DNA of 64,000 nucleotides, taken from a virus. The stretch lies in the IMG/VR virus record IMGVR_UViG_3300046507_000773, positions 124,001-188,000 of that record. One strand, 5' to 3'. Positions 1 through 64,000 of this stretch are shown piece by piece. Each line of letters opens with the position of its first letter. Positions within the stretch are counted from its first letter, which is position 1. The notes beneath the pieces were generated by a model that saw only the letters and a program-made list of their open reading frames with translations, did no database searches and was not told where the DNA came from. The position numbers were made by a program, and so were the translations under genes.

Positions 1-240
1 GAGCCTGGCATGTCGGTTGCGAACAAGTACAAGTCGCCGGCGCTGGAAAGTCTGGAAGAAGTGACCATCACTCGCAATACGCTGAACCAAAGCGTGAAGT
101 CGGTAGCCGGCGTTGCAGCGATGGAATCGGTTTCCATCTCGCTCGAAGAACTCTTCGACAGCATGAACTGGAAGCGTGAGAACGCTCCCAAGCGTAGCGC
201 TCAACCTGCATGGGTTGGCTGGGCTACCAACGAGCAATAA
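1..240 (+). CDS. C-terminal part of an unrecognised protein (cut by window start)
   Basis: The reading frame is open from the first base and ends at TAA 238-240, giving 79 visible residues. An ATG at 10 is in frame, but no ribosome binding site can be judged there, so the gene probably starts before the window. The tail is polar with a basic stretch (KRENAPKRS) and shows no recognisable domain. A hairpin terminator follows directly, so this is the last gene of its transcript. Confidence 0.6.
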   Translation, partial: EPGMSVANKYKSPALESLEEVTITRNTLNQSVKSVAGVAAMESVSISLEELFDSMNWKRENAPKRSAQPAWVGWATNEQ

Positions 241-249
241 CTGCTGAGC

Positions 250-290
250 AGCATAATGGCCCTCCCGTCCTGGGAGGGCTTTATGCCGTA
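250..290 (+). terminator. Hairpin terminator with TTTATGCCG tail
   Basis: GCCCTCCC and GGGAGGGC pair around a short loop. The hairpin is followed by TTTATGCCG, and the upstream GCATAA can pair with the TTATGC of the tail to extend the stem. Confidence 0.8.
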
Positions 291-306
291 GTTTCAAAAA
301 GTTTTT

Positions 307-320
307 AACGACATATCACG
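307..320 (+). promoter_or_regulatory. Candidate phage early promoter, ACATATCAC motif
   Basis: AACGACATATCACG follows a T-rich run and lies about 90 bases before the gene at 410. The same motif with similar flanks is found before the genes at 26529, 32258, 37381, 45657 and 50562. It resembles the phiKZ early promoter element TATATTAC. The function is inferred from recurrence. Confidence 0.45.
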
Positions 321-409
321 AAGGTGTCAATGGTATTGGCATTAAGTGATTTTCTTACAGAATACTCTTTTAGTTATAGCCCTTTCCCCCAACCTCCTTA
401 GGAGACTAG

Positions 410-1069
410 ATGAACAAGAATACCGGCGTTGTGATGCAATTCGCAGGCGCCAAATATGACCTGGCGAAACTGATGGCCTTGCTGGGTACTTGCCCCAAGG
501 TGAAGATCAATGAACTGGAACTGAACGGTCCAGCCAAAGACGAGAAGCAAGCGAACGATCCTGTGTTCGCTGCCAACCGTCAAGACCAGATCGTGACCTA
601 CCATGGCCAGCCTGCTGAATACCCGCAGTGCGTGATCCTCGTGAAGCAGCACGGCAAGTACACCGTCCTCTACGGTGACTCGATCCGTGACGCTGTCGAA
701 GAAGCTTACCTCGTGACCTCGCACACCCTCAAGAAGGTGCGTTACGAGCAAAGCCAACCGGCAACGGCTGAACGTGTCCTGACCTCGACTACCACCGGCC
801 AAATGGCGGACAAGTTCCAGGCAGCGTTTCGCGGCAGCCGTGAGCCGGTTTCGGTCAAGGTGCAAAACGCCGGCGTATCGGGTGCGCATGTCGGTCGCGA
901 CTGGGCAGGCCATCATCGTGCACAGCAAGATACGTTGACGAGCCAGGTCCGTGGTGAGAAGATCGAGAAGAACACGACCTTCGGCCGCCATGGTTCGGCA
1001 AGTGACGTCCAGCGTGGTACGCACAAGTCGCCCCAGTATCACAGCGGTGCTCGTCGCCGCGAGCAATAA
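410..1069 (+). CDS. Unrecognised 219-residue protein
   Basis: The ATG is preceded by TTAGGAGACTAG, a good Shine-Dalgarno. The N-terminal half (to about residue 130) looks folded and mixed alpha/beta. The C-terminal third is rich in Gly, Ser, Arg, Gln and His and ends in RRREQ, suggesting a basic, flexible tail. No family was recognised. It is probably transcribed from its own promoter, because a terminator and the ACATATCAC motif lie upstream. It is apparently monocistronic or paired with the gene at 1215. Confidence 0.85.
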   Translation: MNKNTGVVMQFAGAKYDLAKLMALLGTCPKVKINELELNGPAKDEKQANDPVFAANRQDQIVTYHGQPAEYPQCVILVKQHGKYTVLYGDSIRDAVEEAYLVTSHTLKKVRYEQSQPATAERVLTSTTTGQMADKFQAAFRGSREPVSVKVQNAGVSGAHVGRDWAGHHRAQQDTLTSQVRGEKIEKNTTFGRHGSASDVQRGTHKSPQYHSGARRREQ

Positions 1070-1214
1070 GTCAATCTGTGGTTTTTTAACAGAAGACTAA
1101 CAAAGCTATGTACAGAATCGATGAGCGCAGTCTGAGCCCATCAAAGCAATTACCGCGATTGCTCTTGCAGTAATCAGACAAACCAACCTCTTTAACAACC
1201 TGAAGGAAAAAGTA

Positions 1215-1736
1215 ATGGCAACCGCAACCGAAAAAGACGTCCTGAAAGCTGAAGCGAAAAAGACCTTCGACGACCTGTCGCCGGAAGTCAAGAAGACCGT
1301 CGAAGCTGCCCGCGGCTACGTCACCATCTCGAACGAAGGCACCCCGGCCGTCGACCCCGCCACCTACGAGCGCCTGCTGGAACTGAACAACTCGAGCAAG
1401 GAAGCCTACATCGGCGTCCAGGAAGCCAATGCCGTCATCTACCCGGCACTGGCCTACGTGTTCGGCGAAAAGGGCATCCCGGTCATGGCCGAGAACGCTG
1501 ACGTCAAGCAGATCACCGGCGTCGTCCCGTGCTTCGGCAAGGACACGATCTCGGTCGGCCTGAAGCGTTCGTCGCCGTACACCCTGCGCGATTCCGAAGG
1601 CACCGTCACCGGCACCGGCACGAGCTTCGGCACCATCAGCGTCGACCACAAGATCTACGCCACCAAGACCCGCGGCGAACTGGCCAAGGTGAAGAACCTG
1701 ATCGGCGAACTCGGCGCAGCTAGCCTGTCGTCGTAA
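1215..1736 (+). CDS. Unrecognised 173-residue protein, probably abundant
   Basis: It starts at an ATG after GAAGGAAAAAGTA. Codon choice is strongly biased to C-ending codons (GTC, ATC, ACC, CTG), unlike the small hypothetical genes nearby and like the sheath and tubulin genes, which suggests high expression. The N-terminal 30 residues are charged and helical. The rest has many Gly/Thr-Val segments typical of beta-rich proteins. It could be a minor virion or head-decoration protein, but no homology is claimed. A long non-coding stretch with duplicated RNA structure follows it. Confidence 0.85.
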   Translation: MATATEKDVLKAEAKKTFDDLSPEVKKTVEAARGYVTISNEGTPAVDPATYERLLELNNSSKEAYIGVQEANAVIYPALAYVFGEKGIPVMAENADVKQITGVVPCFGKDTISVGLKRSSPYTLRDSEGTVTGTGTSFGTISVDHKIYATKTRGELAKVKNLIGELGAASLSS

Positions 1737-1749
1737 AGCATCGGCGCGC

Positions 1750-1977
1750 GTCGCCGTAGGGAGCTAGCTTCCCCTGTAGCTGCTTGACGTCCGTGCCTTT
1801 GTGCGAGAGTGACGTGGCTGCTCAAATCTTGCCCCCATCGTGGAGCGTGTAAAAGTTAGGAAGCCGTCCGATGGCCGGTTCCCGTAAAGGAAGTTAGCTT
1901 CTCCTGATATCGCCAGCGCTTAGCCTTTGTGCGAAGAAGCGCTTGCGGGGCAAAGACCACAAGGTCAAAGTTAGGGT
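1750..1977 (+). ncRNA. Tandemly duplicated structured RNA, about 128-base unit
   Basis: Two related copies lie one after the other, at about 1756-1862 and 1884-1977. Each has a hairpin around AGCTAGCTT or AGTTAGCTT, then a stem-loop whose loop contains GCCTTTGTGCGA (1795-1806 and 1923-1934), then AAAGTTAGG. The arms flanking the shared loop differ between copies but stay paired: ACGTC with GACGT in the first, AGCGCTT with AAGCGCT in the second. This is compensatory change. The region has no convincing ORF and ends in a terminator. It could be a small RNA or a long 5' leader of the gene at 2037. Confidence 0.55.
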
Positions 1978-2017
1978 CTGGGTGACAACGCCCGGACCCG
2001 CCCCTATTTTTTATGCC
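1974..2017 (+). terminator. Hairpin terminator with T-run and TTATGCCG tail
   Basis: GGGTCTGGG pairs with CCCGGACCC (one G-T pair) around an 8-base loop. CGCCCCTATTTTTTATGCCG follows. It closes the structured RNA region upstream of the gene at 2037. Confidence 0.8.
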
Positions 2018-2036
2018 GCCTTTTAGGAATAAAGAC

Positions 2037-2354
2037 ATGAGCGCTACCGAAGAAAATAAGAACGAAGATCAAACCATCCAAGTACCGGAGTCCTGGAAAG
2101 AAACCCTGGTCGAATACTACGGCCATCTGAAGCCTGTCACGGAAGTCGGCCAAGCTGTCCAGCGCAAAGACGGCAGCCAACTCCGCTCGGGCGCTGAAGC
2201 ATACCGCTACGCCATCGTCGTTCAAGTCGAGCCGTTGGTACTGGTCTCGCGCGGAACCGACATGCGCTGGTCGGCAACGGTGAAGATCGACGACTTCGCG
2301 GCATTCGGCAAGGTCAAGGACGACGTCCTGCAAGCCTGCATGCGGAGGCTGTAA
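2037..2354 (+). CDS. Unrecognised 105-residue protein, paralog of the gene at 3960
   Basis: The start at 2037 is chosen because TTTTAGGAATAAAGAC gives a Shine-Dalgarno at the right distance. An in-frame ATG at 2013 lies inside the terminator tail and is unlikely. The C-terminal half (RSGAEAYRYAIVVQVEPLVLVS) resembles residues about 68-90 of the protein at 3960 (RAGRNAYGQAVVISLDPFVLIS), so the two look like paralogs sharing a small beta-rich domain. Its stop overlaps the start of the next gene (TAATG), so the two are co-translated. Function unknown. Confidence 0.85.
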   Translation: MSATEENKNEDQTIQVPESWKETLVEYYGHLKPVTEVGQAVQRKDGSQLRSGAEAYRYAIVVQVEPLVLVSRGTDMRWSATVKIDDFAAFGKVKDDVLQACMRRL

Positions 2355-2686
2355 TGCTGCAAATGCTTATCGGTGGTTTCTGCATGTACGTCATGTTCAA
2401 GGACAAGAATGCAGAAGTCATCCGCAGGTCGTATCTCTGGCCTTTCGCTTGCCTGCTGTGGTGCATCCTGTCGATCATTACGATCACTGGGATGTTCGAA
2501 GTAATCGGACAGCTTGGCATTAAATTGCCGCCGGACGAACAGGCAGTTCCGATCCTCTTCGGCATCTGCATGCTGGCAATTCTGGTCGTGGGTTACATCA
2601 ACATCTGGAGACCACATCGCCGGATGAAGAAAAGAAATGCAGTTTTAATCGACGAAACTATCGGTATGTCCAATACCGAAGTTTGA
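2354..2686 (+). CDS. Small integral membrane protein, 110 residues
   Basis: It starts in a TAATG overlap with the upstream gene. Hydrophobic segments lie at about residues 1-15, 27-48 and 65-85, followed by a basic stretch (RPHRRMKKRN). This pattern suits a small inner-membrane protein with two or three spans and a cytoplasmic basic C-terminus. Phage proteins of this kind include holin-like and superinfection-exclusion proteins, but nothing here decides between them. No lysozyme gene is adjacent. Confidence 0.8.
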   Translation: MLQMLIGGFCMYVMFKDKNAEVIRRSYLWPFACLLWCILSIITITGMFEVIGQLGIKLPPDEQAVPILFGICMLAILVVGYINIWRPHRRMKKRNAVLIDETIGMSNTEV

Positions 2687-2706
2687 AGTTTGCGGCAGTA
2701 GTTTTT

Positions 2707-2738
2707 GAAGGGAGTTAGCGCTCCCTTCTTTTTTTGTT
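2707..2738 (+). terminator. Hairpin terminator
   Basis: GAAGGGAG and CTCCCTTC pair around TTAGCG and are followed by a run of T. It sits between the membrane protein gene and the gene at 2759. Confidence 0.8.
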
Positions 2739-2758
2739 TCCACAGAAGGTTTTTCCCC

Positions 2759-3919
2759 ATGTCCCTCGTCAAAATTAAAAAGATCCTGGGCGACGAGCTC
2801 GCTCAACACTTCGATTCGCACAACCACCTGTCGGGTACGCACAAATATTCCCGTCCAGTCATTCTGGACCTATCGATGAAAAAGCAAGAAGACGGCAATC
2901 CGTCTCTGGAGATCATCGATGAAAACCTGCAACTCATTTCGGCACACGCCAGTGAGAATGCGATCCTGATCTTGGACCGTAAGGCCATGAACAACAATCA
3001 GGTGTACAACGCCAACATCATCTACGTCGTCGTTCCCGATGTGGTGGGCGATGTGGTGGGCCTGCAAGAACATGAGGCCGGCTGGAAATTCCCGAAGATT
3101 CTGAAGCGCACTCCGAGCATCGAGGCAGCTTTGGAAGACATCGCGATGAATCTCAAACGTGTCACGCAAGAAGTCCCCGCCAAGGTTGACGATCTGGCCG
3201 AAGACGTGAGCAAGAAGGCGAACCTCTGGCTGCGCGATAGTGAGCGTCGTTTGTCGGGTATCCACCAAAGTGTCCTGGACAACATGTTCCATGATCCGCT
3301 CTGGACTTACATGGCAAGTCGTGAAATCCGCATCATTGGCGACCTCACGCATTCGGCCCATGGCCTGCCGCATTCCAGTGGCGCGATGTCCTGGTTCGTG
3401 AACCTGACCGGCAAGGACAAGCTGTTCACCACCAAGTACGTGAGCCATGCCAAGTATCACTTCCTGGCAATGGCGGGTATTTTGCAGCTGACGGGTATCT
3501 TGCTTAAGAACGGCTACGCGATCGAGAAAAAACGTTCGGACTACGTGATCGGCAAAGAGATTTACATGTACACCAAGGATCGTCATGGTCGTTACAACAC
3601 CGTTTCATTGCCGGATGCCTACGACGAGATCATCATCATGCCGATTTCGATGTGGGACAAAGCGAAGGACGAGGTGAAGATCTCGCCGGTTTATCTCGTG
3701 GCTGAAACGGAACAGCATGCTGCAGTTATTCACACACTGCAAACTGAACACCAGGACGTCTTCGTCCGCTTCGTGGAAAACTACAACCAGGCGATGGAGC
3801 ACATCAAGACGTTCGAGCAGTTGGCCGATGTGAGGGACACGTTCCCGGTGCAAGCTATTCGTCTGCATGGTGCCAAGAAGATTCATCTCTTCCTGGACCT
3901 CATGGACGACGCCCATTAA
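2759..3919 (+). CDS. Unrecognised 386-residue protein
   Basis: The start at 2759 follows CACAGAAGGTTTTTCCCC. An earlier in-frame ATG at 2705 lies in the terminator stem. The protein is mostly soluble and mixed. Residues about 100-165 are rich in charged residues and may form helices (EAALEDIAMNLKRVTQEV). A short hydrophobic stretch (FLAMAGILQLTGILL) lies near residue 240. There are no catalytic motifs I recognise. A hairpin directly after the stop separates it from the next gene. Confidence 0.85.
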   Translation: MSLVKIKKILGDELAQHFDSHNHLSGTHKYSRPVILDLSMKKQEDGNPSLEIIDENLQLISAHASENAILILDRKAMNNNQVYNANIIYVVVPDVVGDVVGLQEHEAGWKFPKILKRTPSIEAALEDIAMNLKRVTQEVPAKVDDLAEDVSKKANLWLRDSERRLSGIHQSVLDNMFHDPLWTYMASREIRIIGDLTHSAHGLPHSSGAMSWFVNLTGKDKLFTTKYVSHAKYHFLAMAGILQLTGILLKNGYAIEKKRSDYVIGKEIYMYTKDRHGRYNTVSLPDAYDEIIIMPISMWDKAKDEVKISPVYLVAETEQHAAVIHTLQTEHQDVFVRFVENYNQAMEHIKTFEQLADVRDTFPVQAIRLHGAKKIHLFLDLMDDAH

Positions 3920-3928
3920 CAAAACAAA

Positions 3929-3951
3929 AAAGGGGAGGCTAGTCCTCCCCA
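3929..3951 (+). terminator. Intercistronic hairpin, weak terminator or processing site
   Basis: GGGGAGG and CCTCCCC pair around CTAGT (3932-3950). An A-run precedes it but no T-run follows, so read-through into the gene at 3960 is likely. Confidence 0.5.
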
Positions 3952-3959
3952 AAAGTCCA

Positions 3960-4358
3960 ATGAATAAAGACAAACCGATGGTGCTCATGGAAATGGGCAC
4001 AGTCCAAACGATCGCTGACTTCTTCAAAAGCGGGGAAGCTTCGGATGAGGTAATCAAAGCCTTCGAGAAGTTGGAATCGAACCTCAACCACACCAAACGC
4101 GTCTTGGCTCGTGAAGAGGAAATTATCGTGGGCGATATTGTCGAACCCAAACCGGGTTGGAATACGCTCCGGGCCGGTCGCAATGCTTACGGACAAGCCG
4201 TCGTCATTTCACTTGATCCATTTGTTTTGATTTCCCAGGACGGGGAATCCGTTTGGACGGGCGGGAATGAACCGAAGAACTTTAACATGGTAGGGACAGT
4301 GAACGAGCAGAAACTCAAAACGCTGACCTTCATCGTCGAAACAAGGAAGAAAGCATGA
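3960..4358 (+). CDS. Unrecognised 132-residue protein, paralog of the gene at 2037
   Basis: The ATG at 3960 follows a hairpin; ATG 3978 is an alternative start. The N-terminal half is helical (QTIADFFKSGEASDEVIKAF). The C-terminal half matches the protein at 2037 in the pattern R-G-AY-AVV-PFVLIS-DG-W. The last codon overlaps the DHFR gene (ATGA), so the two are probably translationally coupled. Function unknown. Confidence 0.85.
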   Translation: MNKDKPMVLMEMGTVQTIADFFKSGEASDEVIKAFEKLESNLNHTKRVLAREEEIIVGDIVEPKPGWNTLRAGRNAYGQAVVISLDPFVLISQDGESVWTGGNEPKNFNMVGTVNEQKLKTLTFIVETRKKA

Positions 4359-5275
4359 CATTGCCGATTCACTTGATACTCGCTGCAACGCCGCGTGGCG
4401 AGATCGGATTTCAGAACACCATCCCCTGGAAGCTTAAAGGCGATCTGAAGCGTTTTAAAGACCTGACCATGGACAACTTCGTCCTGATGGGCAGGAAGAC
4501 CGTAGAGAGCCTTACAGCGCCTCTGAAGGGGCGTATCGTTGTGGCGATCTCTTCCACATGGTACGCTGACATGGAAGCAGGCAAGAATACGCCGCCAGGA
4601 GTCGATCTCATCTATTCGTCGCTGCAGCACGCACTCGATTCCCTCAACTGTTTCAAGTGTTCTGCTACACCGAAGAAGATCTTCATCGCCGGCGGCGTTC
4701 GTTTGTACGAAGAAGCATGGAACCTCGCTTCGCATCTGCACCTGTCGCTGGTATTCGAAGATCCGAAAGATGGCGCCTACGATGCAGAGCTGCCGCAGCT
4801 GAGCACGTCAGGCTTCGAACTGATCAAGGAACCGGTTGCCGTCATGAAGGAAGGGTCGGACAAGTACAGCTACATCTACTACGAAGCGGCACGCCATGTA
4901 CCTGGCGAAATCCGACGACCTTACCTGGGTACGGAAGCCACCATCTTCGAAGTCATGGGCGAACTCGTGGGCCTTACCAATGAAGAACTCATGATCGAGC
5001 AAAACAAAAGCCAGGAAGCCATGAACAACCTGGCCTTTACTGCACGGCAGCGCCTGACAGCTTCTGCTCTCGAAGAACTTCTGGCCACAGAAAACGATCC
5101 CAATCAGGATTACTTCAACATCTGGACTGGACAAGGCAAACCGCAACCGCCAGGAATCCAGGATCTGAGCGTCTATGCTCACCACTTCCTGGGTGACAAA
5201 GCAAAGCTCCTGGAAAAAGACGAACGCCGCGATGTTCGTTATCCGCCCAAGGACAAGATCGAAGGTGATAAATGA
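4355..5275 (+). CDS. Dihydrofolate reductase with a C-terminal extension
   Basis: Residues 1 to about 175 carry the DHFR fold: HLILAATPRGEIGF, then IPWKLKGDLKRFKDLT, then the MGRKTVESL nucleotide-binding segment, and IFIAGGVRLYEEAW with the conserved GG. DHFR reduces dihydrofolate with NADPH and supplies tetrahydrofolate for dTMP synthesis. Normal DHFR is about 160-190 residues, but this protein has 306. The extra 130 residues are mostly helical and polar with no known domain. No thymidylate synthase gene is visible in the window. It overlaps both neighbours by ATGA, so it belongs to an operon with 3960 and 5272. Confidence 0.9.
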   Translation: MTLPIHLILAATPRGEIGFQNTIPWKLKGDLKRFKDLTMDNFVLMGRKTVESLTAPLKGRIVVAISSTWYADMEAGKNTPPGVDLIYSSLQHALDSLNCFKCSATPKKIFIAGGVRLYEEAWNLASHLHLSLVFEDPKDGAYDAELPQLSTSGFELIKEPVAVMKEGSDKYSYIYYEAARHVPGEIRRPYLGTEATIFEVMGELVGLTNEELMIEQNKSQEAMNNLAFTARQRLTASALEELLATENDPNQDYFNIWTGQGKPQPPGIQDLSVYAHHFLGDKAKLLEKDERRDVRYPPKDKIEGDK

Positions 5276-5667
5276 AAGCAGAAGAACTGAACAGGCACCA
5301 ACTCATTGCCGTGGCCGCACACGACACGAGTACGACTGTTGGCATTTGCGACCTGCGTTTGCCGATGGAAGAATTCTACAAGGTCGGCGAATACTGGTAC
5401 GATCGCGTTGTCGAAGCCAAGCCGATCTACCAGGACCGTCATGCCATGCGTGAAGTCTTCATGCACTGGATGCTGGATCATGGTGAACTCGTGAAGAACT
5501 TCGTTATCCCATTTGACGAATGGAAGCACGAAATGATTTACCAGATCTGGTGGCACGTGGCTTTCTATACGCGACCTCCTGAACCGGAGCGCATCAAGAA
5601 CGACAACGTCACGGAAGAGACGTGTGGCAGTATCGGTGACGTCTTCTTCCCCACGATTAAGAATTAA
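5272..5667 (+). CDS. Unrecognised 131-residue protein
   Basis: It starts in an ATGA overlap with the DHFR gene. The sequence is acidic and rich in aromatic residues (EYWYDRVVEAK, YQIWWHVAFYTRPPEPERIK), suggesting a compact helical protein. No domain was recognised. Coupling to DHFR hints at a metabolic or accessory role but proves nothing. Confidence 0.8.
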   Translation: MKAEELNRHQLIAVAAHDTSTTVGICDLRLPMEEFYKVGEYWYDRVVEAKPIYQDRHAMREVFMHWMLDHGELVKNFVIPFDEWKHEMIYQIWWHVAFYTRPPEPERIKNDNVTEETCGSIGDVFFPTIKN

Positions 5668-5669
5668 CC

Positions 5670-5885
5670 ATGGCCAAAGACAGTGGATGGATTTCCTGGG
5701 ATCGGTCTAAAACACCGAAACCAGGAACACGACTTCGTTTGAAGTTTCAGAACGGTAACATCTCCAATCCGATCACCTTCATTGATGGTCGTGGTTTGGG
5801 ATGGGGCAATCACGAATACAGCTGGAGCGCGAATCAGGCGTTTGCCAATCGTTGGCGTATCGTTGAATACCAGATTTTGAATTAG
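5670..5885 (+). CDS. Unrecognised 71-residue protein
   Basis: This is a short basic protein rich in Trp, Asn and Gly (WISWDRSKTPKPGTRLRLKF, GLGWGNHEYSW), with the look of a small beta-barrel. It starts two bases after the preceding stop with a weak ribosome binding site, so it may be translated by reinitiation. The next gene has a strong Shine-Dalgarno right after its stop. Confidence 0.65.
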   Translation: MAKDSGWISWDRSKTPKPGTRLRLKFQNGNISNPITFIDGRGLGWGNHEYSWSANQAFANRWRIVEYQILN

Positions 5886-5895
5886 GAGAAAAAGA

Positions 5896-6594
5896 ATGCT
5901 AGCAGGAACTGAATATCAAAAGACGCTGCTGGAGAACGCGATCTTGATGTGGGCCGATAATAAGCCCCAACGTCTTCAGATGGCAAAGGACATTTATCTT
6001 CCACGTCCCGCGAACCACAATGCTGAGTGGGCGTGGGAACTGATGGACAAAATCACGAGGGCGGAGCCGAAGTTTTATCATGCACAGGGCGACATCTATG
6101 CCGCCTTTGAAGAATTCGTGCGTGAGAAACTGCACCAGAACTTGAGCGCTCACCGCGATGGGCGCTACATGGATTCTGAGCAGCACTTGTCTTACTGCAT
6201 CTGGCAATGCATTGCTGAACACGGTTGTTTCGGCACGATGTATCCAGAGCTCACCGGTAAGCGTGTGGAAGATTGGACGAGCTACTCGATCGTCGAACTC
6301 GACGCCAATGGCCTGATCGACAAGCTCAAGCGCTGGGGCTATTTGCAGCCTGTCCCACTCGGCACGCTGGAAGACCAGTATCGTAAGAAAGGACCAGTTC
6401 CCAAGTGGACTGTGCTCTACAACATCGTCACGCCGGGTTCCACCTGGATCGGTACGGGCTGGGAGTTCTTTGACGACGAGACGGAAGCACAGAAACGATT
6501 CGACCACCATGTCGCGATCGGCAACTGTCCAACCAAGCGTCCGTATTCGCAACCGTGCGATTGGCAACATCTGGGTGCAGCGCATCGCATGTAA
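5896..6594 (+). CDS. Unrecognised 232-residue protein
   Basis: A strong TTAGGAGAAAAAGA precedes the ATG. The sequence is soluble with many Trp and His residues. The N-terminal 100 residues look helical, and the C-terminal part (KWTVLYNIVTPGSTWIG) looks like beta strands. No known motif was seen. It lies in the run of small genes after DHFR. Confidence 0.85.
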   Translation: MLAGTEYQKTLLENAILMWADNKPQRLQMAKDIYLPRPANHNAEWAWELMDKITRAEPKFYHAQGDIYAAFEEFVREKLHQNLSAHRDGRYMDSEQHLSYCIWQCIAEHGCFGTMYPELTGKRVEDWTSYSIVELDANGLIDKLKRWGYLQPVPLGTLEDQYRKKGPVPKWTVLYNIVTPGSTWIGTGWEFFDDETEAQKRFDHHVAIGNCPTKRPYSQPCDWQHLGAAHRM

Positions 6595-6605
6595 AGGGAA
6601 TTCGA

Positions 6606-6995
6606 ATGATTACCTTCTCAATGGAGGACCGCAAGGACATTGCGGAGAGTCTGTGGTTTTGGGTGCGGGATAAAACTCCCAAAGACGAACTCAACATCCG
6701 GCACATGCCTGAGCATGACAAGTTCCATGAGCAACTCATTGCGGACAGGATGACGGTTGATGATCCCGACATCGACCCCGTCCTGAAAGACTTCATGGAA
6801 AAGTGCGATCTCTTCTTCAACATGGAACAAGAGTTTCATGATGACGATGATTTCAAACAACGCCAGGATTTCTGTAAGTGGTTGACCGAAACGAGGGGAC
6901 GTGTTCCAAGTACGTCATACAACCCCTACAGCGATCCCATGGACGAACTGTACTGGCTCGCCTATGAGTTCGCTTTGCAACGGAAATTTTACTGA
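6606..6995 (+). CDS. Unrecognised acidic 129-residue protein
   Basis: The start at 6606 follows AAAGGGAATTCGA; an upstream in-frame ATG at 6555 overlaps the previous gene and is less likely. The protein is strongly acidic, with a run of Asp near residue 80 (EFHDDDDFKQRQ). Small acidic early phage proteins often bind host factors or mimic DNA, but there is no direct support for that here. Confidence 0.8.
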   Translation: MITFSMEDRKDIAESLWFWVRDKTPKDELNIRHMPEHDKFHEQLIADRMTVDDPDIDPVLKDFMEKCDLFFNMEQEFHDDDDFKQRQDFCKWLTETRGRVPSTSYNPYSDPMDELYWLAYEFALQRKFY

Positions 6996-7004
6996 GAGAT
7001 AAAC

Positions 7005-7436
7005 ATGCCGACCAAAGAACAAATGGCCGCAAAGTACGAATTCAACCCCGAACAGGATAGCATTATTCTGCGCTTCCCCAGTGGACTTTCCACTACTTCT
7101 GACCCCGTGTGGTTCAAGAAGTTTCTCAAGTTATTGATGCAGGCATTCCTTGCGGATATCAAGATAAGTGAAGATGGAATTCGCACGCGACTTCTCGTCA
7201 AGCCCATCGGCGACGTCGACGAAATTGCTAATAAAATCATTAGCTCGTGGATTACGCAATTGATCATGGACCCTACTCCGACTAAGCCCAAAGGAGTAAT
7301 ACCGAGTGAGCGCAATCACTACACTCTTTCTTTATTCCACAATGGCGTCGTCTACAAGGACATCTTCCCCATCACCAACATGAAGGATGAAGAAGGTTAT
7401 TACGAGTTCAGTTATTACGGTTACCTGGCGATGTAA
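7005..7436 (+). CDS. Tail-tube-like paralog, 143 residues
   Basis: The segment SSWITQLIMDPTPTK (about residues 80-95) closely matches EGWITELIMDPNTK in the tail tube protein encoded on the opposite strand at 7520. The pattern continues weakly through the following beta strands to the C-terminus (YYEFSYYGYLAM against TTYNIQFTGVW). The protein is about half the tube length. Phage tails often reuse the tube fold in tail-terminator, neck or baseplate-hub rings, which is the likeliest role. It is convergent with the tube gene. Confidence 0.6.
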   Translation: MPTKEQMAAKYEFNPEQDSIILRFPSGLSTTSDPVWFKKFLKLLMQAFLADIKISEDGIRTRLLVKPIGDVDEIANKIISSWITQLIMDPTPTKPKGVIPSERNHYTLSLFHNGVVYKDIFPITNMKDEEGYYEFSYYGYLAM

Positions 7437-7443
7437 GACGAAT

Positions 7444-7494
7444 GCAGCATAAATGCCCTACCCTTCCTTTCGGAGGGGTAGGGCTGTATGCCCG
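7444..7494. terminator. Bidirectional hairpin terminator between convergent genes
   Basis: GCCCTACCC pairs with GGGTAGGGC. GCATAAA precedes it and GTATGCCCG follows, so each strand reads hairpin then a TATGC tail. It serves the gene at 7005 (+) and the tail tube gene (-). Confidence 0.75.
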
Positions 7495-7519
7495 ATTGCT
7501 CGGGACATCTTTTTTTGGC

Positions 7520-8383
7520 TTACAGCTTCACAGCTTGCGAGCCCAGGGTTTCCATGCCGTTCTCGTACGACTTCTTGGTTGCCAGGATGTTGTTATCGAT
7601 GGCGTCCACGAAGGCCGGACGGTTGTTCGGATTGGCACCGGTCATGTTCATCGCTTGCATGACTTTCTGTGCGAAAGCCAGCACGCCGTTGGTGCTCTGC
7701 CACACACCCGTGAACTGGATGTTGTACGTGGTGAGTTCAGCGGCGGCGGTCAGCTCGCGACGACCGATGTTTTCACCGCTGGACTTCGGCATGATGTTCG
7801 TGCCGAGCCATGCCTTGAGAGGCGCGGTGTGCTGGACGTTCGGCTCGTAAGCCAAGATCGTGCAGCCCTGGACGTCCGGCAGCAGGTCTGCCGGGCGGTT
7901 GGCGCGAGTCATCACGTTGGCGACCTTGGTGTTCGGGTCCATGATGAGTTCGGTGATCCAGCCTTCGAGCAGTGCTGCGAACGGCATGCCGTCCTTCTCG
8001 TCGACGGTGATGGCCAACTGGGTACGAGCACGGGTCACGTTGGTCGCGTGTTCCTGCTGTTCGCCAGCGCCGCCAACCGGCGTCTCTGCGTATTCGACTT
8101 CGAGACCACGAGCGAAGCCTTCGACGGTCTTCGGATGCAGTTCGAAGAAAGCACGCAGAGCAGCGCGCCAGTAGTCCGGGTTATCCAGGTAGTCGACGCC
8201 GCCGGGCGCCGCCACCAGGACCAACACCAGGTTCTTACGGATGTAAGCGGTGTTGTTGATGATTTCGGTGAACTCAGGAGCCCAGCCGAATTCCCCGCCG
8301 TAGGCGGGGTTCAGCATTGGAGCCACGGAGTTCGCAGCGAAACCTTCCTTGTTTTTCAGGATGGAGTCTGCGATGCGGTTCAT
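7520..8383 (-). CDS. Tail tube protein, phiKZ-like
   Basis: This 287-residue protein is encoded directly after the sheath gene with a 4-base ATGA overlap, the order seen for phiKZ gp29 (sheath) and gp30 (tube). The sequence is beta-rich with little helix, and codon use is strongly biased to C-ending codons as in other high-output virion genes. The segment EGWITELIMDPNTK is shared with the short protein at 7005. Assignment rests on gene order and character, not on an alignment. Confidence 0.7.
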   Translation of the reverse strand: MNRIADSILKNKEGFAANSVAPMLNPAYGGEFGWAPEFTEIINNTAYIRKNLVLVLVAAPGGVDYLDNPDYWRAALRAFFELHPKTVEGFARGLEVEYAETPVGGAGEQQEHATNVTRARTQLAITVDEKDGMPFAALLEGWITELIMDPNTKVANVMTRANRPADLLPDVQGCTILAYEPNVQHTAPLKAWLGTNIMPKSSGENIGRRELTAAAELTTYNIQFTGVWQSTNGVLAFAQKVMQAMNMTGANPNNRPAFVDAIDNNILATKKSYENGMETLGSQAVKL

Positions 8384-10470
8384 TGCGGGAGGTCCTCGTT
8401 ACGGAAGGATTCGACGCTGATGGTACCGACCGTGTGCATGGTGTTCGTGTAGACGCCAATCGGCAGCGTCCAGCTGTAACCACGCTTCTGGTCACCACCG
8501 GTGACGTAAGCCTTCGGGATGATGGTGGCACGACCGTCGAAACGACCTTCGGTCAGTTCGATGACGCGTTTGTTGATGGCATCGCACAGCTGGCCAGGGG
8601 TCAGCTTGCTGTTGCCCGAGAATTCCTTGCGGACCCGGTCAGCCACCTTCTGCACTTGCACGCAGATCAGCATGGTGAAGATGCTGGTCAGCACGGACGT
8701 GTCATTACCGTAGACAGTTTTGAACGCCGGGAAGTACACGCTCTTGCGCTGGAACGACTCGACCCAGTTCAGGCCGTTTGCCCAGTCCTTGTTACGGACC
8801 GAAGCCGGCGTGAAGGTCACGTTGATGTCCGTGAACATCGACACTTGAGCCAGATCGCCCGACGAGAAGTCGTTGGCCGATTTCCAGATGCCGTTGCCTG
8901 CGCCCATGTAAGCCGCAGCTTTGGCCGCGAATTCATGGATCAGCGGCAGCTGACCTTTCCACTGGCTGTTCAGCAACTTGCCGTGACGACCGAAGATCGC
9001 GCAGCGAGTCACCTCGGTACCGAAGAACTCGGATTCCGGGTAGTTCTTTGCACGGGTGCGCAGGGCGATTGCCAGAGCCGATTCCTCGGAGGCAGTCAGC
9101 TTGCGTGCACCAGCTTCGTAGGTCGCCAGGAACACAGCGGTGTCCTTGCGGTAGCCGATGAAGTTCAGCAGGTCGTACTTGGTCGCGAGCGGGTAGCCCG
9201 AGTCCAGCAGAACCGATTCCGGGTACAGCGCCATGTCGACGAATTCGTCGGACGGGTCGTTGTAACGCTTGGCCATGTTCGACACCAGTTCAGCGAACTT
9301 GGCATCGGTCAGGGTGCCATCGCCGCCGCCGAGGGCGTAGATGGTCGACGAGTCGTTCAGGGCCACGCTGTTGGCGGTACCGGTCACGATCACGTAGGTG
9401 TTGTACGGCGTACCTGCGGAGGTCTGGCCACCGATCAGGTTGAAGCGGTACAGGTCGCTGTCGTCGCCCTTGAAGTCCGAGTTCTCGTCGTTGACGGCAG
9501 CTTCTGCTGCTTGGAACTGGGCCAGCAGGGTGTCGATGTTGTCCTGGTAGACGTGCATACGACCGAACGGGCCGTAGGTGTCCGGATACACCGGGTCGTT
9601 CAGCTTCTGGTAAGCGTCGATGAACTTGTCGCCCACGTACATTTCGGTTTCAACAGCCGAGTTGAACGCGCCCGGTTTCAGGGCCACGTCGATGTACTGC
9701 TCGCCGTCCACGGTGTTCACGAGCGTACCGGTGCTGTTCGCATCGTTACGGGTGAAGCAGGCCATGCGGAACGGGTAGAAACCGTCAGCGCCGAGGACGC
9801 GATCGTCCACCGGGTTGCTCGAACGCAGGGTCGGTGCCCAGATGCGCACGCCCATGTTGCGGCCGTGTTCGCCCTGGTGCGGCACTTCCTGGTCGAACAG
9901 CGGAATACGCTGCGACTGGGTTTCGCTGCTGCCGTCGGTCTGGTCACCGGCCTTGATATCGGCCAGGCCGAAGGTGTCGGTACCGTCTTCGCCGACTTCG
10001 ACTTCTTCGACGACGAACTTCACCTGGTAACCGCCTGCCTTACCAGCGGCCGGAACTGGGTTACCGCTGACGTCGGTCTTGATCGAGCCGTCGGGGTTCT
10101 TGACGTACTGCTGGATTTGCGTCGGGAGGACGTCCAGCGAGAAGCGCAGCGTAGCAGGCTTCGGTGCATCGTCGGGTACCATGCGCTGGCCCATGACCAG
10201 GGCGCCGGCGCCGACGACGTTGCCCAGCATCACGGTGGCGTGGTTCGCCCACTTCTTGCGAAGGTCCGTGGTGTCGGGGTGATACATTTGCGAAAGGCCA
10301 TTACCGCCGACCAACTGGGGAATCGTCGGTCCCCACTTGGCAAAGAACGGAATCTTGGCCAGGAAGGTAGGTAAGGCTTCCGCTTCGATATCGAGGGCTC
10401 GCGTGCTCTGGTCGTTGATACCGAGCATGATCGACATCGGAGCGGCATTGACAATCTTATCGGTCGTCAT
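8380..10470 (-). CDS. Contractile tail sheath protein, phiKZ gp29-like
   Basis: The 696-residue length fits the phiKZ sheath (about 695). The protein begins with a short hydrophobic arm (MTTDKIVNAAPMSIMLGIND). It has a long Thr/Gly/Asp-rich middle (insertion domain) and a C-terminal segment containing RNKDWANGLNWVESFQRKS and AYVTGGDQKRGYSWTLPIGV, typical of a sheath handshake region. The start follows GACAGGACAAAGAC. Sheath subunits surround the tube and contract to drive DNA delivery. Heavy use of C-ending codons fits several hundred copies per virion. Confidence 0.8.
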   Translation of the reverse strand: MTTDKIVNAAPMSIMLGINDQSTRALDIEAEALPTFLAKIPFFAKWGPTIPQLVGGNGLSQMYHPDTTDLRKKWANHATVMLGNVVGAGALVMGQRMVPDDAPKPATLRFSLDVLPTQIQQYVKNPDGSIKTDVSGNPVPAAGKAGGYQVKFVVEEVEVGEDGTDTFGLADIKAGDQTDGSSETQSQRIPLFDQEVPHQGEHGRNMGVRIWAPTLRSSNPVDDRVLGADGFYPFRMACFTRNDANSTGTLVNTVDGEQYIDVALKPGAFNSAVETEMYVGDKFIDAYQKLNDPVYPDTYGPFGRMHVYQDNIDTLLAQFQAAEAAVNDENSDFKGDDSDLYRFNLIGGQTSAGTPYNTYVIVTGTANSVALNDSSTIYALGGGDGTLTDAKFAELVSNMAKRYNDPSDEFVDMALYPESVLLDSGYPLATKYDLLNFIGYRKDTAVFLATYEAGARKLTASEESALAIALRTRAKNYPESEFFGTEVTRCAIFGRHGKLLNSQWKGQLPLIHEFAAKAAAYMGAGNGIWKSANDFSSGDLAQVSMFTDINVTFTPASVRNKDWANGLNWVESFQRKSVYFPAFKTVYGNDTSVLTSIFTMLICVQVQKVADRVRKEFSGNSKLTPGQLCDAINKRVIELTEGRFDGRATIIPKAYVTGGDQKRGYSWTLPIGVYTNTMHTVGTISVESFRNEDLPQ

Positions 10471-10684
10471 GTCTTTGTCCTGTCACTGTGATAAATGGTA
10501 TGGTTTCTGAGGCGATGCCGTGCATCATACTAATTAAAAAATTACTGCGAGTCTAATACACCGCACGAAATCTCGTCGGTTAAGAAAATATGGGCTAGCC
10601 AGTATTTTATTTAACATAGAATGACAGGTAACGTTTCCCACGTTTCTCACATTACGCTGATCGTCGTATCAATAGGACACGAAC

Positions 10685-11617
10685 ATGACTACTTACAATT
10701 CCGCATACGAGACGACTGCTACGCAGGGTTTCGTCATGCAAAAAATCATGACGGCTCTGAAAGAGGCACTGTACTCGAGCGAAGTTCGTCAAGTGGAAGG
10801 CTGGCCCATCTTCATGGTTGAAGGCTGCGGTCGCTACGGTGAAGCTGTGCCGTCGTTCGCTCATCCGCTCGCTTTCCCCTACAAGGGCTATGGCGATGAG
10901 AAGGAAGAACAATACATCGCTGTCGACATGCGCGCTTTCGGCCGCTTCGACCAGCGTGAAAACGAGTTCGTCGTGGGTCCCAACAAGGTCCAGTACAACC
11001 TGGCCCTGACCCGCGCAAAGCTGACCTCGGTCTGGATCAATCGCGACAAAGAAATCCTGCGTGATGTCTCGCAAATGCCGATGGCAGTGTACTCGGCATG
11101 GATCTCGGAAAACATCGCGCGCCGCTACGCTCTGGACCCGCAAGAACAGTTCACCCTGGCGATCCTCGCTGGCGTGTTCTACTACTCGCTGTTCCACGAC
11201 GAGCCAGAACTCGACGAGCGCAACCAGATGCGCGTCGTGAATGCGATCGCTCGTGGCCTGCGTTGCCAAACGGCTGACGTCATGAAAGTGACGGATCAGG
11301 TCTCGGTCATTCCGAACATGACTGCGTTCTGCGAAAAGGCTGCCGAGATCGCATCGCCCATCCGTCTGGATAAACTGTCCGCCGGTGTGCTCATCACCCT
11401 GCTGGGCTTTACCTGGTACGGCACCAACGACAAAGAAATGCTGGCCGTGGCCATCGAGCATCCGCCGACCTGGATCGCCATGCTGATGGGTGCCGCTTCC
11501 GAGCGTTACTACCACAACACGCAGCTGGCCAAGCTGGTGGAGCGCTTCAGCAAAAACGACATCGGCAAGAACTTCATGCATTCCGTCCTCAAAATGCTGG
11601 ACGTCGTCAACCGATAA
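10685..11617 (+). CDS. Probable virion-associated protein, phiKZ gp28 position
   Basis: This 310-residue protein is divergent from the sheath gene. The N-terminal 120 residues are mixed; residues about 120-300 are mainly helical (DKEILRDVSQMPMAVYSAWI). It lies between the sheath and the terminase, with two other large genes, in the place of phiKZ genes 26-28, several of which are virion proteins. No domain was recognised. Neck, completion or head-tail joining roles are possible but unproven. Confidence 0.7.
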   Translation: MTTYNSAYETTATQGFVMQKIMTALKEALYSSEVRQVEGWPIFMVEGCGRYGEAVPSFAHPLAFPYKGYGDEKEEQYIAVDMRAFGRFDQRENEFVVGPNKVQYNLALTRAKLTSVWINRDKEILRDVSQMPMAVYSAWISENIARRYALDPQEQFTLAILAGVFYYSLFHDEPELDERNQMRVVNAIARGLRCQTADVMKVTDQVSVIPNMTAFCEKAAEIASPIRLDKLSAGVLITLLGFTWYGTNDKEMLAVAIEHPPTWIAMLMGAASERYYHNTQLAKLVERFSKNDIGKNFMHSVLKMLDVVNR

Positions 11618-11621
11618 CCTC

Positions 11622-11673
11622 TTTCGCCATATCGCCTCTCGATTTACTTCGGGGGCGGTATGGCTTTTTTTCT
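11622..11673 (+). terminator. Hairpin terminator
   Basis: CCATA-CGCC pairs with GGCGG-TATGG (imperfect) and is followed by CTTTTTTTC. It lies just before the ribosome binding site of the gene at 11687. Confidence 0.65.
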
Positions 11674-11686
11674 CACAAGGAAAGCC

Positions 11687-14251
11687 ATGTTTGACTACAT
11701 TGCGGACTACGCGCTGAAAAACGTGTGGTGTACGCCAGGTCAAGACAAGGAAGCAGTGTTAAAGCTGCCCCGTGTCTCTCCCAAGACGGGAATCTGGAAT
11801 CGCATCGAAGTGATGCGAGTCGTCTACACGCTGCCTGAGCAAGGTGTGCGCTTTCACGTTTTCCAAGTCGGCCAATTGAATCCCCTCATCCTTGGCTTGA
11901 CGGCCATCGATAAGAAGTGGGTGTCGTTTGCTGACGCGTGCAACAACGAATCGCTCGTGGCATACCTCTACTCGGCAAAGGGCTATCGCTTCCCATTGTC
12001 GCAAGCCTGGTATTACGTCACGGCGGACAAGAACGTTTTGGTCGCCATCAAAGACCAAGCGAAGATTGGTTCGAACCTGGGTCTGGAAGACTTCTTCATC
12101 CGGGTCTATTCGAACGCCTACTTCAACACCGACCGCGCTGACACGGCGTACGACTACATCAAGGTCAAGGGTGCCACGGTGAAAGACACCGCGTCCATCC
12201 TGGCTTTGCAAAACGAGTACAACAAGCTTGCGTTGCAACCGGGCTTGGTCACGGCCTGGGTCAATGGCTACCAAGTGTCGGGGATCGACCTCTTTACTGC
12301 GGCTCCGGGTGACGTCGTCGAATACATGTTCGATGGCTCGATTTACCGCACGCTCGATTTTGCGGTGTCCGATCTGTCGGCGTACACGAGCACCTTGGAT
12401 GGCAAGAAGAAGTTCCTCTTGCACTCCTTGATCGGTTCGGACACGATTGACTTCGTGGACGACATCGACGTGATCCTCTACAAGCCCGGCATGAATGGTC
12501 GCTTTAAAGGCGTGTACTTCCACCAGAACCAGGAAGACGCACTTCGCATGGTCACGCACTGCGATTACGGTATCGCTGTGCCTTACCTCGAAGCCATCGC
12601 GGGAGCACAACCAGGCTGGGACAACGTGATGGATCTGCGCATCCGTTTGCACGTCCGTAAAGCAGGCTGGAAGCGTTCGCTGGTCTACGAGGCTAGTCGG
12701 ATCAAAGAGCTCTACAAAATGGCGCCTAGCGACGTTCTGAAGGCAATGACGGGTGTTGACTCAACCGTCTCGCCGTGGCGTGCTGAAAAGCTGGAAGCTA
12801 CCGGTTACTGCGAAGTCATGCGCTTCAAGGGAACCGATCTTCCGCCCGAACTCGTGCAGAACTGCTTTGGCTACAATGCGCTTTCGAAATTCATCGGTGA
12901 CACGCCGATGGTGCCGCGCTTTGAGTCTTCGCAAAAAGTCGTGGACATGCCAATCGGTGTTCAATCGCTTGCAGCAGCGTACGAGTACGACCAAGACGGT
13001 CTGCTCATTAACTGGTACCAGCACATCGCAGGTACGACGTATGGCGTGCGTAACAGCAACGCTTCGCTCGTGGAAGTCATCAGCGGCGTTCCGAGCCGTC
13101 GTCTGGACGAAGTCTATGGCCAGTCCTCTGCTGCACTTGACCCGGCAACGGACTATCGCTTCTACATCTGCAACATCGTCTCCGGTGTTCCAGATAACCA
13201 CTGGGTGGATGTGACTGGCACGGACAAGTACACGGTGCTTAACGGCGCCATGATTTGGAACGTGGACCTGACTCGCGTCTATACGCTCGTTCGTGGCAAC
13301 CGCAACTTCCTCGCCTACACGCTCAACCTGAAAGCCGACCGCGGCTTCTTGAAGTTCAGTTTGACGACTGAACAGATGCGTGACGGCAAAGTGCAGGACT
13401 GGGTGATGCAAGTGCCGATGGGCGAGCTGGACCTGTTCCTCAACGACCATCCCATCATCGAAGGTTTGGACTACATCGTCAAGTTCCCGGAGATCACCAT
13501 CCTCAACAAGAAGTACATGGATGATCCCCTGAACAAGGAACAAAAGATCGACATTCGCTTTACGGGTTTTTGCAAGAGCGATATGTCGCGGGAAAAACTG
13601 GTGGACCAAGGTTTCATTCAACATGGCCTCTTGTCCAACAACAACCGGTTTGACCTGCGTGACGACAAGGTGCAGCGCATCATCGTTGACGGTCAGCTCT
13701 ACGCTCGAGACGAACTCAAGTTCGCTGAAACCAATAGCGGCGTCATTGTGCCGGATGCGAAGAACGGATTACCTTACCTGATCCGTGACATCGTAGTGCC
13801 GATGCGTGGCCTCGTGAAAGGTTCGACCTACGAACTACGTAGCCAAGCCCAAGTGGTGGACAAAGCAGTAGCGGATTACCTGAGCACGAAACTGCCAGGA
13901 CCGGTCTTTACCACGCCGAACGCGATCGAGTCACTCTATCCGATTTACAGCCCCTTCTTTGCGAACATCCTGTTCGATTTGAAGAGCGGTGCGATCGACA
14001 ATAGCTTGATCCAGCAACACTACAGCTCAGCTGATGTGATGGCTCTTTGCAAGAACTATGAGAGCCTCTTGCCATTCGATCCAACGCAGCAAGGGCAAGA
14101 ACCGGATGCCGACTACGTTGTGGTCCATCCTCACCCACTGCCAGGACCAATCGAAGTCGACCTGTATCAATATCGCTTCCTGGCCTCAGTCATCAAGCTT
14201 TACATGCGTAGCCTGTTGTCGATGGGCTCGCTCGTAACCATCAGTTCGTAA
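11687..14251 (+). CDS. Large probable virion protein, 854 residues, phiKZ gp27 position
   Basis: The start at 11687 follows ACAAGGAAAGCC; an ATG at 11660 lies inside the terminator hairpin and is rejected. The protein is beta-rich throughout with many Tyr, Asp and Gly residues and no enzyme motif. Its size and its position between sheath and terminase fit a structural component such as a baseplate, neck or portal-associated protein. It is spaced 13 bases from the next gene and likely co-transcribed with it. Confidence 0.7.
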   Translation: MFDYIADYALKNVWCTPGQDKEAVLKLPRVSPKTGIWNRIEVMRVVYTLPEQGVRFHVFQVGQLNPLILGLTAIDKKWVSFADACNNESLVAYLYSAKGYRFPLSQAWYYVTADKNVLVAIKDQAKIGSNLGLEDFFIRVYSNAYFNTDRADTAYDYIKVKGATVKDTASILALQNEYNKLALQPGLVTAWVNGYQVSGIDLFTAAPGDVVEYMFDGSIYRTLDFAVSDLSAYTSTLDGKKKFLLHSLIGSDTIDFVDDIDVILYKPGMNGRFKGVYFHQNQEDALRMVTHCDYGIAVPYLEAIAGAQPGWDNVMDLRIRLHVRKAGWKRSLVYEASRIKELYKMAPSDVLKAMTGVDSTVSPWRAEKLEATGYCEVMRFKGTDLPPELVQNCFGYNALSKFIGDTPMVPRFESSQKVVDMPIGVQSLAAAYEYDQDGLLINWYQHIAGTTYGVRNSNASLVEVISGVPSRRLDEVYGQSSAALDPATDYRFYICNIVSGVPDNHWVDVTGTDKYTVLNGAMIWNVDLTRVYTLVRGNRNFLAYTLNLKADRGFLKFSLTTEQMRDGKVQDWVMQVPMGELDLFLNDHPIIEGLDYIVKFPEITILNKKYMDDPLNKEQKIDIRFTGFCKSDMSREKLVDQGFIQHGLLSNNNRFDLRDDKVQRIIVDGQLYARDELKFAETNSGVIVPDAKNGLPYLIRDIVVPMRGLVKGSTYELRSQAQVVDKAVADYLSTKLPGPVFTTPNAIESLYPIYSPFFANILFDLKSGAIDNSLIQQHYSSADVMALCKNYESLLPFDPTQQGQEPDADYVVVHPHPLPGPIEVDLYQYRFLASVIKLYMRSLLSMGSLVTISS

Positions 14252-14264
14252 TTGGAGAACCTCT

Positions 14265-15944
14265 ATGTCAACAATTAGCACCGCTGGTCTTGCCACCAGC
14301 GACGGCTTGACGGTGATCTACGCGCCCAATGAGCCGTGGCGTCCGTGGGCCATGAAAGACGTCTATCGTGGCGATGGCTGGCCGGGTCGTTACGTCCCGA
14401 AAGTCGGCGACTGGATCTACGACACCGATGCCAACGTCAAGTACAAATCGATCGGTCTGGACTTGACCACCATGCTGACCACGTTCCAGGAAGTCAAAGA
14501 GACGACCCAGATCGGCATGTCGGATGAAGACATCATCCTGGGCGTGGGTCCTGGTTCGTCGGAAGACACCTGGCGCTGCTACCTGGACAAGTCCGTGATG
14601 CCGTTCCTGCTGGCCACTGACCAGCGTTACGAAGTCAAGGGCGTCTCGGCTGTCAAGGCCAAGATCTTCCGTGGCACGGCACTGGACAATGATCAGAAGG
14701 TCGTCTCGGCCTTCTTTGATCCGTCGGGCAAACTCCTGGGTGAAGACATTCCCCTGGAGCTCGTGCAAGAAGCAGGGAACATTTCGCGTAAGCAAATCCC
14801 GCCCTGCTACACGACTGAAGACATGCCGGACAACGAGCCCGTCACGGTTGCCGTCTACGGCGTCGCTGGCAACTTGCTCTCGAAACGCGTCATGCTGATC
14901 GAGAACACTGGCTTCGTGCGTACGCCTGGCAATGCCAAGAAGTACGTGACCGAGATCCGTCTGAAGTCGCCGTGGATGAGCAAGAGCAATCCGATGCAAC
15001 TGGACTACCCGCTCAATCTGCTGGCCCAAGGTCTGCAGCTGATGTGTCAGGTCGTCTATTCGGATGGCAGCTCGATCGATGTTCCAGTCGACGGCACGAA
15101 AGCTTCGGTCCATGGTCTGGAATCCTACGTGGCGACCATCGTCGGTCAACAAGTGGGCTTGGTCCTGACGTACAACCTGGCTGCCGATGAAGTGGCGTAC
15201 GACGTCGACGGCGTGGGTGAACTCAAGCACAAGTCGGCGATGTACACGGCCCTGACCAAGCCGATCGATGGCGCCTACTCGGTCAAGCTCTTCGGCTTCC
15301 CGGTCTGGGTGGATGGTTCGCACGGCTACCGGATGGAATGGTACCTGTACAACCTGGATCGTCAACAGGTGTTCAAAGTGACCCCGTACGTGAAGTACAA
15401 TGCGAACGTGGCCGCTTTCGATCCGCTGGCTTTCGGCGTGAAGCAAACGCTGTCGGTCTCGGTCAACCTGAAAGACGTCTCCGGCGCGTTCAACGCCTGG
15501 GTGCACACGCAAACCATCGACGTGGCGCTCATGGCGGCAGGTACTGCTCGTACGACCAACTGGACCATTGCATTCGACCCGATGCAAGATCCGCCGTACG
15601 GCAAGAACAATGCAGCGAAAACCACCTTCGTCAATTCCAACCAGTACAAGGTCCGGATCGATCAAGGTGAGCAAACGCAAGCTGCATGGCTCACCCGCCT
15701 GTTCCGCCTCACCAAGCCGCTCTACGATTCGAGCCGTGAAGTGCAAGCACCTGATCCGACCCACTTCGCTCTCGTCATCGGCGACAACGAAGTGCAGTTC
15801 CCGATCAGCGCCTGGTCGTCCGAGATGACCGTCAACTACCCGCTGAACAACAACGCGACCCTGTTCGTGAAGTTCTTCAAGCGTACGGCAGACAACGATA
15901 TCCAATTGGCTGTCGCAGGTCTGCCAATTTATCAGCAGAACTGA
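14265..15944 (+). CDS. Probable virion protein, 559 residues, phiKZ gp26 position
   Basis: A TTGGAGAACCTCT ribosome binding site precedes the ATG. The protein is beta-rich, with repeated short strands such as VTVAVYGVAGNLLSKRVMLI and QTLSVSVNLKDVSGAF that suggest stacked beta-sandwich domains. Codon bias is high. Together with the genes at 10685 and 11687 it forms a structural block leading to the terminase. No family was recognised. Confidence 0.7.
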   Translation: MSTISTAGLATSDGLTVIYAPNEPWRPWAMKDVYRGDGWPGRYVPKVGDWIYDTDANVKYKSIGLDLTTMLTTFQEVKETTQIGMSDEDIILGVGPGSSEDTWRCYLDKSVMPFLLATDQRYEVKGVSAVKAKIFRGTALDNDQKVVSAFFDPSGKLLGEDIPLELVQEAGNISRKQIPPCYTTEDMPDNEPVTVAVYGVAGNLLSKRVMLIENTGFVRTPGNAKKYVTEIRLKSPWMSKSNPMQLDYPLNLLAQGLQLMCQVVYSDGSSIDVPVDGTKASVHGLESYVATIVGQQVGLVLTYNLAADEVAYDVDGVGELKHKSAMYTALTKPIDGAYSVKLFGFPVWVDGSHGYRMEWYLYNLDRQQVFKVTPYVKYNANVAAFDPLAFGVKQTLSVSVNLKDVSGAFNAWVHTQTIDVALMAAGTARTTNWTIAFDPMQDPPYGKNNAAKTTFVNSNQYKVRIDQGEQTQAAWLTRLFRLTKPLYDSSREVQAPDPTHFALVIGDNEVQFPISAWSSEMTVNYPLNNNATLFVKFFKRTADNDIQLAVAGLPIYQQN

Positions 15945-15950
15945 TGAGTA

Positions 15951-16000
15951 CCGCCGGCTCACCTTCCGAAGTATTGGAGGGTGGGTCGGCAGTATGAAAG
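15951..16000 (+). other. Intercistronic hairpin before the terminase gene
   Basis: GCCGGCTCACC-TTCC pairs with GGAGGGTGGGTCGGC around GAAGTATT, with one mismatch and G-T pairs. No T-run follows; the terminase Shine-Dalgarno (GAAAGG) comes right after. It may attenuate, protect or mark an RNA processing site. Confidence 0.5.
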
Positions 16001-16009
16001 GATTTAACA

Positions 16010-18271
16010 ATGATTCTTTTTGCCGAAGACTGGAAGCTTTACCCAACAGCATTTCCGGACATGCAGACGAAGAACCGCTCCTTCGTTCGTCTTGCACAAG
16101 TGTACAAGGCAATGGGTGTCAAGAACCACATGTTCATTTTGGCTCTTGTCAATCCTGCGCTACAAGGAGTCGATCCGTTTGATTTGGAAAATCTGACGGA
16201 AGAACAAAAGGTGGCGATCGGTGTGGAGTGCAGCATTAACCCGTGGTACTTCTTCCGCGAAGTGGCCAGGGCACCAGCTGAATCCGGTAGTGCTTCGGTG
16301 CCGCTCCAAGCGAACCGCGGTAACATCGCGCTTTTCTGGACGTTCTTTAACCACATCCTGATCTTCCTGATTCAGATTCGCCAAACCGGTAAATCGTTCA
16401 GTACAGATACCTTGATGACGTTGCTGCTGAACTTCATCTGTCGCGATACCAAGATCAACCTTCTCACGAAGGACGACGATCTGAGGCGTAAGAACATTCA
16501 GCGATTGAAAGACATTGCTGAAGAACTCCCCTTGTACCTGCAACAAAAGACAAGGGCTGACGCGAACAACGGTGAAGAGATTTCGATTAAGAGTCTTGGT
16601 AACTGGTACAACACGCACGTGCCGCAAGAATCGGAAAAACGTGCACTGCTGATGGGTCGTGGTCTGACTTCGGCAATCTTCCACATTGACGAGGCCCCGT
16701 TCCAAAAGAACATCCGCATCGCATTGAAAGCAGCACTGCCTGCAGCCGGTGCAGCGCGTGATTCGGCTCGTGCAGCCGGTTCGCCTTACGGTACCATCAT
16801 TACGACCACGGCTGGTAAGATCGACGACAAGGATGGCTCGTACATCTACAACTTGATCATGGCAGCAGCGGTCTGGGATGAGAAATTCCTGGATGCCAAG
16901 AACCTGGCAGACTTGGAACTCATGGTTCGTGCCAATTCGCGTGGTGGTAAGCTCTACATCAACGCCACGTTCAACCATCGTCAACTGGGTAAGTCGGACG
17001 ACTGGCTGGCTCAACGTCTTGAAGATGCACTGCAAGACGACGATAGCGACGGACAAGATACGAACCGAGACTTCTTCAACATGTGGACGTCTGGTAGTCT
17101 TTTGAACCCACTTGACCCGAAGGTACTGGAAGCCATCGGTAAGAGCGCTATGGGCCCTCTGTACACGTCTATCAGCCGTCCTATGGCCTACCTGACTCGC
17201 TGGTACATTCCGGAGCATGAGATCGGTCCTCGTCTGGCCCGTAGTAAGTTCGTTCTGGGCTTTGACGGTAGTAACGGCTCCGGTGGTGACGATCTGACCC
17301 TCGTGCTTCAAGACCTGGAAAGCCTGGAAGTTATTGCGGCAGGTTCGTACAACGAACTAAACCTGATTCACTTCTCGAAGTGGATTGCCGAGATGCTGAT
17401 CAACATGCCCAACGTCACGTTCAATCCAGAGAACAAATCGTCGGGTACGTACATCATCGACTACTTGCTCGTGGAATTGGTGGCTGCTGGTATTGACCCG
17501 TTCAAGCGGATCTTCAATACCGTGGTCGACGAATGGCAAGAAAAGCCTGACCGGTTTGCGGAAATCAACATGCCGATGAACCGCCGGGAAAAGAACATCT
17601 ACGAGAAGTACAAATCCTCGTTTGGCTTTACCACGGCAGCAACGGGTAAATTCAGTCGTGGCGACTTGTATTCCATCATCTTGCAGCGCGCTGCTCGGGA
17701 TGGCAAGCACGTGGTTCGTGATAAGCAGTTGACCGGGCAGATCTTGGCGCTGGTTAATCGCAATGGCCGTATTGACCACCCGATCGGTGGACACGACGAC
17801 ATGGTGGTTGCATGGCTCCTGTGCAACTGGTTTGCGATGATGGCCAAGAACATGAGCTTCTACGGCATCGATAGCCGTCAGGTGATGCGTTTGGTTGTGA
17901 AGGAAACCTTTGGTCGTCAGCTGGACCAGTTCGAGCAACTCGAACAGCAAAAGCTGCGCGAGCGGATGGATGAACTCACTGCTGAACTGTCGGACGAAAA
18001 GGATGATGCGGTCTCGTTAAAGCTTGAGCGCGAGATGCGCATGATCGAGCGTAAGCTCGTCATGGACAAAGGGGAAGTGTTGAACGTTGACGAACTGATC
18101 CGCCAGGCTCAGGAGAAGAAGCGTGGCAACAAACCTTGGAACCGTGGCGTAACTCCAGCAGCAGCCTATGGTGCATCGCTCTTTAGGCAGCCCCAGGTCA
18201 ACATGAACAACCTCACACATGGGGTCATGAGTGATCGGGTTCTGTCCTTGAAAGAGATCATGGGAAGGTAA
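16010..18271 (+). CDS. terL: Terminase large subunit
   Basis: This 753-residue DNA-packaging motor has the ATPase Walker A RQTGKS at residues 124-129 and Walker B IFHIDEAPF, with D227 and E228 in the catalytic position. The C-terminal RNase H-like nuclease is marked by LGFDGSNGSGGDD (D419) and GHDDMVVAW (D596, D597). An extra 130-residue C-terminal region with a charged coiled-coil-like stretch (about 635-710) follows. TerL docks on the portal, pumps DNA into the head and cuts the concatemer. The position matches phiKZ gene 25, close to the sheath. No small terminase is recognisable nearby. Confidence 0.93.
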   Translation: MILFAEDWKLYPTAFPDMQTKNRSFVRLAQVYKAMGVKNHMFILALVNPALQGVDPFDLENLTEEQKVAIGVECSINPWYFFREVARAPAESGSASVPLQANRGNIALFWTFFNHILIFLIQIRQTGKSFSTDTLMTLLLNFICRDTKINLLTKDDDLRRKNIQRLKDIAEELPLYLQQKTRADANNGEEISIKSLGNWYNTHVPQESEKRALLMGRGLTSAIFHIDEAPFQKNIRIALKAALPAAGAARDSARAAGSPYGTIITTTAGKIDDKDGSYIYNLIMAAAVWDEKFLDAKNLADLELMVRANSRGGKLYINATFNHRQLGKSDDWLAQRLEDALQDDDSDGQDTNRDFFNMWTSGSLLNPLDPKVLEAIGKSAMGPLYTSISRPMAYLTRWYIPEHEIGPRLARSKFVLGFDGSNGSGGDDLTLVLQDLESLEVIAAGSYNELNLIHFSKWIAEMLINMPNVTFNPENKSSGTYIIDYLLVELVAAGIDPFKRIFNTVVDEWQEKPDRFAEINMPMNRREKNIYEKYKSSFGFTTAATGKFSRGDLYSIILQRAARDGKHVVRDKQLTGQILALVNRNGRIDHPIGGHDDMVVAWLLCNWFAMMAKNMSFYGIDSRQVMRLVVKETFGRQLDQFEQLEQQKLRERMDELTAELSDEKDDAVSLKLEREMRMIERKLVMDKGEVLNVDELIRQAQEKKRGNKPWNRGVTPAAAYGASLFRQPQVNMNNLTHGVMSDRVLSLKEIMGR

Positions 18272-18272
18272 G

Positions 18273-18312
18273 CAGCATAATGGCCCCTCCTTTTGGGAGG
18301 GGCTTTATGCCG
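18273..18312. terminator. Bidirectional hairpin terminator between convergent genes
   Basis: GGCCCCTCC pairs with GGAGGGGC around TTTTG. GCATAAT lies before and TTTATGCCGG after. The stop codon of the minus-strand gene at 18305 is part of the reversed motif. Confidence 0.8.
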
Positions 18313-18709
18313 GAGTAATGGGCATCGAGTCTAGCCTACTGGCGAGGAGATCCAGGTAGGCTAAGATGGCTGCGTCCTTCTGTCCTTCATCATCAACGAA
18401 AGGCGATAGCTGACAAGGAATGTCGACGTCCAGTTCGCAAGCTTCTTTGAGCCTATCAGGAGCGTCATTGGTGACCACGGAGAAGACACGATAGACCACC
18501 ATGCTTTTGTCGCGGACGAACCAATTATCGTACTTACGTTTGTACTGCTTCTTCTGGCAGTAGATTCTAACTTCATAGCCAGACACAGCAAATCCCACAA
18601 GATGACCCAAGGCATTCTTCGGTAGCTTAACCTCGTGCAGTGTTTTCTTCCCTTTGAGTTTCTCCAGGAAGAGGAACACTACACTTAGCATGCGCTTGAG
18701 TGATTGCAT
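18305..18709 (-). CDS. Unrecognised 134-residue basic protein
   Basis: It starts after AAGGGATACCACC. The first 30 residues hold a hydrophobic stretch and a basic patch (LFLEKLKGKKTLHEVKLPK). A second basic patch (YCQKKQYKRKYDNWF) could bind nucleic acid. It follows the gene at 18732 by 22 bases and probably shares its transcript. No family was recognised. Confidence 0.8.
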   Translation of the reverse strand: MQSLKRMLSVVFLFLEKLKGKKTLHEVKLPKNALGHLVGFAVSGYEVRIYCQKKQYKRKYDNWFVRDKSMVVYRVFSVVTNDAPDRLKEACELDVDIPCQLSPFVDDEGQKDAAILAYLDLLASRLDSMPITPA

Positions 18710-18731
18710 GGTGGTATCCCTTAGGGATGGA

Positions 18732-20015
18732 TCACACCGCCTTGACGTAATGCTTCATCGTGACAGCACACAGGACGATGTACAGAAGCACCCCGGTACG
18801 AACTGCTGCTTGTTGAGACTGGTTACGCGAACCGGTCGCTTTGAGGACAATGCTCTCCACATCTTTACGCAGCTTGAGCACCGTCGGGTTCGTCGTACGA
18901 GACGACGTGTAGACACCACGGAGGCGGGCAAGGAGCGTTGGCAAGTCAGCGTGGGTGCTGACCAAGTCACGGTTCTCTCGTTCGGACATGTACTGGAAGC
19001 TATGCACGAGGGATTCGTGAATGATTTCCTTCAAGAGTTCGCTACCACGTTCATGGTAGTTATTCGAGAAGTATTCAAGCGTCTGGGTAAAGAGACGCGG
19101 GGACATGGTCTCGTTCATCTTCTCGATGACATTCACCAGGTCATGCTTGATGAACGAATTACGGTCGGAAATGATGCCGGTGACATAGTTCTCGTACTGG
19201 TACAGATTGCTCGTCCTATCCCGCAGGATTTGCTCACCGTCGAATTCCACGACGGAAGAGGTCGTCACAATCTTGTTACCGCTGTGGTGCACTTCCATGA
19301 GCACAGCGTAAATCTCTTTCACGATACCGCGGATACGGCCCTGGATGTCGTTCAGCATGTCCATCACTCGGTCATCCGTGCCTGGCACGTTGTTGTCCGT
19401 GTAATTGGTCCATGGCTTCAAACGGTCCATGCCGGTAATCACGTCGGCCCAGATACTATCTTTGGCGAGGACGGATTCAGTGCGGTAGTTAAAGAGGTTC
19501 TTCCACGTACCTTGCTGCTTGATGAGGAAGCGCTCGGAGAGCATCGCGTACGTCGTTTCTGCCGTGTCTTTGTCAGCCGGGAAACGGAAGTACTGGTGCA
19601 TGAGGCTCGTGAAGAACTTGTACTGCAAGACGAGGAGCACATCCATCATGGCCTGATGCTTGATCTCGTCTGGGAGTTTCGATTTGAAGATCTTGTGCGT
19701 CAAGTAGATGCACGAGAGGTTCATGGTGTCGGAGGCGACGATCTTGTGCTTCGGATCGATAATCGGCAAACGACGAAGGTGGTTTTCGAGGGGACCATCA
19801 TCGACCTGGACGATCTCGTTGAACCAACGATCGCGATCAGCAGGCATAAACTTTACTACGTGGACACCCAAGAGATGGCCACCAAAGAACTCGATGTGAT
19901 CGCGATTCTTCGTGATAAATGCAACCTGGTATTGATGCAGTGCTTTCGCGAGCTTTGCATCGACTTCCAATTCCTTGCATTCCTCTTCGAAGACTTGAAA
20001 GATTGTTTCAGTCAT
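18732..20015 (-). CDS. Unrecognised 427-residue protein with a C-terminal hydrophobic segment
   Basis: The protein is soluble and mostly helical. Near the C-terminus a segment (TGVLLYIVLCAVTMKHYV) could be a membrane anchor. It holds no nucleotide-binding or nuclease motif that I recognise. The ribosome binding site is weak (GAGAAAAC). It is the first or second gene of a three-gene minus-strand unit between the terminase and the 21034 cluster. Confidence 0.8.
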   Translation of the reverse strand: MTETIFQVFEEECKELEVDAKLAKALHQYQVAFITKNRDHIEFFGGHLLGVHVVKFMPADRDRWFNEIVQVDDGPLENHLRRLPIIDPKHKIVASDTMNLSCIYLTHKIFKSKLPDEIKHQAMMDVLLVLQYKFFTSLMHQYFRFPADKDTAETTYAMLSERFLIKQQGTWKNLFNYRTESVLAKDSIWADVITGMDRLKPWTNYTDNNVPGTDDRVMDMLNDIQGRIRGIVKEIYAVLMEVHHSGNKIVTTSSVVEFDGEQILRDRTSNLYQYENYVTGIISDRNSFIKHDLVNVIEKMNETMSPRLFTQTLEYFSNNYHERGSELLKEIIHESLVHSFQYMSERENRDLVSTHADLPTLLARLRGVYTSSRTTNPTVLKLRKDVESIVLKATGSRNQSQQAAVRTGVLLYIVLCAVTMKHYVKAV

Positions 20016-20078
20016 TGGGTTTTCTCATGGGAGGAATCTTACACACAGGATGAGGTGGAAAATTTACATATCGGGCAT

Positions 20079-20103
20079 ACTGGGCCAGCACGTAGCTGGC
20101 CCG
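20079..20103 (-). terminator. Hairpin after the gene at 20109 (minus strand)
   Basis: On the minus strand GGGCCAGC and GCTGGCCC pair perfectly around TACGT and are followed by AGTATGCCCG, a variant of the TTTATGCCG tail. There is no T-run. Confidence 0.65.
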
Positions 20104-20108
20104 ATGAA

Positions 20109-20633
20109 TCAGATGTAACGATCCATTGCGTATGCTTCCAGACTCGGGTAAATCTTCACGTTGTGATGACGTGCGATCGATTCGAGAGCGGTGGCCAGTG
20201 CCGACGGGGTCATGTCGACGAATGCTTCCGGATTGTCGCCGTTGCCAGCTTGTGCTTTGGCAGTGGTGGTGTCGATCACCAGGGCGTAGTTCGGCATGTC
20301 GTCCGGGTCTTGGTTGACCATGTCGGTGGTGACAGCGATCACGTCTTCCGGCGTCACGTTGTCCGAGGACACTGCGTAGACAGTCGGGTTGACTGCCGAT
20401 GCAGGATCGAATTCTTGTTGCAAGGCGCGGGCCAGTGCTTGCATTGCCAGGGCGTCGTTGGCTTGGCTTTCGGTAGCCACGTTGCCATCCTGGTTTGCAG
20501 TATCCTGGTCTTTCGAATAGATCTGCTGCAGGGATTGGGTGAAGGCATCCGAGAGCGGACCTTTGATGACAACGGGTTCATCTTTCAGGTCAGCGTCTTC
20601 GAGTGCACGACGAAGAGTAGTCAGTCGGCTCAT
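20109..20633 (-). CDS. Unrecognised acidic 174-residue protein
   Basis: An ATG follows CTAAGGACGCTTT. The protein is acidic and Ala/Asp/Gln-rich. The middle (about residues 35-75) is low-complexity and helical (QANDALAMQALARALQQEF), and the C-terminal part looks folded. Codon bias is high. The composition resembles phage head-interior or scaffold-like proteins, but this is only an impression. Confidence 0.8.
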   Translation of the reverse strand: MSRLTTLRRALEDADLKDEPVVIKGPLSDAFTQSLQQIYSKDQDTANQDGNVATESQANDALAMQALARALQQEFDPASAVNPTVYAVSSDNVTPEDVIAVTTDMVNQDPDDMPNYALVIDTTTAKAQAGNGDNPEAFVDMTPSALATALESIARHHNVKIYPSLEAYAMDRYI

Positions 20634-20699
20634 AAAGCGTCCTTAGTTGGTGAATGGGTAGTGGAGTCACATAATTGGGTACATGAGTACTTAAAGTAA

Positions 20700-20936
20700 A
20701 AAAATACAGCTGAGGTTACTCTATGTACCTGACTGGCTGTCACGGTGCCAGAGCCTCAAAGAGTGCCTGCGAAGCAGGGGGCCTATTTCATTTAATTAAT
20801 AAAGAGTATAAAGAGTAGTATAGAACCAAAGGGTATTCTGACGAGCAGACAAGCTCGTCATTGAACGAACTCTTGGAAGGATAGACCAAACACGAAAGCA
20901 GCCCTGTACACCCAGTACAGGGCGTTTATGCCGGAG
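20700..20936 (+). ncRNA. Structured non-coding stretch ending in a terminator
   Basis: The 400 bases between the divergent genes at 20633 and 21034 hold no ORF I can support. Visible hairpins are TGAGG with CCTCA (about 20712-20761), CCTGC-GAA-GCAGG (about 20772-20784), and GACGAG with CTCGTC (about 20840-20860). The terminator hairpin GCCCTGTAC with GTACAGGGC (20901-20923) follows, then GTTTATGCCGG. This suggests a small RNA ended by a terminator. Confidence 0.4.
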
Positions 20937-21033
20937 TAGTCAAAAACACGATTCCAAGAAATTACAACAACATATTCTTCCCGTGAGATTCCACCAATCT
21001 CTTTTCTTTAACCTTCCAATGAATGGAAAACCA

Positions 21034-21636
21034 ATGAATACTCGTAACACTGAAGTCGCTTTCATCGAGCGCGAGATTGCCCTGGCTATGAGCCAGCTTT
21101 ATCCGGGTAAGGATTTCACCAACTTCAAGATCCTTGCCATCGGTGACTACTGTGCCGGAACGGTCAGGGTAGAACGAAAGCCGAATCAAGTTATTGTGAG
21201 CGCCGCCGATGAAAAAGGCCGCTACGTCGGTGGAGCTGAGATTTACAAGCTGCGCCTTTCTGGTCCGAGCAGCGACAAGGAAGACGAACGCATGAGTGCA
21301 CACATGGCAAGTGGTCGAATGCATCACATCGTCGATGAACAATCGAACGATATCGACAAAGCTGGTGCTGCACTCAACCTGGCTCCGGAAGAGCTGGCTG
21401 CATTCAAGGCAGCATCCCAGGCGCTGCTGACGGACTTCGTATCTGAGGACGTCGCTCGCACTCGTCCGTTCACCATCGTGAGAACGTCGGTCGACCAGGA
21501 ACGCTACAAGATCGAGATGGGCTTTACCAAAGAAATGCTGGACACCAAGTCCGCAAAGATTGAAGAGAAGCTCGGTGAAAACAATTCGCTGCGGATCGTC
21601 TACATCCTGCCGAACGTGATCGCCCCGCTGAAGTAA
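21034..21636 (+). CDS. Unrecognised 200-residue protein, paralog of the gene at 21687
   Basis: The start at 21034 (MNTRNTEVAF) follows AATGGAAAACC; ATG 21019 is possible. The C-terminal part (EMGFTKEMLDTKSAKIEEKL, then SLRIVYILPNV) matches the end of the next protein (ETGFNEELLDNPEFREKL, then MRVTYYLPFV), so the two arose by duplication. It is mixed alpha/beta. Function unknown. Spacing of 50 bases to the next gene suggests one transcript. Confidence 0.85.
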   Translation: MNTRNTEVAFIEREIALAMSQLYPGKDFTNFKILAIGDYCAGTVRVERKPNQVIVSAADEKGRYVGGAEIYKLRLSGPSSDKEDERMSAHMASGRMHHIVDEQSNDIDKAGAALNLAPEELAAFKAASQALLTDFVSEDVARTRPFTIVRTSVDQERYKIEMGFTKEMLDTKSAKIEEKLGENNSLRIVYILPNVIAPLK

Positions 21637-21686
21637 TCCCGCAATACCAAATACAACCCCTTTACAAAAAGAAAGCGAACCGAATT

Positions 21687-22346
21687 ATGAAAACCATTAC
21701 CACGACCATCGCCGCTAACCAGACTGACCTGGAAGCTGCAATCAAAGCAGCATTGATCTACATCCTGCCCGAACCTGCGCAAGGCGGTGTCACCTACAAG
21801 AATTCCGGCGAAGACCTGGACCTGTATTTCGCCAACGGCAACGAAGTGCGTGTGGTGCTTCGTGAACACAAGGACTACGATCCGCAATTCCATGTGCATT
21901 ACGCACCGTACTTCCACTCGATCGCCATCACGATCCTGACCAAGGAAGGCCGCGAAGCCGGTACGACCGTCCTGTCGTTGATGCCGATCGGCCATGACGT
22001 CTTCACGCGTGAAGAAATGAAGTCCGATGTCGATCTCGCCCAGATGCTGAGCGATTACGAGAACGGTCTGCGCTGCAACGATGCAGTTGCAAACGTCGAT
22101 GCATTCCTGCCTCTGCATAAGGAACTGACCCGCGTCATGATCACCAAGGAAAGCAAGGGCGCGAAACTCGCCCACGTTCTGTCGGTGCGTACCACTGGTC
22201 TCGATAATGCTGATGACTTCGCTGTCGTCGAGACCGGCTTTAACGAAGAACTCCTGGACAATCCGGAGTTCCGTGAAAAGCTCGAGCAGCTGTTCGGTAG
22301 CGACACCACGATGCGTGTGACCTACTACCTGCCGTTCGTCCAGTAA
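21687..22346 (+). CDS. Unrecognised 219-residue protein, paralog of the gene at 21034
   Basis: The ATG follows GAAAGCGAACCGAATT. It shares the C-terminal 45 residues in pattern with the preceding protein but has a different N-terminal half, with predicted strands (DLDLYFANGNEVRVVLREHK). Codon use is more biased to C endings than in its neighbour, suggesting more product. A terminator follows. Function unknown. Confidence 0.85.
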   Translation: MKTITTTIAANQTDLEAAIKAALIYILPEPAQGGVTYKNSGEDLDLYFANGNEVRVVLREHKDYDPQFHVHYAPYFHSIAITILTKEGREAGTTVLSLMPIGHDVFTREEMKSDVDLAQMLSDYENGLRCNDAVANVDAFLPLHKELTRVMITKESKGAKLAHVLSVRTTGLDNADDFAVVETGFNEELLDNPEFREKLEQLFGSDTTMRVTYYLPFVQ

Positions 22347-22359
22347 TCCATCTTCAAGT

Positions 22360-22386
22360 GCCCGGCTTAAGTGCCGGGCTTTATGA
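22360..22386 (+). terminator. Hairpin terminator
   Basis: GCCCGGC and GCCGGGC pair around TTAAGT and are followed by TTTATGACC, a variant of the usual tail. Confidence 0.75.
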
Positions 22387-22409
22387 CCCCTATTTTTCGA
22401 GAGAACATC

Positions 22410-23111
22410 ATGCAACAACAAGCTACCACCCTGAACAATACCAATCCGATCAACCTGGCCAATGCACTGAACTGGGGCGTCTTCCGCTCCGAAGCTTCGG
22501 CCCAAGTCGTACAAGCGCTGTGCCGTGCTGACAGCGAACGCAAGAAAGCCGTGAGCGCCCTGATGGACGACCTGCCCGTCGATCCGGCTGATGAACTGGT
22601 CTACCCGACCGACGTTCGTCTGCCCGATGGTCGTGTTCCTGAACTCGTCCTCTTCGGCTCGCGCATGATCGGCCCGGTTCCCCGCAAGGACCTGGAAGAA
22701 GCCAAGCCGGCTGAAGGCGCTGAAGCTACCCAGACCGAAGCTGCTAAACCGGTTGTCGTTCCGGCCCCGAAAGCTAACGTCGTCGAAGCGCGTCGTGAAA
22801 CGGAAAGCCTGCTGGCTAACCTGACCGGCAAAACCAATGCTGAACCGAAGGACGAACTGAACAAGGTTCACCAGGAGATCTACGAGATCCTGCGCTTCCA
22901 GCAAGAACTGATGGGCGACAAGTGCCGCGGCCTGTCCCGTGAACAGCAGAACACGCTGAAGGCTGAAGGCGTGGCAAACGTCCTCATGGCATCCGAGGTG
23001 CGCAAGACCTACGCTGAAGCCCTCGACATGACCTACATGGGCGGCGACCTCGACAAGCTCAAGCAACTGAAAGCCGACATCGAAACGAAGTATCCGGTGC
23101 CGAAGAAGTAA
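22410..23111 (+). CDS. Unrecognised 233-residue protein with Ala/Pro/Glu linker
   Basis: The start at 22410 follows CGAGAGAACATC. An earlier ATG at 22371 lies in the terminator. Residues 1 to about 85 look folded. Residues about 95-130 are an Ala/Glu/Pro/Val-rich linker. The rest is helical and charged (YEILRFQQELMGDKCRGL, DLDKLKQLKADIETKY). This two-domain layout suits a protein-protein adaptor or virion protein. No family was recognised. Codon bias is high. Confidence 0.85.
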   Translation: MQQQATTLNNTNPINLANALNWGVFRSEASAQVVQALCRADSERKKAVSALMDDLPVDPADELVYPTDVRLPDGRVPELVLFGSRMIGPVPRKDLEEAKPAEGAEATQTEAAKPVVVPAPKANVVEARRETESLLANLTGKTNAEPKDELNKVHQEIYEILRFQQELMGDKCRGLSREQQNTLKAEGVANVLMASEVRKTYAEALDMTYMGGDLDKLKQLKADIETKYPVPKK

Positions 23112-23123
23112 CATCGCAATACT

Positions 23124-23155
23124 GGGCCGGGTAACACCGGCCTTTCTTTTTTCTG
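23124..23155 (+). terminator. Hairpin terminator
   Basis: GGCCGG and CCGGCC pair around GTAACA, followed by TTTCTTTTTTCTG. Confidence 0.8.
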
Positions 23156-23172
23156 TATTAGGAGAGCCAACA

Positions 23173-23526
23173 ATGGCCCAAGGTACCAAAACTCAAGGAA
23201 GCCTCGAAGATCTTCAAGAGGTACGTCAAACCGCAGACCAGGCACTCGTGATGCTCGACGAAAAACAGCGCAAAATTCGCCGAATGATAGAGCTGTCCGA
23301 AAAGGTAGCGCATTTGCTCAATGCCGATGCTGCCCGCCTCATGGAAGACATCGAAAAATCGCGAGGCACCCCGGACTACGAAGCAAGCACCCGAAAGCGC
23401 AATAACCATATGACACTCGATGGTCACATTGCATTATCCAAACGTTTCACTGCGATAGTGCAAAACCAGGATGAGGAAGCTCTGATCCTGTTCCACGAGA
23501 TGTTAAACGCGGTCTTCGGAGAATGA
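23173..23526 (+). CDS. Unrecognised 117-residue coiled-coil-like protein
   Basis: A strong TTAGGAGAGCCAACA ribosome binding site is present. Residues about 15-70 form a long charged helix with heptad-like leucines (VRQTADQALVMLDEKQRKIR), so an oligomeric coiled coil is likely. The C-terminus holds a second short helix. No enzymatic motif was seen. Confidence 0.8.
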   Translation: MAQGTKTQGSLEDLQEVRQTADQALVMLDEKQRKIRRMIELSEKVAHLLNADAARLMEDIEKSRGTPDYEASTRKRNNHMTLDGHIALSKRFTAIVQNQDEEALILFHEMLNAVFGE

Positions 23527-23615
23527 ACTTTGTTATTTAAACTTAGAACCCCATCGTGTGACAGGAGGAGTCTCATCGACCCTTCACCACCGTAAATTTA
23601 AAGGAAGGAAGGAGC

Positions 23616-24044
23616 ATGTACACGTATCGTAAGCGCGAAATGACCGAGCGCGATAAAGAGGCTACCCTCATCGGTCTGACCATTCATGCAATGGTCGAAT
23701 TCCAGAAAATCCACGCCCAGCGCGTCGCTGAATGCCCCAGCCCCAAATGGCAACAGATTTTGCAGGACGTCAAGAAAGAAGTAACCGAGGCACTTCTGAA
23801 ACGCACCGATCTGCTCACCATCATGGCTTACACCCGTGAACTGAAGAACATGGACGTGTCGGAATTCTTCCCGGCTGACGAACCTCAAGACAACGAACAA
23901 TCGAGCAAAGCTATGGCTGACGAAGCCATCGGCCGCGCCATGCAACCGCAAGGTCGCTTCTACCACATGCGCAAACGTGCTCGCGTGTGGGTCAACCGTG
24001 CTGGCAGCCTCGTGTCGCCCAGTACCCCTTCGCTTCACCACTAG
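23616..24044 (+). CDS. Unrecognised 142-residue protein
   Basis: A GGAAGGAAGGAGC ribosome binding site precedes the ATG. The N-terminal 90 residues are helical and charged. The C-terminal 40 are basic and Ser/Pro-rich (MRKRARVWVNRAGSLVSPST), probably disordered. The 5' leader carries CCCATCGTGTGACAGGAGGA, also seen with small changes at 31862. Function unknown. Confidence 0.8.
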   Translation: MYTYRKREMTERDKEATLIGLTIHAMVEFQKIHAQRVAECPSPKWQQILQDVKKEVTEALLKRTDLLTIMAYTRELKNMDVSEFFPADEPQDNEQSSKAMADEAIGRAMQPQGRFYHMRKRARVWVNRAGSLVSPSTPSLHH

Positions 24045-24083
24045 TTTTAATCGTTAGACTTCCCAACCCCTGAAGGAACTCAC

Positions 24084-24389
24084 ATGACTCACCTCGTCAG
24101 TGTTTTCTCCAGGGGCGCTTCCCAAATCATCGAAGCTGCCCCTGTTGCAAAACTCGAAACTAAAATCCTGCGGCGTCAAGCCGCTCTTATGCCGCTGAAG
24201 AAAAAACTCACGGCAACTTTCATCGAAGTGATGGAGAAATCCATCTCCGACGACACGACTGCCAAGGCAGCAATTATCAACGCCAATGGCATGGGAGCGA
24301 ACAATGAAGACGACGTCCAGCAAGCAATCTATCAACTGGAAGCGCTCATCAGCGGTGGGTTTATGCCGCCGATCCAGAAAGTCGCCTAA
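24084..24389 (+). CDS. Unrecognised 101-residue protein
   Basis: The start follows CTGAAGGAACTCAC. The protein is small and helical with a Lys-rich stretch (LMPLKKKLTATFIEVMEKS). It is followed by a strong terminator. It probably forms one unit with the gene at 23616. No recognisable domain. Confidence 0.8.
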   Translation: MTHLVSVFSRGASQIIEAAPVAKLETKILRRQAALMPLKKKLTATFIEVMEKSISDDTTAKAAIINANGMGANNEDDVQQAIYQLEALISGGFMPPIQKVA

Positions 24390-24405
24390 GCGAACGAAGT
24401 CCGCC

Positions 24406-24470
24406 ACTGGACTTCTCTAAGAATCCTCACAAGGGTCTTTAGAGAAGTCCAGTAGTTTATTTTTTTCTTT
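24406..24470 (+). terminator. Strong terminator with a 15-base perfect stem
   Basis: ACTGGACTTCTCTAA (24406-24420) pairs perfectly with TTAGAGAAGTCCAGT (24439-24453). AGTTTATTTTTTTC follows. This is the longest perfect terminator stem noted in the window. Confidence 0.9.
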
Positions 24471-24529
24471 CGAGTAAAAATTTACTGCTGGAAAGTAACC
24501 TATAGTCAACCCCCACGAAAGGAGCCGTC

Positions 24530-25507
24530 ATGAACCGCATGGAACAACTCTTCAAACAACAGTTCAACGACGTCAAGAAACTCATTTCCTTCTGCACCCT
24601 CTGGACCGGGGACGCAGGAGGTGTTCGCAAGATGGTCGTCGACCAGTCCGATCGCCTGATGCTCGAGCCCGGCGAATGGATCAAGACCGTCGACAAGAAT
24701 AGCAATAACTACCTGGCCGTCGGTACGCCGTTTGGCATCTTCGTCTTCTACCAACGCGAACTCTTCGGAAAAGCGATGTACTGGTACGAAACGACGCGTT
24801 CCCTGATCCGCCAATTCCCGGTACTGACCAAAGACGGTGAAAGCCCGTCGGGTTTCCTGGAAGAGCACGTGATGGAATACATCATGTCGGGCAGCTTGGT
24901 TCATGATTCACTCGTACGTGCTGAAGCCATACGTCTCGGCGGCGGTACGGTGTCCGACGGCATTCCGATGAAGAAAGTCAAATCCGGCCACAAGCATCGT
25001 CGTCCGAAAGCCGAACTCGAAGTCAAAGCCAAAGACAAGCACGACATCAAGGCCAAGAAGGCCCTGCGACGTCCTGTCAAGGAAGACGAGGTTGCACCGA
25101 AGAAGGTGATCAAGGATCGTCCGCAATCGAAGCCGGCTGGCAAGAAGACTTCGATCATCAACGCTGCGCCCCGCAGTGTCGAGCGCGGTATCCGTGACAC
25201 GAGCAAGCCACAACTGACTTCGGTCAAGGTCGGCAACGGTAAAGGCGAGGGCAGGAAGGTCTACCCACGTGGCCAGAATCCGACCATCCTCCACATCGAT
25301 GAAACGGGCTTCACCAACGAAAAGGGTCAACCGACCTACGTTGCCACTCCCGGCGGCAGGGCACCAGTGCGCACTCGTGGCGACAACATGCCCAATGTCC
25401 AGATCGACCAATGCGCTTTCATTCAGAACTGCGGCCAAACGATCGTCCTCGATCCGCCGACTGCAACTGAACTCAAGCGTGAACCGTACGTCACCGTCCA
25501 GGAGTAA
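24530..25507 (+). CDS. Unrecognised 325-residue protein with basic linker
   Basis: A CGAAAGGAGCCGTC ribosome binding site precedes the ATG. Residues 1 to about 140 look folded and carry aromatic strands (GTPFGIFVFYQRELFGKAMY). Residues about 145-220 are very rich in Lys, Arg and Pro and are likely disordered and nucleic-acid binding. The C-terminal 100 residues look folded again. The layout resembles DNA- or RNA-associated phage proteins. No family was recognised. Confidence 0.85.
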   Translation: MNRMEQLFKQQFNDVKKLISFCTLWTGDAGGVRKMVVDQSDRLMLEPGEWIKTVDKNSNNYLAVGTPFGIFVFYQRELFGKAMYWYETTRSLIRQFPVLTKDGESPSGFLEEHVMEYIMSGSLVHDSLVRAEAIRLGGGTVSDGIPMKKVKSGHKHRRPKAELEVKAKDKHDIKAKKALRRPVKEDEVAPKKVIKDRPQSKPAGKKTSIINAAPRSVERGIRDTSKPQLTSVKVGNGKGEGRKVYPRGQNPTILHIDETGFTNEKGQPTYVATPGGRAPVRTRGDNMPNVQIDQCAFIQNCGQTIVLDPPTATELKREPYVTVQE

Positions 25508-25510
25508 TCC

Positions 25511-25564
25511 GGCATAAACGGGGAGAGCCCAAAAGGCTCCCCCGCGTATGCTGCTTTTTTTTTG
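25511..25564. terminator. Bidirectional hairpin terminator between convergent genes
   Basis: GGGGAGAGCC pairs with GGCTCCCCC around CAAAA. CGGCATAAA lies before and CGTATGCTG plus a T-run after, so both strands read hairpin then a TATGC tail. Confidence 0.8.
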
Positions 25565-26371
25565 TTAGCGATTGCCGCCAACACGGGAACGAAGCATGCG
25601 CTCCCAGGTTTCGCCGTCGTTCATTGCTGCCACACGACGCCAATCCTTTTCCAGGTATTCCCGGTAGAGTTCGTCCTGATCAGCGTACGACTCGATGATC
25701 GTCTTGAAAGCACCGATCGACGTACCACCACGGATCTCACCCATGTCGAGTTTGATGATGTGGTTGTTGTAGATGTAGGCTTTCACAGCGCGCACGCACA
25801 GTTCCGAGAAATACGGATAGCTGCGCAGTTGCAGGTGCGACAGTTGACTATCGTTGGCCAGAATGCAGCGCAGATAGCAGTTCGCCGGCATCAAGTACAG
25901 TTCGCTGACCATGACGACGTTTTCGCCGATCAATTGACAGCGGGCAGTCGATGCGTTTGGCATCGCGCCATGCGAATCGATAAGACCTTGCGCCAGGTTC
26001 AGCATTGCTGAGTTACCCGAAAGCGAGGAAGTACCGAAGTTCGAAATTGCGTGGGGATCACTGAACGTCAGATTCAGAACGCTCATGATCGAGCGGCCTT
26101 GCGTCTTCTCCTTGGGGACACGGAAAACCACAGTGTAGTCAGCCGTTTGTTCCATGGGGATACCGTCCATCGGAACTCGCATTTCAATACCGCCCACCAA
26201 GTTACAGTCTACCATGACTCGGTGACGGATTACCTTGATGAGAATTTGTTCATCGATAGAGATCGGGATCTTCTTCGAGGCCCAGTTACGGTTGTTGAAA
26301 ATGAGTTCCAAGATCTCTTGCGGGATGCGATTCTTGATCTCATCCAAAGCTTTGGAGATTGGGGTCATCAT
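25565..26371 (-). CDS. Unrecognised 268-residue protein
   Basis: The start is set at 26371, where ATGATG follows ATAGGACAGAA; an upstream in-frame ATG at 26398 lacks a binding site. The N-terminal 40 residues are helical (SKALDEIKNRIPQEILELIF). The remainder is mixed and beta-rich with Gly/Arg-rich ends. No catalytic motif was seen. It is divergent from the tubulin gene. A virion or tail-assembly role is possible but has no support beyond context. Confidence 0.8.
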   Translation of the reverse strand: MMTPISKALDEIKNRIPQEILELIFNNRNWASKKIPISIDEQILIKVIRHRVMVDCNLVGGIEMRVPMDGIPMEQTADYTVVFRVPKEKTQGRSIMSVLNLTFSDPHAISNFGTSSLSGNSAMLNLAQGLIDSHGAMPNASTARCQLIGENVVMVSELYLMPANCYLRCILANDSQLSHLQLRSYPYFSELCVRAVKAYIYNNHIIKLDMGEIRGGTSIGAFKTIIESYADQDELYREYLEKDWRRVAAMNDGETWERMLRSRVGGNR

Positions 26372-26392
26372 TTCTGTCCTATGAAAATTCAA

Positions 26393-26405
26393 CAACATAT
26401 TACAC
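26393..26405 (+). promoter_or_regulatory. Candidate promoter, ACATATTAC motif, before tubulin
   Basis: CAACATATTACAC lies about 125 bases upstream of the tubulin gene, in the divergent gap with the gene at 25565. It is the motif shared with five other upstream regions. GATATAATG follows about 10 bases later and could alternatively act as a host-type -10 element. Confidence 0.45.
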
Positions 26406-26528
26406 TACTGAGATATAATGCAGATATGCCATAAAATCTCAGTTCAGACGGGAGAATTTTTACTAGCGTCCCACACGCTTATGTAGAAACCTGTCGCTAC
26501 ATCTCTTCACCCACAAAAAGGAAATAGC

Positions 26529-27536
26529 ATGACCGAAGCAAATAACAAAGGCCAGATCCGCATTTACGCTTGCGGCGGCGCTGGCATCAACGTCGGCAAA
26601 CTGTTCGAAGTGGCACGCGGCGAGAACGCTCCGGCCTTCGCCCAGATGCATGTGTCCTACCTCGACACCTCGGATTCGAACCTGAAGACCGTCAAGACCA
26701 CCCTGGACAACATCTACCGCATTGAAGGCATCGACGGCTCCGGCCAGGTCCGCGCCGAGAACTACGACGAGATCGCTCCGCGTGTTCGCGACATGCTGCA
26801 AAAGCACCCGGCCCTGGACCTGTCGATCGTCATCCACTCGTTCTCCGGCGGCAGCGGTTCCGTCATCGGCCCGTCGCTGGTTTCCGAACTGACCGACGAA
26901 GGCAAGAACGTGATCGTGATCGGCATCGGTGACGCCTCGACCGTCAACTACGCCAACAACACGATGAAGACGATCAAGTCGTACGGCAACATCGCCCACA
27001 CCAAGGAAGTGCCGATCATCGCGGCCTACTTCGAAAACACGCCGACCACCCCGCGCTCGGAAGTCGACCTGGCCATCCAGCAACTGGTCACTGCCCTGGC
27101 CGTGCTGTTCTCCCGCGAGAACCACGAACTGGACAGCGCAGACCTGCGCAACTGGCTGAACTTCCAGAAGGTCACCAGTTTCGAGCCACAACTGGGCGCC
27201 CTGACGCTGTTCGAAGGCACCGACCTGGCCGCCGACTACGGCGAAATCATCACGGTGGCCACCCTGGCTACCGAGAAGTCCGGCACCACGCTCAACAGCG
27301 TGATCGGCTACCAGACCGTCGGCTGGCTGCCGCCGGCTGACAGCGAGCAGATGAAGAAGGTGCATGCAGCCGCACCGATCCACTTCATGATCTCCGACGG
27401 CGTCTTCGGCGACGTCAACGATCGGCTCGAGAAGTTCCTCGCGGATCACCAGAAACGCGTGGACTCCCGCCCCCCGAAGAAGAACACCATTCTGAAGGGG
27501 ACCGAGGGCGCGACCAAGAACGGCGTTGTCCTCTGA
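26529..27536 (+). CDS. phuZ: Phage tubulin/FtsZ-like GTPase (PhuZ type)
   Basis: This 335-residue protein carries the tubulin nucleotide-binding signatures: N-terminal IYACGGAGINVGKL (residues 12-24) and the G-box HSFSGGSGSVIGP (residues 103-115; GGSGS at 107-111). A following VNYANNTMKTI segment carries the base-contact Asn. The C-terminus is polar and basic (PPKKNTILKG). Phage tubulins form dynamic filaments that centre the phage nucleus and carry capsids to it. Length fits PhuZ (about 315-325). Codon bias is the strongest class in the window. It has an AAAAAGGAAATAGC ribosome binding site. Confidence 0.9.
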   Translation: MTEANNKGQIRIYACGGAGINVGKLFEVARGENAPAFAQMHVSYLDTSDSNLKTVKTTLDNIYRIEGIDGSGQVRAENYDEIAPRVRDMLQKHPALDLSIVIHSFSGGSGSVIGPSLVSELTDEGKNVIVIGIGDASTVNYANNTMKTIKSYGNIAHTKEVPIIAAYFENTPTTPRSEVDLAIQQLVTALAVLFSRENHELDSADLRNWLNFQKVTSFEPQLGALTLFEGTDLAADYGEIITVATLATEKSGTTLNSVIGYQTVGWLPPADSEQMKKVHAAAPIHFMISDGVFGDVNDRLEKFLADHQKRVDSRPPKKNTILKGTEGATKNGVVL

Positions 27537-27581
27537 CAGATCGCGCGTACTCCTAGTGGCCGCGGGGGCGGCGGCAATGCT

Positions 27582-27846
27582 TGCCGCCCTCGGGCATGAA
27601 GATGTAGAAGTCGTAGCGGAAGACGACAGACGTCTTTACGTTGGTTTCCATGGTCCTCGAATCGAAGACCTGACCTTTCCCGAGATTTACGAATATCGTG
27701 AATGGGATAACGACTCCTACTGGAGTTACGTGGAACATGTTTCATGTTTTACGCGCGTGCTACCGGAGCATGTCCGGTGTACCCATGAGTGCGGCGAAGT
27801 CCGCAGGTTGCGCAAGGTTAGAGACCGTGTATGCACCCTGCATTGA
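27582..27846 (+). CDS. Possible small protein, 87 residues
   Basis: An open frame follows the tubulin stop. From ATG 27582 it reads an acidic, aromatic protein (RIEDLTFPEIYEYREWDNDS) whose codons resemble neighbouring genes. No clear Shine-Dalgarno precedes the ATG, and a GGCGGCAA-TGC-TTGCCGCC hairpin overlaps it. It could be translated by coupling, or the segment could be non-coding. The C-terminal 30 residues are Cys- and Arg-rich and may be spurious. Confidence 0.35.
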
Positions 27847-27849
27847 GCT

Positions 27850-28178
27850 TCGTCCTGGCTTTCAGAATTGTATATTCGGCAAATCCGATATCAAAATTTC
27901 CTGAAATGTTTCCCCATGGATATGAAGTGATACATTCGCTTCGCACAAAAGTGCCTCTTTTTAAAGAGGACGGCGTTCGTGACGGCAAGATCAAAAGGTA
28001 GCGAGTGGGTTCTGGATCGCAAGCATGCGGTCGCCAATAGAATGCCATGAGTACGTGAGTAGTGAGCCTAGTCGCACAGTGAGCCTGAAACCCCCTGACC
28101 GATGTGGCCCCCTTGTTGAAAGGTGTGGTTGCATTCCTCAAGCCGATGTGGAGCTATCGGCGAAGTAGGCGGCAGGGG
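27850..28178 (+). ncRNA. Structured non-coding RNA region
   Basis: About 450 bases without a supportable ORF separate tubulin from the gene at 28301. Small hairpins GCAC-AAAA-GTGC and CTCTTT-AAAGAG occur near 27945-27970. AAACCCCCTG (28088-28097) pairs with CAGGGGGGTTT (28173-28183), enclosing about 75 bases that hold CCGAT/ATCGG (28143-28160). Direct repeats AGTGAGCCT (28061, 28078) and CCGATGTGG (28099, 28143) are present. A terminator follows at once. This looks like a stable small RNA or a long structured leader. Confidence 0.45.
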
Positions 28179-28237
28179 GGTTTCCCTATACTACCTCTGG
28201 TTAGAGCAGGTATAGGGAAGCCTTCTTTTTTATGCCG
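28179..28237 (+). terminator. Hairpin terminator with TTATGCCG tail
   Basis: GGTTTCCCTATAC-ACCT pairs with AGGTATAGGGAAGCC with a small bulge. TTCTTTTTTATGCCG follows. Confidence 0.85.
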
Positions 28238-28300
28238 TTCATCTAGGTATATTTAACCTAATGGCCTGATTTTATACATAACCCCCCACAAGGAGCTAGT

Positions 28301-28762
28301 ATGGCGATATACAAGGCTCTGTTGATCCAGGACATCTCACAGTTCATTGAGCTGATTGAGCCGTACTTCAACAAGGCTTTAGAGGCATACGCTACCGAGA
28401 CGGAACTGGAATTCGAATCAGCACTGAAGTGGCTTATTGAAGAAGAGTTAGAGCAGATCTACGGACTGTTTGGCAAAGATCACGACCGCTATCATTTCCC
28501 ACATGCGGCAATACGTGACGCCATCGACAACATGACTCCCACGCCACTTAGCTGTATCGTTGCCCACCATATCGGTGCACCTGTTATTGACCACGACCAC
28601 AATGTAGTAGAGATACGGATCTGGAACCGCGACCTCTTGATCGAATACGTGCCGCTACAAAGTGACCCAATAAAGAGAACAAGTTACATAACCCGATTTC
28701 ATGAACAATCCATTCCCTTCCTCGAACGCAACACTTTATTTGGACCCGCGGCCAGTCGCTGA
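28301..28762 (+). CDS. Unrecognised 153-residue protein
   Basis: An ACAAGGAGCTAGT ribosome binding site is present. The protein is acidic and helical in the N-terminal half (EATETELEFES-type region) and ends in RNRDLLIEYVPLQSDPIK and further residues. It opens a run of seven small overlapping genes. Its 3' end overlaps the next gene by 62 bases. No family was recognised. Confidence 0.75.
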   Translation: MAIYKALLIQDISQFIELIEPYFNKALEAYATETELEFESALKWLIEEELEQIYGLFGKDHDRYHFPHAAIRDAIDNMTPTPLSCIVAHHIGAPVIDHDHNVVEIRIWNRDLLIEYVPLQSDPIKRTSYITRFHEQSIPFLERNTLFGPAASR

Positions 28763-29375
28763 ACTGATGCTGCACATGTACGGCGAACTCTTCAAGAAAC
28801 CCGAACCGCAGGGCTTCTTCTTGCCGTGGACTCGAAAGCCCGTCCTCATCGACAACAGCTTCCTCGTGATCAATCGCAAGGAAGAATTCGAACAAGGCTT
28901 AGCCATCAGCTTGGCCGACATCAGGAGCGTGAAAACGAACCTGTACAACACCGATGGCAAACTCGCGGTTCGTAAGGAAGACGTCAAGCACTTACGCCAG
29001 GAACGCGTAGTGCCGACTGTCCAACTTGACCTGCTCGAAGCCATGGTGGACGCATGCATTACCGACCTGTCCGCATGGGTTGGCGCCGCACACAAACCTG
29101 ATCCGGTTGACGTCGCAAAAGAATTTGTGATTACCGAACAGGAGTATTACATGAACCCCAGTCGTCAAATCGAGTACTCGGACTGGGCCACGGCTGGGAT
29201 CATTGGCGTACTGCGCATGGTCGAGCATTTCCTCAAACCCTTGATCCGGTTCATCGGCGACGACACCTGGATCATCCACGAGCGTCACCAATCCGGGAAC
29301 GACATCTATATCCGCAAGACCGTCGACTACCGCATCCAGGAATGGACACGCTTGAAGGAACTTGGCATCATCTAA
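28701..29375 (+). CDS. Unrecognised 224-residue protein
   Basis: The ATG at 28701 lies inside the previous gene; ATG 28770 is an alternative with no better binding site. The protein is mixed alpha/beta. It ends with GNDIYIRKTVDYRIQEWTRL, reminiscent of the GNDLVV or GGDIVL endings of the following small proteins. It could be a larger member of that local family. Function unknown. Confidence 0.75.
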   Translation: MNNPFPSSNATLYLDPRPVAELMLHMYGELFKKPEPQGFFLPWTRKPVLIDNSFLVINRKEEFEQGLAISLADIRSVKTNLYNTDGKLAVRKEDVKHLRQERVVPTVQLDLLEAMVDACITDLSAWVGAAHKPDPVDVAKEFVITEQEYYMNPSRQIEYSDWATAGIIGVLRMVEHFLKPLIRFIGDDTWIIHERHQSGNDIYIRKTVDYRIQEWTRLKELGII

Positions 29376-29376
29376 C

Positions 29377-29781
29377 ATGTCACGAATCAATAAGCTGATC
29401 TCGGTATCGGAAGTCGTAGAGGCATTTCGTTTCGACTACCGGACTTACGTCATGCAACGCTTGGCCGACCCACGCATGACGCCAGTGTCGATGAATACCG
29501 AGTTCGACCACTATCCCGTAATGCACGCCTTAGTCACCGAGGTGATGACCACTGGTGACGACGAAACCGCCGCTGGGCGGCATGTCGTGAATGCCATCAT
29601 GAATCAGGGTGTCGATATCTCGACCGCTACGGACATGGCATCCATTGGTCTTAAACGGCTTGTCACGGAAGTGGCAAGCTTCCTTCCTGGAATCACGTTC
29701 GCACAATTGCAGGAGGGTGACATGGCACTTTGTAATACGAGTGACCTCATGGTAAGTTACTCGGAAAAGGAGGAAGCATGA
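29377..29781 (+). CDS. Unrecognised 134-residue protein
   Basis: The start at 29377 lies two bases after the previous stop and about 15 bases after GAAGGAA. The protein is mostly helical (VVEAFRFDYRTYVMQRLADP). It overlaps the next start by ATGA. It belongs to the run of small genes at 28301-31817. No domain was recognised. Confidence 0.75.
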   Translation: MSRINKLISVSEVVEAFRFDYRTYVMQRLADPRMTPVSMNTEFDHYPVMHALVTEVMTTGDDETAAGRHVVNAIMNQGVDISTATDMASIGLKRLVTEVASFLPGITFAQLQEGDMALCNTSDLMVSYSEKEEA

Positions 29782-30194
29782 GCGAAGTTCATGTGCTGCC
29801 GATCGCGGAGATTCTTCGAGAATACTTCTTGCTCGAGCATGTCTTCGATTTCTACGAGGAAGGCTTGCGCGGCCTTGTTCGTGACCACGTCTTAATAAGT
29901 ACATCCATCGTTTGCGACATCCATGAAGACGACATGGAAGATGACGATGCTGATCCTCTCGTCAACAAGATCGTTCAAGCATATCGCATGAATAATCTTG
30001 GCTACCGCAATGACTACTACAACAACAATGATGAGCGACGCTTAGCATCGGCGCTACATCGGTCGCGGGAAATTCGTTTGATGATCAACCGTTTAATGTA
30101 TGTGCTATTTCGCGGCAGTGTCTACAACATCCATCCGCAGCGCTTTCAATGGCTGGGCAATGACCTCGTGGTGCACATGGACCTTTGGGAATAA
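29778..30194 (+). CDS. Unrecognised 138-residue acidic protein, local paralog family
   Basis: It starts in an ATGA overlap with the preceding gene, after GGAGGAAGC. An acidic cluster (HEDDMEDDDADP) lies near residue 55. The end, WLGNDLVVHMDLWE, matches the pattern (G)(N/G/K)D(I/L)V found at the ends of the proteins at 30535 and 30964. A family of tandem paralogs is likely. Function unknown. Confidence 0.75.
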   Translation: MSEVHVLPIAEILREYFLLEHVFDFYEEGLRGLVRDHVLISTSIVCDIHEDDMEDDDADPLVNKIVQAYRMNNLGYRNDYYNNNDERRLASALHRSREIRLMINRLMYVLFRGSVYNIHPQRFQWLGNDLVVHMDLWE

Positions 30195-30197
30195 GCC

Positions 30198-30629
30198 ATG
30201 TACGTTCGATACCTGATCAACATCAAGCGGGAACTCAGAGCGTTCACAGGCTTAGTCGTGGAAATCGACATGCCGCCTTTCGACATCGATGCAGCACTTT
30301 CTCGCATCTTCGACTGCTTTCAAGAAAAAGCAACCGCAATGCAGATGCTACACAACGTGGCGATGGACATGGCTGATCACGACGCGCTCTTTGAGAACGA
30401 GTGTCTCGAAAGCTTTCAAAGGGAACGCCTCTATTATGCCATCCAGAACCTGGGCAAGAAGATCAAGTTCCACCTGGATGACATCGACCCCTACGTGAAC
30501 GGGAAGTTCCGTTTTTCCTACAGAAGGACTTTTTATGGCTGTGCGCTCCTCATGGCCGATGAACGTTCAATTGGTTTTAACTCCAGAGACTATCGTCCTC
30601 GACACACGAGAAGACCTGGAGATCTTTGA
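30198..30629 (+). CDS. Unrecognised 143-residue protein, local paralog family
   Basis: It starts three bases after the previous stop. It has helical segments (FDCFQEKATAMQMLHNVAMD) and a C-terminal FRFSYRRTFYG that parallels LIYHYTRRLGG in the next protein. The last 95 bases overlap the gene at 30535 in another frame, so the extreme C-terminus (RPRHTRRPGDL) may be unselected. Function unknown. Confidence 0.65.
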   Translation: MYVRYLINIKRELRAFTGLVVEIDMPPFDIDAALSRIFDCFQEKATAMQMLHNVAMDMADHDALFENECLESFQRERLYYAIQNLGKKIKFHLDDIDPYVNGKFRFSYRRTFYGCALLMADERSIGFNSRDYRPRHTRRPGDL

Positions 30630-30963
30630 GTCGTACTTGGTGCGAACCGAGAACGTCAAGGAAAACCAGGAATACATCGAGCAAATACTGCAAGAGCTCA
30701 TCATGGACTTGATGAGCAAAGAAGATGCCAACTACAGCATCACCTATAGTGCTTACGAGTTACTCTCGTACAGCATCTACGGTCACGGATACGACGATCA
30801 TGCCAAGCAGCTTTCGGACTTCTACGAGAAACTTGCCAACAAGGTTCTCCAGCGTCTGGAACAACTGAACGCGTACCGTGGTGATCGCTTGATCTATCAT
30901 TACACGCGGCGCTTGGGTGGTGACATCGTCTTGACTCGAATTCGCCTCGACACAGGAGAGTAA
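30535..30963 (+). CDS. Unrecognised 142-residue protein, local paralog family
   Basis: The ATG at 30535 follows ACAGAAGGACTTTT inside the previous gene; ATG 30559 would shorten the overlap. TPETIVLDTREDLEIF near the N-terminus matches LPERIVIDGAYFWEQF in the next protein, and GGDIVLTRIRL matches GKDIVINKL near its C-terminus. These two are clear tandem paralogs. Function unknown. Confidence 0.75.
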   Translation: MAVRSSWPMNVQLVLTPETIVLDTREDLEIFESYLVRTENVKENQEYIEQILQELIMDLMSKEDANYSITYSAYELLSYSIYGHGYDDHAKQLSDFYEKLANKVLQRLEQLNAYRGDRLIYHYTRRLGGDIVLTRIRLDTGE

Positions 30964-31410
30964 ATGTTTGGTGAAACCATGTTCAGGAAGCAGTTAGAGG
31001 AAAAGCTTCCTGAACGTATCGTCATCGACGGCGCTTACTTCTGGGAGCAATTCGATATGCCCAGTTTGACGTTTAAGCTGGGACAGGAAGATGCACAGAC
31101 GATTCTTTACGATATCATCACCAAGTTCTTGACGATGAATGATCCGGACGTTGCGGACTTCGCTATCGAGATTCCTGATTTTAATCGTATGCGAGATAAG
31201 GAAGTGGCAGGCGATACGAGCAAAGTGCAAGAGATCATCCAGGCAGCTAAGCGCGTGGAAGAAGATCTGTTTCACACGTTCTCACGCCTTAACACTTTCA
31301 ACGACAAGAACCAATTCTCGTACGCGTTTGAACGCTTCCTCGGTAAAGACATCGTCATTAACAAACTTTCGTCTTATCGTCTTTCGAATTACAACTTGGA
31401 GTTTCCATGA
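30964..31410 (+). CDS. Unrecognised 148-residue protein, local paralog family
   Basis: It begins directly after the preceding stop with GGAGAGTAA in front. It shares the PE-IV-D and G-DIV patterns with the protein at 30535. Helical middle, charged. The end overlaps the next start by ATGA. Function unknown. Confidence 0.75.
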   Translation: MFGETMFRKQLEEKLPERIVIDGAYFWEQFDMPSLTFKLGQEDAQTILYDIITKFLTMNDPDVADFAIEIPDFNRMRDKEVAGDTSKVQEIIQAAKRVEEDLFHTFSRLNTFNDKNQFSYAFERFLGKDIVINKLSSYRLSNYNLEFP

Positions 31411-31817
31411 TTTCTTCCTCTGCCTTTCAGCCGGATGGCAAGTATTCCTTCGAGGTCTACCCTGCCGCCCTTCTGCCAACCGACTTTACCAACGTCACCG
31501 TCTTCGGTGTCGTGAACGAACGTCTGGCCCGCAAGTTCATCGCCACGCGTGAACTGCACGCCAATTACTACCCGATGCTCCCGGCAGGTACGCCCAATGA
31601 TGCAGCAGCTTACGGCTACTTGCACATCATGCTCTCGACCGGTGTGGAAACGGTGGTGGGCCTGGCGTGGATCAAACCGGACAGCGTCAAGTCGACGACC
31701 TGGAAAACCTTCGACGTCACGATCCAAACGTCGGACCCGGATGCAGCCAACCGTATCCGCCTGGCCTTGGTGTCGAACAACATCAACGACTTCGAAATCA
31801 AAGCCCGTAACTCTTAA
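31407..31817 (+). CDS. Unrecognised 136-residue beta-rich protein, probably abundant
   Basis: It starts in an ATGA overlap after ACTTGGAGTTTCC. In contrast to the small genes before it, codons are strongly C-biased, suggesting high expression. The protein is beta-rich with alternating hydrophobic strands (VETVVGLAWIKPDS, DVTIQTSD) and ends ANRIRLALVSNNINDFEI. A small virion component is possible. No family was recognised. Confidence 0.8.
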   Translation: MISSSAFQPDGKYSFEVYPAALLPTDFTNVTVFGVVNERLARKFIATRELHANYYPMLPAGTPNDAAAYGYLHIMLSTGVETVVGLAWIKPDSVKSTTWKTFDVTIQTSDPDAANRIRLALVSNNINDFEIKARNS

Positions 31818-31829
31818 GTTGCGCAACAT

Positions 31830-32119
31830 CATGAGGAGGTTAGTGTATTTTTTACGCGTGCACCCCATGATGTGACAGGAAGGGATTGGCAGTCCCGGCT
31901 CGCCTAATTCGATGTTTGTTTTAGGAATCCCCTTGGACCGCAGGGGAAAATGCTAGATGAAATGATTGTAACCGTCGGAAGCGCCTGCTAAGCGCTTTGT
32001 GGGGTGGTGCTTGCATTGAGTGCTCTCTTTGGAGATCGCGCTTTGATCAACAAGGATCGAAGCACCTTTGTAAGTTCCATATCGACGAATCAGTCTGGAC
32101 ATCTGTACCAGGTCATTTT
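31830..32119 (+). ncRNA. Structured non-coding stretch ending in a terminator
   Basis: The 440 bases between 31817 and 32258 have no supportable ORF. Hairpins visible include GGGA/TCCC (about 31882-31896), CCCCT/AGGGG (about 31929-31947), AAGCGC/GCGCTT (about 31980-31999) and TCTC/GAGA near 32026. AAGCGCTTTGTGGGG recalls AAGCGCTTGCGGGG of the RNA at 1936-1950, and CACCTTTGTAAG recalls its loop. CCCATGATGTGACAGGA at 31864 repeats at 23550 with changes. A small RNA or processed 3' region is likely. Confidence 0.4.
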
Positions 32120-32155
32120 GAGGGGGGCTTCGGCTCCCCTCTTTTTTTTATGCCG
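32120..32155 (+). terminator. TTCG-loop hairpin terminator
   Basis: GAGGGGGGC-TTCG-GCTCCCCTC is a very stable tetraloop hairpin. TTTTTTTTATGCCGC follows. Confidence 0.9.
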
Positions 32156-32195
32156 CATTTTACTTCTTCTTTTTTTGTTGCGATCAAGAAAATCT

Positions 32196-32210
32196 CAACG
32201 ATATATTACG
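32196..32210 (+). promoter_or_regulatory. Candidate early promoter containing TATATTAC
   Basis: CAACGATATATTACG contains the exact phiKZ early promoter element TATATTAC and lies 48 bases before the gene at 32258. Its upstream flank AAAATCTCAACGA parallels TTTTTAACGA at 302-311. Confidence 0.55.
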
Positions 32211-32257
32211 ATTGTGAGCCTTAACCCGCTCTCAACGTTTTTATAAGGAGAAGAAAA

Positions 32258-32557
32258 ATGATAAACGTCGATAACAAAGTAGTAATCCTAGAAAGAATCG
32301 CCAAACAAAAGCGACGCCACTTGATCCGCATGTTTGAAGACCTTCGTCGTCAATACAGCGAACTTCGTGCTTTCTATCTAGTGACCTTAACGGATGCCCA
32401 GTTCGTCATCTCGCTTGCCCACATCGATGCAGTCTTCGATCACGGCCGAGATGCTTACTTGCGCCAAGACATGAATGAACTTAGCTATGCGCTTCACGAG
32501 ATCATTCGTCTATCCAAAGTGCCAACGCAGCACTGGAGCTTGCATTTCAAGATGTAA
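32258..32557 (+). CDS. Unrecognised 99-residue protein
   Basis: An ATAAGGAGAAGAAAA ribosome binding site lies 48 bases after the TATATTAC motif. The protein is helical and basic at the N-terminus (VILERIAKQKRRHLIRMFED). With its own promoter and terminator it is a single-gene early unit, the usual form for a host-takeover protein. The function itself is unknown. Confidence 0.8.
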   Translation: MINVDNKVVILERIAKQKRRHLIRMFEDLRRQYSELRAFYLVTLTDAQFVISLAHIDAVFDHGRDAYLRQDMNELSYALHEIIRLSKVPTQHWSLHFKM

Positions 32558-32563
32558 CATATT

Positions 32564-32592
32564 GGGGAGCATTTAGCTCCCCGTTTATGCCG
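32564..32592 (+). terminator. Hairpin terminator with TTTATGCCG tail
   Basis: GGGGAGC and GCTCCCC pair around ATTTA, followed by GTTTATGCCGCC. Confidence 0.8.
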
Positions 32593-32663
32593 CCAATGTA
32601 GTATCGATTTAAAAAAACCCACCCTCCCAATGTTATAGCCCTAACAGCAGAGGAGTCGTAAGA

Positions 32664-34844
32664 ATGGGTAACATGTCGGACCAGAACCCCTTTGTATTAC
32701 CGATCGATCAGTATAAACGCGATATTGACGTCATCAAGCATTACGTGCATCAAACCTCGCGTTACATCAGCTTGCGTACCGGCTGCGACTTGCGTAAGGC
32801 AGTCGACTATGTCCGCAACGTTTTGAAGCCTGGTGGCAAACATGCACTGCGCGACCCCATCGTCAAGATGCTCGAGCGTGGTGCAAATGGTGACCGCGAT
32901 TACGCGCAAACCACGTTGTCGCAATTCCTGCAAGAAGTCATCGCTGATGAAAGCCTCATCGCGCCGACCCTGACGGTGTACCATCCGCGTCACAAGAAAC
33001 GCTCGTTCCTTGTCGACTTCGTGGATCAAAACATCGCCAAGCGTAACAAGAACAAGAAGTTGAAGTTCTCTGCCAAGATGGCAGGTGACAATGTTTTGGC
33101 AGGTATTATGGACAACCGCCAGAACAACAACAAGACGAGCAACAACTCGTTGTCCGGTGCCCACGTCTCGTACTCCACTCCCCTGGCGAACAAGACTGCG
33201 CACAGTACCTTGACCTCGACTTGTCGCACCACATCGGGTTACGGTAACGCCAACAACGAAAAGCTTCTGGACGGTAACCGGCATTACCACAGCCCGGACA
33301 TCGTTCGCAACAACATCATCTCCATCGTCTACCACAGCAACTACGACCAGATCGAGTTGGCGATGGAAAAGTTCGGGATTCGTCATCCGACTGTCGATGA
33401 AGTCATGGAGTGCATCACGTACTCGACCAACCTCTACTGGCGCGCCCCACGTGACCTGGAGGACATCCGTAAGACTGTGGAATGCTTGACGCCTATCCAG
33501 CGCTCGGCTTTCACTTATACGGGTGACATGTATCACCTCATGAAGTTCAACGAAGAAATGATGCGTGGCTTCGTTTCCAAGTTGTCCCAGCGTGCGACCT
33601 GGGAACATCCAGACGCCGACAATGCTTTCGCTACCCTGCCGGAAACCTATGTTCACCTGGCGGTGCAGATCTGCGAAGACTTCATGAAGGGCAACGAGAT
33701 CGACAAGAAGAACCGTACCATCATCAAGAAGGGTAAGGAAGTCGATCCGGTGCAAGGACCTATCTGGTTCCGCATCGCTGCAGCAACTGCGCAAAACATC
33801 AACGACACGCTCGAAGAGCATCGTGAAATGATTCGCGCCTTCTGGGTAACGCCCAATGTCCCGGCAAGTCTCGCACACTTCCCCGACAGTATCCGTCGCT
33901 CGGCAATCATGAGTGATACGGACTCGACCATCTTCACCGTGCAAGACTGGGTGATCTGGCACGAGAACGGCCTGTCGTTCAGCCCGAAAGCCAACGGTGT
34001 GGCAGCAACCATGATTTTCCTGGCATCGCAAACCATCACCCACGTGCTGGCCAAGATGTCTGCTAATATGGGCATCGAACGCGATCGTCTGTTTAAGATC
34101 GCCATGAAGAACGAGTACAAGTTCGACGTCTTCGTTCCGACCCAGGTGGCAAAGCACTACTTCGCACAGATCGGCTGCCAAGAAGGTAACCTCTACGAGA
34201 AGTACGATACCGAGATCAAGGGTGTGCACCTGAAGAACTCGAACGTTTCCAAAGCCATCATGAAGCAGGCCGAGGAACTGATGCAGCACATCATGAATAC
34301 CGTCATCCGTGGCGAACTCATCGATTTGCGCGCCATCCTGAAACAAGTCGCCGACACCGAGCGAGGCATTGTGGACGCCATCCGTACCGGCAGCCACGAG
34401 TACTTCAAGTTCCTCAACATCAAAACCCCGGACTCGTACACCAAGGGTGAAGATGAATCGGCTTACCAAAGCTACCTGCTCTGGGAAGAAGTGTTTGCAC
34501 CAAAGTACGGCAATACCCTGCCCCCGCCTTACACTGCGATTAAAGTCTCGGTTGATCTGGATAAGCCTTTCCTGACCAATCAGTGGCTCGCCGCAATGCA
34601 GGACAAGGAACTGGCAGAACGCATGAAAGCATGGATCAAAAAGACTGGCAAGAAGGGTTTCACGACCATGAACCTGCCGGCCGAAGTTGTTGCAGCTCGT
34701 GGTATTCCAGAAGAGATCTTTACCATGATCGACACCCGCAAGATCGTTTTGGGGATGACGACCGTGTTCTACATCATTCTTGAAACCTTGGGCGTCTACA
34801 TGTTGAACGGTAAAACCACCCGCCTTTGCATGGATGAACATTAA
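32664..34844 (+). CDS. Family B DNA polymerase, C-terminal (palm/thumb) part
   Basis: This 726-residue protein has polymerase motif B as NNKTSNNSLSGAHVS (K157 to G165, compare K-x3-NSxYG) and motif C as MSDTDSTIF (D418, D420). Before motif B a KxxxDNRQ-type helix leads in, as in B-family fingers. No exonuclease motif and no motif A (DxxSLYP) are visible in the first 150 residues. The enzyme therefore appears split, with exonuclease and motif A carried by another polypeptide outside this window. It would replicate the phage genome inside the phage nucleus. The ribosome binding site is AGAGGAGTCGTAAGA. Confidence 0.85.
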   Translation: MGNMSDQNPFVLPIDQYKRDIDVIKHYVHQTSRYISLRTGCDLRKAVDYVRNVLKPGGKHALRDPIVKMLERGANGDRDYAQTTLSQFLQEVIADESLIAPTLTVYHPRHKKRSFLVDFVDQNIAKRNKNKKLKFSAKMAGDNVLAGIMDNRQNNNKTSNNSLSGAHVSYSTPLANKTAHSTLTSTCRTTSGYGNANNEKLLDGNRHYHSPDIVRNNIISIVYHSNYDQIELAMEKFGIRHPTVDEVMECITYSTNLYWRAPRDLEDIRKTVECLTPIQRSAFTYTGDMYHLMKFNEEMMRGFVSKLSQRATWEHPDADNAFATLPETYVHLAVQICEDFMKGNEIDKKNRTIIKKGKEVDPVQGPIWFRIAAATAQNINDTLEEHREMIRAFWVTPNVPASLAHFPDSIRRSAIMSDTDSTIFTVQDWVIWHENGLSFSPKANGVAATMIFLASQTITHVLAKMSANMGIERDRLFKIAMKNEYKFDVFVPTQVAKHYFAQIGCQEGNLYEKYDTEIKGVHLKNSNVSKAIMKQAEELMQHIMNTVIRGELIDLRAILKQVADTERGIVDAIRTGSHEYFKFLNIKTPDSYTKGEDESAYQSYLLWEEVFAPKYGNTLPPPYTAIKVSVDLDKPFLTNQWLAAMQDKELAERMKAWIKKTGKKGFTTMNLPAEVVAARGIPEEIFTMIDTRKIVLGMTTVFYIILETLGVYMLNGKTTRLCMDEH

Positions 34845-34875
34845 TCAGTAGTACGCCTAGAAATCCATTCTGGGC

Positions 34876-34920
34876 AAGGAGAGAGCTATTCTTTGAGTAG
34901 CTCTCTCCCCATCTATGCCG
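34876..34920 (+). terminator. Hairpin terminator after the DNA polymerase gene
   Basis: GGAGAGAGCTA and TAGCTCTCTCC pair around a 9-base loop. CCATCTATGCCGT follows, a variant of the TTTATGCCG tail. Confidence 0.8.
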
Positions 34921-34949
34921 TACTTGTCCAAAACTAAACGAGGTCTACC

Positions 34950-35453
34950 ATGTCTCACATTGTCCTGGGTGAAGAACACATTGAAGTGCTCTATCTGCTC
35001 TTGAATGATGAGCACGATGCAAAGTTCTACTTCCCCCACTATCGTGCCACCTGTATCGAACTTGCTAACGCAGGTTACATGCTGGTTGAGAATCGCCGCA
35101 CAAAAGAAGAAATGATCAAGATCACTCCCGATGGTCTTCGCGCTTTCTGTCGGCATTTCGATACCAACAACGTAATGCATGCCCTCAAGAAGAAGGTGCA
35201 TCAAAAGCCTTACAGCTACGAGCATTACGACTTACTGCACAAACTGATCACCAAGAATCCGATTGCAGCAACAGATATCGACAAGCTCATCATCGCATTT
35301 GACTTGGTCAATGGCGGCTGGGCTAAGACAATCTTCACCACGAGTGGCGCCATCTACTACACCAGTACCCATCAAGGGCACCTGGCGTTCTGTCAACACT
35401 ACTCGGAGTACTCGCTTGTTCCAGCTGAAGAGAAACACCGGCTTGCAGCATAA
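34950..35453 (+). CDS. Unrecognised 167-residue protein with two similar halves (winged-helix-like)
   Basis: Each half runs helix-helix-strand and ends in a similar segment: ITPDGLRAFCRHF near residue 65 and STHQGHLAFCQHY near residue 145. The I-T-P-x-G-(L)-x-A-F pattern is common at the end of winged helix-turn-helix domains. A tandem wHTH regulator is therefore plausible, but the assignment is weak. It is flanked by terminators, so it is a single-gene unit. Confidence 0.7.
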   Translation: MSHIVLGEEHIEVLYLLLNDEHDAKFYFPHYRATCIELANAGYMLVENRRTKEEMIKITPDGLRAFCRHFDTNNVMHALKKKVHQKPYSYEHYDLLHKLITKNPIAATDIDKLIIAFDLVNGGWAKTIFTTSGAIYYTSTHQGHLAFCQHYSEYSLVPAEEKHRLAA

Positions 35454-35454
35454 C

Positions 35455-35517
35455 CCGGCATACAACCCTACCCGACTTCAAACGAGGCCGAGTAGGGTTG
35501 TGTCGGGCTTTATGCCG
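35455..35517. terminator. Bidirectional hairpin terminator between convergent genes
   Basis: CAACCCTAC (35463-35471) pairs with GTAGGGTTG (35492-35500). CGGCATAC lies before and CTTTATGCCGCC after, so both strands carry the TATGCCG tail. Confidence 0.8.
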
Positions 35518-35908
35518 CCGTATTCATGCCGGCGATCCAGCGCAGCGTCTTCAGCAGGTAACCTTCACGGTCCCATGCTGCGTTGAACGCTTCTTCGAAC
35601 GAGTACTTCTCGCCGAGCTCGGTATTGAACTCGGTGCCTTCGACGGTGTGCGAGAAACCGAAGAACACGGTGCCGTTCATCATGGTCAGGCGGCAGATCA
35701 TGGTGCGACCGTTCGGCTCCATCGAGAACGATTTCTCGGCGATCATGGACTTGAGATAGTCGGGCGTGACTTTCGGTGGCAGTTTGTCCAGCGACAGCAG
35801 GGCGATGTTGGAGACGTTACCGCCCACCATTTCAAAACGCTGTTGGAAAGCAGCGATGCGTTCTTCGCTGCTGGCGCCTGCTACGACTTTCGGATATTGA
35901 TCGGACAT
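35510..35908 (-). CDS. Phage N4 gp49 / Sf6 gp66 family protein
   Basis: The C-terminal half of this 132-residue protein follows the family pattern: RTMICRLTMMNGTVFFGFS, then an acidic/Asn segment, then EEAFNAAWDREGYLLKTLRW. Family members typically read T-x-C-x-L-x-x-x-NG ... A-x-x-x-x-W-x-x-EGYLL. The biochemical role of the family is not established. An AAGGAATCAC ribosome binding site overlaps the stop of the upstream gene, so the two are coupled. Codon bias is high. Confidence 0.8.
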   Translation of the reverse strand: MSDQYPKVVAGASSEERIAAFQQRFEMVGGNVSNIALLSLDKLPPKVTPDYLKSMIAEKSFSMEPNGRTMICRLTMMNGTVFFGFSHTVEGTEFNTELGEKYSFEEAFNAAWDREGYLLKTLRWIAGMNTAA

Positions 35909-35916
35909 GTGATTCC

Positions 35917-37011
35917 TTAAATGGTTTGGGATTTGATGGCGTCAATCTGACTTTGGACTTCGAGGTAATACTCGAGCGGCAACATCTGTTCCATGATTCG
36001 GTCCGATTCGTAACGCTGAATGGACTTGACGATCTGATTGACTTCAGTACGGTTCCTGGTACCAGGACCACCCTTGGAGGCACGGAAGAGGAAACTAATA
36101 GCGCTAAGCCTGCAAATGGTAAGCGCCCAGTCAACTTGACGAGTCGCAGCCATGCCAGGCAAGTGCATCAGTTCTTCCATGTTCTCTTTAGTAGCCATTG
36201 GTACAGTTCGCATAATGGTTACAAAGTCCCGGTAATTTTGCACAAAGTCTTTGAGGATCTTTGTGTGCACTGTGACAATTTTATCGTCGTAGTCAATTAA
36301 ATGAAAGGGGTGTTTGACTTTGTTGTAACCAAGCGGGGCACCCTTTGCCATGAAACTGATCCGGTTGAAGAGGACCACATCCAGATGTGAGAAGAGCATG
36401 TTCGGAAGAACGTACATCCGGACAAAGTGGGCCATCGACAATTCGCTCTCGCCGTACTGACCACGTTCCATCCATTCGTTGCGACGAAACGCCCGGTACT
36501 GGACCATCAGCATCGGGATGTTGATCGCAATCACGGCCATCCCGGATTCCACGCCAGTCGTGCGACCATCTGGGATATTAATACCGGTGTCTGAAATAGG
36601 ATGACTAAGAGCGCGTACCGGACAGACATTCTGCCAGTTGCGGTTGGCCTCGAAGATATCGAAGTAGTCCGTGTGAGCGATGAGGATCTCCGGGCAGTCT
36701 TTGCCGTAGAAGACGCCATCGAAGACTTCGCCCTTACTTACGGACGATGTCATTTTTAATGCCCTCGCAGTATTTAATGAAACCGCATCGACGTTGGCGT
36801 AGTAACGTTCGAGGTTGTGCGAGAGCGGGATATTGATGGAGTGCATCAATCGCACCAGGAAATGGTGGTTGACCACAGCCGTGGGATTCTTGCGGTAGTA
36901 ACTTAAGACAGTTCCCAGGTTCTGCTTCAAGCCAGCGCGCACGTACTTCCAGCCGGAAGCAGTGACGACTCCTTGCGGCACGGGGGACTCAGAAGAGAAA
37001 AGCTTGTACAT
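35917..37011 (-). CDS. Unrecognised 364-residue protein
   Basis: It lies upstream of the gp49-like gene on the same strand, 8 bases apart. The sequence has mixed strands and helices, Tyr- and Arg-rich, with no catalytic motif I recognise. Its codons are less biased than those of its partner. It is divergent from the candidate chimallin gene. Function unknown; conservation in related phages would be the first clue. Confidence 0.8.
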   Translation of the reverse strand: MYKLFSSESPVPQGVVTASGWKYVRAGLKQNLGTVLSYYRKNPTAVVNHHFLVRLMHSINIPLSHNLERYYANVDAVSLNTARALKMTSSVSKGEVFDGVFYGKDCPEILIAHTDYFDIFEANRNWQNVCPVRALSHPISDTGINIPDGRTTGVESGMAVIAINIPMLMVQYRAFRRNEWMERGQYGESELSMAHFVRMYVLPNMLFSHLDVVLFNRISFMAKGAPLGYNKVKHPFHLIDYDDKIVTVHTKILKDFVQNYRDFVTIMRTVPMATKENMEELMHLPGMAATRQVDWALTICRLSAISFLFRASKGGPGTRNRTEVNQIVKSIQRYESDRIMEQMLPLEYYLEVQSQIDAIKSQTI

Positions 37012-37217
37012 GACGGCTGCCTAGTTATGTTAGAGGGATGTTAGCATAAAATGACAGGGCTTGTTGGGCCAGTCCTTGTCTCTTTATTAGAAGGAGAAAT
37101 AAAAGAAGAGATCAATCGTCCGCCGCATGGGTAGAATTGATCTTGGAATTTTTTACTCACATGCACCTATGGTATAGAACGAGATCTCAAAGTCTTGGGC
37201 TAAACCAAACCGCCGAG

Positions 37218-37248
37218 TTGAAACATACTTGGCGGGGCGGCGTATAAT
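37218..37248 (+). promoter_or_regulatory. Possible host-type sigma-70 promoter
   Basis: TTGAAA (37218-37223) and a perfect TATAAT (37243-37248) are separated by 19 bases, slightly longer than the optimum. It lies about 130 bases before the candidate chimallin start, in a 369-base gap that holds no ORF. A host-type promoter on a phage that carries its own polymerase would be unusual, so chance occurrence is possible. Confidence 0.3.
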
Positions 37249-37284
37249 GCATACCGTGGGTTATGTTGGATTCCAAGATTTTTC

Positions 37285-37298
37285 AAACCCATATCACG
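37285..37298 (+). promoter_or_regulatory. Candidate early promoter, CATATCAC motif
   Basis: AAACCCATATCACG is followed by AACTTGAAATTGTA, nearly the same as the TATTTGAATTGTA that follows the motif at 45605. It lies about 85 bases before the candidate chimallin gene. Confidence 0.5.
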
Positions 37299-37380
37299 AA
37301 CTTGAAATTGTAGTAGCAATGCTTCGATTTCAACATGTTTGCGCAAACATTTATTAATAGAAAAGAAAGGTAACACTATC

Positions 37381-39384
37381 ATGGCCGTACAAGGTAAAGA
37401 CGATCCGAAGAAGAACACCACTGGCTTCGGTTCCAACCAGCAGCAGCAAACCGCCATGGGCGCCAGCTTCGAGCGCGCTCGTGAAAACCAGCAACCCAAC
37501 CAGAACGAAAGCATGAACAACAACTTCGGCTCGAACACCACCGGCAACGACGACGGCATGTGGTCCTTCCTGAACCCGTCCGCAAACGGCCTGTACACCG
37601 TCACCGACACCGCCGCCGGCGAAGCCCTGTCCAAGCTGGACAAGGCCCTGGGCGAGATCTACAAGAGCGCCAACCCGGCGATCCAGATCACCACGCTGCC
37701 GCTGTCGATGGAAGCGAACCAGATGCTGAACATCGACACGCTGGTCGTCATCACCCGCCTGACCAACGTGCCGCAGGCCGGCATCGCCTACCACCCGATC
37801 CTGATCGCTTCCTCGATCCCGAAGATCGAAGACGCAGTCGTCCAGGTCAACGGCGTGAACACCAACGAAACCCGCGTCGAAGGCGACGTGGCTGACGACG
37901 TCTTCCACGAAGCCGTCTTCAACGAAGTGCGCCGCCTGTTCCCGAACGACCAGGTCACCATCACCCTGGGCGAAGTGCTGCCGCGCGTCTTCAACTTCGA
38001 CGACAAGGACGCCGTCCAGAAAGTCGCACGCAATGCCTCGATGGCCGGCGCCGTGACCCTGCAGAAACTGGTGCCGGGCTGGAGCGACCTGAACCTGGCG
38101 AACGTCAAGAAGGACTCGAGCCTGACCCTGCGCTCGAACTACGGCCAGCCGAACGAAAACAACCGCGTCGGCCTGCCGGTCCGCTCGGACGTCGTCGTGT
38201 CCCTGACCGCCGAGCCGCTGAACCAGAACCAAGGCCAGCAGCGCCGTTCGGTCGTGCAGACCCGTTCCCGCGAAGTCTCGCGTGTCCAGGCCTTCGTCGA
38301 TCTGGTCTGGGCGCCGACCACCGGTCCGCGCAATCCGTTCTTCAATGCGCAGATGAACCAGCAGCCGGCATTCGGCCAGCCGGTGCAGCAGACCAACCCG
38401 CACCAGCGTTACATCCCGCGCATCGTCGTGACCGGCCTGTCGACCCAGAACCCGCCGACCACCGCCATGCAGCTGCTGTCGGCCCTGCTGTCGTCGTACA
38501 TCAGCGAAGAAGGTCACTGGGTCCACGCGTTCCAGCCGCGTACCTACCGTTCGGGCTCGAAAGAGATCGACATGCACGACATCGGCGCGCTCGCTATCGA
38601 AGCCAACTTCGAGAACGATCCGTCCGGCCTGGGCCAGCGTGTGGACACCAGCCTGGAAACCTTCCAGCCGATGCTCGCCGATTACCTGGCGGCCATCATC
38701 CGTCCTGACCCGATCATCTCGGTCGACGTCGACGAATGCGGCCCGGACAGCTGGTACAACGGCTTCCTGCCGATGGCAGCTGAAGGTCAACAGGAAGCGC
38801 TGGACGAACTGTTCAACGCATGGAACATCCTGACCAACGGCCGCTTCGCCATCAACTGGGAAAAAGCGCAGTACAACGGCCAGATCTGCACCGACGAGAA
38901 CAACCGCATCCACCTGGGTTACTACCTGGACGCGGAAGGCAACCGTCGCGACCTGCGCGAAATCGACTACCTGGCTGTGCTGAACCGTTTCGGCGGCGGC
39001 ACCGACCACGACATCGTCAAGCGCTGGTCCGACTCGTTCATCGACGGTACCGATCCGCTGCTGAAGCGTCTGGAAAACCGCAAGAAGATCATCGACATGA
39101 TGACGCAGAACACCGCGGTGTACACGGGCTTCGCTCGTCGCATCTCCTTCGCGCACGTCCTGATGCAAGTCGGCGCCAAGTCGGCCAAGGAAGCCGGCCT
39201 GGACTTCCGTACCATCTCGAGCCACGCTCAGCTGAAGACCAACGAACGCGCCTCCGGCAACTTCGACAACCTGATGATGTCGGGCAGCCAGAGCTCGGGC
39301 CTGTTCGGCCGCACCTCGTTCGGTCAAGCGTCGAACAACTTCGGCTCGAACCGTTCGTTCGGCTTCTCGCGCAGCAGCTTCTAA
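37381..39384 (+). CDS. Candidate phage nuclear shell protein (chimallin, phiKZ gp54 position)
   Basis: This 667-residue protein has codon bias among the strongest in the window, pointing to very high expression. It lies immediately upstream of an RNA polymerase beta-prime gene, as gp54 precedes gp55 in phiKZ. It has a disordered Gln/Asn-rich N-terminus (to about residue 58), a folded core, and a flexible Ser/Phe/Gly tail with FG pairs (LFGRTSFGQ, FGFSRSSF). Chimallin monomers (about 600-630 residues) use flexible terminal segments to join into a sheet enclosing phage DNA. The start at 37381 follows GAAAGGTAACACTATC; an upstream in-frame start at 37339 has no binding site. The call rests on position, size and character. 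Confidence 0.65.
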   Translation: MAVQGKDDPKKNTTGFGSNQQQQTAMGASFERARENQQPNQNESMNNNFGSNTTGNDDGMWSFLNPSANGLYTVTDTAAGEALSKLDKALGEIYKSANPAIQITTLPLSMEANQMLNIDTLVVITRLTNVPQAGIAYHPILIASSIPKIEDAVVQVNGVNTNETRVEGDVADDVFHEAVFNEVRRLFPNDQVTITLGEVLPRVFNFDDKDAVQKVARNASMAGAVTLQKLVPGWSDLNLANVKKDSSLTLRSNYGQPNENNRVGLPVRSDVVVSLTAEPLNQNQGQQRRSVVQTRSREVSRVQAFVDLVWAPTTGPRNPFFNAQMNQQPAFGQPVQQTNPHQRYIPRIVVTGLSTQNPPTTAMQLLSALLSSYISEEGHWVHAFQPRTYRSGSKEIDMHDIGALAIEANFENDPSGLGQRVDTSLETFQPMLADYLAAIIRPDPIISVDVDECGPDSWYNGFLPMAAEGQQEALDELFNAWNILTNGRFAINWEKAQYNGQICTDENNRIHLGYYLDAEGNRRDLREIDYLAVLNRFGGGTDHDIVKRWSDSFIDGTDPLLKRLENRKKIIDMMTQNTAVYTGFARRISFAHVLMQVGAKSAKEAGLDFRTISSHAQLKTNERASGNFDNLMMSGSQSSGLFGRTSFGQASNNFGSNRSFGFSRSSF

Positions 39385-39412
39385 GCGGCGACGCCACTGA
39401 CGTGGTAACATG

Positions 39413-39448
39413 AATAAGGGGGGCTTCGGCTCCCCTTATTTTTTTCTG
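39413..39448 (+). terminator. TTCG-loop hairpin terminator
   Basis: ATAAGGGGGGC-TTCG-GCTCCCCTTAT and a T-run follow the candidate chimallin gene. The core is the same as the terminator at 32120. It would let the shell gene be transcribed far above the polymerase gene that follows. Confidence 0.9.
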
Positions 39449-39460
39449 TGTTTTAAGTTC

Positions 39461-39475
39461 AAGGAGGATATCATC
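39461..39475 (+). promoter_or_regulatory. Strong ribosome binding site pointing to an AUC start codon
   Basis: AAGGAGG (39461-39467) is followed after five bases by ATC at 39473, in frame with the beta-prime gene. No ATG, GTG or TTG lies in frame at a usable distance. Confidence 0.55.
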
Positions 39476-40954
39476 GGTATCTCACTAGAACTTGTCAATT
39501 TCAATACTTTGTTTCGGCAAGGGTCTCGTAAAGAGAAGTTGATCATCAACGACTTCGACAATACGAGTACCGAGCAAAGGAAGATCTTCGACAAGATTAT
39601 CTATACCGAGTACGACAACGCTGACTTGCTGAGCAACCTGCCCACTTGCGAATGCGGTCACTTGTACGGACAGCACCTCGAACATGTAACGTGTACCGTG
39701 TGTAACTCCGAAGTTCTTGCGCCGCTCGAGCAAGACCTAGAGCCTGTTGTGTGGATGCGTTCACCCAACGGTGTTGCAGACCTGATTAACCCGAGTGCCT
39801 GGGCGATGATGTCCAAGCGCTTCGAACGACAAAGCTTTGACTTTGTACGCTTCTTCGCAGATCGCGATTATCGGCCGAATGTAAAAGATCCGGACGCGCT
39901 GCCTGAGGTACTGAGTTGGGGCATCCCGCGCGGGTACAACAGTTTCGTCGAAAACTTCGACATCCTGATGAACCTGTTCTTTGAATCGAAGCACTTCCGT
40001 CTGCGTAAAGGCGAACGGGACGATTTCCGAATCCTTCTTGAGAGGTATCGGGATTGCTTCTTCTGCGAGTTCTTGCCACTACCTAATCGCTCGGTCCTCG
40101 TGATCGAGAAGACGAACGTGGGCAAGTACGTGGATGATACGATTCCTGGTGTGATCGACGCAATCTACACCATGATCGGCATCGACGCACCGATGTCAGG
40201 CCACAGCGTCCGTGTTAAGGAAAACCGGACGATCAAGACCATCATCCAGCTCAACGACTTCAGCGAACAGACCATTCGGAAGAAGCTGGCAAAGAAACCT
40301 GGCGTGTTCCGCAAACACGTCTACGGTACCCGAACGCACTTTAGCTTCCGTGCGGTCATCTCGTCGAACACCAACGCGCACGACTACGACGAGTTGCACT
40401 TGCCTTGGGGCGTGGCTGTCAACCTGCTGAACTTGCACCTGCGTAATAAGCTGGACAAGATGGGTTACACGCCGAACGAAGCCCTGGCATTCCTGAACGA
40501 GTATTCGCTCAAGTACCATCCGGTGCTGGATGCTCTGTTCCAGGAACTGATCGCCGAAAGCCCGTACGTCGGTCTGCCAGTCGTGTTCCAGCGTAATCCG
40601 TCGCTGGAGCGTGGCTCGATTCAGTTCATGTTCGTGACCAAGGTTAAGCCCGATGCCGGTGTTACTACGGTTTCGCTCTCGATCTTGTCGGTGGTTGGCT
40701 TTAACGCTGACTTCGACGGCGACCAGCTGAACGGTACGCTGCTACTCGACAACTACACTGCGGAAGAAATGAAAGCTCTTGCCCCACACAAGAGCGTGTT
40801 CGACATGAACACTCCGCGTGCACCGTCGCGTAACTCGTCGATGCCGAAACCGGTTGTGGCCACCATCGCCCACTGGTATCATCTCGATGAGGACCACGTC
40901 TATGATCCGGAGAAGGCCCGGTTAATGGACGACATACCGACATTGTCGGATTAA
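39473..40954 (+). CDS. RNA polymerase beta-prime subunit, N-terminal part (non-virion set, gp55 position)
   Basis: The catalytic magnesium motif NADFDGDQ is at residues 411-418. A four-cysteine zinc site is formed by C59, C61, C74 and C77 (CECGHLYG, CTVC). A following segment (MPKPVVATIAHWY) corresponds to the bacterial SQD-hinge region, after which beta-prime is cut; the rest must come from another gene. The start is unusual: the best Shine-Dalgarno leads to ATC 39473. The only upstream ATG (39410) would translate the terminator, and the next ATG (about residue 95) would remove the zinc site. It is part of the multisubunit enzyme that would transcribe phage genes after infection. Confidence 0.88.
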   Translation: MGISLELVNFNTLFRQGSRKEKLIINDFDNTSTEQRKIFDKIIYTEYDNADLLSNLPTCECGHLYGQHLEHVTCTVCNSEVLAPLEQDLEPVVWMRSPNGVADLINPSAWAMMSKRFERQSFDFVRFFADRDYRPNVKDPDALPEVLSWGIPRGYNSFVENFDILMNLFFESKHFRLRKGERDDFRILLERYRDCFFCEFLPLPNRSVLVIEKTNVGKYVDDTIPGVIDAIYTMIGIDAPMSGHSVRVKENRTIKTIIQLNDFSEQTIRKKLAKKPGVFRKHVYGTRTHFSFRAVISSNTNAHDYDELHLPWGVAVNLLNLHLRNKLDKMGYTPNEALAFLNEYSLKYHPVLDALFQELIAESPYVGLPVVFQRNPSLERGSIQFMFVTKVKPDAGVTTVSLSILSVVGFNADFDGDQLNGTLLLDNYTAEEMKALAPHKSVFDMNTPRAPSRNSSMPKPVVATIAHWYHLDEDHVYDPEKARLMDDIPTLSD

Positions 40955-40970
40955 AAGAAAAGGAGTTCGT

Positions 40971-41597
40971 ATGGCACGCTTTTTCGTCGGCAGCGCCGAT
41001 GAATTTGAAAGCCAAACATTTGCTCCACCGCACGCTGGTACGGTAGAGTACTTGCGCGGCCAAACGGAGCAAGCAGCACACGGATGGGGTGACAACATCA
41101 CTCCATTCGCCCAGATGTTCATGGAGCGCGCTCAGCAGACATTCGACAAGTTCTACAGTTCGGATGCGCTCGCGAAAGCTCGTGCCGCACTTCGTAAGAC
41201 CGCCAACCTCTTTAAGCGCGATATCATCGTGCCGATGGAGACCATGGAGGACTTTCAGAACGCTACGCCGCGAAACCAAAGAACCATCATGGCTTTTCCG
41301 CGTTTGCGTAAGCTGTATCAGGAACAGATGTGCGATGGCTTTGAAGGTCAGTACGTTGACCTTTATCCGGGAACCATTGGCGAAAGCCATCCGGATTATC
41401 GCCGCATCTATACTGGCGAAGTGAAAGAGGACGCCGACGGCGATATCATGGTAACCCACTATATCGGCGACGAAGAAGATCTTGAAACGTATCCGGCTGA
41501 TGAAATCCATATCGACCGGGCAAACCTCTCGATTCTCGATGTCCTCATGGACGTAAGCAACAAAGATCCGTCCAATTCCTCGGGCGGCTCGCTGTAA
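40971..41597 (+). CDS. Unrecognised 208-residue protein, phiKZ gp56 position
   Basis: An AAAGGAGTTCGT ribosome binding site lies 16 bases after the polymerase gene, so the two are co-transcribed. The N-terminal 90 residues include a helical stretch (FMERAQQTFDKFYSS). The C-terminal half is acidic (KEDADGD, GDEEDLE) with a Ser/Gly tail. No domain was recognised. Confidence 0.8.
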   Translation: MARFFVGSADEFESQTFAPPHAGTVEYLRGQTEQAAHGWGDNITPFAQMFMERAQQTFDKFYSSDALAKARAALRKTANLFKRDIIVPMETMEDFQNATPRNQRTIMAFPRLRKLYQEQMCDGFEGQYVDLYPGTIGESHPDYRRIYTGEVKEDADGDIMVTHYIGDEEDLETYPADEIHIDRANLSILDVLMDVSNKDPSNSSGGSL

Positions 41598-41602
41598 TGA
41601 AA

Positions 41603-41636
41603 GGCACTCCGCCCATTGGCGGGGTGCTTTTTTATC
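41603..41636 (+). terminator. Hairpin terminator
   Basis: GGCACTCCGCC and GGCGGGGTGC pair around CATT and are followed by TTTTTTATCCCGG. Confidence 0.85.
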
Positions 41637-41707
41637 CCGGCTTTACTTTCTTTTCTTCTTTGCTTTGATGGTATGTTCAGTAAAATCCTACCAAAGTGAG
41701 GAATAGC

Positions 41708-42112
41708 ATGAGTGCTGTTGTCCCAACATTATCCCCAGTCGGCTGGGCACGAAGCCCGGAAGACAAAGCGTTCTTTTTGTTTTCGCATTTCTACGAGTCA
41801 GAGAAAAACCAAACGCGAGTCTACGGAAACAACGTTTCCAACTTGCAGTGGCTCAACGCCGAATACGGCACGGACATCCCTGAGTTCTGCGCACAATTGC
41901 GTAAGACTCTCACTGACTACCTGGGTCGTCATTTCGATAGCGTCAACGTTGACGTAACTAGCGATATGAACACCAACCCAGGGAGCCAGATCAACATCAA
42001 GGTTTCGTCCTCGGTCTTCGAGAACGGTATCAAGTATTCTTTTGGCCACCTCGTCCAACAGAACGGTAAAGTCGTAAAGCTTCTCACCCTCATTAACGGT
42101 AGTTATCAGTAA
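41708..42112 (+). CDS. Unrecognised 134-residue protein
   Basis: The start at 41708 follows GTGAGGAATAGC. The protein is mixed, with an N-terminal aromatic segment (FFLFSHFYESEKNQ) and C-terminal beta strands (INIKVSSSVFENGIKYSF). It begins a unit that runs into the SbcD-like nuclease. No domain was recognised. Confidence 0.8.
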   Translation: MSAVVPTLSPVGWARSPEDKAFFLFSHFYESEKNQTRVYGNNVSNLQWLNAEYGTDIPEFCAQLRKTLTDYLGRHFDSVNVDVTSDMNTNPGSQINIKVSSSVFENGIKYSFGHLVQQNGKVVKLLTLINGSYQ

Positions 42113-42123
42113 AAGGAAACACC

Positions 42124-42675
42124 ATGGCAGTTGACATCAAAAAGATCTTCGCCGACATCGAGCGCGCCACCGAAACCGAGACCCGCCGCATCTCGGAAGC
42201 TGCGTTCAAGACCATCTTTTTGCCGATGTTCCAGAACCAGGACAGCAATCCGCACGGCATGGTCCTGATGAAATGGGCGCAATACGTGGGCAGCATCTTC
42301 CACAAGGCCTACGTGGTCGACGAAAAGAACAACATCCTGTTCACGGTGCCGCCGGTCGTCAAACGCGACGCCATCGCTGAACTGGGCCGGACCGACGGTG
42401 ACGGTCGTCCGCTGCAAAACGTGGCGCACATGATCAATACCTACAACCAGATGACCAACATCGGGCCGATTCCTGCGGAAAATTATCTCAATGAACAATT
42501 AACCAGGCGCCTTTCTATTATGAAAGGCGACCAGAACTATCTGGACGACCTCACGGCCTGGAACGAAATCTTCAAACGCTACGGCGTGGCGCCGATCAAA
42601 GAGGTCGACGGCGTGACCACCAAAACCGACACGAAAGGTATCGCATCGCAACATGACGAAATCGAGCCGCTCTAA
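42124..42675 (+). CDS. Unrecognised 183-residue protein
   Basis: AAAAGGAAACACC precedes the ATG. The N-terminal part has a helix followed by strands (GMVLMKWAQYVGSIFHKAYV, NNILFTVPPVV). High codon bias for its first 120 residues suggests good expression. The 3' end overlaps the nuclease gene by 23 bases. Position and size recall phage virion proteins whose N-terminus forms a beta-barrel, but no homology is claimed. Confidence 0.8.
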   Translation: MAVDIKKIFADIERATETETRRISEAAFKTIFLPMFQNQDSNPHGMVLMKWAQYVGSIFHKAYVVDEKNNILFTVPPVVKRDAIAELGRTDGDGRPLQNVAHMINTYNQMTNIGPIPAENYLNEQLTRRLSIMKGDQNYLDDLTAWNEIFKRYGVAPIKEVDGVTTKTDTKGIASQHDEIEPL

Positions 42676-43780
42676 AGTAAAGGGCGCATCGTTAAGTGAT
42701 CTACACCTGTTACATCGACGTACTCCTACGTCACTCCTGATTAAGAATCTGTACACGTCCTTACCCGACAATCAGGAGACTGCCGACTTGGATATCATCT
42801 TCTTAGCCGGAGATGTGTTCGATGATCTGGCAACATTAGCAAACGAGAATCTGTGGGAAGTGAAGATCTGGATTGCGAACCTTCTGAGGATGTGCAAGAA
42901 ACATGGCATCATCTTGCGCGTCTTAGAAGGAACGCCCAGCCATGATTGGAAACAATCCTGGCTCTTCCCACTGATTAACGAGATAGCAGGCATTGGCGCC
43001 GACATCAAACACGTGAAAGAACTCTCCATCGAGTACATAGAGCCCATCGGTATATCCGTGCTCTATGTGCCCGATGAGTGGGGTCCTACCGACAAAACCT
43101 TAAGCCAAGTACAAGAACTGCTGCAAGCCAAAGGGCTTGATAAGGTAGATCTTGCTATCATGCATGGACAGTTCGCACATCAGTTACCATCCCATGTGAC
43201 GGCTCCCAAGCACGACGCTTCCGCGTATTTGGAACTGGTTCGCTTCTTTATCTTCATTGGCCATGTGCACACCTACAGCCGCTATGACCGCATCATCGCG
43301 CAAGGTAGTCACGACCGTAACGGTCATGGGGAAGAGGAAGCTAAGGGACACGTGAGGTTTGAGATTGATCTGGAAAGCGGAGAACACACCGTCCAGTTCG
43401 TCGAGAACAAGGGTGCTCAGCGTTACCTGACTATTCAGTGTAACGGGCTCGACTTAGAAGAAACGCTTAACGAAATCGGACGACAGATCAAGGACCTGCC
43501 TGACTTGTCGTTTGTGCGCATCGAAGCTGATTATACCAACCCCATCCTGGCTAACTTGGATGCCGTGGCTCGCCGCTGGCCCATGCTAACCTGGTCAAAA
43601 CTGGTACGAAAGGAAGAGAAGGAAGAAAAAGAAGAGTTAGAGAACGAAGAAGTACATTACACCCCGCTTACCATTACCCGCGAAAACGTTAGCGGGCTTC
43701 TCATGGACCGACTTGTACGAGCCGGTTTGCAAGGTAGCCAACTTGGTACGGCTGATCGACTCTTAGGAGGGTTGCTATGA
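42653..43780 (+). CDS. SbcD/Mre11-like metallophosphoesterase
   Basis: This 375-residue protein has calcineurin-type motifs in order: DLH (D16, H18), GDVFD (D54), a GTPSHD segment (H97, D98) in place of the usual GNHD, HGQF (H171) and GHVHT (H204, H206). The family are Mn-dependent nucleases that work with a Rad50/SbcC ATPase in DNA end processing. No SbcC-like ATPase is visible in the window. The C-terminal 100 residues include a Lys/Glu-rich stretch. It overlaps the upstream gene by 23 bases and the downstream gene by ATGA. Confidence 0.88.
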   Translation: MTKSSRSKVKGASLSDLHLLHRRTPTSLLIKNLYTSLPDNQETADLDIIFLAGDVFDDLATLANENLWEVKIWIANLLRMCKKHGIILRVLEGTPSHDWKQSWLFPLINEIAGIGADIKHVKELSIEYIEPIGISVLYVPDEWGPTDKTLSQVQELLQAKGLDKVDLAIMHGQFAHQLPSHVTAPKHDASAYLELVRFFIFIGHVHTYSRYDRIIAQGSHDRNGHGEEEAKGHVRFEIDLESGEHTVQFVENKGAQRYLTIQCNGLDLEETLNEIGRQIKDLPDLSFVRIEADYTNPILANLDAVARRWPMLTWSKLVRKEEKEEKEELENEEVHYTPLTITRENVSGLLMDRLVRAGLQGSQLGTADRLLGGLL

Positions 43781-44640
43781 ATCCGTATTTTGAAGGCATT
43801 GCGGCGCGTGCCGTTGGGGAATACGTTCCCATTTCGGTCGCGACCGCCATTGCAATTGAGAATGCTTGCGGTATCAATCCTGAGACCCGCTTGAAAAAGA
43901 ACCCCATCGAAGGTGTTGATCAGTTCCACGTCAACATCCGAACTCTCTTCCGTAACTTCATGGGCGCTTTGGATACGGCAACGCTACGTGGCGTGCCGCC
44001 CGTATTCATCGCACCTGTACTAATAGAAGAGATGGACTATATCGAAAGCATCATTCGAGACTATTCCAATGGGGGCGCTAAGGTCGTCTTTTACTTCAGC
44101 AACTATAAGAACCTGGAGTGGAAGTATCCGAAGGCTGTGATTCGCCGCGACAACACCGACAAGCAGAAAAGCTATCGGGCGACGATGAACGATACCATGG
44201 CTACCCTTTTCGACACCGTGCCTGAAAGGATTAAAGGCTATGATTTAAAGCTTGGCGATAAAGACACGCACTTGGCTCGAGCATTGATGTTGACGAATTA
44301 CGCATACGACTTGCTGTCGCATCGCGAGTTCCGAGACTTAAAGCTTATCGAATCCCACACGGGAGCGGTGAAAGAGCGAGCGCAGTGGTACACCAAGTAC
44401 CACAACGGGAAGGACTTAGCGATGATTCCTTTCCGTGAGGATCTTATTCAAGTGTTTGGGGACTCCGAGACATTCGTGCCAATGGACATTAAGCTCCGTA
44501 AGCTCATCATTGGGCTGGCCGAAAAGAATCGTTGGGGACCCTTGACGACGATGAGTAAGATCAGTGACAACTTGAAGCAGCTTGAGCAAACCAATGGCTT
44601 CGCTGCGGCAATTGTCAAGAGCCTTTTAGTTGGACCCTAG
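43777..44640 (+). CDS. Unrecognised 287-residue protein coupled to the nuclease
   Basis: It starts in an ATGA overlap with the SbcD-like gene after TAGGAGGGTTGCT. The protein is mixed alpha/beta with RVP-like segments (GGAKVVFYFSNYKNLEWKY) and a C-terminal helical part. No ATPase Walker motif was seen, so it is not an SbcC partner. Coupling suggests a role in DNA metabolism. No family was recognised. Confidence 0.8.
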   Translation: MNPYFEGIAARAVGEYVPISVATAIAIENACGINPETRLKKNPIEGVDQFHVNIRTLFRNFMGALDTATLRGVPPVFIAPVLIEEMDYIESIIRDYSNGGAKVVFYFSNYKNLEWKYPKAVIRRDNTDKQKSYRATMNDTMATLFDTVPERIKGYDLKLGDKDTHLARALMLTNYAYDLLSHREFRDLKLIESHTGAVKERAQWYTKYHNGKDLAMIPFREDLIQVFGDSETFVPMDIKLRKLIIGLAEKNRWGPLTTMSKISDNLKQLEQTNGFAAAIVKSLLVGP

Positions 44641-44735
44641 CAGCATCGGCCAGGTTAATTTTTACTGAATCTTGGTAAAATAAACGGGCCGCTTTAATAC
44701 AATGAGCCTAGTAATCTTACAACACGAGGACTAAC

Positions 44736-45503
44736 ATGAGTGACAACAATAACGGTGGTGGCAACGGTTTCGGCGCTCCGCCGCGCGTCAAGAACGCATT
44801 CGACATCACCAAGCTGAAGCTTACCGCCAAGGGTGCCGATGGCCAGAGCAAAGCCACGATCCAGCTGACCCTGCACCAGAACATGCCGCGCTTCGTCGTC
44901 TGGACCGGCAACGCCGCCGAACGCGAAGACCGCAACAAAGGCTACGGCAAGATCATCGCCGCTCTGGACCCGGTCGTCCTCGCCGGTTTCTGGGGCATCC
45001 TGGACGAAGTGATCGACCATCAAGGCAAGACCAAGATGGCTGTGCAGAACAAGGGCCACAAGTTCTTCGGCGGCCAGCGCTCCGAGCGTCCGGAAGTGCT
45101 GAACACCCTGATCGTCGGCAAAGACGAAGACGGCGTCATCTGGATGATGGTTTCCGAAAAGGGCCGCGACCAGATCCGCTTCGAGTTCCGCTTCCCGGAA
45201 TACCACGTCATGATGAATGGCGACGGCACCCCGGTCGACAGCGCAACCGAATGCCGCATGGTGGCCAAGGGCTACCGTGAACTCATGAGCCGCCTGATGG
45301 TGACCATGATGGCCGACAACTACGTCGAACCGCCTCCGTTCGAGAAGAAGGGTGGCGGCGGTGGCAACCGTGGTAACTGGAACGGTGGCAACCGCGGCGG
45401 CAATGGCGGTAACGGTGGTGGCAACCGCGGCAACTACGGCGGCGGTAACGGCGGTGGCAATTCCGGCGGTGGCGGTGGCATGGACGACGACATCCCGTTC
45501 TAA
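44736..45503 (+). CDS. Single-stranded DNA-binding protein-like
   Basis: This 255-residue protein has an N-terminal core (about residues 20-200) that should hold the DNA-binding fold, with several beta strands and basic and aromatic residues. It is followed by a linker of about 45 residues that is almost entirely Gly and Asn with a few Arg and Trp, and a tail GGMDDDIPF. That tail is the same as the conserved tip of bacterial SSB, which recruits host replication and repair proteins. Codon bias is very high, fitting an abundant protein. The core is not a recognisable bacterial SSB, so the family is inferred. Confidence 0.75.
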   Translation: MSDNNNGGGNGFGAPPRVKNAFDITKLKLTAKGADGQSKATIQLTLHQNMPRFVVWTGNAAEREDRNKGYGKIIAALDPVVLAGFWGILDEVIDHQGKTKMAVQNKGHKFFGGQRSERPEVLNTLIVGKDEDGVIWMMVSEKGRDQIRFEFRFPEYHVMMNGDGTPVDSATECRMVAKGYRELMSRLMVTMMADNYVEPPPFEKKGGGGGNRGNWNGGNRGGNGGNGGGNRGNYGGGNGGGNSGGGGGMDDDIPF

Positions 45504-45525
45504 GCCTTCACCTTCTAAGTAAAGT

Positions 45526-45565
45526 AAGCCCAACTGTCCTTTGCGGGGCGGTTGGGCTTTTTTTG
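45526..45565 (+). terminator. Hairpin terminator after the SSB-like gene
   Basis: AAGCCCAACTG pairs with CGGTTGGGCTT, with a small loop, followed by a T-run. Confidence 0.85.
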
Positions 45566-45600
45566 GTAGTACAATTCAAGTACGGGATGAAAAACATTTC

Positions 45601-45614
45601 AATCACATATCACG
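45601..45614 (+). promoter_or_regulatory. Candidate early promoter, ACATATCAC motif
   Basis: AATCACATATCACG, followed by TATTTGAATTGTA, matches the element at 37285 over about 25 bases. It lies 43 bases before the start of the gene at 45657. Confidence 0.5.
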
Positions 45615-45656
45615 TATTTGAATTGTAAGCCAGATTCATTTATAAGGAGAAGAAGC

Positions 45657-47198
45657 TTGAAGCTTGCAGAGCCGGATGATCTCCTAAGTGAGAAGTCCAC
45701 CGTGATCCTGTCGCACGGTAACGAACAAATCAGCTGGAACATTTCCATGCTGGCTCGCACGCGGAATGAAGAGAACCTCGACCGTTTCAAGGAATTAAAC
45801 GGATACTGGGCTCGCCTGCCGGAAAAACGTCAGGACGAGATCTTCAAGGTGTACACCGATATCAAGGACGTACTCCATTCCTCGAGCGATCAAAACGCGG
45901 TAGCCTTGCGACTGCAGCCGCTAGTTGCAAAGCTGTTTAAGCTTAACCCGATGGACGAGATGGCAACGTATCTCGCCATCTACGAGGATCTCAAGATCCC
46001 CTCGAATATCCACGAACACTACGACAGTAGCGGGGATTCGAGAAATAGCGAACAAGGTACTTACGTTACTAAGCAGTACCGTGACCTTGTTACCATGTCG
46101 GTAACGCTGCGCATCATGGTCCCAGTCTGGGGCGACTACATCGCAATTACTGAGCGTCTCGCGGGGACGACGTTCAAGGAATTCATCGCGATGCAGCTGT
46201 TGGCGCATGCGGCTATCTACAATTCGGACACGATGAACCGGCTGCGCGAATACATCCAAGCGCGTCTGCCACCGGAAACTCCGAAAGAAGTTATCTTCCA
46301 GGGCATCAGCTCGGAAGACTTCCCGGATTGGATTCTGGCCCGAATCCTCACACGTCGTCTGGTTGTTGCCGACTTGCGCGGTAACGACGTGAAGAAGTCC
46401 TTGATGCCTTTCCTGCATAGCTTCATCGAAGGCATGGTGAACCCGAAGCGTAACAACTTCACCAGCATGATCAAGGAAAAGACCTTGGAAGCCGGCGGGT
46501 CCACGGAAGACAGCAACCTCTCCATCTTGGAGGGTTACCGTCCCCGAGCCGAGCTTACCGCAGGCAACATCGCGCACATGGCAACTTACACCCGCAATGC
46601 AGAGCGGATGGCCAAGCGCATCTGTCCCGATCTTCCCGAGGAATTACTGGCATACAGTCTGCGCTCTTCAAAAGCGCTGTTGACGCAGATGATCATGCCA
46701 GTCCAACTCTCGCTTGCATCGTGGATACTTCGTCCGGTTCTTCCGGTACGCGCCTTGCCGTACTTCCGTAAAGTCGACGTGGTTCGCTGCATCGCTGTAG
46801 CTCAAGCGCTGCTGTGGCACCGTGGGCATTACGAACTGGCAGGTCTGGTGAGTGGTGTCGCCCAGCAAAACCAAGGCGTACATCATCAACGCTCAACAGG
46901 CTCTCGTGGTCGCATCCCGACGGAACTGATCGACGAGATCCACCGGCTTTATCCGTACTCGGAAAAGCCAACAGGCAAAATCCGGGAAGGCCAGGATACC
47001 CGTGAACTCAACATGGTAGTACAATCAATCAAGGAGATCGACGGCCTCTTTACGAAATTCGAGTGGACTCTCACCCTGCCGCCAGAGTGGGTCGAGAAGC
47101 TCACCAAAAACAAGAACAACCGCAACTATTCCGTACCCCACGAAATGCGGGTCAGGTTAGCAAGCCTGATCGCTGCAATAGCAAAAAGGAGCTTTTAA
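45657..47198 (+). CDS. Candidate fifth subunit of the non-virion RNA polymerase (phiKZ gp68 position)
   Basis: The start is TTG at 45657, directly after ATAAGGAGAAGAAGC; no ATG fits. The 513-residue length is near phiKZ gp68 (about 520). It lies upstream of two genes that precede the RNA polymerase beta part, the order of phiKZ genes 68, 69, 70, 71-73, 74. gp68 is an essential promoter-related subunit with no bacterial counterpart. The protein is helical throughout and basic near its end. The call rests on synteny and length; no motif proves it. Confidence 0.5.
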   Translation: MKLAEPDDLLSEKSTVILSHGNEQISWNISMLARTRNEENLDRFKELNGYWARLPEKRQDEIFKVYTDIKDVLHSSSDQNAVALRLQPLVAKLFKLNPMDEMATYLAIYEDLKIPSNIHEHYDSSGDSRNSEQGTYVTKQYRDLVTMSVTLRIMVPVWGDYIAITERLAGTTFKEFIAMQLLAHAAIYNSDTMNRLREYIQARLPPETPKEVIFQGISSEDFPDWILARILTRRLVVADLRGNDVKKSLMPFLHSFIEGMVNPKRNNFTSMIKEKTLEAGGSTEDSNLSILEGYRPRAELTAGNIAHMATYTRNAERMAKRICPDLPEELLAYSLRSSKALLTQMIMPVQLSLASWILRPVLPVRALPYFRKVDVVRCIAVAQALLWHRGHYELAGLVSGVAQQNQGVHHQRSTGSRGRIPTELIDEIHRLYPYSEKPTGKIREGQDTRELNMVVQSIKEIDGLFTKFEWTLTLPPEWVEKLTKNKNNRNYSVPHEMRVRLASLIAAIAKRSF

Positions 47199-48683
47199 AT
47201 GTTTCAAGCATCGAACATCCGCGTCGCCCGTTTCCTGATTTACGAAACCCTCGGCTACGACAACATGTACCGCCGCGCATACAAGACCACGGCTGATGGC
47301 GTTGCCTTCGATACCCTGGCTGAGCGCATCTCGGCCCATGACCGTATTACGACCGACACTGTCGTCGGCCTGACCAACGGCTTCCTGGCACCGGACATCA
47401 ATACCGAATCGCCCAATCCGATCTTCATCCCGGACGGCTGGGGCGCCAAGCGTTGCCGCTTCTTGCTGGAACTGGAATACGACTTCGGCGGCCTCGGCTC
47501 GAAGATCCGTGAAGCCTTCATGGGCTGGACCGATCACTACGGTTTGTCGCTGCAAAGCCAAGCGATCGACCGCGACATGGTGTTCCACCTGAACTCGGTG
47601 TCGCACATGAAGATCCAGGAAATCCCGACGCTCAACGGCATCGAGAAGCACTACAGCGTCCTGGACACGTCGCACATCCTCGCAGCCCAGCAACATCACG
47701 GCCAAAGCGGCGCCTTCAATAACGAGAAGCTGTTCCGCATGCGTCCGGACGATCTGTTCGCCACGATGCAGCTGTCGCACCTGGACACTGGCGGCACCTA
47801 CGACGACCGTACCCGGATCGGCACTGGCGCCCAAAAGGCATCGCGCTCGTCGAACATCACGACGAACTACATGACGAAGATCCTGGACTCGTACCTGACG
47901 GCCGCCCGCACCCAGGGTGACCTCGGCCAAGACGCCCCGGACATCCTGGAATCGGCACGCAACCGTTCGTACCAGACCAGCTCGGCTTCGTCCGATCCAT
48001 TCCTGCGCGAGATCTCCCGCCTGGAAAACGGTGGCAACTACATCCAGGACCACTTCACGTACGCGACGCTCTTGTCGATCGATCCGAACGCTGACAACAT
48101 GGCCGAAGTGCAGGTGCTGCCGACCATGATGCGTGACAGCTGGGCAGGCAACACCTCGGAAGAAACCTGGGGTGGCCGCGACATCTACGCACAGTTCGCC
48201 ACCATCCTGGCCCAGTCGGTCCCGTCGATCCTGATGGAAACCGGCCTGCAAGCGGTGAAGTTCCAGTCGACGAATCGCAAGATCGGCATGCAGATCGAAA
48301 CCACCATCCAGGGCATCAAGTCCTTCAGCGAAGTGTTCTCCCTGGCGCAACAGGGCAACACTTTCATCGAGCGGGTCAACCGCGAGATCATGCTGGACCT
48401 GTCCTTCAACGGACAGATGGACTACGGCCTCATCATGGAAATGTCGATCCACGGTGAATGCATCGTCGAGCTTTCGCTGAATGGCGACAACAACCTGCAC
48501 CGGTTCGTTGCTCCGCTGTTTGCCGATGCGTTCTTCAGCCCGATCGTCACCAGCGATCAACAGCGCAGCCACATGAACGCGGAACACTTCGGTCAATTGG
48601 CCGGACGTCTCGCAGAAGTCAATCTCCTGGGCAGCGCTACGAGCACCAACATCCAGGTCGGCGCCGGCGGCATGGCGTTCTAA
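47199..48683 (+). CDS. Unrecognised 494-residue protein, phiKZ gp69 position
   Basis: It begins directly after the previous stop with AAAAAGGAGCTTTTAA. Codon bias is very high, unlike the polymerase genes on either side, so the product is likely abundant. The protein is mixed, with strands in the N-terminal third and helices near 380-430 (EIMLDLSFNGQMDYGLIMEM). It ends in Gly/Ala/Thr. Either a virion protein or an abundant nucleus-associated protein would fit. Confidence 0.8.
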   Translation: MFQASNIRVARFLIYETLGYDNMYRRAYKTTADGVAFDTLAERISAHDRITTDTVVGLTNGFLAPDINTESPNPIFIPDGWGAKRCRFLLELEYDFGGLGSKIREAFMGWTDHYGLSLQSQAIDRDMVFHLNSVSHMKIQEIPTLNGIEKHYSVLDTSHILAAQQHHGQSGAFNNEKLFRMRPDDLFATMQLSHLDTGGTYDDRTRIGTGAQKASRSSNITTNYMTKILDSYLTAARTQGDLGQDAPDILESARNRSYQTSSASSDPFLREISRLENGGNYIQDHFTYATLLSIDPNADNMAEVQVLPTMMRDSWAGNTSEETWGGRDIYAQFATILAQSVPSILMETGLQAVKFQSTNRKIGMQIETTIQGIKSFSEVFSLAQQGNTFIERVNREIMLDLSFNGQMDYGLIMEMSIHGECIVELSLNGDNNLHRFVAPLFADAFFSPIVTSDQQRSHMNAEHFGQLAGRLAEVNLLGSATSTNIQVGAGGMAF

Positions 48684-48691
48684 ATAACAAA

Positions 48692-48713
48692 GGGGGTAGC
48701 CGCAACTACCCCC
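48692..48713 (+). other. Intercistronic hairpin without T-run
   Basis: GGGGGTAG and CTACCCCC pair perfectly around CCGCAA. It sits between two highly expressed genes and directly before the Shine-Dalgarno AAGGAG. Likely an RNA-stability or processing element rather than a full terminator. Confidence 0.5.
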
Positions 48714-48728
48714 AACAAGGAGTAATGC

Positions 48729-50036
48729 ATGAAGTTGCTTGAACTGTACAACACCATAGCCGACACGGCTAACTGGGTGGTGTCTCCGGAAGGATTCATC
48801 TCCCAGAAAACCATCGGCTCCAATAAGGTCGAACCGCTGCTCGTCAAGAAGCTGCGTCTCGCCATGCCGACCGATGAAATCCTTAAGAGCCGCGAGATGC
48901 GCGATGTGATGGTCTTCCATCCGCTCAAGGAAGACGTGCTGAAGCCCGAGACCGACGTGTTGGACGCATTGCGTACTTCGCTGAACTCGCGCCTGAACGT
49001 TACGACCTGCTGGGTGGCTCTGTCGCTGCTCATCATCGCAGGTTCTTCGGAAGATCATGCCAAGCTCGATCCGGACCAGAGCGAATTCCTGTCGCATGTG
49101 AAAGCTGCGAACCAGGATTGCGTGGACGACCTGAAGCGCATCTTCGATTCCATGAAGCTCAACGCCAAGGACAAGACCGCGGTGAAGATCTTCACGAAGA
49201 AGGGCGGCAGCATGGGCGGCCAGAAGTACACCTGCCTCGGTGTGGTCAAGTTCCCGCTGTACCAGGAACTGCTCGATTCCGTCGAGAACACCCCGAAGTC
49301 CGGCAAGCCTGAAGTCTTCGGCATCAAGCTCTCGAGCAAGAAAAGCCGGGATGCCCTGATCGCCCTGTTCCGCTACATCTTCCCGAAGATCGACACGCCG
49401 GAAGTGTACCAGTACGGCAGCAGCAGCCTCGTGGCAGCTTTCCTCGATGCGCTGCTGCAAACCACCGCGAAGATCGCGGCACCGATCAATACCGTGATCG
49501 ACACCTTCTCGACGATCTTCACCGATCCCGATGAGATGCGCATTCCGGGCGATTGGCTGCCAGTCTTCATGGACCTGGGCACGATGGTCAACGAGATCCG
49601 CATGGTCCCGCAGCAAACGGCCAATGCCCTCGAAATGCCGGACGACGTGAAAGCCAAGCATGCGGTGGACGGCACCAAAGCAGCACCGGCAACGCAGGCC
49701 CCGAGCTCGGGCGCCTACGTGACGCCAGTGGCTGACACGGGACCGGCCAAGACCGAGCGTGGTCTGGACTTCGCCAAACTCGTCAAGGGTGGCGCACAGC
49801 CCCAGAAACCGGCGTTCGGCTTCGGCCAACCGCAACAACAAAGCCAGTTCGGCGGCAACAACACTCACCCGGCGTTTGCAGCGCTGCGTGGTGGTCAGAC
49901 GCAGAACGCCAACAATCCGTTCGCACAGTTCCAAACCGGAAATGCGCAAGCTGGTCGTTCGGGCTTCGGCTTTGGTGGTAGCGGCGGCAACAGTGGCGGC
50001 GGCTTCGGCTTCGGCGGAAGTGGTCGCGGCTTCTAA
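48729..50036 (+). CDS. Unrecognised 435-residue protein with FG-rich tail, phiKZ gp70 position
   Basis: An AAGGAGTAATGC ribosome binding site is present. Residues 1 to about 305 look folded and mostly helical. Residues about 305-345 are an Ala/Thr/Pro linker. The last 90 are low-complexity with repeated FG or GFG units (AFGFGQPQ, QFGG, SGFGFGGSG, GGGFGFGGSGRGF) spaced by Gln, Asn, Ser and Gly. The candidate chimallin also carries FG pairs, including a PAFGQPVQQ loop like PAFGFGQPQQQ here. Codon bias is high. A role in the shell or in phase-like assembly is speculation. Confidence 0.8.
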   Translation: MKLLELYNTIADTANWVVSPEGFISQKTIGSNKVEPLLVKKLRLAMPTDEILKSREMRDVMVFHPLKEDVLKPETDVLDALRTSLNSRLNVTTCWVALSLLIIAGSSEDHAKLDPDQSEFLSHVKAANQDCVDDLKRIFDSMKLNAKDKTAVKIFTKKGGSMGGQKYTCLGVVKFPLYQELLDSVENTPKSGKPEVFGIKLSSKKSRDALIALFRYIFPKIDTPEVYQYGSSSLVAAFLDALLQTTAKIAAPINTVIDTFSTIFTDPDEMRIPGDWLPVFMDLGTMVNEIRMVPQQTANALEMPDDVKAKHAVDGTKAAPATQAPSSGAYVTPVADTGPAKTERGLDFAKLVKGGAQPQKPAFGFGQPQQQSQFGGNNTHPAFAALRGGQTQNANNPFAQFQTGNAQAGRSGFGFGGSGGNSGGGFGFGGSGRGF

Positions 50037-50039
50037 GTT

Positions 50040-50098
50040 GCCGGCATAAGCGGCATAAAAGAACCATCCCCGTGTTTGGAGATGGTTCTTTTTTTGTT
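50040..50098. terminator. Hairpin terminator between convergent genes
   Basis: AGAACCATC pairs with GATGGTTCT, followed by a T-run. CGGCATAA and GGCATAAAA lie just before, giving the minus strand its TTTATGCCG tail. Confidence 0.8.
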
Positions 50099-50113
50099 TG
50101 TTTAGAAGTTGTG

Positions 50114-50449
50114 TTACGCGCGCTTTTTGGTCCGATAAGCCTGAAGGCGTTTGCTCACCACGGTTGCATCTGGCACCAGGATGACCTCCAGATCCTTGAA
50201 GGAATCAGTGGGACTGGTCAATCCCGCCAAGCGCATGGTGATGTAGTGCAGCTCACCGGAGATTTTCATCTTCGTGAGCATTCCGTAGAAATCAAACTCG
50301 AAGACTTCCTTGTCGATGGACTGAACAGCCATCGGTGCAGTCTGCGGGTGATTCCTAAAGTACGTAAGGTGGTCTTCTAATACAGTACGAAACCCTGCAT
50401 CGTAATAAGAGAGATCAACCTTACTGATCATCAAATCTTCAATAGCCAT
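50114..50449 (-). CDS. Unrecognised 111-residue protein
   Basis: The start follows TTTAAGGATTTTCCA on the minus strand. The pattern is helix, then FEFDFYGMLTKMKISGELHY, then ITMRLAGLTSPTD and DLEVILVPD. A D-x-x-G-L ... Y-x-T-x-R-x-x-G-x-x-S-P-x-D layout of this kind occurs in short baseplate-wedge or LysM-like phage proteins. That comparison is from memory and weak. It is a lone minus-strand gene within the plus-strand core block. Confidence 0.75.
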   Translation of the reverse strand: MAIEDLMISKVDLSYYDAGFRTVLEDHLTYFRNHPQTAPMAVQSIDKEVFEFDFYGMLTKMKISGELHYITMRLAGLTSPTDSFKDLEVILVPDATVVSKRLQAYRTKKRA

Positions 50450-50474
50450 TGGAAAATCCTTAAATTATTTTCAC

Positions 50475-50488
50475 TCACATATTACTAA
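50475..50488 (+). promoter_or_regulatory. Candidate early promoter, ACATATTAC motif
   Basis: ACTCACATATTACT lies about 75 bases before the RNA polymerase beta gene, in the divergent gap with the gene at 50114. Confidence 0.45.
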
Positions 50489-50561
50489 AGTGTACCAAGT
50501 ATAAGAGTACACAGCTTTAAACTGGTTTTCGTATTAGAAACAAGAAAAAGGAATCTTTGTG

Positions 50562-52763
50562 ATGAGTGTAGAAGCACCCGACACACACATGAGTGGGGTC
50601 GCGGAGGGCAATTGGGATATCCTACCGCGAAAGTACGAACCTAACCAACTGTTCCGTGAGTTCCTGTCGATCAACGGACTGAATCCCTACGATGGTTACG
50701 ACTCCTCTAGCCGCAAGCAGATGTTCTCGAGCCACCTGGGTCAAGCGCTGGTAATCCGTGGCGCAACGCGGCGCCGTATCCAAACGGGTATGGAACGCGA
50801 GTACGCGAAGTACACTTTCGGCGTTCGCATGCCGGAAGACGGACAAGTGTTGAAAGTGATCGACCGTTATCCCACGGCCAATGCTTTCAACGCGATCCGC
50901 ATGAATCCGCAGTCGGTCATGATCTACGAGGAATACGGCACCAACCGCATTGGTGTTCTGAACATGCCTCGCTACTGTTCATACCATCAATACTTCGGAT
51001 TCGAGCTCAAGTACGACAAGTCGCTCAAGCAAATGCTGCGGCGCGGCCAAGCGTTCTCGAAAGATACGGTGTTTGCGCAAACGCCCAACATCGATGACAA
51101 CGGGGACTATACGTACGGCATCCAGCTGAACATGTGCTTGATGACGCACCCGGCGGTATCTGAAGACGGTGTGATGATTTGCCGTGACGTTTTGCCACGT
51201 CTGGCTTACAAAACCTACGAACGCCGTACTATCTCGTTCGGTGCCAAACGCTTCCCTGTCAATGCGTACGGCACCATCAACGAATACAAGCCGTTCCCGG
51301 ACATCGGCGATTATATCCATGAAAGCGGACTCATCATGGCCTTGCGTTCGTACAGCAAGGAACTCGCCCCGGTCGACCAAAGTATCCACGATCTCCTGGA
51401 AGTGGATCACTTCTTCGACGAGTGCACGTACTCTGTGCCCGGCAAAGGTCGAGTGGTGGACATCATTATCCATCACGACGAGAACAGTCTCAACCCCTGC
51501 ACGCCGCTGGGTATGGAGGCCCAAGCGAAGAAGTACGATGCAGCCACCAAGCAGTTCTTCAAGGCGATCTTGGGCGAGTACAACGACCTCAAGAAATCCC
51601 GCAAGGACAATCTGGAACTCACGCCGCAGATGCAAAGTCTGGTGCGTGAAGCGATCTCGGTCGTTGGTGACCACAAGGAAGCCATCCAGAAGCTGAATCG
51701 CCAAGTTCCGATGGACGACTGGACCATCACGTTCGTCATCGAATACGAGAACATCCCGGACGTCGGCAACAAGATGACCGACTGCCACGGCGGTAAGGGC
51801 GTGATCGTGTACGTGGCTGAACCGCACGAAATGCCGTTCGATCCTGTGACTGGCAAGCGGGCTGATGTGGTCATGGACCCGTTGTCCACCTGGGGCCGCA
51901 TGAATACGGGCCGTCTGTACGAACAGTTCACCAATGCTGCAGGTGACCACGTACAGAAAACTGTCTGCGAGATTCTCGGATTTACTCCTGGTGAGAAGGG
52001 CCTGGAGCCGAAGATCGCGAAGATGCAGCGGGACAATCCTGCGCTGTTCCACAGTGCATGGAGTTACCTGATCGAGTTCTATCGAACAGTCAGTCCGATC
52101 CAGGCATCGTGGTTTGACGATGGCACCTACGCACTATCGCCAGCGTACCACATGGCGCAAGTGATCGAGAACAACACGACGATCTTCAGTCCACCGGAGA
52201 ACGATCTTGAAGGTCTCGACATCGTCGCTGACATCATCCTCAAGTACCGTCCGCATCTGGGGCCGGTATGGTACACTGGTTACTCCGGTAAGCGTGTACT
52301 GACGAAGATGGATATCCGCATTGCCGAGATGTACTTCATCGTCCTGGAGAAAACCGGTGACGACTGGACGGCAGTGGGTTCGGGTAAGGTGCAGCACTTC
52401 GGCGTTCTCTCGCAAGTATCGGGTATCGACAAGTATGCATTGCCGACCCGTCAGAATCCAACCCGTACCTTGGGCGAGGCTGAGCTTCGAATCCTGGAAG
52501 CATACCTGGGCGGTGAAGTGGTAGCCGAGATGATGGACCGTAACAACAATCCGTTGGCGCATCGTCACATCGTCGAAGAAATCCTGACGGCAGACGTTCC
52601 GTCGAATATCGAACGCATCGTGGATCGCGTGAAGATTCCATTCGGCGGCTCTAAGCCACTGCAACTGGTGAAGCACTTACTCGAGGGTGCTGGCCTTCGT
52701 TTCGTCCTGAGAGCTTGGGACTATGCGAAGAAACCATTTAACTTCCCGAGGAAGAGCAAGTAG
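50562..52763 (+). CDS. RNA polymerase beta subunit, C-terminal part (non-virion set, gp71-73 position)
   Basis: The 733 residues include DVGNKMTDCHGGKGVIV (400-416), the counterpart of the bacterial GDK-x3-RHGNKGV segment. It is followed by an MPFDPVTGKRADVVMDPLST region and GRMNTGRLYEQ, matching the bacterial D-ILNPLGVPSRMNIGQ-E segment. Earlier, VSEDGVMICRDVL and YERRTISFG match the region before the flap. The beta N-terminal part is not in the window. Start: GTG 50559 and ATG 50562 follow AAAGGAATCTTT; ATG preferred. The phiKZ intron seen in this gene is absent here; the frame is uninterrupted. Confidence 0.9.
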   Translation: MSVEAPDTHMSGVAEGNWDILPRKYEPNQLFREFLSINGLNPYDGYDSSSRKQMFSSHLGQALVIRGATRRRIQTGMEREYAKYTFGVRMPEDGQVLKVIDRYPTANAFNAIRMNPQSVMIYEEYGTNRIGVLNMPRYCSYHQYFGFELKYDKSLKQMLRRGQAFSKDTVFAQTPNIDDNGDYTYGIQLNMCLMTHPAVSEDGVMICRDVLPRLAYKTYERRTISFGAKRFPVNAYGTINEYKPFPDIGDYIHESGLIMALRSYSKELAPVDQSIHDLLEVDHFFDECTYSVPGKGRVVDIIIHHDENSLNPCTPLGMEAQAKKYDAATKQFFKAILGEYNDLKKSRKDNLELTPQMQSLVREAISVVGDHKEAIQKLNRQVPMDDWTITFVIEYENIPDVGNKMTDCHGGKGVIVYVAEPHEMPFDPVTGKRADVVMDPLSTWGRMNTGRLYEQFTNAAGDHVQKTVCEILGFTPGEKGLEPKIAKMQRDNPALFHSAWSYLIEFYRTVSPIQASWFDDGTYALSPAYHMAQVIENNTTIFSPPENDLEGLDIVADIILKYRPHLGPVWYTGYSGKRVLTKMDIRIAEMYFIVLEKTGDDWTAVGSGKVQHFGVLSQVSGIDKYALPTRQNPTRTLGEAELRILEAYLGGEVVAEMMDRNNNPLAHRHIVEEILTADVPSNIERIVDRVKIPFGGSKPLQLVKHLLEGAGLRFVLRAWDYAKKPFNFPRKSK

Positions 52764-52767
52764 CAAT

Positions 52768-52795
52768 GTCCGGCCCTCTTCGTGGGGGCTGGACT
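52768..52795 (+). other. Intercistronic hairpin between beta and beta-prime genes
   Basis: GTCCGGCCC pairs with GGGGCTGGAC around CTTCGT-type loop bases. No T-run follows; the Shine-Dalgarno GAAAGGAT comes directly after. Confidence 0.5.
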
Positions 52796-52809
52796 GAAAG
52801 GATAAAAAG

Positions 52810-54963
52810 ATGCAGCTTAAGAAGTATCTCCTTCGTACCTTCCTGGACTACAGTACCCAACAGCTGTGGGCCATGATGCAAGGGCGCATGATCGTGCGCT
52901 ACGACGACGGGACTGAAGAAGAAGTCAGCTTCAAGGATATCGTCTACAGTTCCTACGCTTGGGAATTCCACCGGCGTTACCGCAAGACGCCGCTGTTGCC
53001 GAAACATCTGGCAAGGAATGTTCTGGGCAAGAATCGCATGGGACCGAGCACTCACCTGAAGTTGCTGGGCAATGCGATCAATGCGACGCACGATACCTAC
53101 ATCATGGATCGTACGCAAACTCACGTTCAGCTGGACGATGGCGAGGTCATCTCTGTCGATGACTTCAAAGACCGTCTGTCGGAACTGGAGTACCGCACAA
53201 CCAACCAGCTCTACAATTACGCCGTCACGGGTTTGGAGGAATACGTGGTCGGCATCGACATGGTGCACATGTTCGAGGTGATGACCCATCCGCGAGTGCT
53301 GCAGGCAAACAATGCCTTGCCGTACAAGTACGATGAGATCAAGGCGAAATACCGTGATCGCAATCGCCTGATGCGTGAAGGTCAGAAAATTATCAACGAG
53401 GCTCATGATGTAGTTAGCGATACGCTGCACAATGACCCCTCGCTCGATAACAATCCACTGGCTCAAGCTGTGCGCTCCGGCCTCGTGAACGAAAGCCAAA
53501 CGCTGCAATGCGTCTCGGCTCGCGGTTATCTGACGGACATCGACTCGGACCTCTTCACCCATCCGATTCTGCGCGGCTATGGTCACGGCTTGCGCCTGAT
53601 CCACGATTCCGGTATCGAGTCTCGCTCGGCATCGAAGTCGCTGCTGTTCACGAAAGATCCGCTGCGGGAAGCTGAATACTTCTCGCGTCGTTTGCAGCTG
53701 GTGTCCTTTAACGTGCAGAACCTGCACCATGGCGACTGTGGTTCGGAAGACTACATGTACGTCACGATGCGGGACAAAGAAGTGGTGGATGATAAGGTCA
53801 AGCGTAAGTCTGACCTGAAGACCTACCAAGGCATGTTCTACATGGACGACGACGGGCAACTGAGGTCGATCAAGGAAGGGGACAAGCACCTCATCGGTCG
53901 ACAGCTGAAACTGCGGACCATCATGCATTGCCACCACGAAGATCCGGTGGGTGCGTGTAGTACTTGCGTGGGTGAACTGGCTACCTTCGTACCCAAGGGC
54001 TCGAACCTCGGCCACGCAGCTTGCGTGACGTTGGCATCGAAATCCTCGCAGAACGTGATGTCGGTCAAGCACAACGACGGTAACTCCGACGTTGACTCGA
54101 TCATCCTGGGTCCGGAATATCGACATCTGTTCAAGGTATCGGCTGATGGTAACGCGTACATGCTGGACCCGAGTCTGAAAGACAAGAAGCCCAAGATCGT
54201 CATCCCTGGCGACAAAGCGTACAACTTGTCCGACATCTACCTGCCAAAGCGCGTGAACGAATTGCCGATCTCGCGCGTGACGCAACTGGAAGCCGTGTCG
54301 ATCGAAACGCATTGGGGCGAAGGTGATACCCCGCCGATGCGTGAAATCGTACCGGTGGCCATCGGTAATCGCTTAGCATCGTTCACCCATGCGATGCTGG
54401 ACCACATCAAACGTAAAGGCGCAAACGCCTGGACGGTGGATGCCAAAGGCTTTTACGTCATCGATCTCGAAGGCTGGGACTATCAGGATGCAATCATGTC
54501 CCTGCCGATGAAGCACTTCAACATGAGCGACCACTCGAAAGAACTGGCCGACATGCTCGAGTCGACCGTGAAAGAACTGGAACTGCGCGATAAACACGTG
54601 AGTCCTGAAGCATTCTTGCAGGAATTCCACGATTTGGTGAACCAAAAGCTGGACGTGAACTTTGCCGTGAATGCAATCGTGGTGTACGCCTCGATGATCG
54701 TCTCGGCCGAGAACAACAACTACAGCCTGCCAAAGCCGTGGACCGATTCCGGCCTGGGTGTCAAAGACATCACCATGCGCATGCGTTCGCTGTCTGCTGA
54801 GATGGCCCACGAAAATCACCACTCGGTATTGCGTGATCCGGCAAGTTTCATCGACGACAACCGGATGCCACATCCGTTTGACGGCTTGCTGATGCCATTC
54901 GAAATGTATCAACATCGTTATGGCGCAGTCCCGAATCTGGAGGCTAGCCGGCAACAGTTCTAA
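52810..54963 (+). CDS. RNA polymerase beta-prime subunit, C-terminal part (non-virion set, gp74 position)
   Basis: This 717-residue protein has a bridge/trigger-like region with VRSGLVNESQTLQCVSARGY, then HPILRGYGHGLRLIHDSGIE, and EAEYFSRRLQLV, in the order of bacterial GARGN-x-Q-MRGL, the GL-EYF segment and the SGYLTRRLVDV segment. A cysteine cluster follows at C374, C383 and C386 (CHHEDPVGACSTC), as in the second beta-prime zinc site. The catalytic NADFDGD is absent, consistent with its being on the separate protein at 39473. It follows the beta gene by 46 bases in one operon. Confidence 0.85.
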   Translation: MQLKKYLLRTFLDYSTQQLWAMMQGRMIVRYDDGTEEEVSFKDIVYSSYAWEFHRRYRKTPLLPKHLARNVLGKNRMGPSTHLKLLGNAINATHDTYIMDRTQTHVQLDDGEVISVDDFKDRLSELEYRTTNQLYNYAVTGLEEYVVGIDMVHMFEVMTHPRVLQANNALPYKYDEIKAKYRDRNRLMREGQKIINEAHDVVSDTLHNDPSLDNNPLAQAVRSGLVNESQTLQCVSARGYLTDIDSDLFTHPILRGYGHGLRLIHDSGIESRSASKSLLFTKDPLREAEYFSRRLQLVSFNVQNLHHGDCGSEDYMYVTMRDKEVVDDKVKRKSDLKTYQGMFYMDDDGQLRSIKEGDKHLIGRQLKLRTIMHCHHEDPVGACSTCVGELATFVPKGSNLGHAACVTLASKSSQNVMSVKHNDGNSDVDSIILGPEYRHLFKVSADGNAYMLDPSLKDKKPKIVIPGDKAYNLSDIYLPKRVNELPISRVTQLEAVSIETHWGEGDTPPMREIVPVAIGNRLASFTHAMLDHIKRKGANAWTVDAKGFYVIDLEGWDYQDAIMSLPMKHFNMSDHSKELADMLESTVKELELRDKHVSPEAFLQEFHDLVNQKLDVNFAVNAIVVYASMIVSAENNNYSLPKPWTDSGLGVKDITMRMRSLSAEMAHENHHSVLRDPASFIDDNRMPHPFDGLLMPFEMYQHRYGAVPNLEASRQQF

Positions 54964-54988
54964 GAAAGGAAGATTATAGGTAGCGTTA

Positions 54989-56521
54989 ATGGCGACTGAA
55001 CTTACCATCAGGATGCGGACTCACCATTTTGTGGTGAACCGCATCACGCCTCGTAGTCGTCCGTGCGTGACGGCATTTGCGAGGCAATATATCCAATATG
55101 GTTTTTCTCGAGGTAACGGTTTTGCACGCCCAGCCTTGAAGGTCTATGCAGCCGCCACGGATGATCGGAGTGAGTATCGCTTCCATATCAACCAATGGGC
55201 TCCGTTCCAGGAGTTCTTGCGACTGCACCGACTGGATGAAGCTCTCATTGAGCTCATTCACGATCCTTTGCATGAGGCGCTACCTGTAGAGCTTCCTGTG
55301 CTCCCGCAGTGGGTGCCACGGGAATCCCAGCCGCTGGCGATTGAATACTTGGTAAAGCCGCCTCCGCCGCATTCCAAGTTCGTCGACATGCAGACAGGTA
55401 AAGGGAAATCCTTTTGCGCCATGCAGGGCATGTCCACTGTCGGTTTCCGAACCGTCGGTGTGATGAAGCCTCAGTTCCTTGCAAAATGGATTGAGGACAT
55501 GGGGAGAACTTACGATTTGCCACTCGATCAATACGTGGTGATTCGTGGGTCGGACCAATTGATTGCGCTGCTACATCTTGCCATGTCGGGGGAGCTCACA
55601 CAACGGGTGATCCTGATCAGTAACAAGACGATGCAGAACTACATCAAGCTCTACGAAGAGCATGGTGCCGCAATCGTTGACATGGGCTACCCATGCATGC
55701 CTGACGAGATGTGGGCGATACTGCAAGCTGGTATTCGCTTGATCGACGAAGTTCACATGGACTACCATCTGAACTTTAAGCTTGACCTGTACACCAACAT
55801 CTACTTGTCGTTCTCGCTGTCGGCCACCTTGCTGTCTAAGGATGCCTTCCAGATGAGGATGTACGAGCTCGGCTACCCGATGGTGCAACGCTATAAGGGG
55901 CCAGCTTACGACAAGTACGCACGTACCCGTGCTGTCTTGTACGCGTTTAAAGAACCGGACAAGATCAAGTGCCGTGAACGTGGCTCGACGATGTATTCGC
56001 ACAATGTGTTCGAGGACAGCATCCTCAAGAGTCCCAAGATGACCGGGAACTTCTTCGAGTTTGCCAACACGATCTTAAAGCGCGAGTACCTGGAAGAAGG
56101 TTTCTACAAGAAGGGCGACCGGGCGATCATCTATTGCAGTTCGATCGACATGTGTACGGCCCTATCGGATTACTTGAAGAAGCTCTACCCAGACAAAGTC
56201 GTCAACCGTTACGTGGGTCTTGATCCACGTGAACACCTGATGGAATCTGAGATCGTGGTCACCACACTCGGTTCCGCTGGTACGGGTCACGACATTCCGG
56301 ACTTGACGACTGTGATTCTCTTGGTCGCTATCCGGGCAAGTGCTGGTAACTTGCAGGGCTTTGGTCGCTTACGTAAGTTGAAAGACGGACGCACGCCGCG
56401 TTTCGCTTACGGTGTGAACGAGGACAACCTCAAGCACGTCGAGTACCACGAGGACAAGCGGGAGCTCTTGGAGAGCCGCAGTGTTTCGTACAAGCTCGAG
56501 TACTATGATCTACTGATCTAG
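54989..56521 (+). CDS. SF2 helicase (DExH type)
   Basis: This 510-residue protein has Walker A MQTGKGKSF at residues 134-142 and a DEVH box at 253-256 (LIDEVHMD). The second RecA-like half has RAIIYCSSIDMCTAL, then VVTTLGSAGTGHDIPD (motif V) and NLQGFGRLRKLKDG (motif VI). The layout is like T4 UvsW and similar phage helicases that remodel replication forks and recombination intermediates. It sits 25 bases after the beta-prime gene, in the phiKZ gp75 position, so it could also serve transcription. Confidence 0.88.
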   Translation: MATELTIRMRTHHFVVNRITPRSRPCVTAFARQYIQYGFSRGNGFARPALKVYAAATDDRSEYRFHINQWAPFQEFLRLHRLDEALIELIHDPLHEALPVELPVLPQWVPRESQPLAIEYLVKPPPPHSKFVDMQTGKGKSFCAMQGMSTVGFRTVGVMKPQFLAKWIEDMGRTYDLPLDQYVVIRGSDQLIALLHLAMSGELTQRVILISNKTMQNYIKLYEEHGAAIVDMGYPCMPDEMWAILQAGIRLIDEVHMDYHLNFKLDLYTNIYLSFSLSATLLSKDAFQMRMYELGYPMVQRYKGPAYDKYARTRAVLYAFKEPDKIKCRERGSTMYSHNVFEDSILKSPKMTGNFFEFANTILKREYLEEGFYKKGDRAIIYCSSIDMCTALSDYLKKLYPDKVVNRYVGLDPREHLMESEIVVTTLGSAGTGHDIPDLTTVILLVAIRASAGNLQGFGRLRKLKDGRTPRFAYGVNEDNLKHVEYHEDKRELLESRSVSYKLEYYDLLI

Positions 56522-56522
56522 T

Positions 56523-56558
56523 GGAGTCCCTCCTTCGGGAGGGGCTTCTTTTATGCCG
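56523..56558 (+). terminator. TTCG-loop hairpin terminator with TTTATGCCG tail
   Basis: AGTCCCTCC-TTCG-GGAGGGGCTT, then CTTTTATGCCG. It ends the core operon just before the binding site of the gene at 56574. Confidence 0.85.
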
Positions 56559-56573
56559 CAAGGAGAAAAAGAA

Positions 56574-57041
56574 ATGTATCTTACTTACCAACAGCACGTC
56601 GAAGGCTCCAAACACCTGATGCGCACTCTGCCTATTTTGGCAGTGGCTCCAGCGTTCGGTGAGCTTCTCAATACCCTGGGAAGGCTCTGGGAAGTAGACG
56701 AGGACCTTACGCTCGGTGTTCGCCATCTGGAAACGCCTTACGGTTCCCATGGGCGCACGGGCGATCCGTACAGCGTCTTCTATCTGTACGAAGACGAGAA
56801 GGCACCGAATGCCCATCCGCAAGGGCTCGGTCTTCCCTGGGTCAAGATGAGTCGCAACCACGAGGACAAAAGCCCGACGGCAGTTCACATCGAGTACTAC
56901 GTTGGGTCGGACAAGAAGCGTGACGACTACTGCGACTTCCATTCGATCTATCAGAAGGCGTTGGCGGCAGCCCACTTTCTGTTCGAAGGCAAGATCAGCA
57001 TTGACCCCAACGAGTATCAGGAATTTAGCCTGACGCCCTAA
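56574..57041 (+). CDS. Unrecognised 155-residue protein
   Basis: The start at 56574 follows GCAAGGAGAAAAAGAA; ATG 56553 lies in the terminator tail. The protein is mixed, with a segment RTLPILAVAPAFGELLNTLG and many His and Tyr residues. No domain was recognised. It is convergent with the macro-domain gene. Confidence 0.8.
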   Translation: MYLTYQQHVEGSKHLMRTLPILAVAPAFGELLNTLGRLWEVDEDLTLGVRHLETPYGSHGRTGDPYSVFYLYEDEKAPNAHPQGLGLPWVKMSRNHEDKSPTAVHIEYYVGSDKKRDDYCDFHSIYQKALAAAHFLFEGKISIDPNEYQEFSLTP

Positions 57042-57044
57042 CCC

Positions 57045-57096
57045 GGCATAAACCCCCAGGCTTATCACCTGGGGGCTCATCTTATTTTTTTTTGTT
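57045..57096. terminator. Hairpin terminator between convergent genes
   Basis: CCCCCAGG and CCTGGGGG pair around CTTATCA, with a T-run after. CCGGCATAAA before it gives the minus strand its TTTATGCCG tail. Confidence 0.8.
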
Positions 57097-57549
57097 TCAA
57101 TAGTTGTTGCCAGGCTCCAGAACAATCACTTCCATCTCCGTCTCACCCAGATACTCGGTAATGAGAGGACGCACCTCATCCCATTCCAATCCACCTTTGC
57201 CGCAACCAATGGCAGGGATCGCGATGCTTGTAAGGTCATGCTCCTTGTATGTCTCGGCTAATTTCTTCAGTCCCTCTTTAATCCACTTTAGTTGTGAATC
57301 ATGTCCCCAGTAACGCTTTGTGGGAAAGCAGACTATCTTTGTGCCGTACTTTTCCGTAAAGACAAAGTACCCGTCCTTTTCAAAGACACCCGTGTTACAT
57401 GCTTTTTTGTAGGCATCGTATAGACCACCATAGCGATTACGAAACGCAGCAGCCAGGCCATTCCCCATGACGCCGACTGTGTTGACCGGACACACCAAAG
57501 CTTTGGCTTTCGAGAAGAAGATATTCTCGTCTTGATGAAAAGTGATCAT
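57097..57549 (-). CDS. Macro domain protein, DarG/TARG1-like ADP-ribose hydrolase
   Basis: This 150-residue single macro domain has CPVNTVGVMGNGLAAAF (residues 20-36), the ADP-ribose-binding loop in the form typical of DarG. It has FPTKRYWG (75-82) with K78 in the place of the catalytic lysine of DarG and TARG1, then WIKEGLKKL, and IPAIGCGKGGLEW near 112-124. DarG removes ADP-ribose added to DNA by the toxin DarT; TARG1 acts on proteins and nucleic acids. No DarT-like toxin gene is next to it, so it may counter host DarT-type defence or process ADP-ribosylated targets. The ribosome binding site is GAGAAGGATT. Confidence 0.85.
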   Translation of the reverse strand: MITFHQDENIFFSKAKALVCPVNTVGVMGNGLAAAFRNRYGGLYDAYKKACNTGVFEKDGYFVFTEKYGTKIVCFPTKRYWGHDSQLKWIKEGLKKLAETYKEHDLTSIAIPAIGCGKGGLEWDEVRPLITEYLGETEMEVIVLEPGNNY

Positions 57550-57650
57550 AATCCTTCTCTTGTAAGTTCAACTACAAGATGAGGTTCTCCAATATAAACC
57601 ACATAGGAGGCGTAGAACTCCAGGGGGAAAACAACTACCGGGAAACTATC

Positions 57651-58163
57651 ATGGCAATCATCCGACCGACTCGGAAAAACTCAGGAGTGGAAACACTCAT
57701 CAAGATCTTAGCACTACTTACTGATGACATTACGCTCTTTAATGGGCAGATCCTAATGTCGCAGTTTAGCATCGGCTTACTCCAAGCCACCAAGATGAGC
57801 CTTTTCATCGACCCAAGTCCTTTTGCGTACATCGGCCCGAGAAACGTGTGGCTCCAGGACTACAAAGATGGTGTCAGCGTGTATTACGCGAATGAAATAG
57901 AAGCCTGTGAGTTTCTAGGACGACTTGAGCTTAAAATCAGTTTGGAAGAAAGCTTTCCAGAAAAGAATCGCCAGCATTACCGATTGGACGATTTAGATAC
58001 CGCAGCAGAACACATCCGTAACTATCTTCTCATCGGGCTCTACCCAGGGCACAAGATTGAACCACCGACCAATGAGTGGCTCAACAAGTTTATTAAAGCA
58101 CGAGAGTGGGATGTACTGGCCACCTTTGAACCCTCCGACATCGCGCTACTTAAACCAAGATAA
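57651..58163 (+). CDS. Unrecognised 170-residue protein
   Basis: The start is uncertain. ATG 57651 follows CGGGAAACTATC and leaves about 100 bases for divergent promoters. ATG 57579 would add 24 residues but lies only 30 bases from the divergent macro-domain start. The protein is mixed, with helices (GVETLIKILALLTDDITLF). No domain was recognised. Codon bias is low. Confidence 0.75.
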   Translation: MAIIRPTRKNSGVETLIKILALLTDDITLFNGQILMSQFSIGLLQATKMSLFIDPSPFAYIGPRNVWLQDYKDGVSVYYANEIEACEFLGRLELKISLEESFPEKNRQHYRLDDLDTAAEHIRNYLLIGLYPGHKIEPPTNEWLNKFIKAREWDVLATFEPSDIALLKPR

Positions 58164-58204
58164 CGGCATACGGCCCCACCCTTTGGGGTGGGGCTTTATG
58201 ACCG
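58163..58204. terminator. Bidirectional hairpin terminator between convergent genes
   Basis: GCCCCACCC and GGGTGGGGC pair around TTTG. CGGCATAC lies before and TTTATGACCG after. Confidence 0.8.
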
Positions 58205-58205
58205 A

Positions 58206-58601
58206 TTACTTACCACTGTTCTTTCTTTTTTCTTCCTCGAGGCGATCCAGCTCTTTCTGCCGTGCTTCGACTTCTTCCTTCAAGAGCTGCAAGCAGCTTT
58301 GAATGTACATCTCACCCACGTACCTAGGCATGTCGAGGAACCGATCAAACGTGATACCCGTGTACTTGAGTACTTGGGCAGCGTGATAGGCCTTCATGCG
58401 TTCGGGTGTGGGATCGAATAGGTCGATGTTCTCAGCAGGGCGATGGCGAATCAGTGACATGTCATCAGTCTGCCGCGCGTGATCATGGATGCCGTACGTT
58501 GTTTCGTACGCGTCACGCATCAGAAGCTGAGTTTCCACAGAACTAATTACTGGTGCCACCTTAAGCAAGGCTTTGATGGCGCTCTCTGACGAGACCATCA
58601 A
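58206..58601 (-). CDS. Unrecognised 131-residue protein with C-terminal charged helix
   Basis: It lies 29 bases after the gene at 58631 on the same strand; the binding site is weak. The C-terminal 35 residues form a Glu/Lys-rich helix (LKEEVEARQKELDRLEEEKR), probably a coiled coil. The rest is helical. It likely works with the upstream virion-type proteins. No family was recognised. Confidence 0.75.
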   Translation of the reverse strand: MMVSSESAIKALLKVAPVISSVETQLLMRDAYETTYGIHDHARQTDDMSLIRHRPAENIDLFDPTPERMKAYHAAQVLKYTGITFDRFLDMPRYVGEMYIQSCLQLLKEEVEARQKELDRLEEEKRKNSGK

Positions 58602-58630
58602 GCCAAAGCTGGACGAAGGAACCAGCTCTT

Positions 58631-60190
58631 TTAGCGGTTCCTGATCTGCTCGACCCTCTGCACGAGCAGGATGAAAAAAGTGTGGAACACGTCAATCGGC
58701 AGCAGGTGCGGATAGTTCGGGTTCATCACTTTCTCATCCACTGGCTCACCCGGCTCAACAGGCACTGCCACCAGGCAGACGGTCACGTCGTTGATGTACT
58801 TCTTCACCTCACGGAAGTACACCTCGCTTGCCTCGTTATCGGCACTCATGTCGTCGAGCAGTGCGTCGATGACGTCCTGATCTTCGCCCGTAGTGTAGAT
58901 GACGCCGTTGACGTGGACAGCCTTGATCCAGTGGCCGAATTGGCGCATGTCGCTGGCTTTGCCGTGCTGGTTGATGAAGTCGTTGCGGGCATCGTCCGTC
59001 GGCGGCAGTGCAAATGCTTTGTCGACCATCGTGACGATGTTGTTGATCCAGCGCTGACCCGAGTTGAGGTACTCGTTGACAGTCGGGACCTTCAGCTCGA
59101 TCGAAACGTTCTCGTTCAGGGGCACCATGCGCGGCTGACCGCGGGTGAACTCCTTGCGATACTTTTCCAGATCGTCGTCGGTGACGTTCATGCCGTAGCG
59201 CTGCGACAGGTGTGCGCGTTGCCATGGAGTGAACGCACGGTTGTCGAACCACTGCATCTTCGGGATCGACACGACACCATTGCGAGTCGGCGTTTGCGTG
59301 GCTGCATTGCTCAGCAGTGCGCGGCTATAGTTAAAGCCGTTCGGCCAGATTGCAGCGGCGCCGCCCAGAATGAACGATGGCAGATCGGTGATCAGCATCT
59401 TGTCGCCCAGGTTCTCGATACCGGATTTCAGCGTCGAGTCGTAGACCATGTTGGTCACGAACTGCGAGATACTGCCGGCGAAGAACGAGTTCATGTTCGA
59501 GAACGCCACACCGGTGGTTTCACGGCCCATCTGGATTTTGTCTTCAGCCAGGTGACGCATGAGGTCGATGTAGTTGGCGTCGGAGCCAGCACGAACCGAA
59601 ACCCAGAAGCCGCTATGGGGCAGCATCACTTGGCGCGGCGTGCCACGACCCATCAGGGCGCGCACTTGCAGAACAGCACGTTCGCCGGTCAGCTTTTCGC
59701 CTTCCTTGGCACCGATCTTGACAGCGCCCATGCCGAGCTTGGCGCCTTCGTGGTCGATGAACTGTTTCCATTCGGCGTCAGCACGGGAAGCAGCGTCACC
59801 CAGTGCGTCTCCGTCGTACAGGTTGTTCAGGGACAGCTGGAGAACGTTCAGCCAACGAGCAGCCCGCGGGTCCTTTTCCAGGTCCAGCTTCGGGATCTGT
59901 TCGATGACTTCCTGGATACGCTCTTGCGTTTCCGGCGGCAGTGCCACGACAGGCAGCTTCTGGTTCAGATCCTTGAAAGGCTTTTCTTCCATCGGATTCG
60001 TGTCCATCACAGCGTTGTCGGGCTGTTCACGCGGCGTGAGCTTGATGTGCGTTTGTTCGACGGCGACGACGTCTTCTTGCGTGGCGGGAGCCGCAGCCGG
60101 AGCAGGAGTTGCATCCGGTTGTGCGGTCATATCGGGCGCAGCTTGTGCGCCCGACTCCACCACAGGGTCTTTTTGATCCTGGGTATCCAT
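58631..60190 (-). CDS. Probable virion or assembly protein, 519 residues
   Basis: The first 45 residues are Ala/Pro/Gln-rich and probably disordered. A folded region follows from about residue 75 on. The segment LMGRGTPRQVMLPHSGFWVS near residue 180 and a C-terminal domain (about 400-519) look well ordered. Codon bias is high, as for virion genes. It is the middle gene of a minus-strand three-gene unit. The disordered Ala/Pro leader resembles that of the protein at 63179. No family was recognised. Confidence 0.8.
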   Translation of the reverse strand: MDTQDQKDPVVESGAQAAPDMTAQPDATPAPAAAPATQEDVVAVEQTHIKLTPREQPDNAVMDTNPMEEKPFKDLNQKLPVVALPPETQERIQEVIEQIPKLDLEKDPRAARWLNVLQLSLNNLYDGDALGDAASRADAEWKQFIDHEGAKLGMGAVKIGAKEGEKLTGERAVLQVRALMGRGTPRQVMLPHSGFWVSVRAGSDANYIDLMRHLAEDKIQMGRETTGVAFSNMNSFFAGSISQFVTNMVYDSTLKSGIENLGDKMLITDLPSFILGGAAAIWPNGFNYSRALLSNAATQTPTRNGVVSIPKMQWFDNRAFTPWQRAHLSQRYGMNVTDDDLEKYRKEFTRGQPRMVPLNENVSIELKVPTVNEYLNSGQRWINNIVTMVDKAFALPPTDDARNDFINQHGKASDMRQFGHWIKAVHVNGVIYTTGEDQDVIDALLDDMSADNEASEVYFREVKKYINDVTVCLVAVPVEPGEPVDEKVMNPNYPHLLPIDVFHTFFILLVQRVEQIRNR

Positions 60191-60208
60191 GGTTTCTTTC
60201 TTCAGGTA

Positions 60209-60823
60209 TTAAGCAGCAACCGGCTCTTCGATGACGCGCACCTTGGTACCCAGCGGTACCGGGTTGCCGTACTTGTCTTCTTGCACGGTGGCGCCGTTGT
60301 ACTGCTTGACGTAGACTTCGATCGGGTTCTCGTCGGTGGCAGCTGCGTAGCTGGCCAGGACTTGACGGGTGTGGGCTTGCTGACGTGCCTCGGCGTCCGA
60401 CAGGTACTGGATGATGTCCGCTTTGGTCGGCAGGATGAAGGCGTCGTATTCCGACTGCCAGGCGACGTACTTCTCGACCAGGCCGTAGGTCTTGAAGACT
60501 TCGTCGTAGTCGGCTTCACGGCCGGTGCGACCGGCGTGTTCTGCGCGGATCGGCTTGATCGATTCCAGCATGCGCAGCAGGTCGGTCTGCAGCAGGCGCA
60601 CTTTCATTTCCAGGTCGCCACGCTCTTCCTGGGACAGGAACGCGATCAGCTTGTGGTTCTTCAGGGCGTCCTTGAATTCCAGCGGGATCACCAGGCTTGT
60701 CAGGCAGGCGGCCGAAATCTTCTCGACTTCATCCCAGCCTTTACGGCCTTCGTCTTTGAGGTTTTGGGCCTGTTGTGCAGCTTGCTGGTCGCGGAATTTG
60801 CGAGCGTCGCTCTTCTTGGTCAT
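60209..60823 (-). CDS. Unrecognised 204-residue charged protein
   Basis: The start at 60823 (MTKKSDARKF) follows CTGGAGTAAATGTACC; longer in-frame versions reach into the promoter region. The N-terminal 40 residues form a charged helix. The C-terminal part has a short strand-rich end (VPLGTKVRVIEEPV). High codon bias. First gene of the minus-strand unit 58206-60823. Confidence 0.8.
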   Translation of the reverse strand: MTKKSDARKFRDQQAAQQAQNLKDEGRKGWDEVEKISAACLTSLVIPLEFKDALKNHKLIAFLSQEERGDLEMKVRLLQTDLLRMLESIKPIRAEHAGRTGREADYDEVFKTYGLVEKYVAWQSEYDAFILPTKADIIQYLSDAEARQQAHTRQVLASYAAATDENPIEVYVKQYNGATVQEDKYGNPVPLGTKVRVIEEPVAA

Positions 60824-60982
60824 GGTACATTTACTCCAGTGTGAACTATTATAGAAAGAGGGTGATGCCAAATCTTCTGACGATAGGAGAGCCAGTTGAG
60901 AAACTGTGGCATTTCCGAGAAGTAACGTCAAGGCTATTAAATTTGACGTAACAGTATTTTTTAACTTTTACCTGGAGCACGC

Positions 60983-61813
60983 ATGCTCGACATTTTGGAT
61001 AGTTACCTGGGATCGGCAACTACCCCTGAACTTCACAACATCCTTCGTGAAGCCCATGACTACTTGGAACAAGTCGGGCGTGATGACATCGGCAGTTATT
61101 TCGAGGAACTCCTCATGACTGACGGTGACCGCGATGACGGTGGTACTTTGCAGGCAATCGTTCAGGGGACGCAAGCGATTCTGCATCAGGTCTTACAACA
61201 ACACGGCGTGACCTTGTCTGCTGATACGCCACTTGAAACCTTGACCAATACGCTCAAGGTACTTGTCGCTATCCCCACATATGGTAATACGGGTGAAGTA
61301 CTCGGTATTATCTTGGCTGAACATTCGCCAGGCGTTACGTTTGCAGAAATCGCAGGCATCGTGGGTCACATCGAAGTCGAAACTTACCTCACCTACGTGA
61401 CGGAAATCAGCTCGGCTTTGATCATGCGAATCAAAGAACTCGTTTCGGTGCAAGAAGAAGAAGTGATTACCGAAGAAGAACTCCTGGTTCGTCGACAGCA
61501 CGTTGAGAAGCTGCGGTTCTACTGCACCTTCATCCAGCGCGAACAACTCGAAATCGCCAAGATGATCAAAGACGGCATGCCGGTTGGCTACCCGTTCAAG
61601 GTCTACGCTGATGCGATTGGTCGTCGCTTTGAGACCTTCCCTATTGATAAGATCGCCTACGAGATGTACGGCATGGCTCTCGTTTCGGTCGATGGCACGA
61701 ATAACCCCCGTGCCATTATTAATAGCAACATCAACCAATACATCGCTGACTTGAACGTCATCACGAAAGTGGACGTACTGGTAAGCGACCTTCTTTTGAA
61801 GCTCCATAAATGA
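60983..61813 (+). CDS. Unrecognised 276-residue protein
   Basis: A CTGGAGCACGC ribosome binding site precedes the ATG. The protein is mostly helical and acidic, with a Glu-rich stretch (LVSVQEEEVITEEELLVRRQ) near residue 155. It overlaps the following RNA polymerase gene by ATGA, so the two are translated together. It may be an accessory protein for that enzyme. No motif was recognised. Confidence 0.8.
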   Translation: MLDILDSYLGSATTPELHNILREAHDYLEQVGRDDIGSYFEELLMTDGDRDDGGTLQAIVQGTQAILHQVLQQHGVTLSADTPLETLTNTLKVLVAIPTYGNTGEVLGIILAEHSPGVTFAEIAGIVGHIEVETYLTYVTEISSALIMRIKELVSVQEEEVITEEELLVRRQHVEKLRFYCTFIQREQLEIAKMIKDGMPVGYPFKVYADAIGRRFETFPIDKIAYEMYGMALVSVDGTNNPRAIINSNINQYIADLNVITKVDVLVSDLLLKLHK

Positions 61814-63114
61814 AACGTCGCGAATACTTACTCGCAGCGCTAAAGGCAGGAGAGTACCGCCGTCGTGCATGGCTTTACTCCACCTTCGCGCTGATCCAGG
61901 AAGCTCCGGACGCATGGAAGAAAGAACCCTACGCTTACCGCGTGGTGCAAACCCCGACGGGGTACTTCTTCGTCGATCCGGAAAACAACAACGAGCTTAC
62001 TCAAATCGACGATGCGACGATTGGGCAACCTCTCTTCGCAGTGACGGAACACATCGATCTCAAAGCTGGTGACGTTCCAAACCTCACCAAGGATCTGGCG
62101 CCACGCGTTGGCAACCTTCTGTTTAATTACATCGTGGTTGTCTACGGCCTCAATTCCAAACTTCCTTTCCTGGAAGGCAAAGTCACTGCCGGTAAGATCG
62201 AGGACATGATCTTGGCAAAGCTCAAGGACACTCCCGAGAATGAAGCTGACCGTAAGGATAGCGAAATCTACGTGGACGACTACTTGCGCTTTGCTGACGC
62301 CATGTTCTTCCTTACCTGCCTGTCGCAAATTTGCGTGCCAGCAGCGACGCCCAAATCCATGGTGCCGGCCCCTGGCATTTACGAGTACCGCGATAAGCTC
62401 ATTGCCGAGCAACCTGACCGGCACAACGATCCTGCCTTCGTGGCAGAAGTCGATGCAAAACTTGTGGCTTACGATCGCGAATACCTCAAGGGTGATCGCT
62501 CGTCAGACTTCTACATTAGTGGCAAGTCGTTTGACATCGTGCGTAAAAAGCGTTTCGGTGTCATTGGTGCAGAAAAGGGCATCGAAGAAAACGTGAGCGT
62601 GAAGCTTATTCCGAAATCGCTCGAAGAAGGCTGGGACATCAAGCACTTCCCGGCGATGAACGATTCGCTCCGTACGGGTTCTTACAACCGTGGTGCACAG
62701 ACGGTTCTGGGTGGTGAATCCGTGAAGTGGCTTTTGCGAGCTTCTTCGAACATCTACATCCGGGAAGACGACTGCGCTTCGGAAGTGGGCATCACTCGTC
62801 CTGTAACGATGGACAACTACAAGCTGCTCATCGGCTACTACGGCATCATCGGTGGTAAGACGGTGTTGTTGGACGAAGAAAAGATTCGTCCCTTCATCGG
62901 GAAATACATGGTGTTGCGTTCGCCGCAATACTGCCACACCGAAGGCACCGGCTATTGCAAAACCTGCTGTGGCCCGATGCTCTCCAGTAATCCGACGGGC
63001 CTTTCGATGGCAGTGTCGGACTATGGTAATGCGTTCTTGTACATGTACATGTCTGCAGCGCACGCCAAAGCTACGAAACTGGCAGCGGTAGATATCGAAA
63101 CAGCCTTTACCTAA
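61810..63114 (+). CDS. RNA polymerase beta-prime subunit, C-terminal part (second enzyme, virion set, gp80 position)
   Basis: The 434 residues follow the beta-prime order after the catalytic motif. NLLFNYIVVVYGLNSKLPF matches the bacterial GR-LN-I-P segment. ASSNIYIREDDCASEVGI matches RRLVDVAQD-VV-EEDCGT-GI. The cysteines C375, C383, C386 and C387 (CHTEGTGYCKTCCG) match the second zinc site. SMAVSDYGNAFLYMYMSAAH lies where bacterial enzymes have AAQSIGEPGTQLT-RTFH. It is a second, shorter beta-prime C part besides the one at 52810, so two polymerases are encoded. The virion assignment comes from phiKZ gene order. Confidence 0.82.
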   Translation: MKRREYLLAALKAGEYRRRAWLYSTFALIQEAPDAWKKEPYAYRVVQTPTGYFFVDPENNNELTQIDDATIGQPLFAVTEHIDLKAGDVPNLTKDLAPRVGNLLFNYIVVVYGLNSKLPFLEGKVTAGKIEDMILAKLKDTPENEADRKDSEIYVDDYLRFADAMFFLTCLSQICVPAATPKSMVPAPGIYEYRDKLIAEQPDRHNDPAFVAEVDAKLVAYDREYLKGDRSSDFYISGKSFDIVRKKRFGVIGAEKGIEENVSVKLIPKSLEEGWDIKHFPAMNDSLRTGSYNRGAQTVLGGESVKWLLRASSNIYIREDDCASEVGITRPVTMDNYKLLIGYYGIIGGKTVLLDEEKIRPFIGKYMVLRSPQYCHTEGTGYCKTCCGPMLSSNPTGLSMAVSDYGNAFLYMYMSAAHAKATKLAAVDIETAFT

Positions 63115-63178
63115 TAATCTGACTACGGCACTTTTGTAGACTAGATTTCTATTTATCACCTTTTAAGGAGAGCCACGC

Positions 63179-64000
63179 ATGGCCACCGAAGATCAGAAAC
63201 AGCAGGAACAAGAACAAGGAGCCCAGCAAAATGACGCCACGCAACAACAAGGCGACGGCACTGCTGCTGGCAGCGACGCTGCTACCGCTGCCGCTAGCAA
63301 AGGCACCGACGCTACCGGAACCGATACTGGCGCCACCGGAACTGCTGCTGGCGCAGATGCTGCCGGCACCGCTACCGGTTCGGCCACCGATTCGTCGGCA
63401 AGTGGCGACAACGCCGCTGATCAGCAGCCTGCTCAAGCACCGGCTCCTCAAGAGCCCGCGGCTGCACCTGTCGTACCTGCGCCCGCCCCTGCCCCAGCTG
63501 TGAAGTCGGCGCCGGCACCGAAGGCAGCTCCTGCACCGGCTCCTGTCGTCGCAGCTCCGACCACCGTGGCAGATGCCATCAACGCAGCTGCACCGGGTAA
63601 CAGCCCTGTCCCGTTCTACGAAACGCCCGGCCTGTCGCGCAACGGCTCGAACTGGCTGCGTCGCCTGAACGAGTACATGGAAGCCATGCGTGCCGGCCTG
63701 CCGGTCGACGTCGAAGAAGGCAAGGCATGGCAGAAGGTCCTGTACCGCACCCTGATGAACGTCATCCACAACTCGGACGACGCCGAATTCAGCGTGCTGC
63801 TCAAGATCATTCTGGACCAGTTCGTCGTGCACAAGGACGGCGTCTTCCACCCGAGCCACTCGATGCGCTTCGCTGAGCACATCGAACTGAACGAAGCAGA
63901 ACGCGCAACGTTCTTCAACCTGGTGGACCTGCTGACGATCTCGGCCGACGCCAAAGGTCGCGAACTGCGCCTGCGCCAGGTCGATCTGAACAAGAGCCTG
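63179..64000 (+). CDS. N-terminal part of a probable virion protein with Ala/Pro/Thr-rich leader (cut by window end)
   Basis: An ATG follows TTTTAAGGAGAGCCACGC. The frame stays open for 274 codons to the window end. Residues 1 to about 135 are low complexity: first Gln/Glu/Gly, then Ala/Thr/Gly/Asp, then Ala/Pro with occasional Val and Lys. A folded, helical region begins near residue 145 (LSRNGSNWLRRLNEYMEAMR). Codon bias is high. The leader is like the shorter one on the protein at 58631. Such leaders occur in scaffold-like or head-interior proteins. No family was recognised. Confidence 0.75.
   Translation, partial: MATEDQKQQEQEQGAQQNDATQQQGDGTAAGSDAATAAASKGTDATGTDTGATGTAAGADAAGTATGSATDSSASGDNAADQQPAQAPAPQEPAAAPVVPAPAPAPAVKSAPAPKAAPAPAPVVAAPTTVADAINAAAPGNSPVPFYETPGLSRNGSNWLRRLNEYMEAMRAGLPVDVEEGKAWQKVLYRTLMNVIHNSDDAEFSVLLKIILDQFVVHKDGVFHPSHSMRFAEHIELNEAERATFFNLVDLLTISADAKGRELRLRQVDLNKSL

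Follow-up and report, generated by a model that had tools for sequence, protein, structure and literature searches.

Two tandem copies of a structured RNA unit fill a 300-nt gene-free gap (1737-2036) in the genome of a jumbo phage, and the stems of the two copies have changed in ways that keep them paired. The gap lies between genes 1215-1736 and 2037-2354 of a 64,000-nt stretch of DNA (the window, which spans 124001-188000 in a virus record of 226,810 bp), and the RNA is most simply read as the 3' UTR of the first of these genes. On its predicted proteins, the source phage is a phiKZ-like, nucleus-forming jumbo phage; the record has genes matching the nuclear shell protein and the tubulin PhuZ, and for the tail sheath and the major capsid protein the nearest annotated phage is Burkholderia phage FLC9, at 49-50% identity. 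The upstream gene sits two genes after the S80 head protease. On the other side of the gap, two small neighbouring proteins (window 2037-2351 and 3960-4355) both match PHROG 17597, of unknown function, which suggests a local gene duplication, and a 306-aa protein at window 4355-5275 has a dihydrofolate reductase domain in its first half, with no match for the remainder.

The two copies are offset from each other by 128 nt. Their similarity can be measured against shuffled sequence, and none of 2000 shuffles scored as high in either local alignment (159, shuffle mean 78, sd 13.6) or global alignment (178, shuffles 93, sd 14.7). The sequence-only reading of this DNA, which had described two copies of a roughly 128-base unit in a gene-free gap, is thus borne out on this point. 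Identity between the copies is distributed in blocks: CCGUA..AGGRAGYUAGCUUCYCCUG, GCCUUUGUGCGA, CAAA and AAAGUUAGG are retained, and the intervening stretches have diverged. The loop GCCTTTGTGCGA is the same in both copies, with 12/12 bases identical, as are 9/9 bases at AAAGUUAGG. Elsewhere in the 226,810-bp record this loop is absent, even when one mismatch is allowed, and few antisense matches of 10 bases to the loop were seen in the phage genome outside the element itself.

Both copies can be folded into the same three stems, P1, P2 and P3 (Table 1), and two-sided changes are found in each of them. In the upper stem of P2, ACGUC/GACGU of copy 1 (1787-1791 with 1811-1815) aligns in the same register over AGCGC/GCGCU of copy 2 (1915-1919 with 1939-1943), with three two-sided changes, and the GC/GC pairs of the lower stem are kept. 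P3 has two such changes, being GGAA/UUCC in copy 1 and GGGU/ACCC in copy 2, and P1 has one, giving six in all with pairing kept, a covariation that is limited in that it rests on two sequences. A joint stem of at least 5 Watson-Crick pairs in the same register beside the loop is found in 4.5e-5 of shuffles. When the copy pair is folded with RNAalifold, the consensus reaches -23.25 kcal/mol compared with a column-shuffle mean of -9.9 (z -4.4, 0/1000), and the z against column shuffles is -4.5 for P2 only and -4.2 for the 3' part. Two further proposals of the earlier reading, namely that the loop stays identical while its flanking arms differ yet pair, and that structure is kept by paired changes in the arms, agree with these results.

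Table 1. Features of the tandem RNA and its surroundings in the window, followed by the capsid 3' UTRs discussed in the text
Feature	Position	Strand	Details
Candidate late promoter (TATG) of gene 1215-1736	1107-1110	+	phiKZ consensus, inferred
Upstream gene	1215-1736	+	173 aa; PHROG 9746 (unknown function); GC3 rank 6/226
P0	1742-1756	+	5-bp hairpin CGGCG-CGCGU-CGCCG just past the stop codon; from sequence, present in computed fold
RNA unit, copy 1	1756-1882	+	127 nt
P1, copy 1	1758-1775	+	AGGG/CCCU around AGCUAGCUUC, near-palindromic
P2, copy 1	1782-1818	+	lower stem GC/GC, internal loop, upper stem ACGUC/GACGU
Invariant loop GCCUUUGUGCGA, copy 1	1795-1806	+	
CAAA, copy 1	1823-1826	+	possible pseudoknot partner of UUUG in P2 loop; p 0.04, suggestive
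AAAGUUAG, copy 1	1852-1859	+	invariant; possible partner of YUAGCUU (1764-1770); p 0.02, suggestive
P3, copy 1	1859-1882	+	
RNA unit, copy 2	1884-1999	+	116 nt
P1, copy 2	1888-1905	+	AGGA/UCCU around AGUUAGCUUC
P2, copy 2	1912-1946	+	lower stem GC/GC, upper stem AGCGCUU/AAGCGCU
Invariant loop GCCUUUGUGCGA, copy 2	1923-1934	+	
Putative terminator, copy 2	1947-2012	+	outer stem GGGGC/GCCCC around a small hairpin and P3, then U6 (2007-2012); from fold and sequence
CAAA, copy 2	1951-1954	+	CAAAG able to pair with loop CUUUG
AAAGUUAG, copy 2	1967-1974	+	
P3, copy 2	1974-1999		
Candidate late promoter (TATG) of gene 2037-2354	2012-2015	+	overlaps the terminator end; inferred
Capsid 3' UTR with TTTGGGGCT-like block, G000 (whole phage record)	48475-48630 (L071 8475-8630)		
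Capsid 3' UTR with TTTGGGGCT-like block, L129	5143-5320		
Capsid 3' UTR with TTTGGGGCT-like block, L131	5173-5310		
Capsid 3' UTR with TTTGGGGCT-like block, L127	5227-5310		
Capsid 3' UTR with TTTGGGGCT-like block, FLC9 (L140)	3589-3720		

Folded on their own, the copies differ. Copy 2 alone is very stable (z -4.5). Copy 1 alone (1754-1882) has no unusual stability (z +0.7), and its minimum-energy fold pairs the arms in another register, with an energy about 5 kcal/mol below that of the consensus fold. Beyond the stems, two contacts are possible in both copies, UUUG with CAAA and YUAGCUU with AAAGUUAG, and both are weakly significant (p values in Table 1).

The limits of the transcript can be approached through promoter and terminator motifs. 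In phiKZ, the late-promoter consensus consists of little beyond TATG, with the start at the G (-3 TATG +1) (PMC7618050). On the + strand, TATG occurs at 282, 455, 1107, 2012 and 2665 within the first 5000 bases of the window, and hence nowhere between 1107 and 2012, the motif being one carried over from phiKZ. Nor was a sigma-70-like promoter called in front of the element, on inferred promoters that may not be those of this phage. Because no promoter motif lies between 1107 and 2012, the RNA is read as the 3' UTR of gene 1215-1736, and a small RNA, being the end of that mRNA, would therefore need processing. At the other end, termination near 2012 is plausible. The U-tract (2007-2012) begins 7 nt past P3 and is close to a stem only if the outer GGGGC/GCCCC stem forms, and a simple terminator scan does not list this structure. 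The sequence-only reading had seen a strong terminator at the end of the unit, which suggested a small RNA that is expressed, not a leader; a terminator-like structure running to about 2012 stands in favour of both, but the strength of the terminator depends on that outer stem, and a promoter belonging to the RNA itself (TATG or sigma-70-like) was not found.

The element lies between a stop codon and a terminator, as do phage noncoding RNAs derived from 3' UTRs. The distance from the stop codon to the terminator hairpin is about 237 nt here; among 37 genes that end in hairpin+TTATG the median is 12 nt, the gene calls behind this comparison coming from our own crude script. Across this genome, stop-to-terminator length shows no correlation with GC3. 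The record also contains about 47 GC-rich hairpins (27 on the + strand, 20 on the - strand) directly before a TTTATG[C/A][C/T]G-like sequence, for example at window 258-290 and 1974-2015, and controls gave 2 (reversed) and 3 (complemented). These arrays, which also occur in several relatives, look like terminators fused to the TATG of a phiKZ-type late promoter. Strong codon bias is usual in highly expressed genes. The codons of gene 1215-1736 are strongly biased (GC3 0.85), and it is therefore probably highly expressed; those of the major capsid gene of the same phage are likewise very biased.

Eight related records yielded homologs of gene 1215-1736, and the tandem RNA is absent from the 3' UTR of the syntenic gene in 8/8 of these relatives. 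Seven of them (FLC9 and six others) have a short UTR with one hairpin terminator after the stop codon, whereas the 330 bases that follow the stop codon in Erwinia phage pEa_SNUABM_54 (L134) are without such a clear end. A short terminator is also present at the syntenic place in SURPRISE13. Since seven of the eight relatives have the short terminator, the element would be dispensable in the clade. Searches beyond the syntenic position gave a similar picture. Rfam 15 has no match in the window at the gathering threshold and none for 1700-2060 at E values up to 10. A covariance model built from the two copies, R1, gave nothing convincing on the related phage records or the rest of the phage's own genome, with weak matches only. 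Its two best matches, both in phage LucasX, were taken as chance: one lies mostly at the edge of or inside an opposite-strand gene, and the other has at its centre a GC-rich hairpin (loop TTTGT) that lies between LUCX_149 and LUCX_150. Pattern scans of IMG/VR with the conserved blocks returned 0 hits or chance-like matches in unrelated contigs, a pattern scan of GTDB genomes returned 0, and blastn against phages and plasmids yielded nothing meaningful. Within the IMG/VR, GTDB, phage and plasmid collections, which possibly do not cover the closest records, the element is so far known from this phage only, and it appears to be a new sequence family within a known kind.

Several other explanations must be weighed against a 3' UTR. 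A terminator-like defined end, a compact structure and a gap without genes would also suit an independent small RNA gene transcribed from its own promoter, as the earlier reading held, but the lack of a sigma-70-like site in front and of a TATG from 1107 to 2012 (by a promoter set inferred from phiKZ) argues against it, as does the GC-richness of the region, and we consider such a gene unlikely. Alternatively, the copies could be the tandem sensor domains of a cis-acting switch that governs the terminator at 2007, and hence whether transcription continues past gene 1215-1736 into 2037 and further. The two copies do stand immediately upstream of the terminator, P3 of copy 2 forms part of it, and alternative folds exist in which P1 of copy 1 pairs with P1 of copy 2. 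However, the late-promoter-like TATG at 2012-2015 follows right after, so that the downstream genes need no read-through, and Rfam finds no known riboswitch aptamer consensus in 1700-2060 even at E 10; a switch is improbable on these grounds.

The same pairing between the copies raises the possibility of an RNA-RNA assembly element, in which the near-palindromic P1 segments of different copies or molecules pair and the units assemble into a multimer or form a protein scaffold. P1 of copy 1 can form 14 contiguous pairs with P1 of copy 2 at -22.7 kcal/mol, far better than the single hairpins (-5.1 and -3.2), self-pairing of P1 between molecules reaches -26.6 and -18.8 kcal/mol, and the whole-gap fold contains the long-range P1-P1 duplex. 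Pairing with a copy of itself is open to any hairpin sequence, however, and the two-sided change in P1 suits a local hairpin, two sequences precluding a covariation test; we find this explanation very doubtful. Finally, the element could be a decayed duplication of a terminator region that has no function of its own, the shared blocks being those that have not yet drifted. Its occurrence in a single phage and the ordinary stability of copy 1 fit such decay, but the identity is concentrated in blocks such as the loop and AAAGUUAGG, which are intact, while the stem arms have changed in matching pairs, and we leave decay a small chance.

Comparison with known systems can help to place the RNA. 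Tandem riboswitches such as the glycine riboswitch sit in 5' leaders. The tandem RNA resembles the glycine riboswitch in having two tandem structured units beside a terminator; it differs in following the upstream gene, and the next gene (2037-2354) has its own TATG, downstream of the element. The put-type antiterminator RNA of HK022 has two hairpins that closely follow an early promoter, a placement that the 3'-end position of the tandem RNA does not fit. ROOL and GOLLD (PMC12286853) are likewise structured phage-encoded noncoding RNAs of unknown function, theirs with loop-loop contacts between molecules. Unlike the tandem RNA, they are several hundred nt long, often lie near tRNA islands and have Rfam models, neither of which the tandem RNA matches; a search for tRNA and tmRNA genes found none within the window. 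By analogy, the tandem RNA may work most like the 3'-UTR-derived phage RNAs. In phiKZ, the 3' UTR of PHIKZ298 gives rise to an abundant RNA of about 100 nt, for which the authors assume processing and which has two stem-loops, the second possibly a terminator (Gerovac et al. 2021, PMC8545117). Both are structured RNAs of nucleus-forming jumbo phages located between a stop codon and a terminator, with a last hairpin that is the probable terminator and no mapped start site of their own. The PHIKZ298 RNA differs in its length of about 100 nt, its two stem-loops and the fact that no duplication is described for it, and the likeness is one of description, the tandem RNA being known from its sequence alone.

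A long structured 3' UTR also precedes the terminator of the major-capsid mRNA in this phage (z -6.4), and Rfam gave no match for it; capsid mRNAs of several relatives have such 3' UTRs too. The capsid 3' UTRs of five related phages (capsid proteins sharing 40-50% identity with that of this phage) contain a TTTGGGGCT-like block a few bases upstream of the terminator (Table 1), in most cases with large hairpins ahead of it. Scanning IMG/VR for exact copies of the capsid 3'-UTR block gave 0 hits. The order of parts in G000 48475-48590 (hairpin, UUUG-loop hairpin, CAAAG, third hairpin, GAAAGCU, terminator) resembles that of the tandem RNA. The capsid 3' UTRs of G000, L129, L131 and FLC9 are, like the tandem RNA, long and structured, belong to a head gene and have a final hairpin followed by TTTATGCCG, and that of this phage shares a UUUG loop followed by CAAAG. 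In contrast to the tandem RNA, they carry the TTTGGGGCT-like block, and R1 is blind to them; the capsid 3' UTR was rejected as a member of the tandem-RNA family, its best R1 score being below zero.

Because of the biased codons, the long structured 3' UTRs of both this gene and the capsid gene, and the precedent of the phiKZ 3'-UTR RNA, we propose, with about an even chance of being right, that the element is a tandem-duplicated structured 3'-UTR RNA that caps the late mRNA of gene 1215-1736, is protective and is possibly processed. The duplication, the paired changes, the position and the absence from the relatives compared are what the sequences show, and the transcript limits, protection, processing and loop contacts of this proposal are what we infer. 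Transcription would start at the TATG near 1107, run through gene 1215-1736, continue through the two hairpin-rich units (P1, P2 with its invariant 12-nt loop, and P3) and stop at the U-tract. Each unit would fold compactly, perhaps via UUUG/CAAA, YUAGCUU/AAAGUUAG or P1-P1 pairing between copies. The folded tail would then shield the mRNA from 3'-to-5' decay and might be cleaved off to give a stable small RNA, about 130-270 nt long, and the invariant loops would be contact sites for protein or RNA.

A broader idea, which we put forward as a long shot, is that jumbo nucleus-forming phages place compact structured 3'-UTR modules on their abundant head-protein mRNAs for a phage-specific step, with the tandem RNA as a duplicated member. 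Examples would be getting the mRNA out of the phage nucleus, shielding it from host nucleases or its use on the phage-modified ribosome. Few noncoding RNAs are known from nucleus-forming phages. The tandem RNA on a head-region gene, together with the structured capsid 3' UTRs of relatives, may offer concrete candidates for roles in mRNA stability, in export and as small RNAs.

Follow-up and report, generated by a model that had tools for sequence, protein, structure and literature searches.

A toxin-free DarG-type macrodomain in a probable nucleus-forming phage, with a possible role in countering DarTG

The window, that is the whole stretch of 64,000 nucleotides analyzed here, comes from a virus record of 226.8 kb. 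It contains a complete open reading frame for 150 aa on the minus strand (57097–57549) which begins with ATG and is preceded, just 5' of the start, by a ribosome-binding-like AGAAGGA. The features of the window that are considered in this work are the following:

26529–27533 (+): homologue of the PhuZ tubulin (phiKZ gp39), by homology
37339–39384 (+): homologue of chimallin (ChmA, the shell of the phage nucleus), with a homologue of phiKZ gp55 after it, the order seen in phiKZ, by homology
47211–48668 (+): region homologous to PicA (phiKZ gp69, nuclear import factor), by homology
54989–56521 (+): homologue of the phiKZ gp75 SF2 helicase, which flanks the macro gene on its other side and is conserved there
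57055–57090 (+): hairpin with a T-run, lying where the 56553 gene and the macro gene converge, by inspection
57097–57549 (-): standalone DarG-type macrodomain, a predicted ADP-ribosylhydrolase of 150 aa, from motif, profile and structure-model evidence
57559–57578 (no strand): perfect inverted repeat CTTGTA-N8-TACAAG (CTTGTAagttcaacTACAAG) in the 29 bp that separate the divergent macro and 57579 genes
57579–58163 (+): orphan ORF of 194 aa, divergent from the macro gene
58206–58601 (-): 131-aa protein (phrog_12109), in relatives usually the gene next upstream of macro
58631–60190 (-): phiKZ gp77 homologue (phrog_4585) of the same leftward block, by homology
60209–60931 (-): positional counterpart of phiKZ gp78 and first gene of the leftward block, by position

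The macro gene follows gp77 on the same strand in the window and in 21 other loci, the usual order in relatives being gp78-gp77-phrog_12109-macro. Where the contig extends far enough, this block points at the genes for the gp75 helicase and RNAP, and gp80 lies beyond its opposite end. In the window the otherwise conserved block is interrupted, next to the macro gene, by the orphan ORF at 57579–58163, for which no homologue was found in phage records. The inverted repeat beside it has its sole exact copy in the window at this place, and as many matches at up to two mismatches were obtained in 2 of 100 shuffles; it might possibly, at a tentative level, be an operator. The hairpin at 57055–57090 is a candidate terminator by inspection only and is absent from the terminator-scan list. 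A linkage of this macro gene with virion packaging or structure was considered and dropped, as no evidence for it was found; the neighbours are gp77, gp78 and phrog_12109.

An earlier note on this DNA had described the product as a single-domain protein with the NTVGVMG loop and FPTK-W motif of the DarG/TARG1 branch of macro domains. Both motifs are indeed present (VNTVGVMGNG at aa 22–31; FPTKRYW at aa 75–81, with the lysine at position 78). The protein was matched by the Pfam Macro profile (3.7e-15), by the PADLOC DarG profile (3.9e-51, profile positions 1–148 of 329) and by the NCBIfam DarG profile (2.4e-47, positions 7–151 of 338); its NCBIfam score of 161.9 bits lies below the full-length cut-off of 250 bits. 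The DarG profiles were thus matched over their N-terminal part only, in agreement with the single-domain description. Among solved structures the closest by sequence were the DarTG of T. africanus, TaqDarG and MtbDarG (7e-27 to 2e-24; TaqDarG 1.4e-26, MtbDarG 1.7e-24), while TARG1 gave a much weaker match (5e-9). In view of the Pfam, PADLOC, NCBIfam and PDB scores, the motif-bearing ORF is a real macrodomain, far beyond chance.

An AlphaFold2 model built from 48 sequences (mean pLDDT 96.1, pTM 0.90) was most similar in fold to TaqDarG (5m3e; TM 0.89, E 8e-16), followed by other DarGs and then by TARG1, with Poa1p and YmdB below. No sequence match to the MacroD/YmdB or Poa1p classes was found at E<=0.01, and this result together with the fold ranking places the nearest relatives outside these classes. 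Judged by profiles and the structure model, the protein is a full single macrodomain of the DarG branch, so the branch proposed earlier is upheld, with a position nearer DarG. It has in common with the DarG2 macrodomains (TaqDarG 5M31/5M3E, MtbDarG 5M3I, T. africanus DarTG 7OMU) the fold, the NTVGVMG loop, the FPTK-x-x-W motif and the residues N22, K80 and W83 (TaqDarG numbering), at about 40% identity with TaqDarG.

The catalytic lysine of TaqDarG is K80; turnover is likewise impaired by the changes N22A and K29E, and W83 is placed for stacking on thymine; the bare macrodomain is enough to rescue cells from DarT toxicity, with K80 required (PMC5179494). K78 of the window protein, the residue that the earlier note had proposed to check in a structural model, aligns with this lysine; N23 corresponds to N22 and W81 to W83, and the GxGxGG loop is kept. 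Unlike TaqDarG, the window protein has Asn (N30) at the K29 position and Pro at the position of T20, an ADP-ribose contact in TaqDarG. The same pattern was seen in standalone phage copies in general: K80 is kept in 64 of 65, N22 in all 65 and W83 in 57, and the K29 position is occupied by K or R in 27 of the 65. In DarT-paired copies this position is K in 69/69 bacterial and K or R in 26/26 phage sequences. The raw difference is strong, but it is not significant when phylogeny is taken into account, as only 0–4 informative independent pairs were available (median p 0.5), and loss of K29 was rejected as a signature of the toxin-free state. In the sole informative close pair (L017/L018) we observed purifying selection, with dN of 0.006 and dS of 0.22. 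The calculated pI is 6.3 for the window protein, 5.05 for phiKZ gp104 and 7.96 for TaqDarG; the lower value as compared with TaqDarG does not favour DNA binding.

Human TARG1 and Streptomyces SCO6735 (ALC1-like class) belong to the same macrodomain class, at far lower similarity to the window protein, and both take ADP-ribose off thymidine in DNA (PMC9411070). Of the Lys84/Asp125 dyad of TARG1, the lysine is aligned in the window protein (K78) and the aspartate is not kept: the D of the TARG1 GCGLDR loop is Gly (GCGKGG), as in DarG. In SCO6735, Gln stands in place of the DarG-type site. The window protein could be a broad nuclear hydrolase of the TARG1 type, clearing ADP-ribose from RNA, nucleic-acid phosphate ends and acidic protein residues modified by host ADP-ribosyltransferases other than DarT2. 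Such breadth would agree with the shared branch, with the replaced T20 and the non-Lys residue at the K29 position (Ala in TARG1), and with the activity of human TARG1 on proteins, T-ADPr DNA and phosphate ends (PMC11833690, PMC9411070); import into the phage nucleus, discussed below, would suit DNA, RNA and DNA-bound proteins equally (PMC11087766). It is opposed by the missing loop Asp, by the retention of W83, the proposed thymine stacker, and by the clear lead of DarG in sequence and fold scores, and we consider it unlikely, though still a serious candidate. The suggestion of the earlier note that proteins modified by the phage's own ADP-ribosyltransferases could be the substrate gained no support from a search of chosen ADP-ribosyltransferase families, in which ADPrib_exo_Tox, KptA and DarT had no match in the genome; NUDIX was not matched either.

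A complete DarG has about 340–390 aa, and its C-terminal, DarT-inhibiting (DNA-mimic) half is absent from the 150-aa protein, which, unlike DarG2, has a DarT neither adjacent to it nor elsewhere in the genome. DarT (PF14487) gave no match at E<=10 in the 226.8-kb phage record, so that both the phage-borne location and the lack of a toxin partner claimed earlier are borne out; a second macro domain was not found in this record. Relatives drawn from viral contigs, phage records and genomes revealed the same division by length. Long genes of DarG size lie next to DarT in 69 of 75 bacterial copies and in 26 of 34 phage ORFs (the long phage ORFs without a DarT neighbour include five Erwinia-type proteins of 425–429 aa), and none of the 66 short phage ORFs has a DarT neighbour. 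A toxin partner encoded elsewhere in the phage was also looked for in the window phage's own record and in 50 records with an unpaired copy, and DarT was found in none of them; in a positive control, the whole-record search detected DarT in 6 of 8 records with long copies. The unpaired state of short phage DarG-type macrodomains is therefore general and systematic.

Two further arrangements were met among the relatives. Five bacterial genomes (L116, L127, L151, L173, L177) carry standalone DarG-type macrodomains of 150–199 aa without a DarT neighbour, which could be prophage genes or remnants of toxin loss. In three viral contigs (L043, L046, L070) the order is reversed, a darG-type gene being followed by a longer DarT-like gene of 318–344 aa.

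Queries with phiKZ proteins revealed homologues of ChmA (E 9e-23), PhuZ (3e-35) and PicA (3e-28) in the record, and further homologues of gp55, gp70, gp71, gp74, gp75, gp77, gp80 and gp104. The RNAP beta subunit is closest to that of Burkholderia phage FLC9 (49%), and a megablast search of phage records with 24 kb of window sequence gave no match, so no close named phage is known. Because of its ChmA, PhuZ and PicA homologues, the window phage is, by gene content, probably nucleus-forming (Chimallivirus-like). It thus combines ChmA and PicA genes with a standalone DarG-type macrodomain. With the window ChmA as a query, homologues were found in 24 of the 50 toxin-free macrodomain records, including all 19 records over 200 kb.

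Standalone DarG-type proteins, about 30% identical to the window protein and with K80 kept, are present in the nucleus-forming phages phiKZ (gp104), PhiPA3 (gp108) and 201phi2-1 (gp167). The first two are imported into their own phage nucleus, gp104 by a PicA-dependent route, and gp104 was described as a macrodomain protein of unknown function (PMC11087766). We found no paper that links gp104 to DarG or to DNA de-ADP-ribosylation, in a literature search covering few subscription papers and preprints, and the papers that were found report no activity measurement on a DarG-branch macrodomain from a phage. phiKZ gp104 differs from the window copy in clade and in genome position, the latter lying by gp77/gp75; the idea that the two form one orthologous clade was rejected, as they fall in separate, well-supported clades in the trees. 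Another standalone type, that of phiEco32 gp37 (annotated as Appr-1-p processing in Kuraviruses), is 39–41% identical to the window protein and retains the active site; phiEco32 is a 77-kb podovirus without a detected ChmA, unlike the window phage.

Macro domains as a class are already known and common in phages: 56% of jumbo phages have them, and the main proposal is that they act on soluble ADPr derivatives (PMC9503650). Accordingly, the window protein might clear cADPR-type signals, ADPr-1''-phosphate or O-acetyl-ADPr that stem from NAD-consuming immunity or RNA repair of the host. This role was proposed for phage macro domains in general (PMC9503650, PMC7824862), and YAcAr/SLOG, a nucleotide-signal family, is the fusion partner of a homologous macrodomain in an Erwinia jumbo phage; the SLOG-fused copies, however, deviate at the active-site rim. 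No KptA, NUDIX or NADAR partner was found in the window genome, the import of gp104 and gp108 into the nucleus would make less sense for a freely diffusing metabolite, and the branch is that of DarG rather than MacroD/YmdB. We regard a metabolic substrate as quite unlikely.

It can also be imagined that the domain is an ADP-ribose-binding or structural module without useful hydrolysis and has another nuclear role, such as sensing or scaffolding. When phiKZ104 was knocked down, ChmA levels fell and plaque counts stayed unchanged in the strain tested, which would allow a role unrelated to DarTG; the authors of that study suggest that the gene is of benefit where the host has other defences (PMC12571901). 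The active site of the tandem second copy in FLC9 and its relatives has also drifted (in FLC9, K80 is replaced by R). However, the catalytic Lys, the Asn and the glycine loop are near-invariant across highly diverged copies, and a binding-only domain would not need to retain K80; this possibility therefore appears improbable.

The reading that we prefer, with a probability of about 0.45, is that the window protein is a competent DarG2-class hydrolase which repairs DarT2-modified phage DNA in the nucleus and so counters DarTG. A host DarT2-like toxin would ADP-ribosylate thymidine bases of phage DNA; the macro gene product, a catalytically competent DarG2-class ADP-ribosylhydrolase lacking the DarT-inhibiting half, would strip ADP-ribose from the modified thymidines inside the phage nucleus, and replication and transcription of the cleaned DNA could go on. 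We infer all three of its components, namely activity on thymidine-ADP-ribose in DNA, the protein's own nuclear import and the benefit against DarTG. A DNA-cleaning enzyme is preferred over a cytosolic metabolite enzyme because the toxin-free DarG macrodomain appears intact and relatives of the phage import its homologue into the nucleus. Confidence is held near this value by the precedent of the T4 NADAR described below, by the changes at K29 and T20, by the lower pI and by the question of DarT entry into the nucleus. The phage nucleus shuts out many host enzymes, which counts against this reading, as do the separate clades of gp104 and the window protein and the lack of a NADAR in the window phage.

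Phage-encoded counters of DarTG are known in ICP1 (AdfB) and in RB69/T4 (AdfA), and the role proposed here is the same; AdfB, unlike the window protein, is a 77-aa DarT binder and not a macrodomain hydrolase (PMC11481870). Phage NADARs of the T4 gp30.3 type are, as proposed here for the macrodomain, phage DNA de-ADP-ribosylases that stand alone and have no toxin partner, but they have an unrelated fold and a guanine-ADPr substrate. NADARs reverse guanosine ADP-ribosylation, the DarT1 mark, and the thymidine mark set by DarT2 is undone by the macrodomain of DarG (PMC11543638); the T4 NADAR hydrolyses the guanine mark in vitro and did not rescue from DarT1 toxicity (PMC11125620). A lone NADAR was revealed in FLC9 and in eight uncultured phages, all nine of them related to the window phage, and in Klebsiella phage Eowyn, so that ten chimallivirus-like records (those behind L002, L017–L021, L024, L037, L038 and L186) contain both a NADAR and an unpaired macrodomain; none was found in the window genome, phiKZ, PhiPA3, 201phi2-1 or Goslar. 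It is conceivable, though rather doubtful, that nucleus-forming phages run a DNA de-ADP-ribosylation kit in the nucleus, composed of a DarG-type macrodomain for thymidine-ADPr and often a NADAR for guanosine-ADPr, as a second, enzymatic layer behind the shell that would guard against DarT-type toxins capable of getting at the enclosed genome.

What is new here is the assignment to the DarG branch, the systematic lack of the toxin and of the C-terminal half, the nuclear context and the co-occurrence with NADAR. If the preferred repair reading is true, it would assign a function to the macrodomain family of gp104, already in use as a model cargo of phage-nucleus import, and a specific substrate to a class of phage genes that bear no annotation beyond "phosphatase" or "Appr-1-p processing". 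The nucleus would then not be a complete shield: some DNA-modifying defences would enter it or strike before it forms, and such damage would need to be undone enzymatically.

Relatives in viral contigs were retrieved with an alignment query, as a single-sequence peptide-pattern search of these contigs with the window protein found none. In the tree, the window protein belongs to a phage-only, toxin-free clade of 13 rows (support 98/88), outside the main clade of 54 rows that contains Taq and Mtb DarG (98/97). Supported branches force at least seven label changes for the short phage group, which indicates repeated gain or loss of the toxin-free state. Owing to their long branches, Goslar, TARG1 and YmdB are not reliably placed.

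A tandem second macro copy was found in FLC9 and three uncultured relatives (L002:8470–8922, L017:6443–6928, L018:6467–6928 and L019:6470–6928). Its active site is degenerating, the glycine loop being altered in addition to the K80 change mentioned above, and it shows dN of 0.067 and dS of 0.57. In Erwinia-type jumbo phages (L003:4001–5290, L044, L047, L055, L059) the DarG-type macrodomain forms the N-terminal part of a 425–429 aa protein. The C-terminal part of the one copy scanned (L003) has a weak YAcAr/SLOG match, and these SLOG-fused proteins carry W83 to T and H82 to K changes at the active-site rim.
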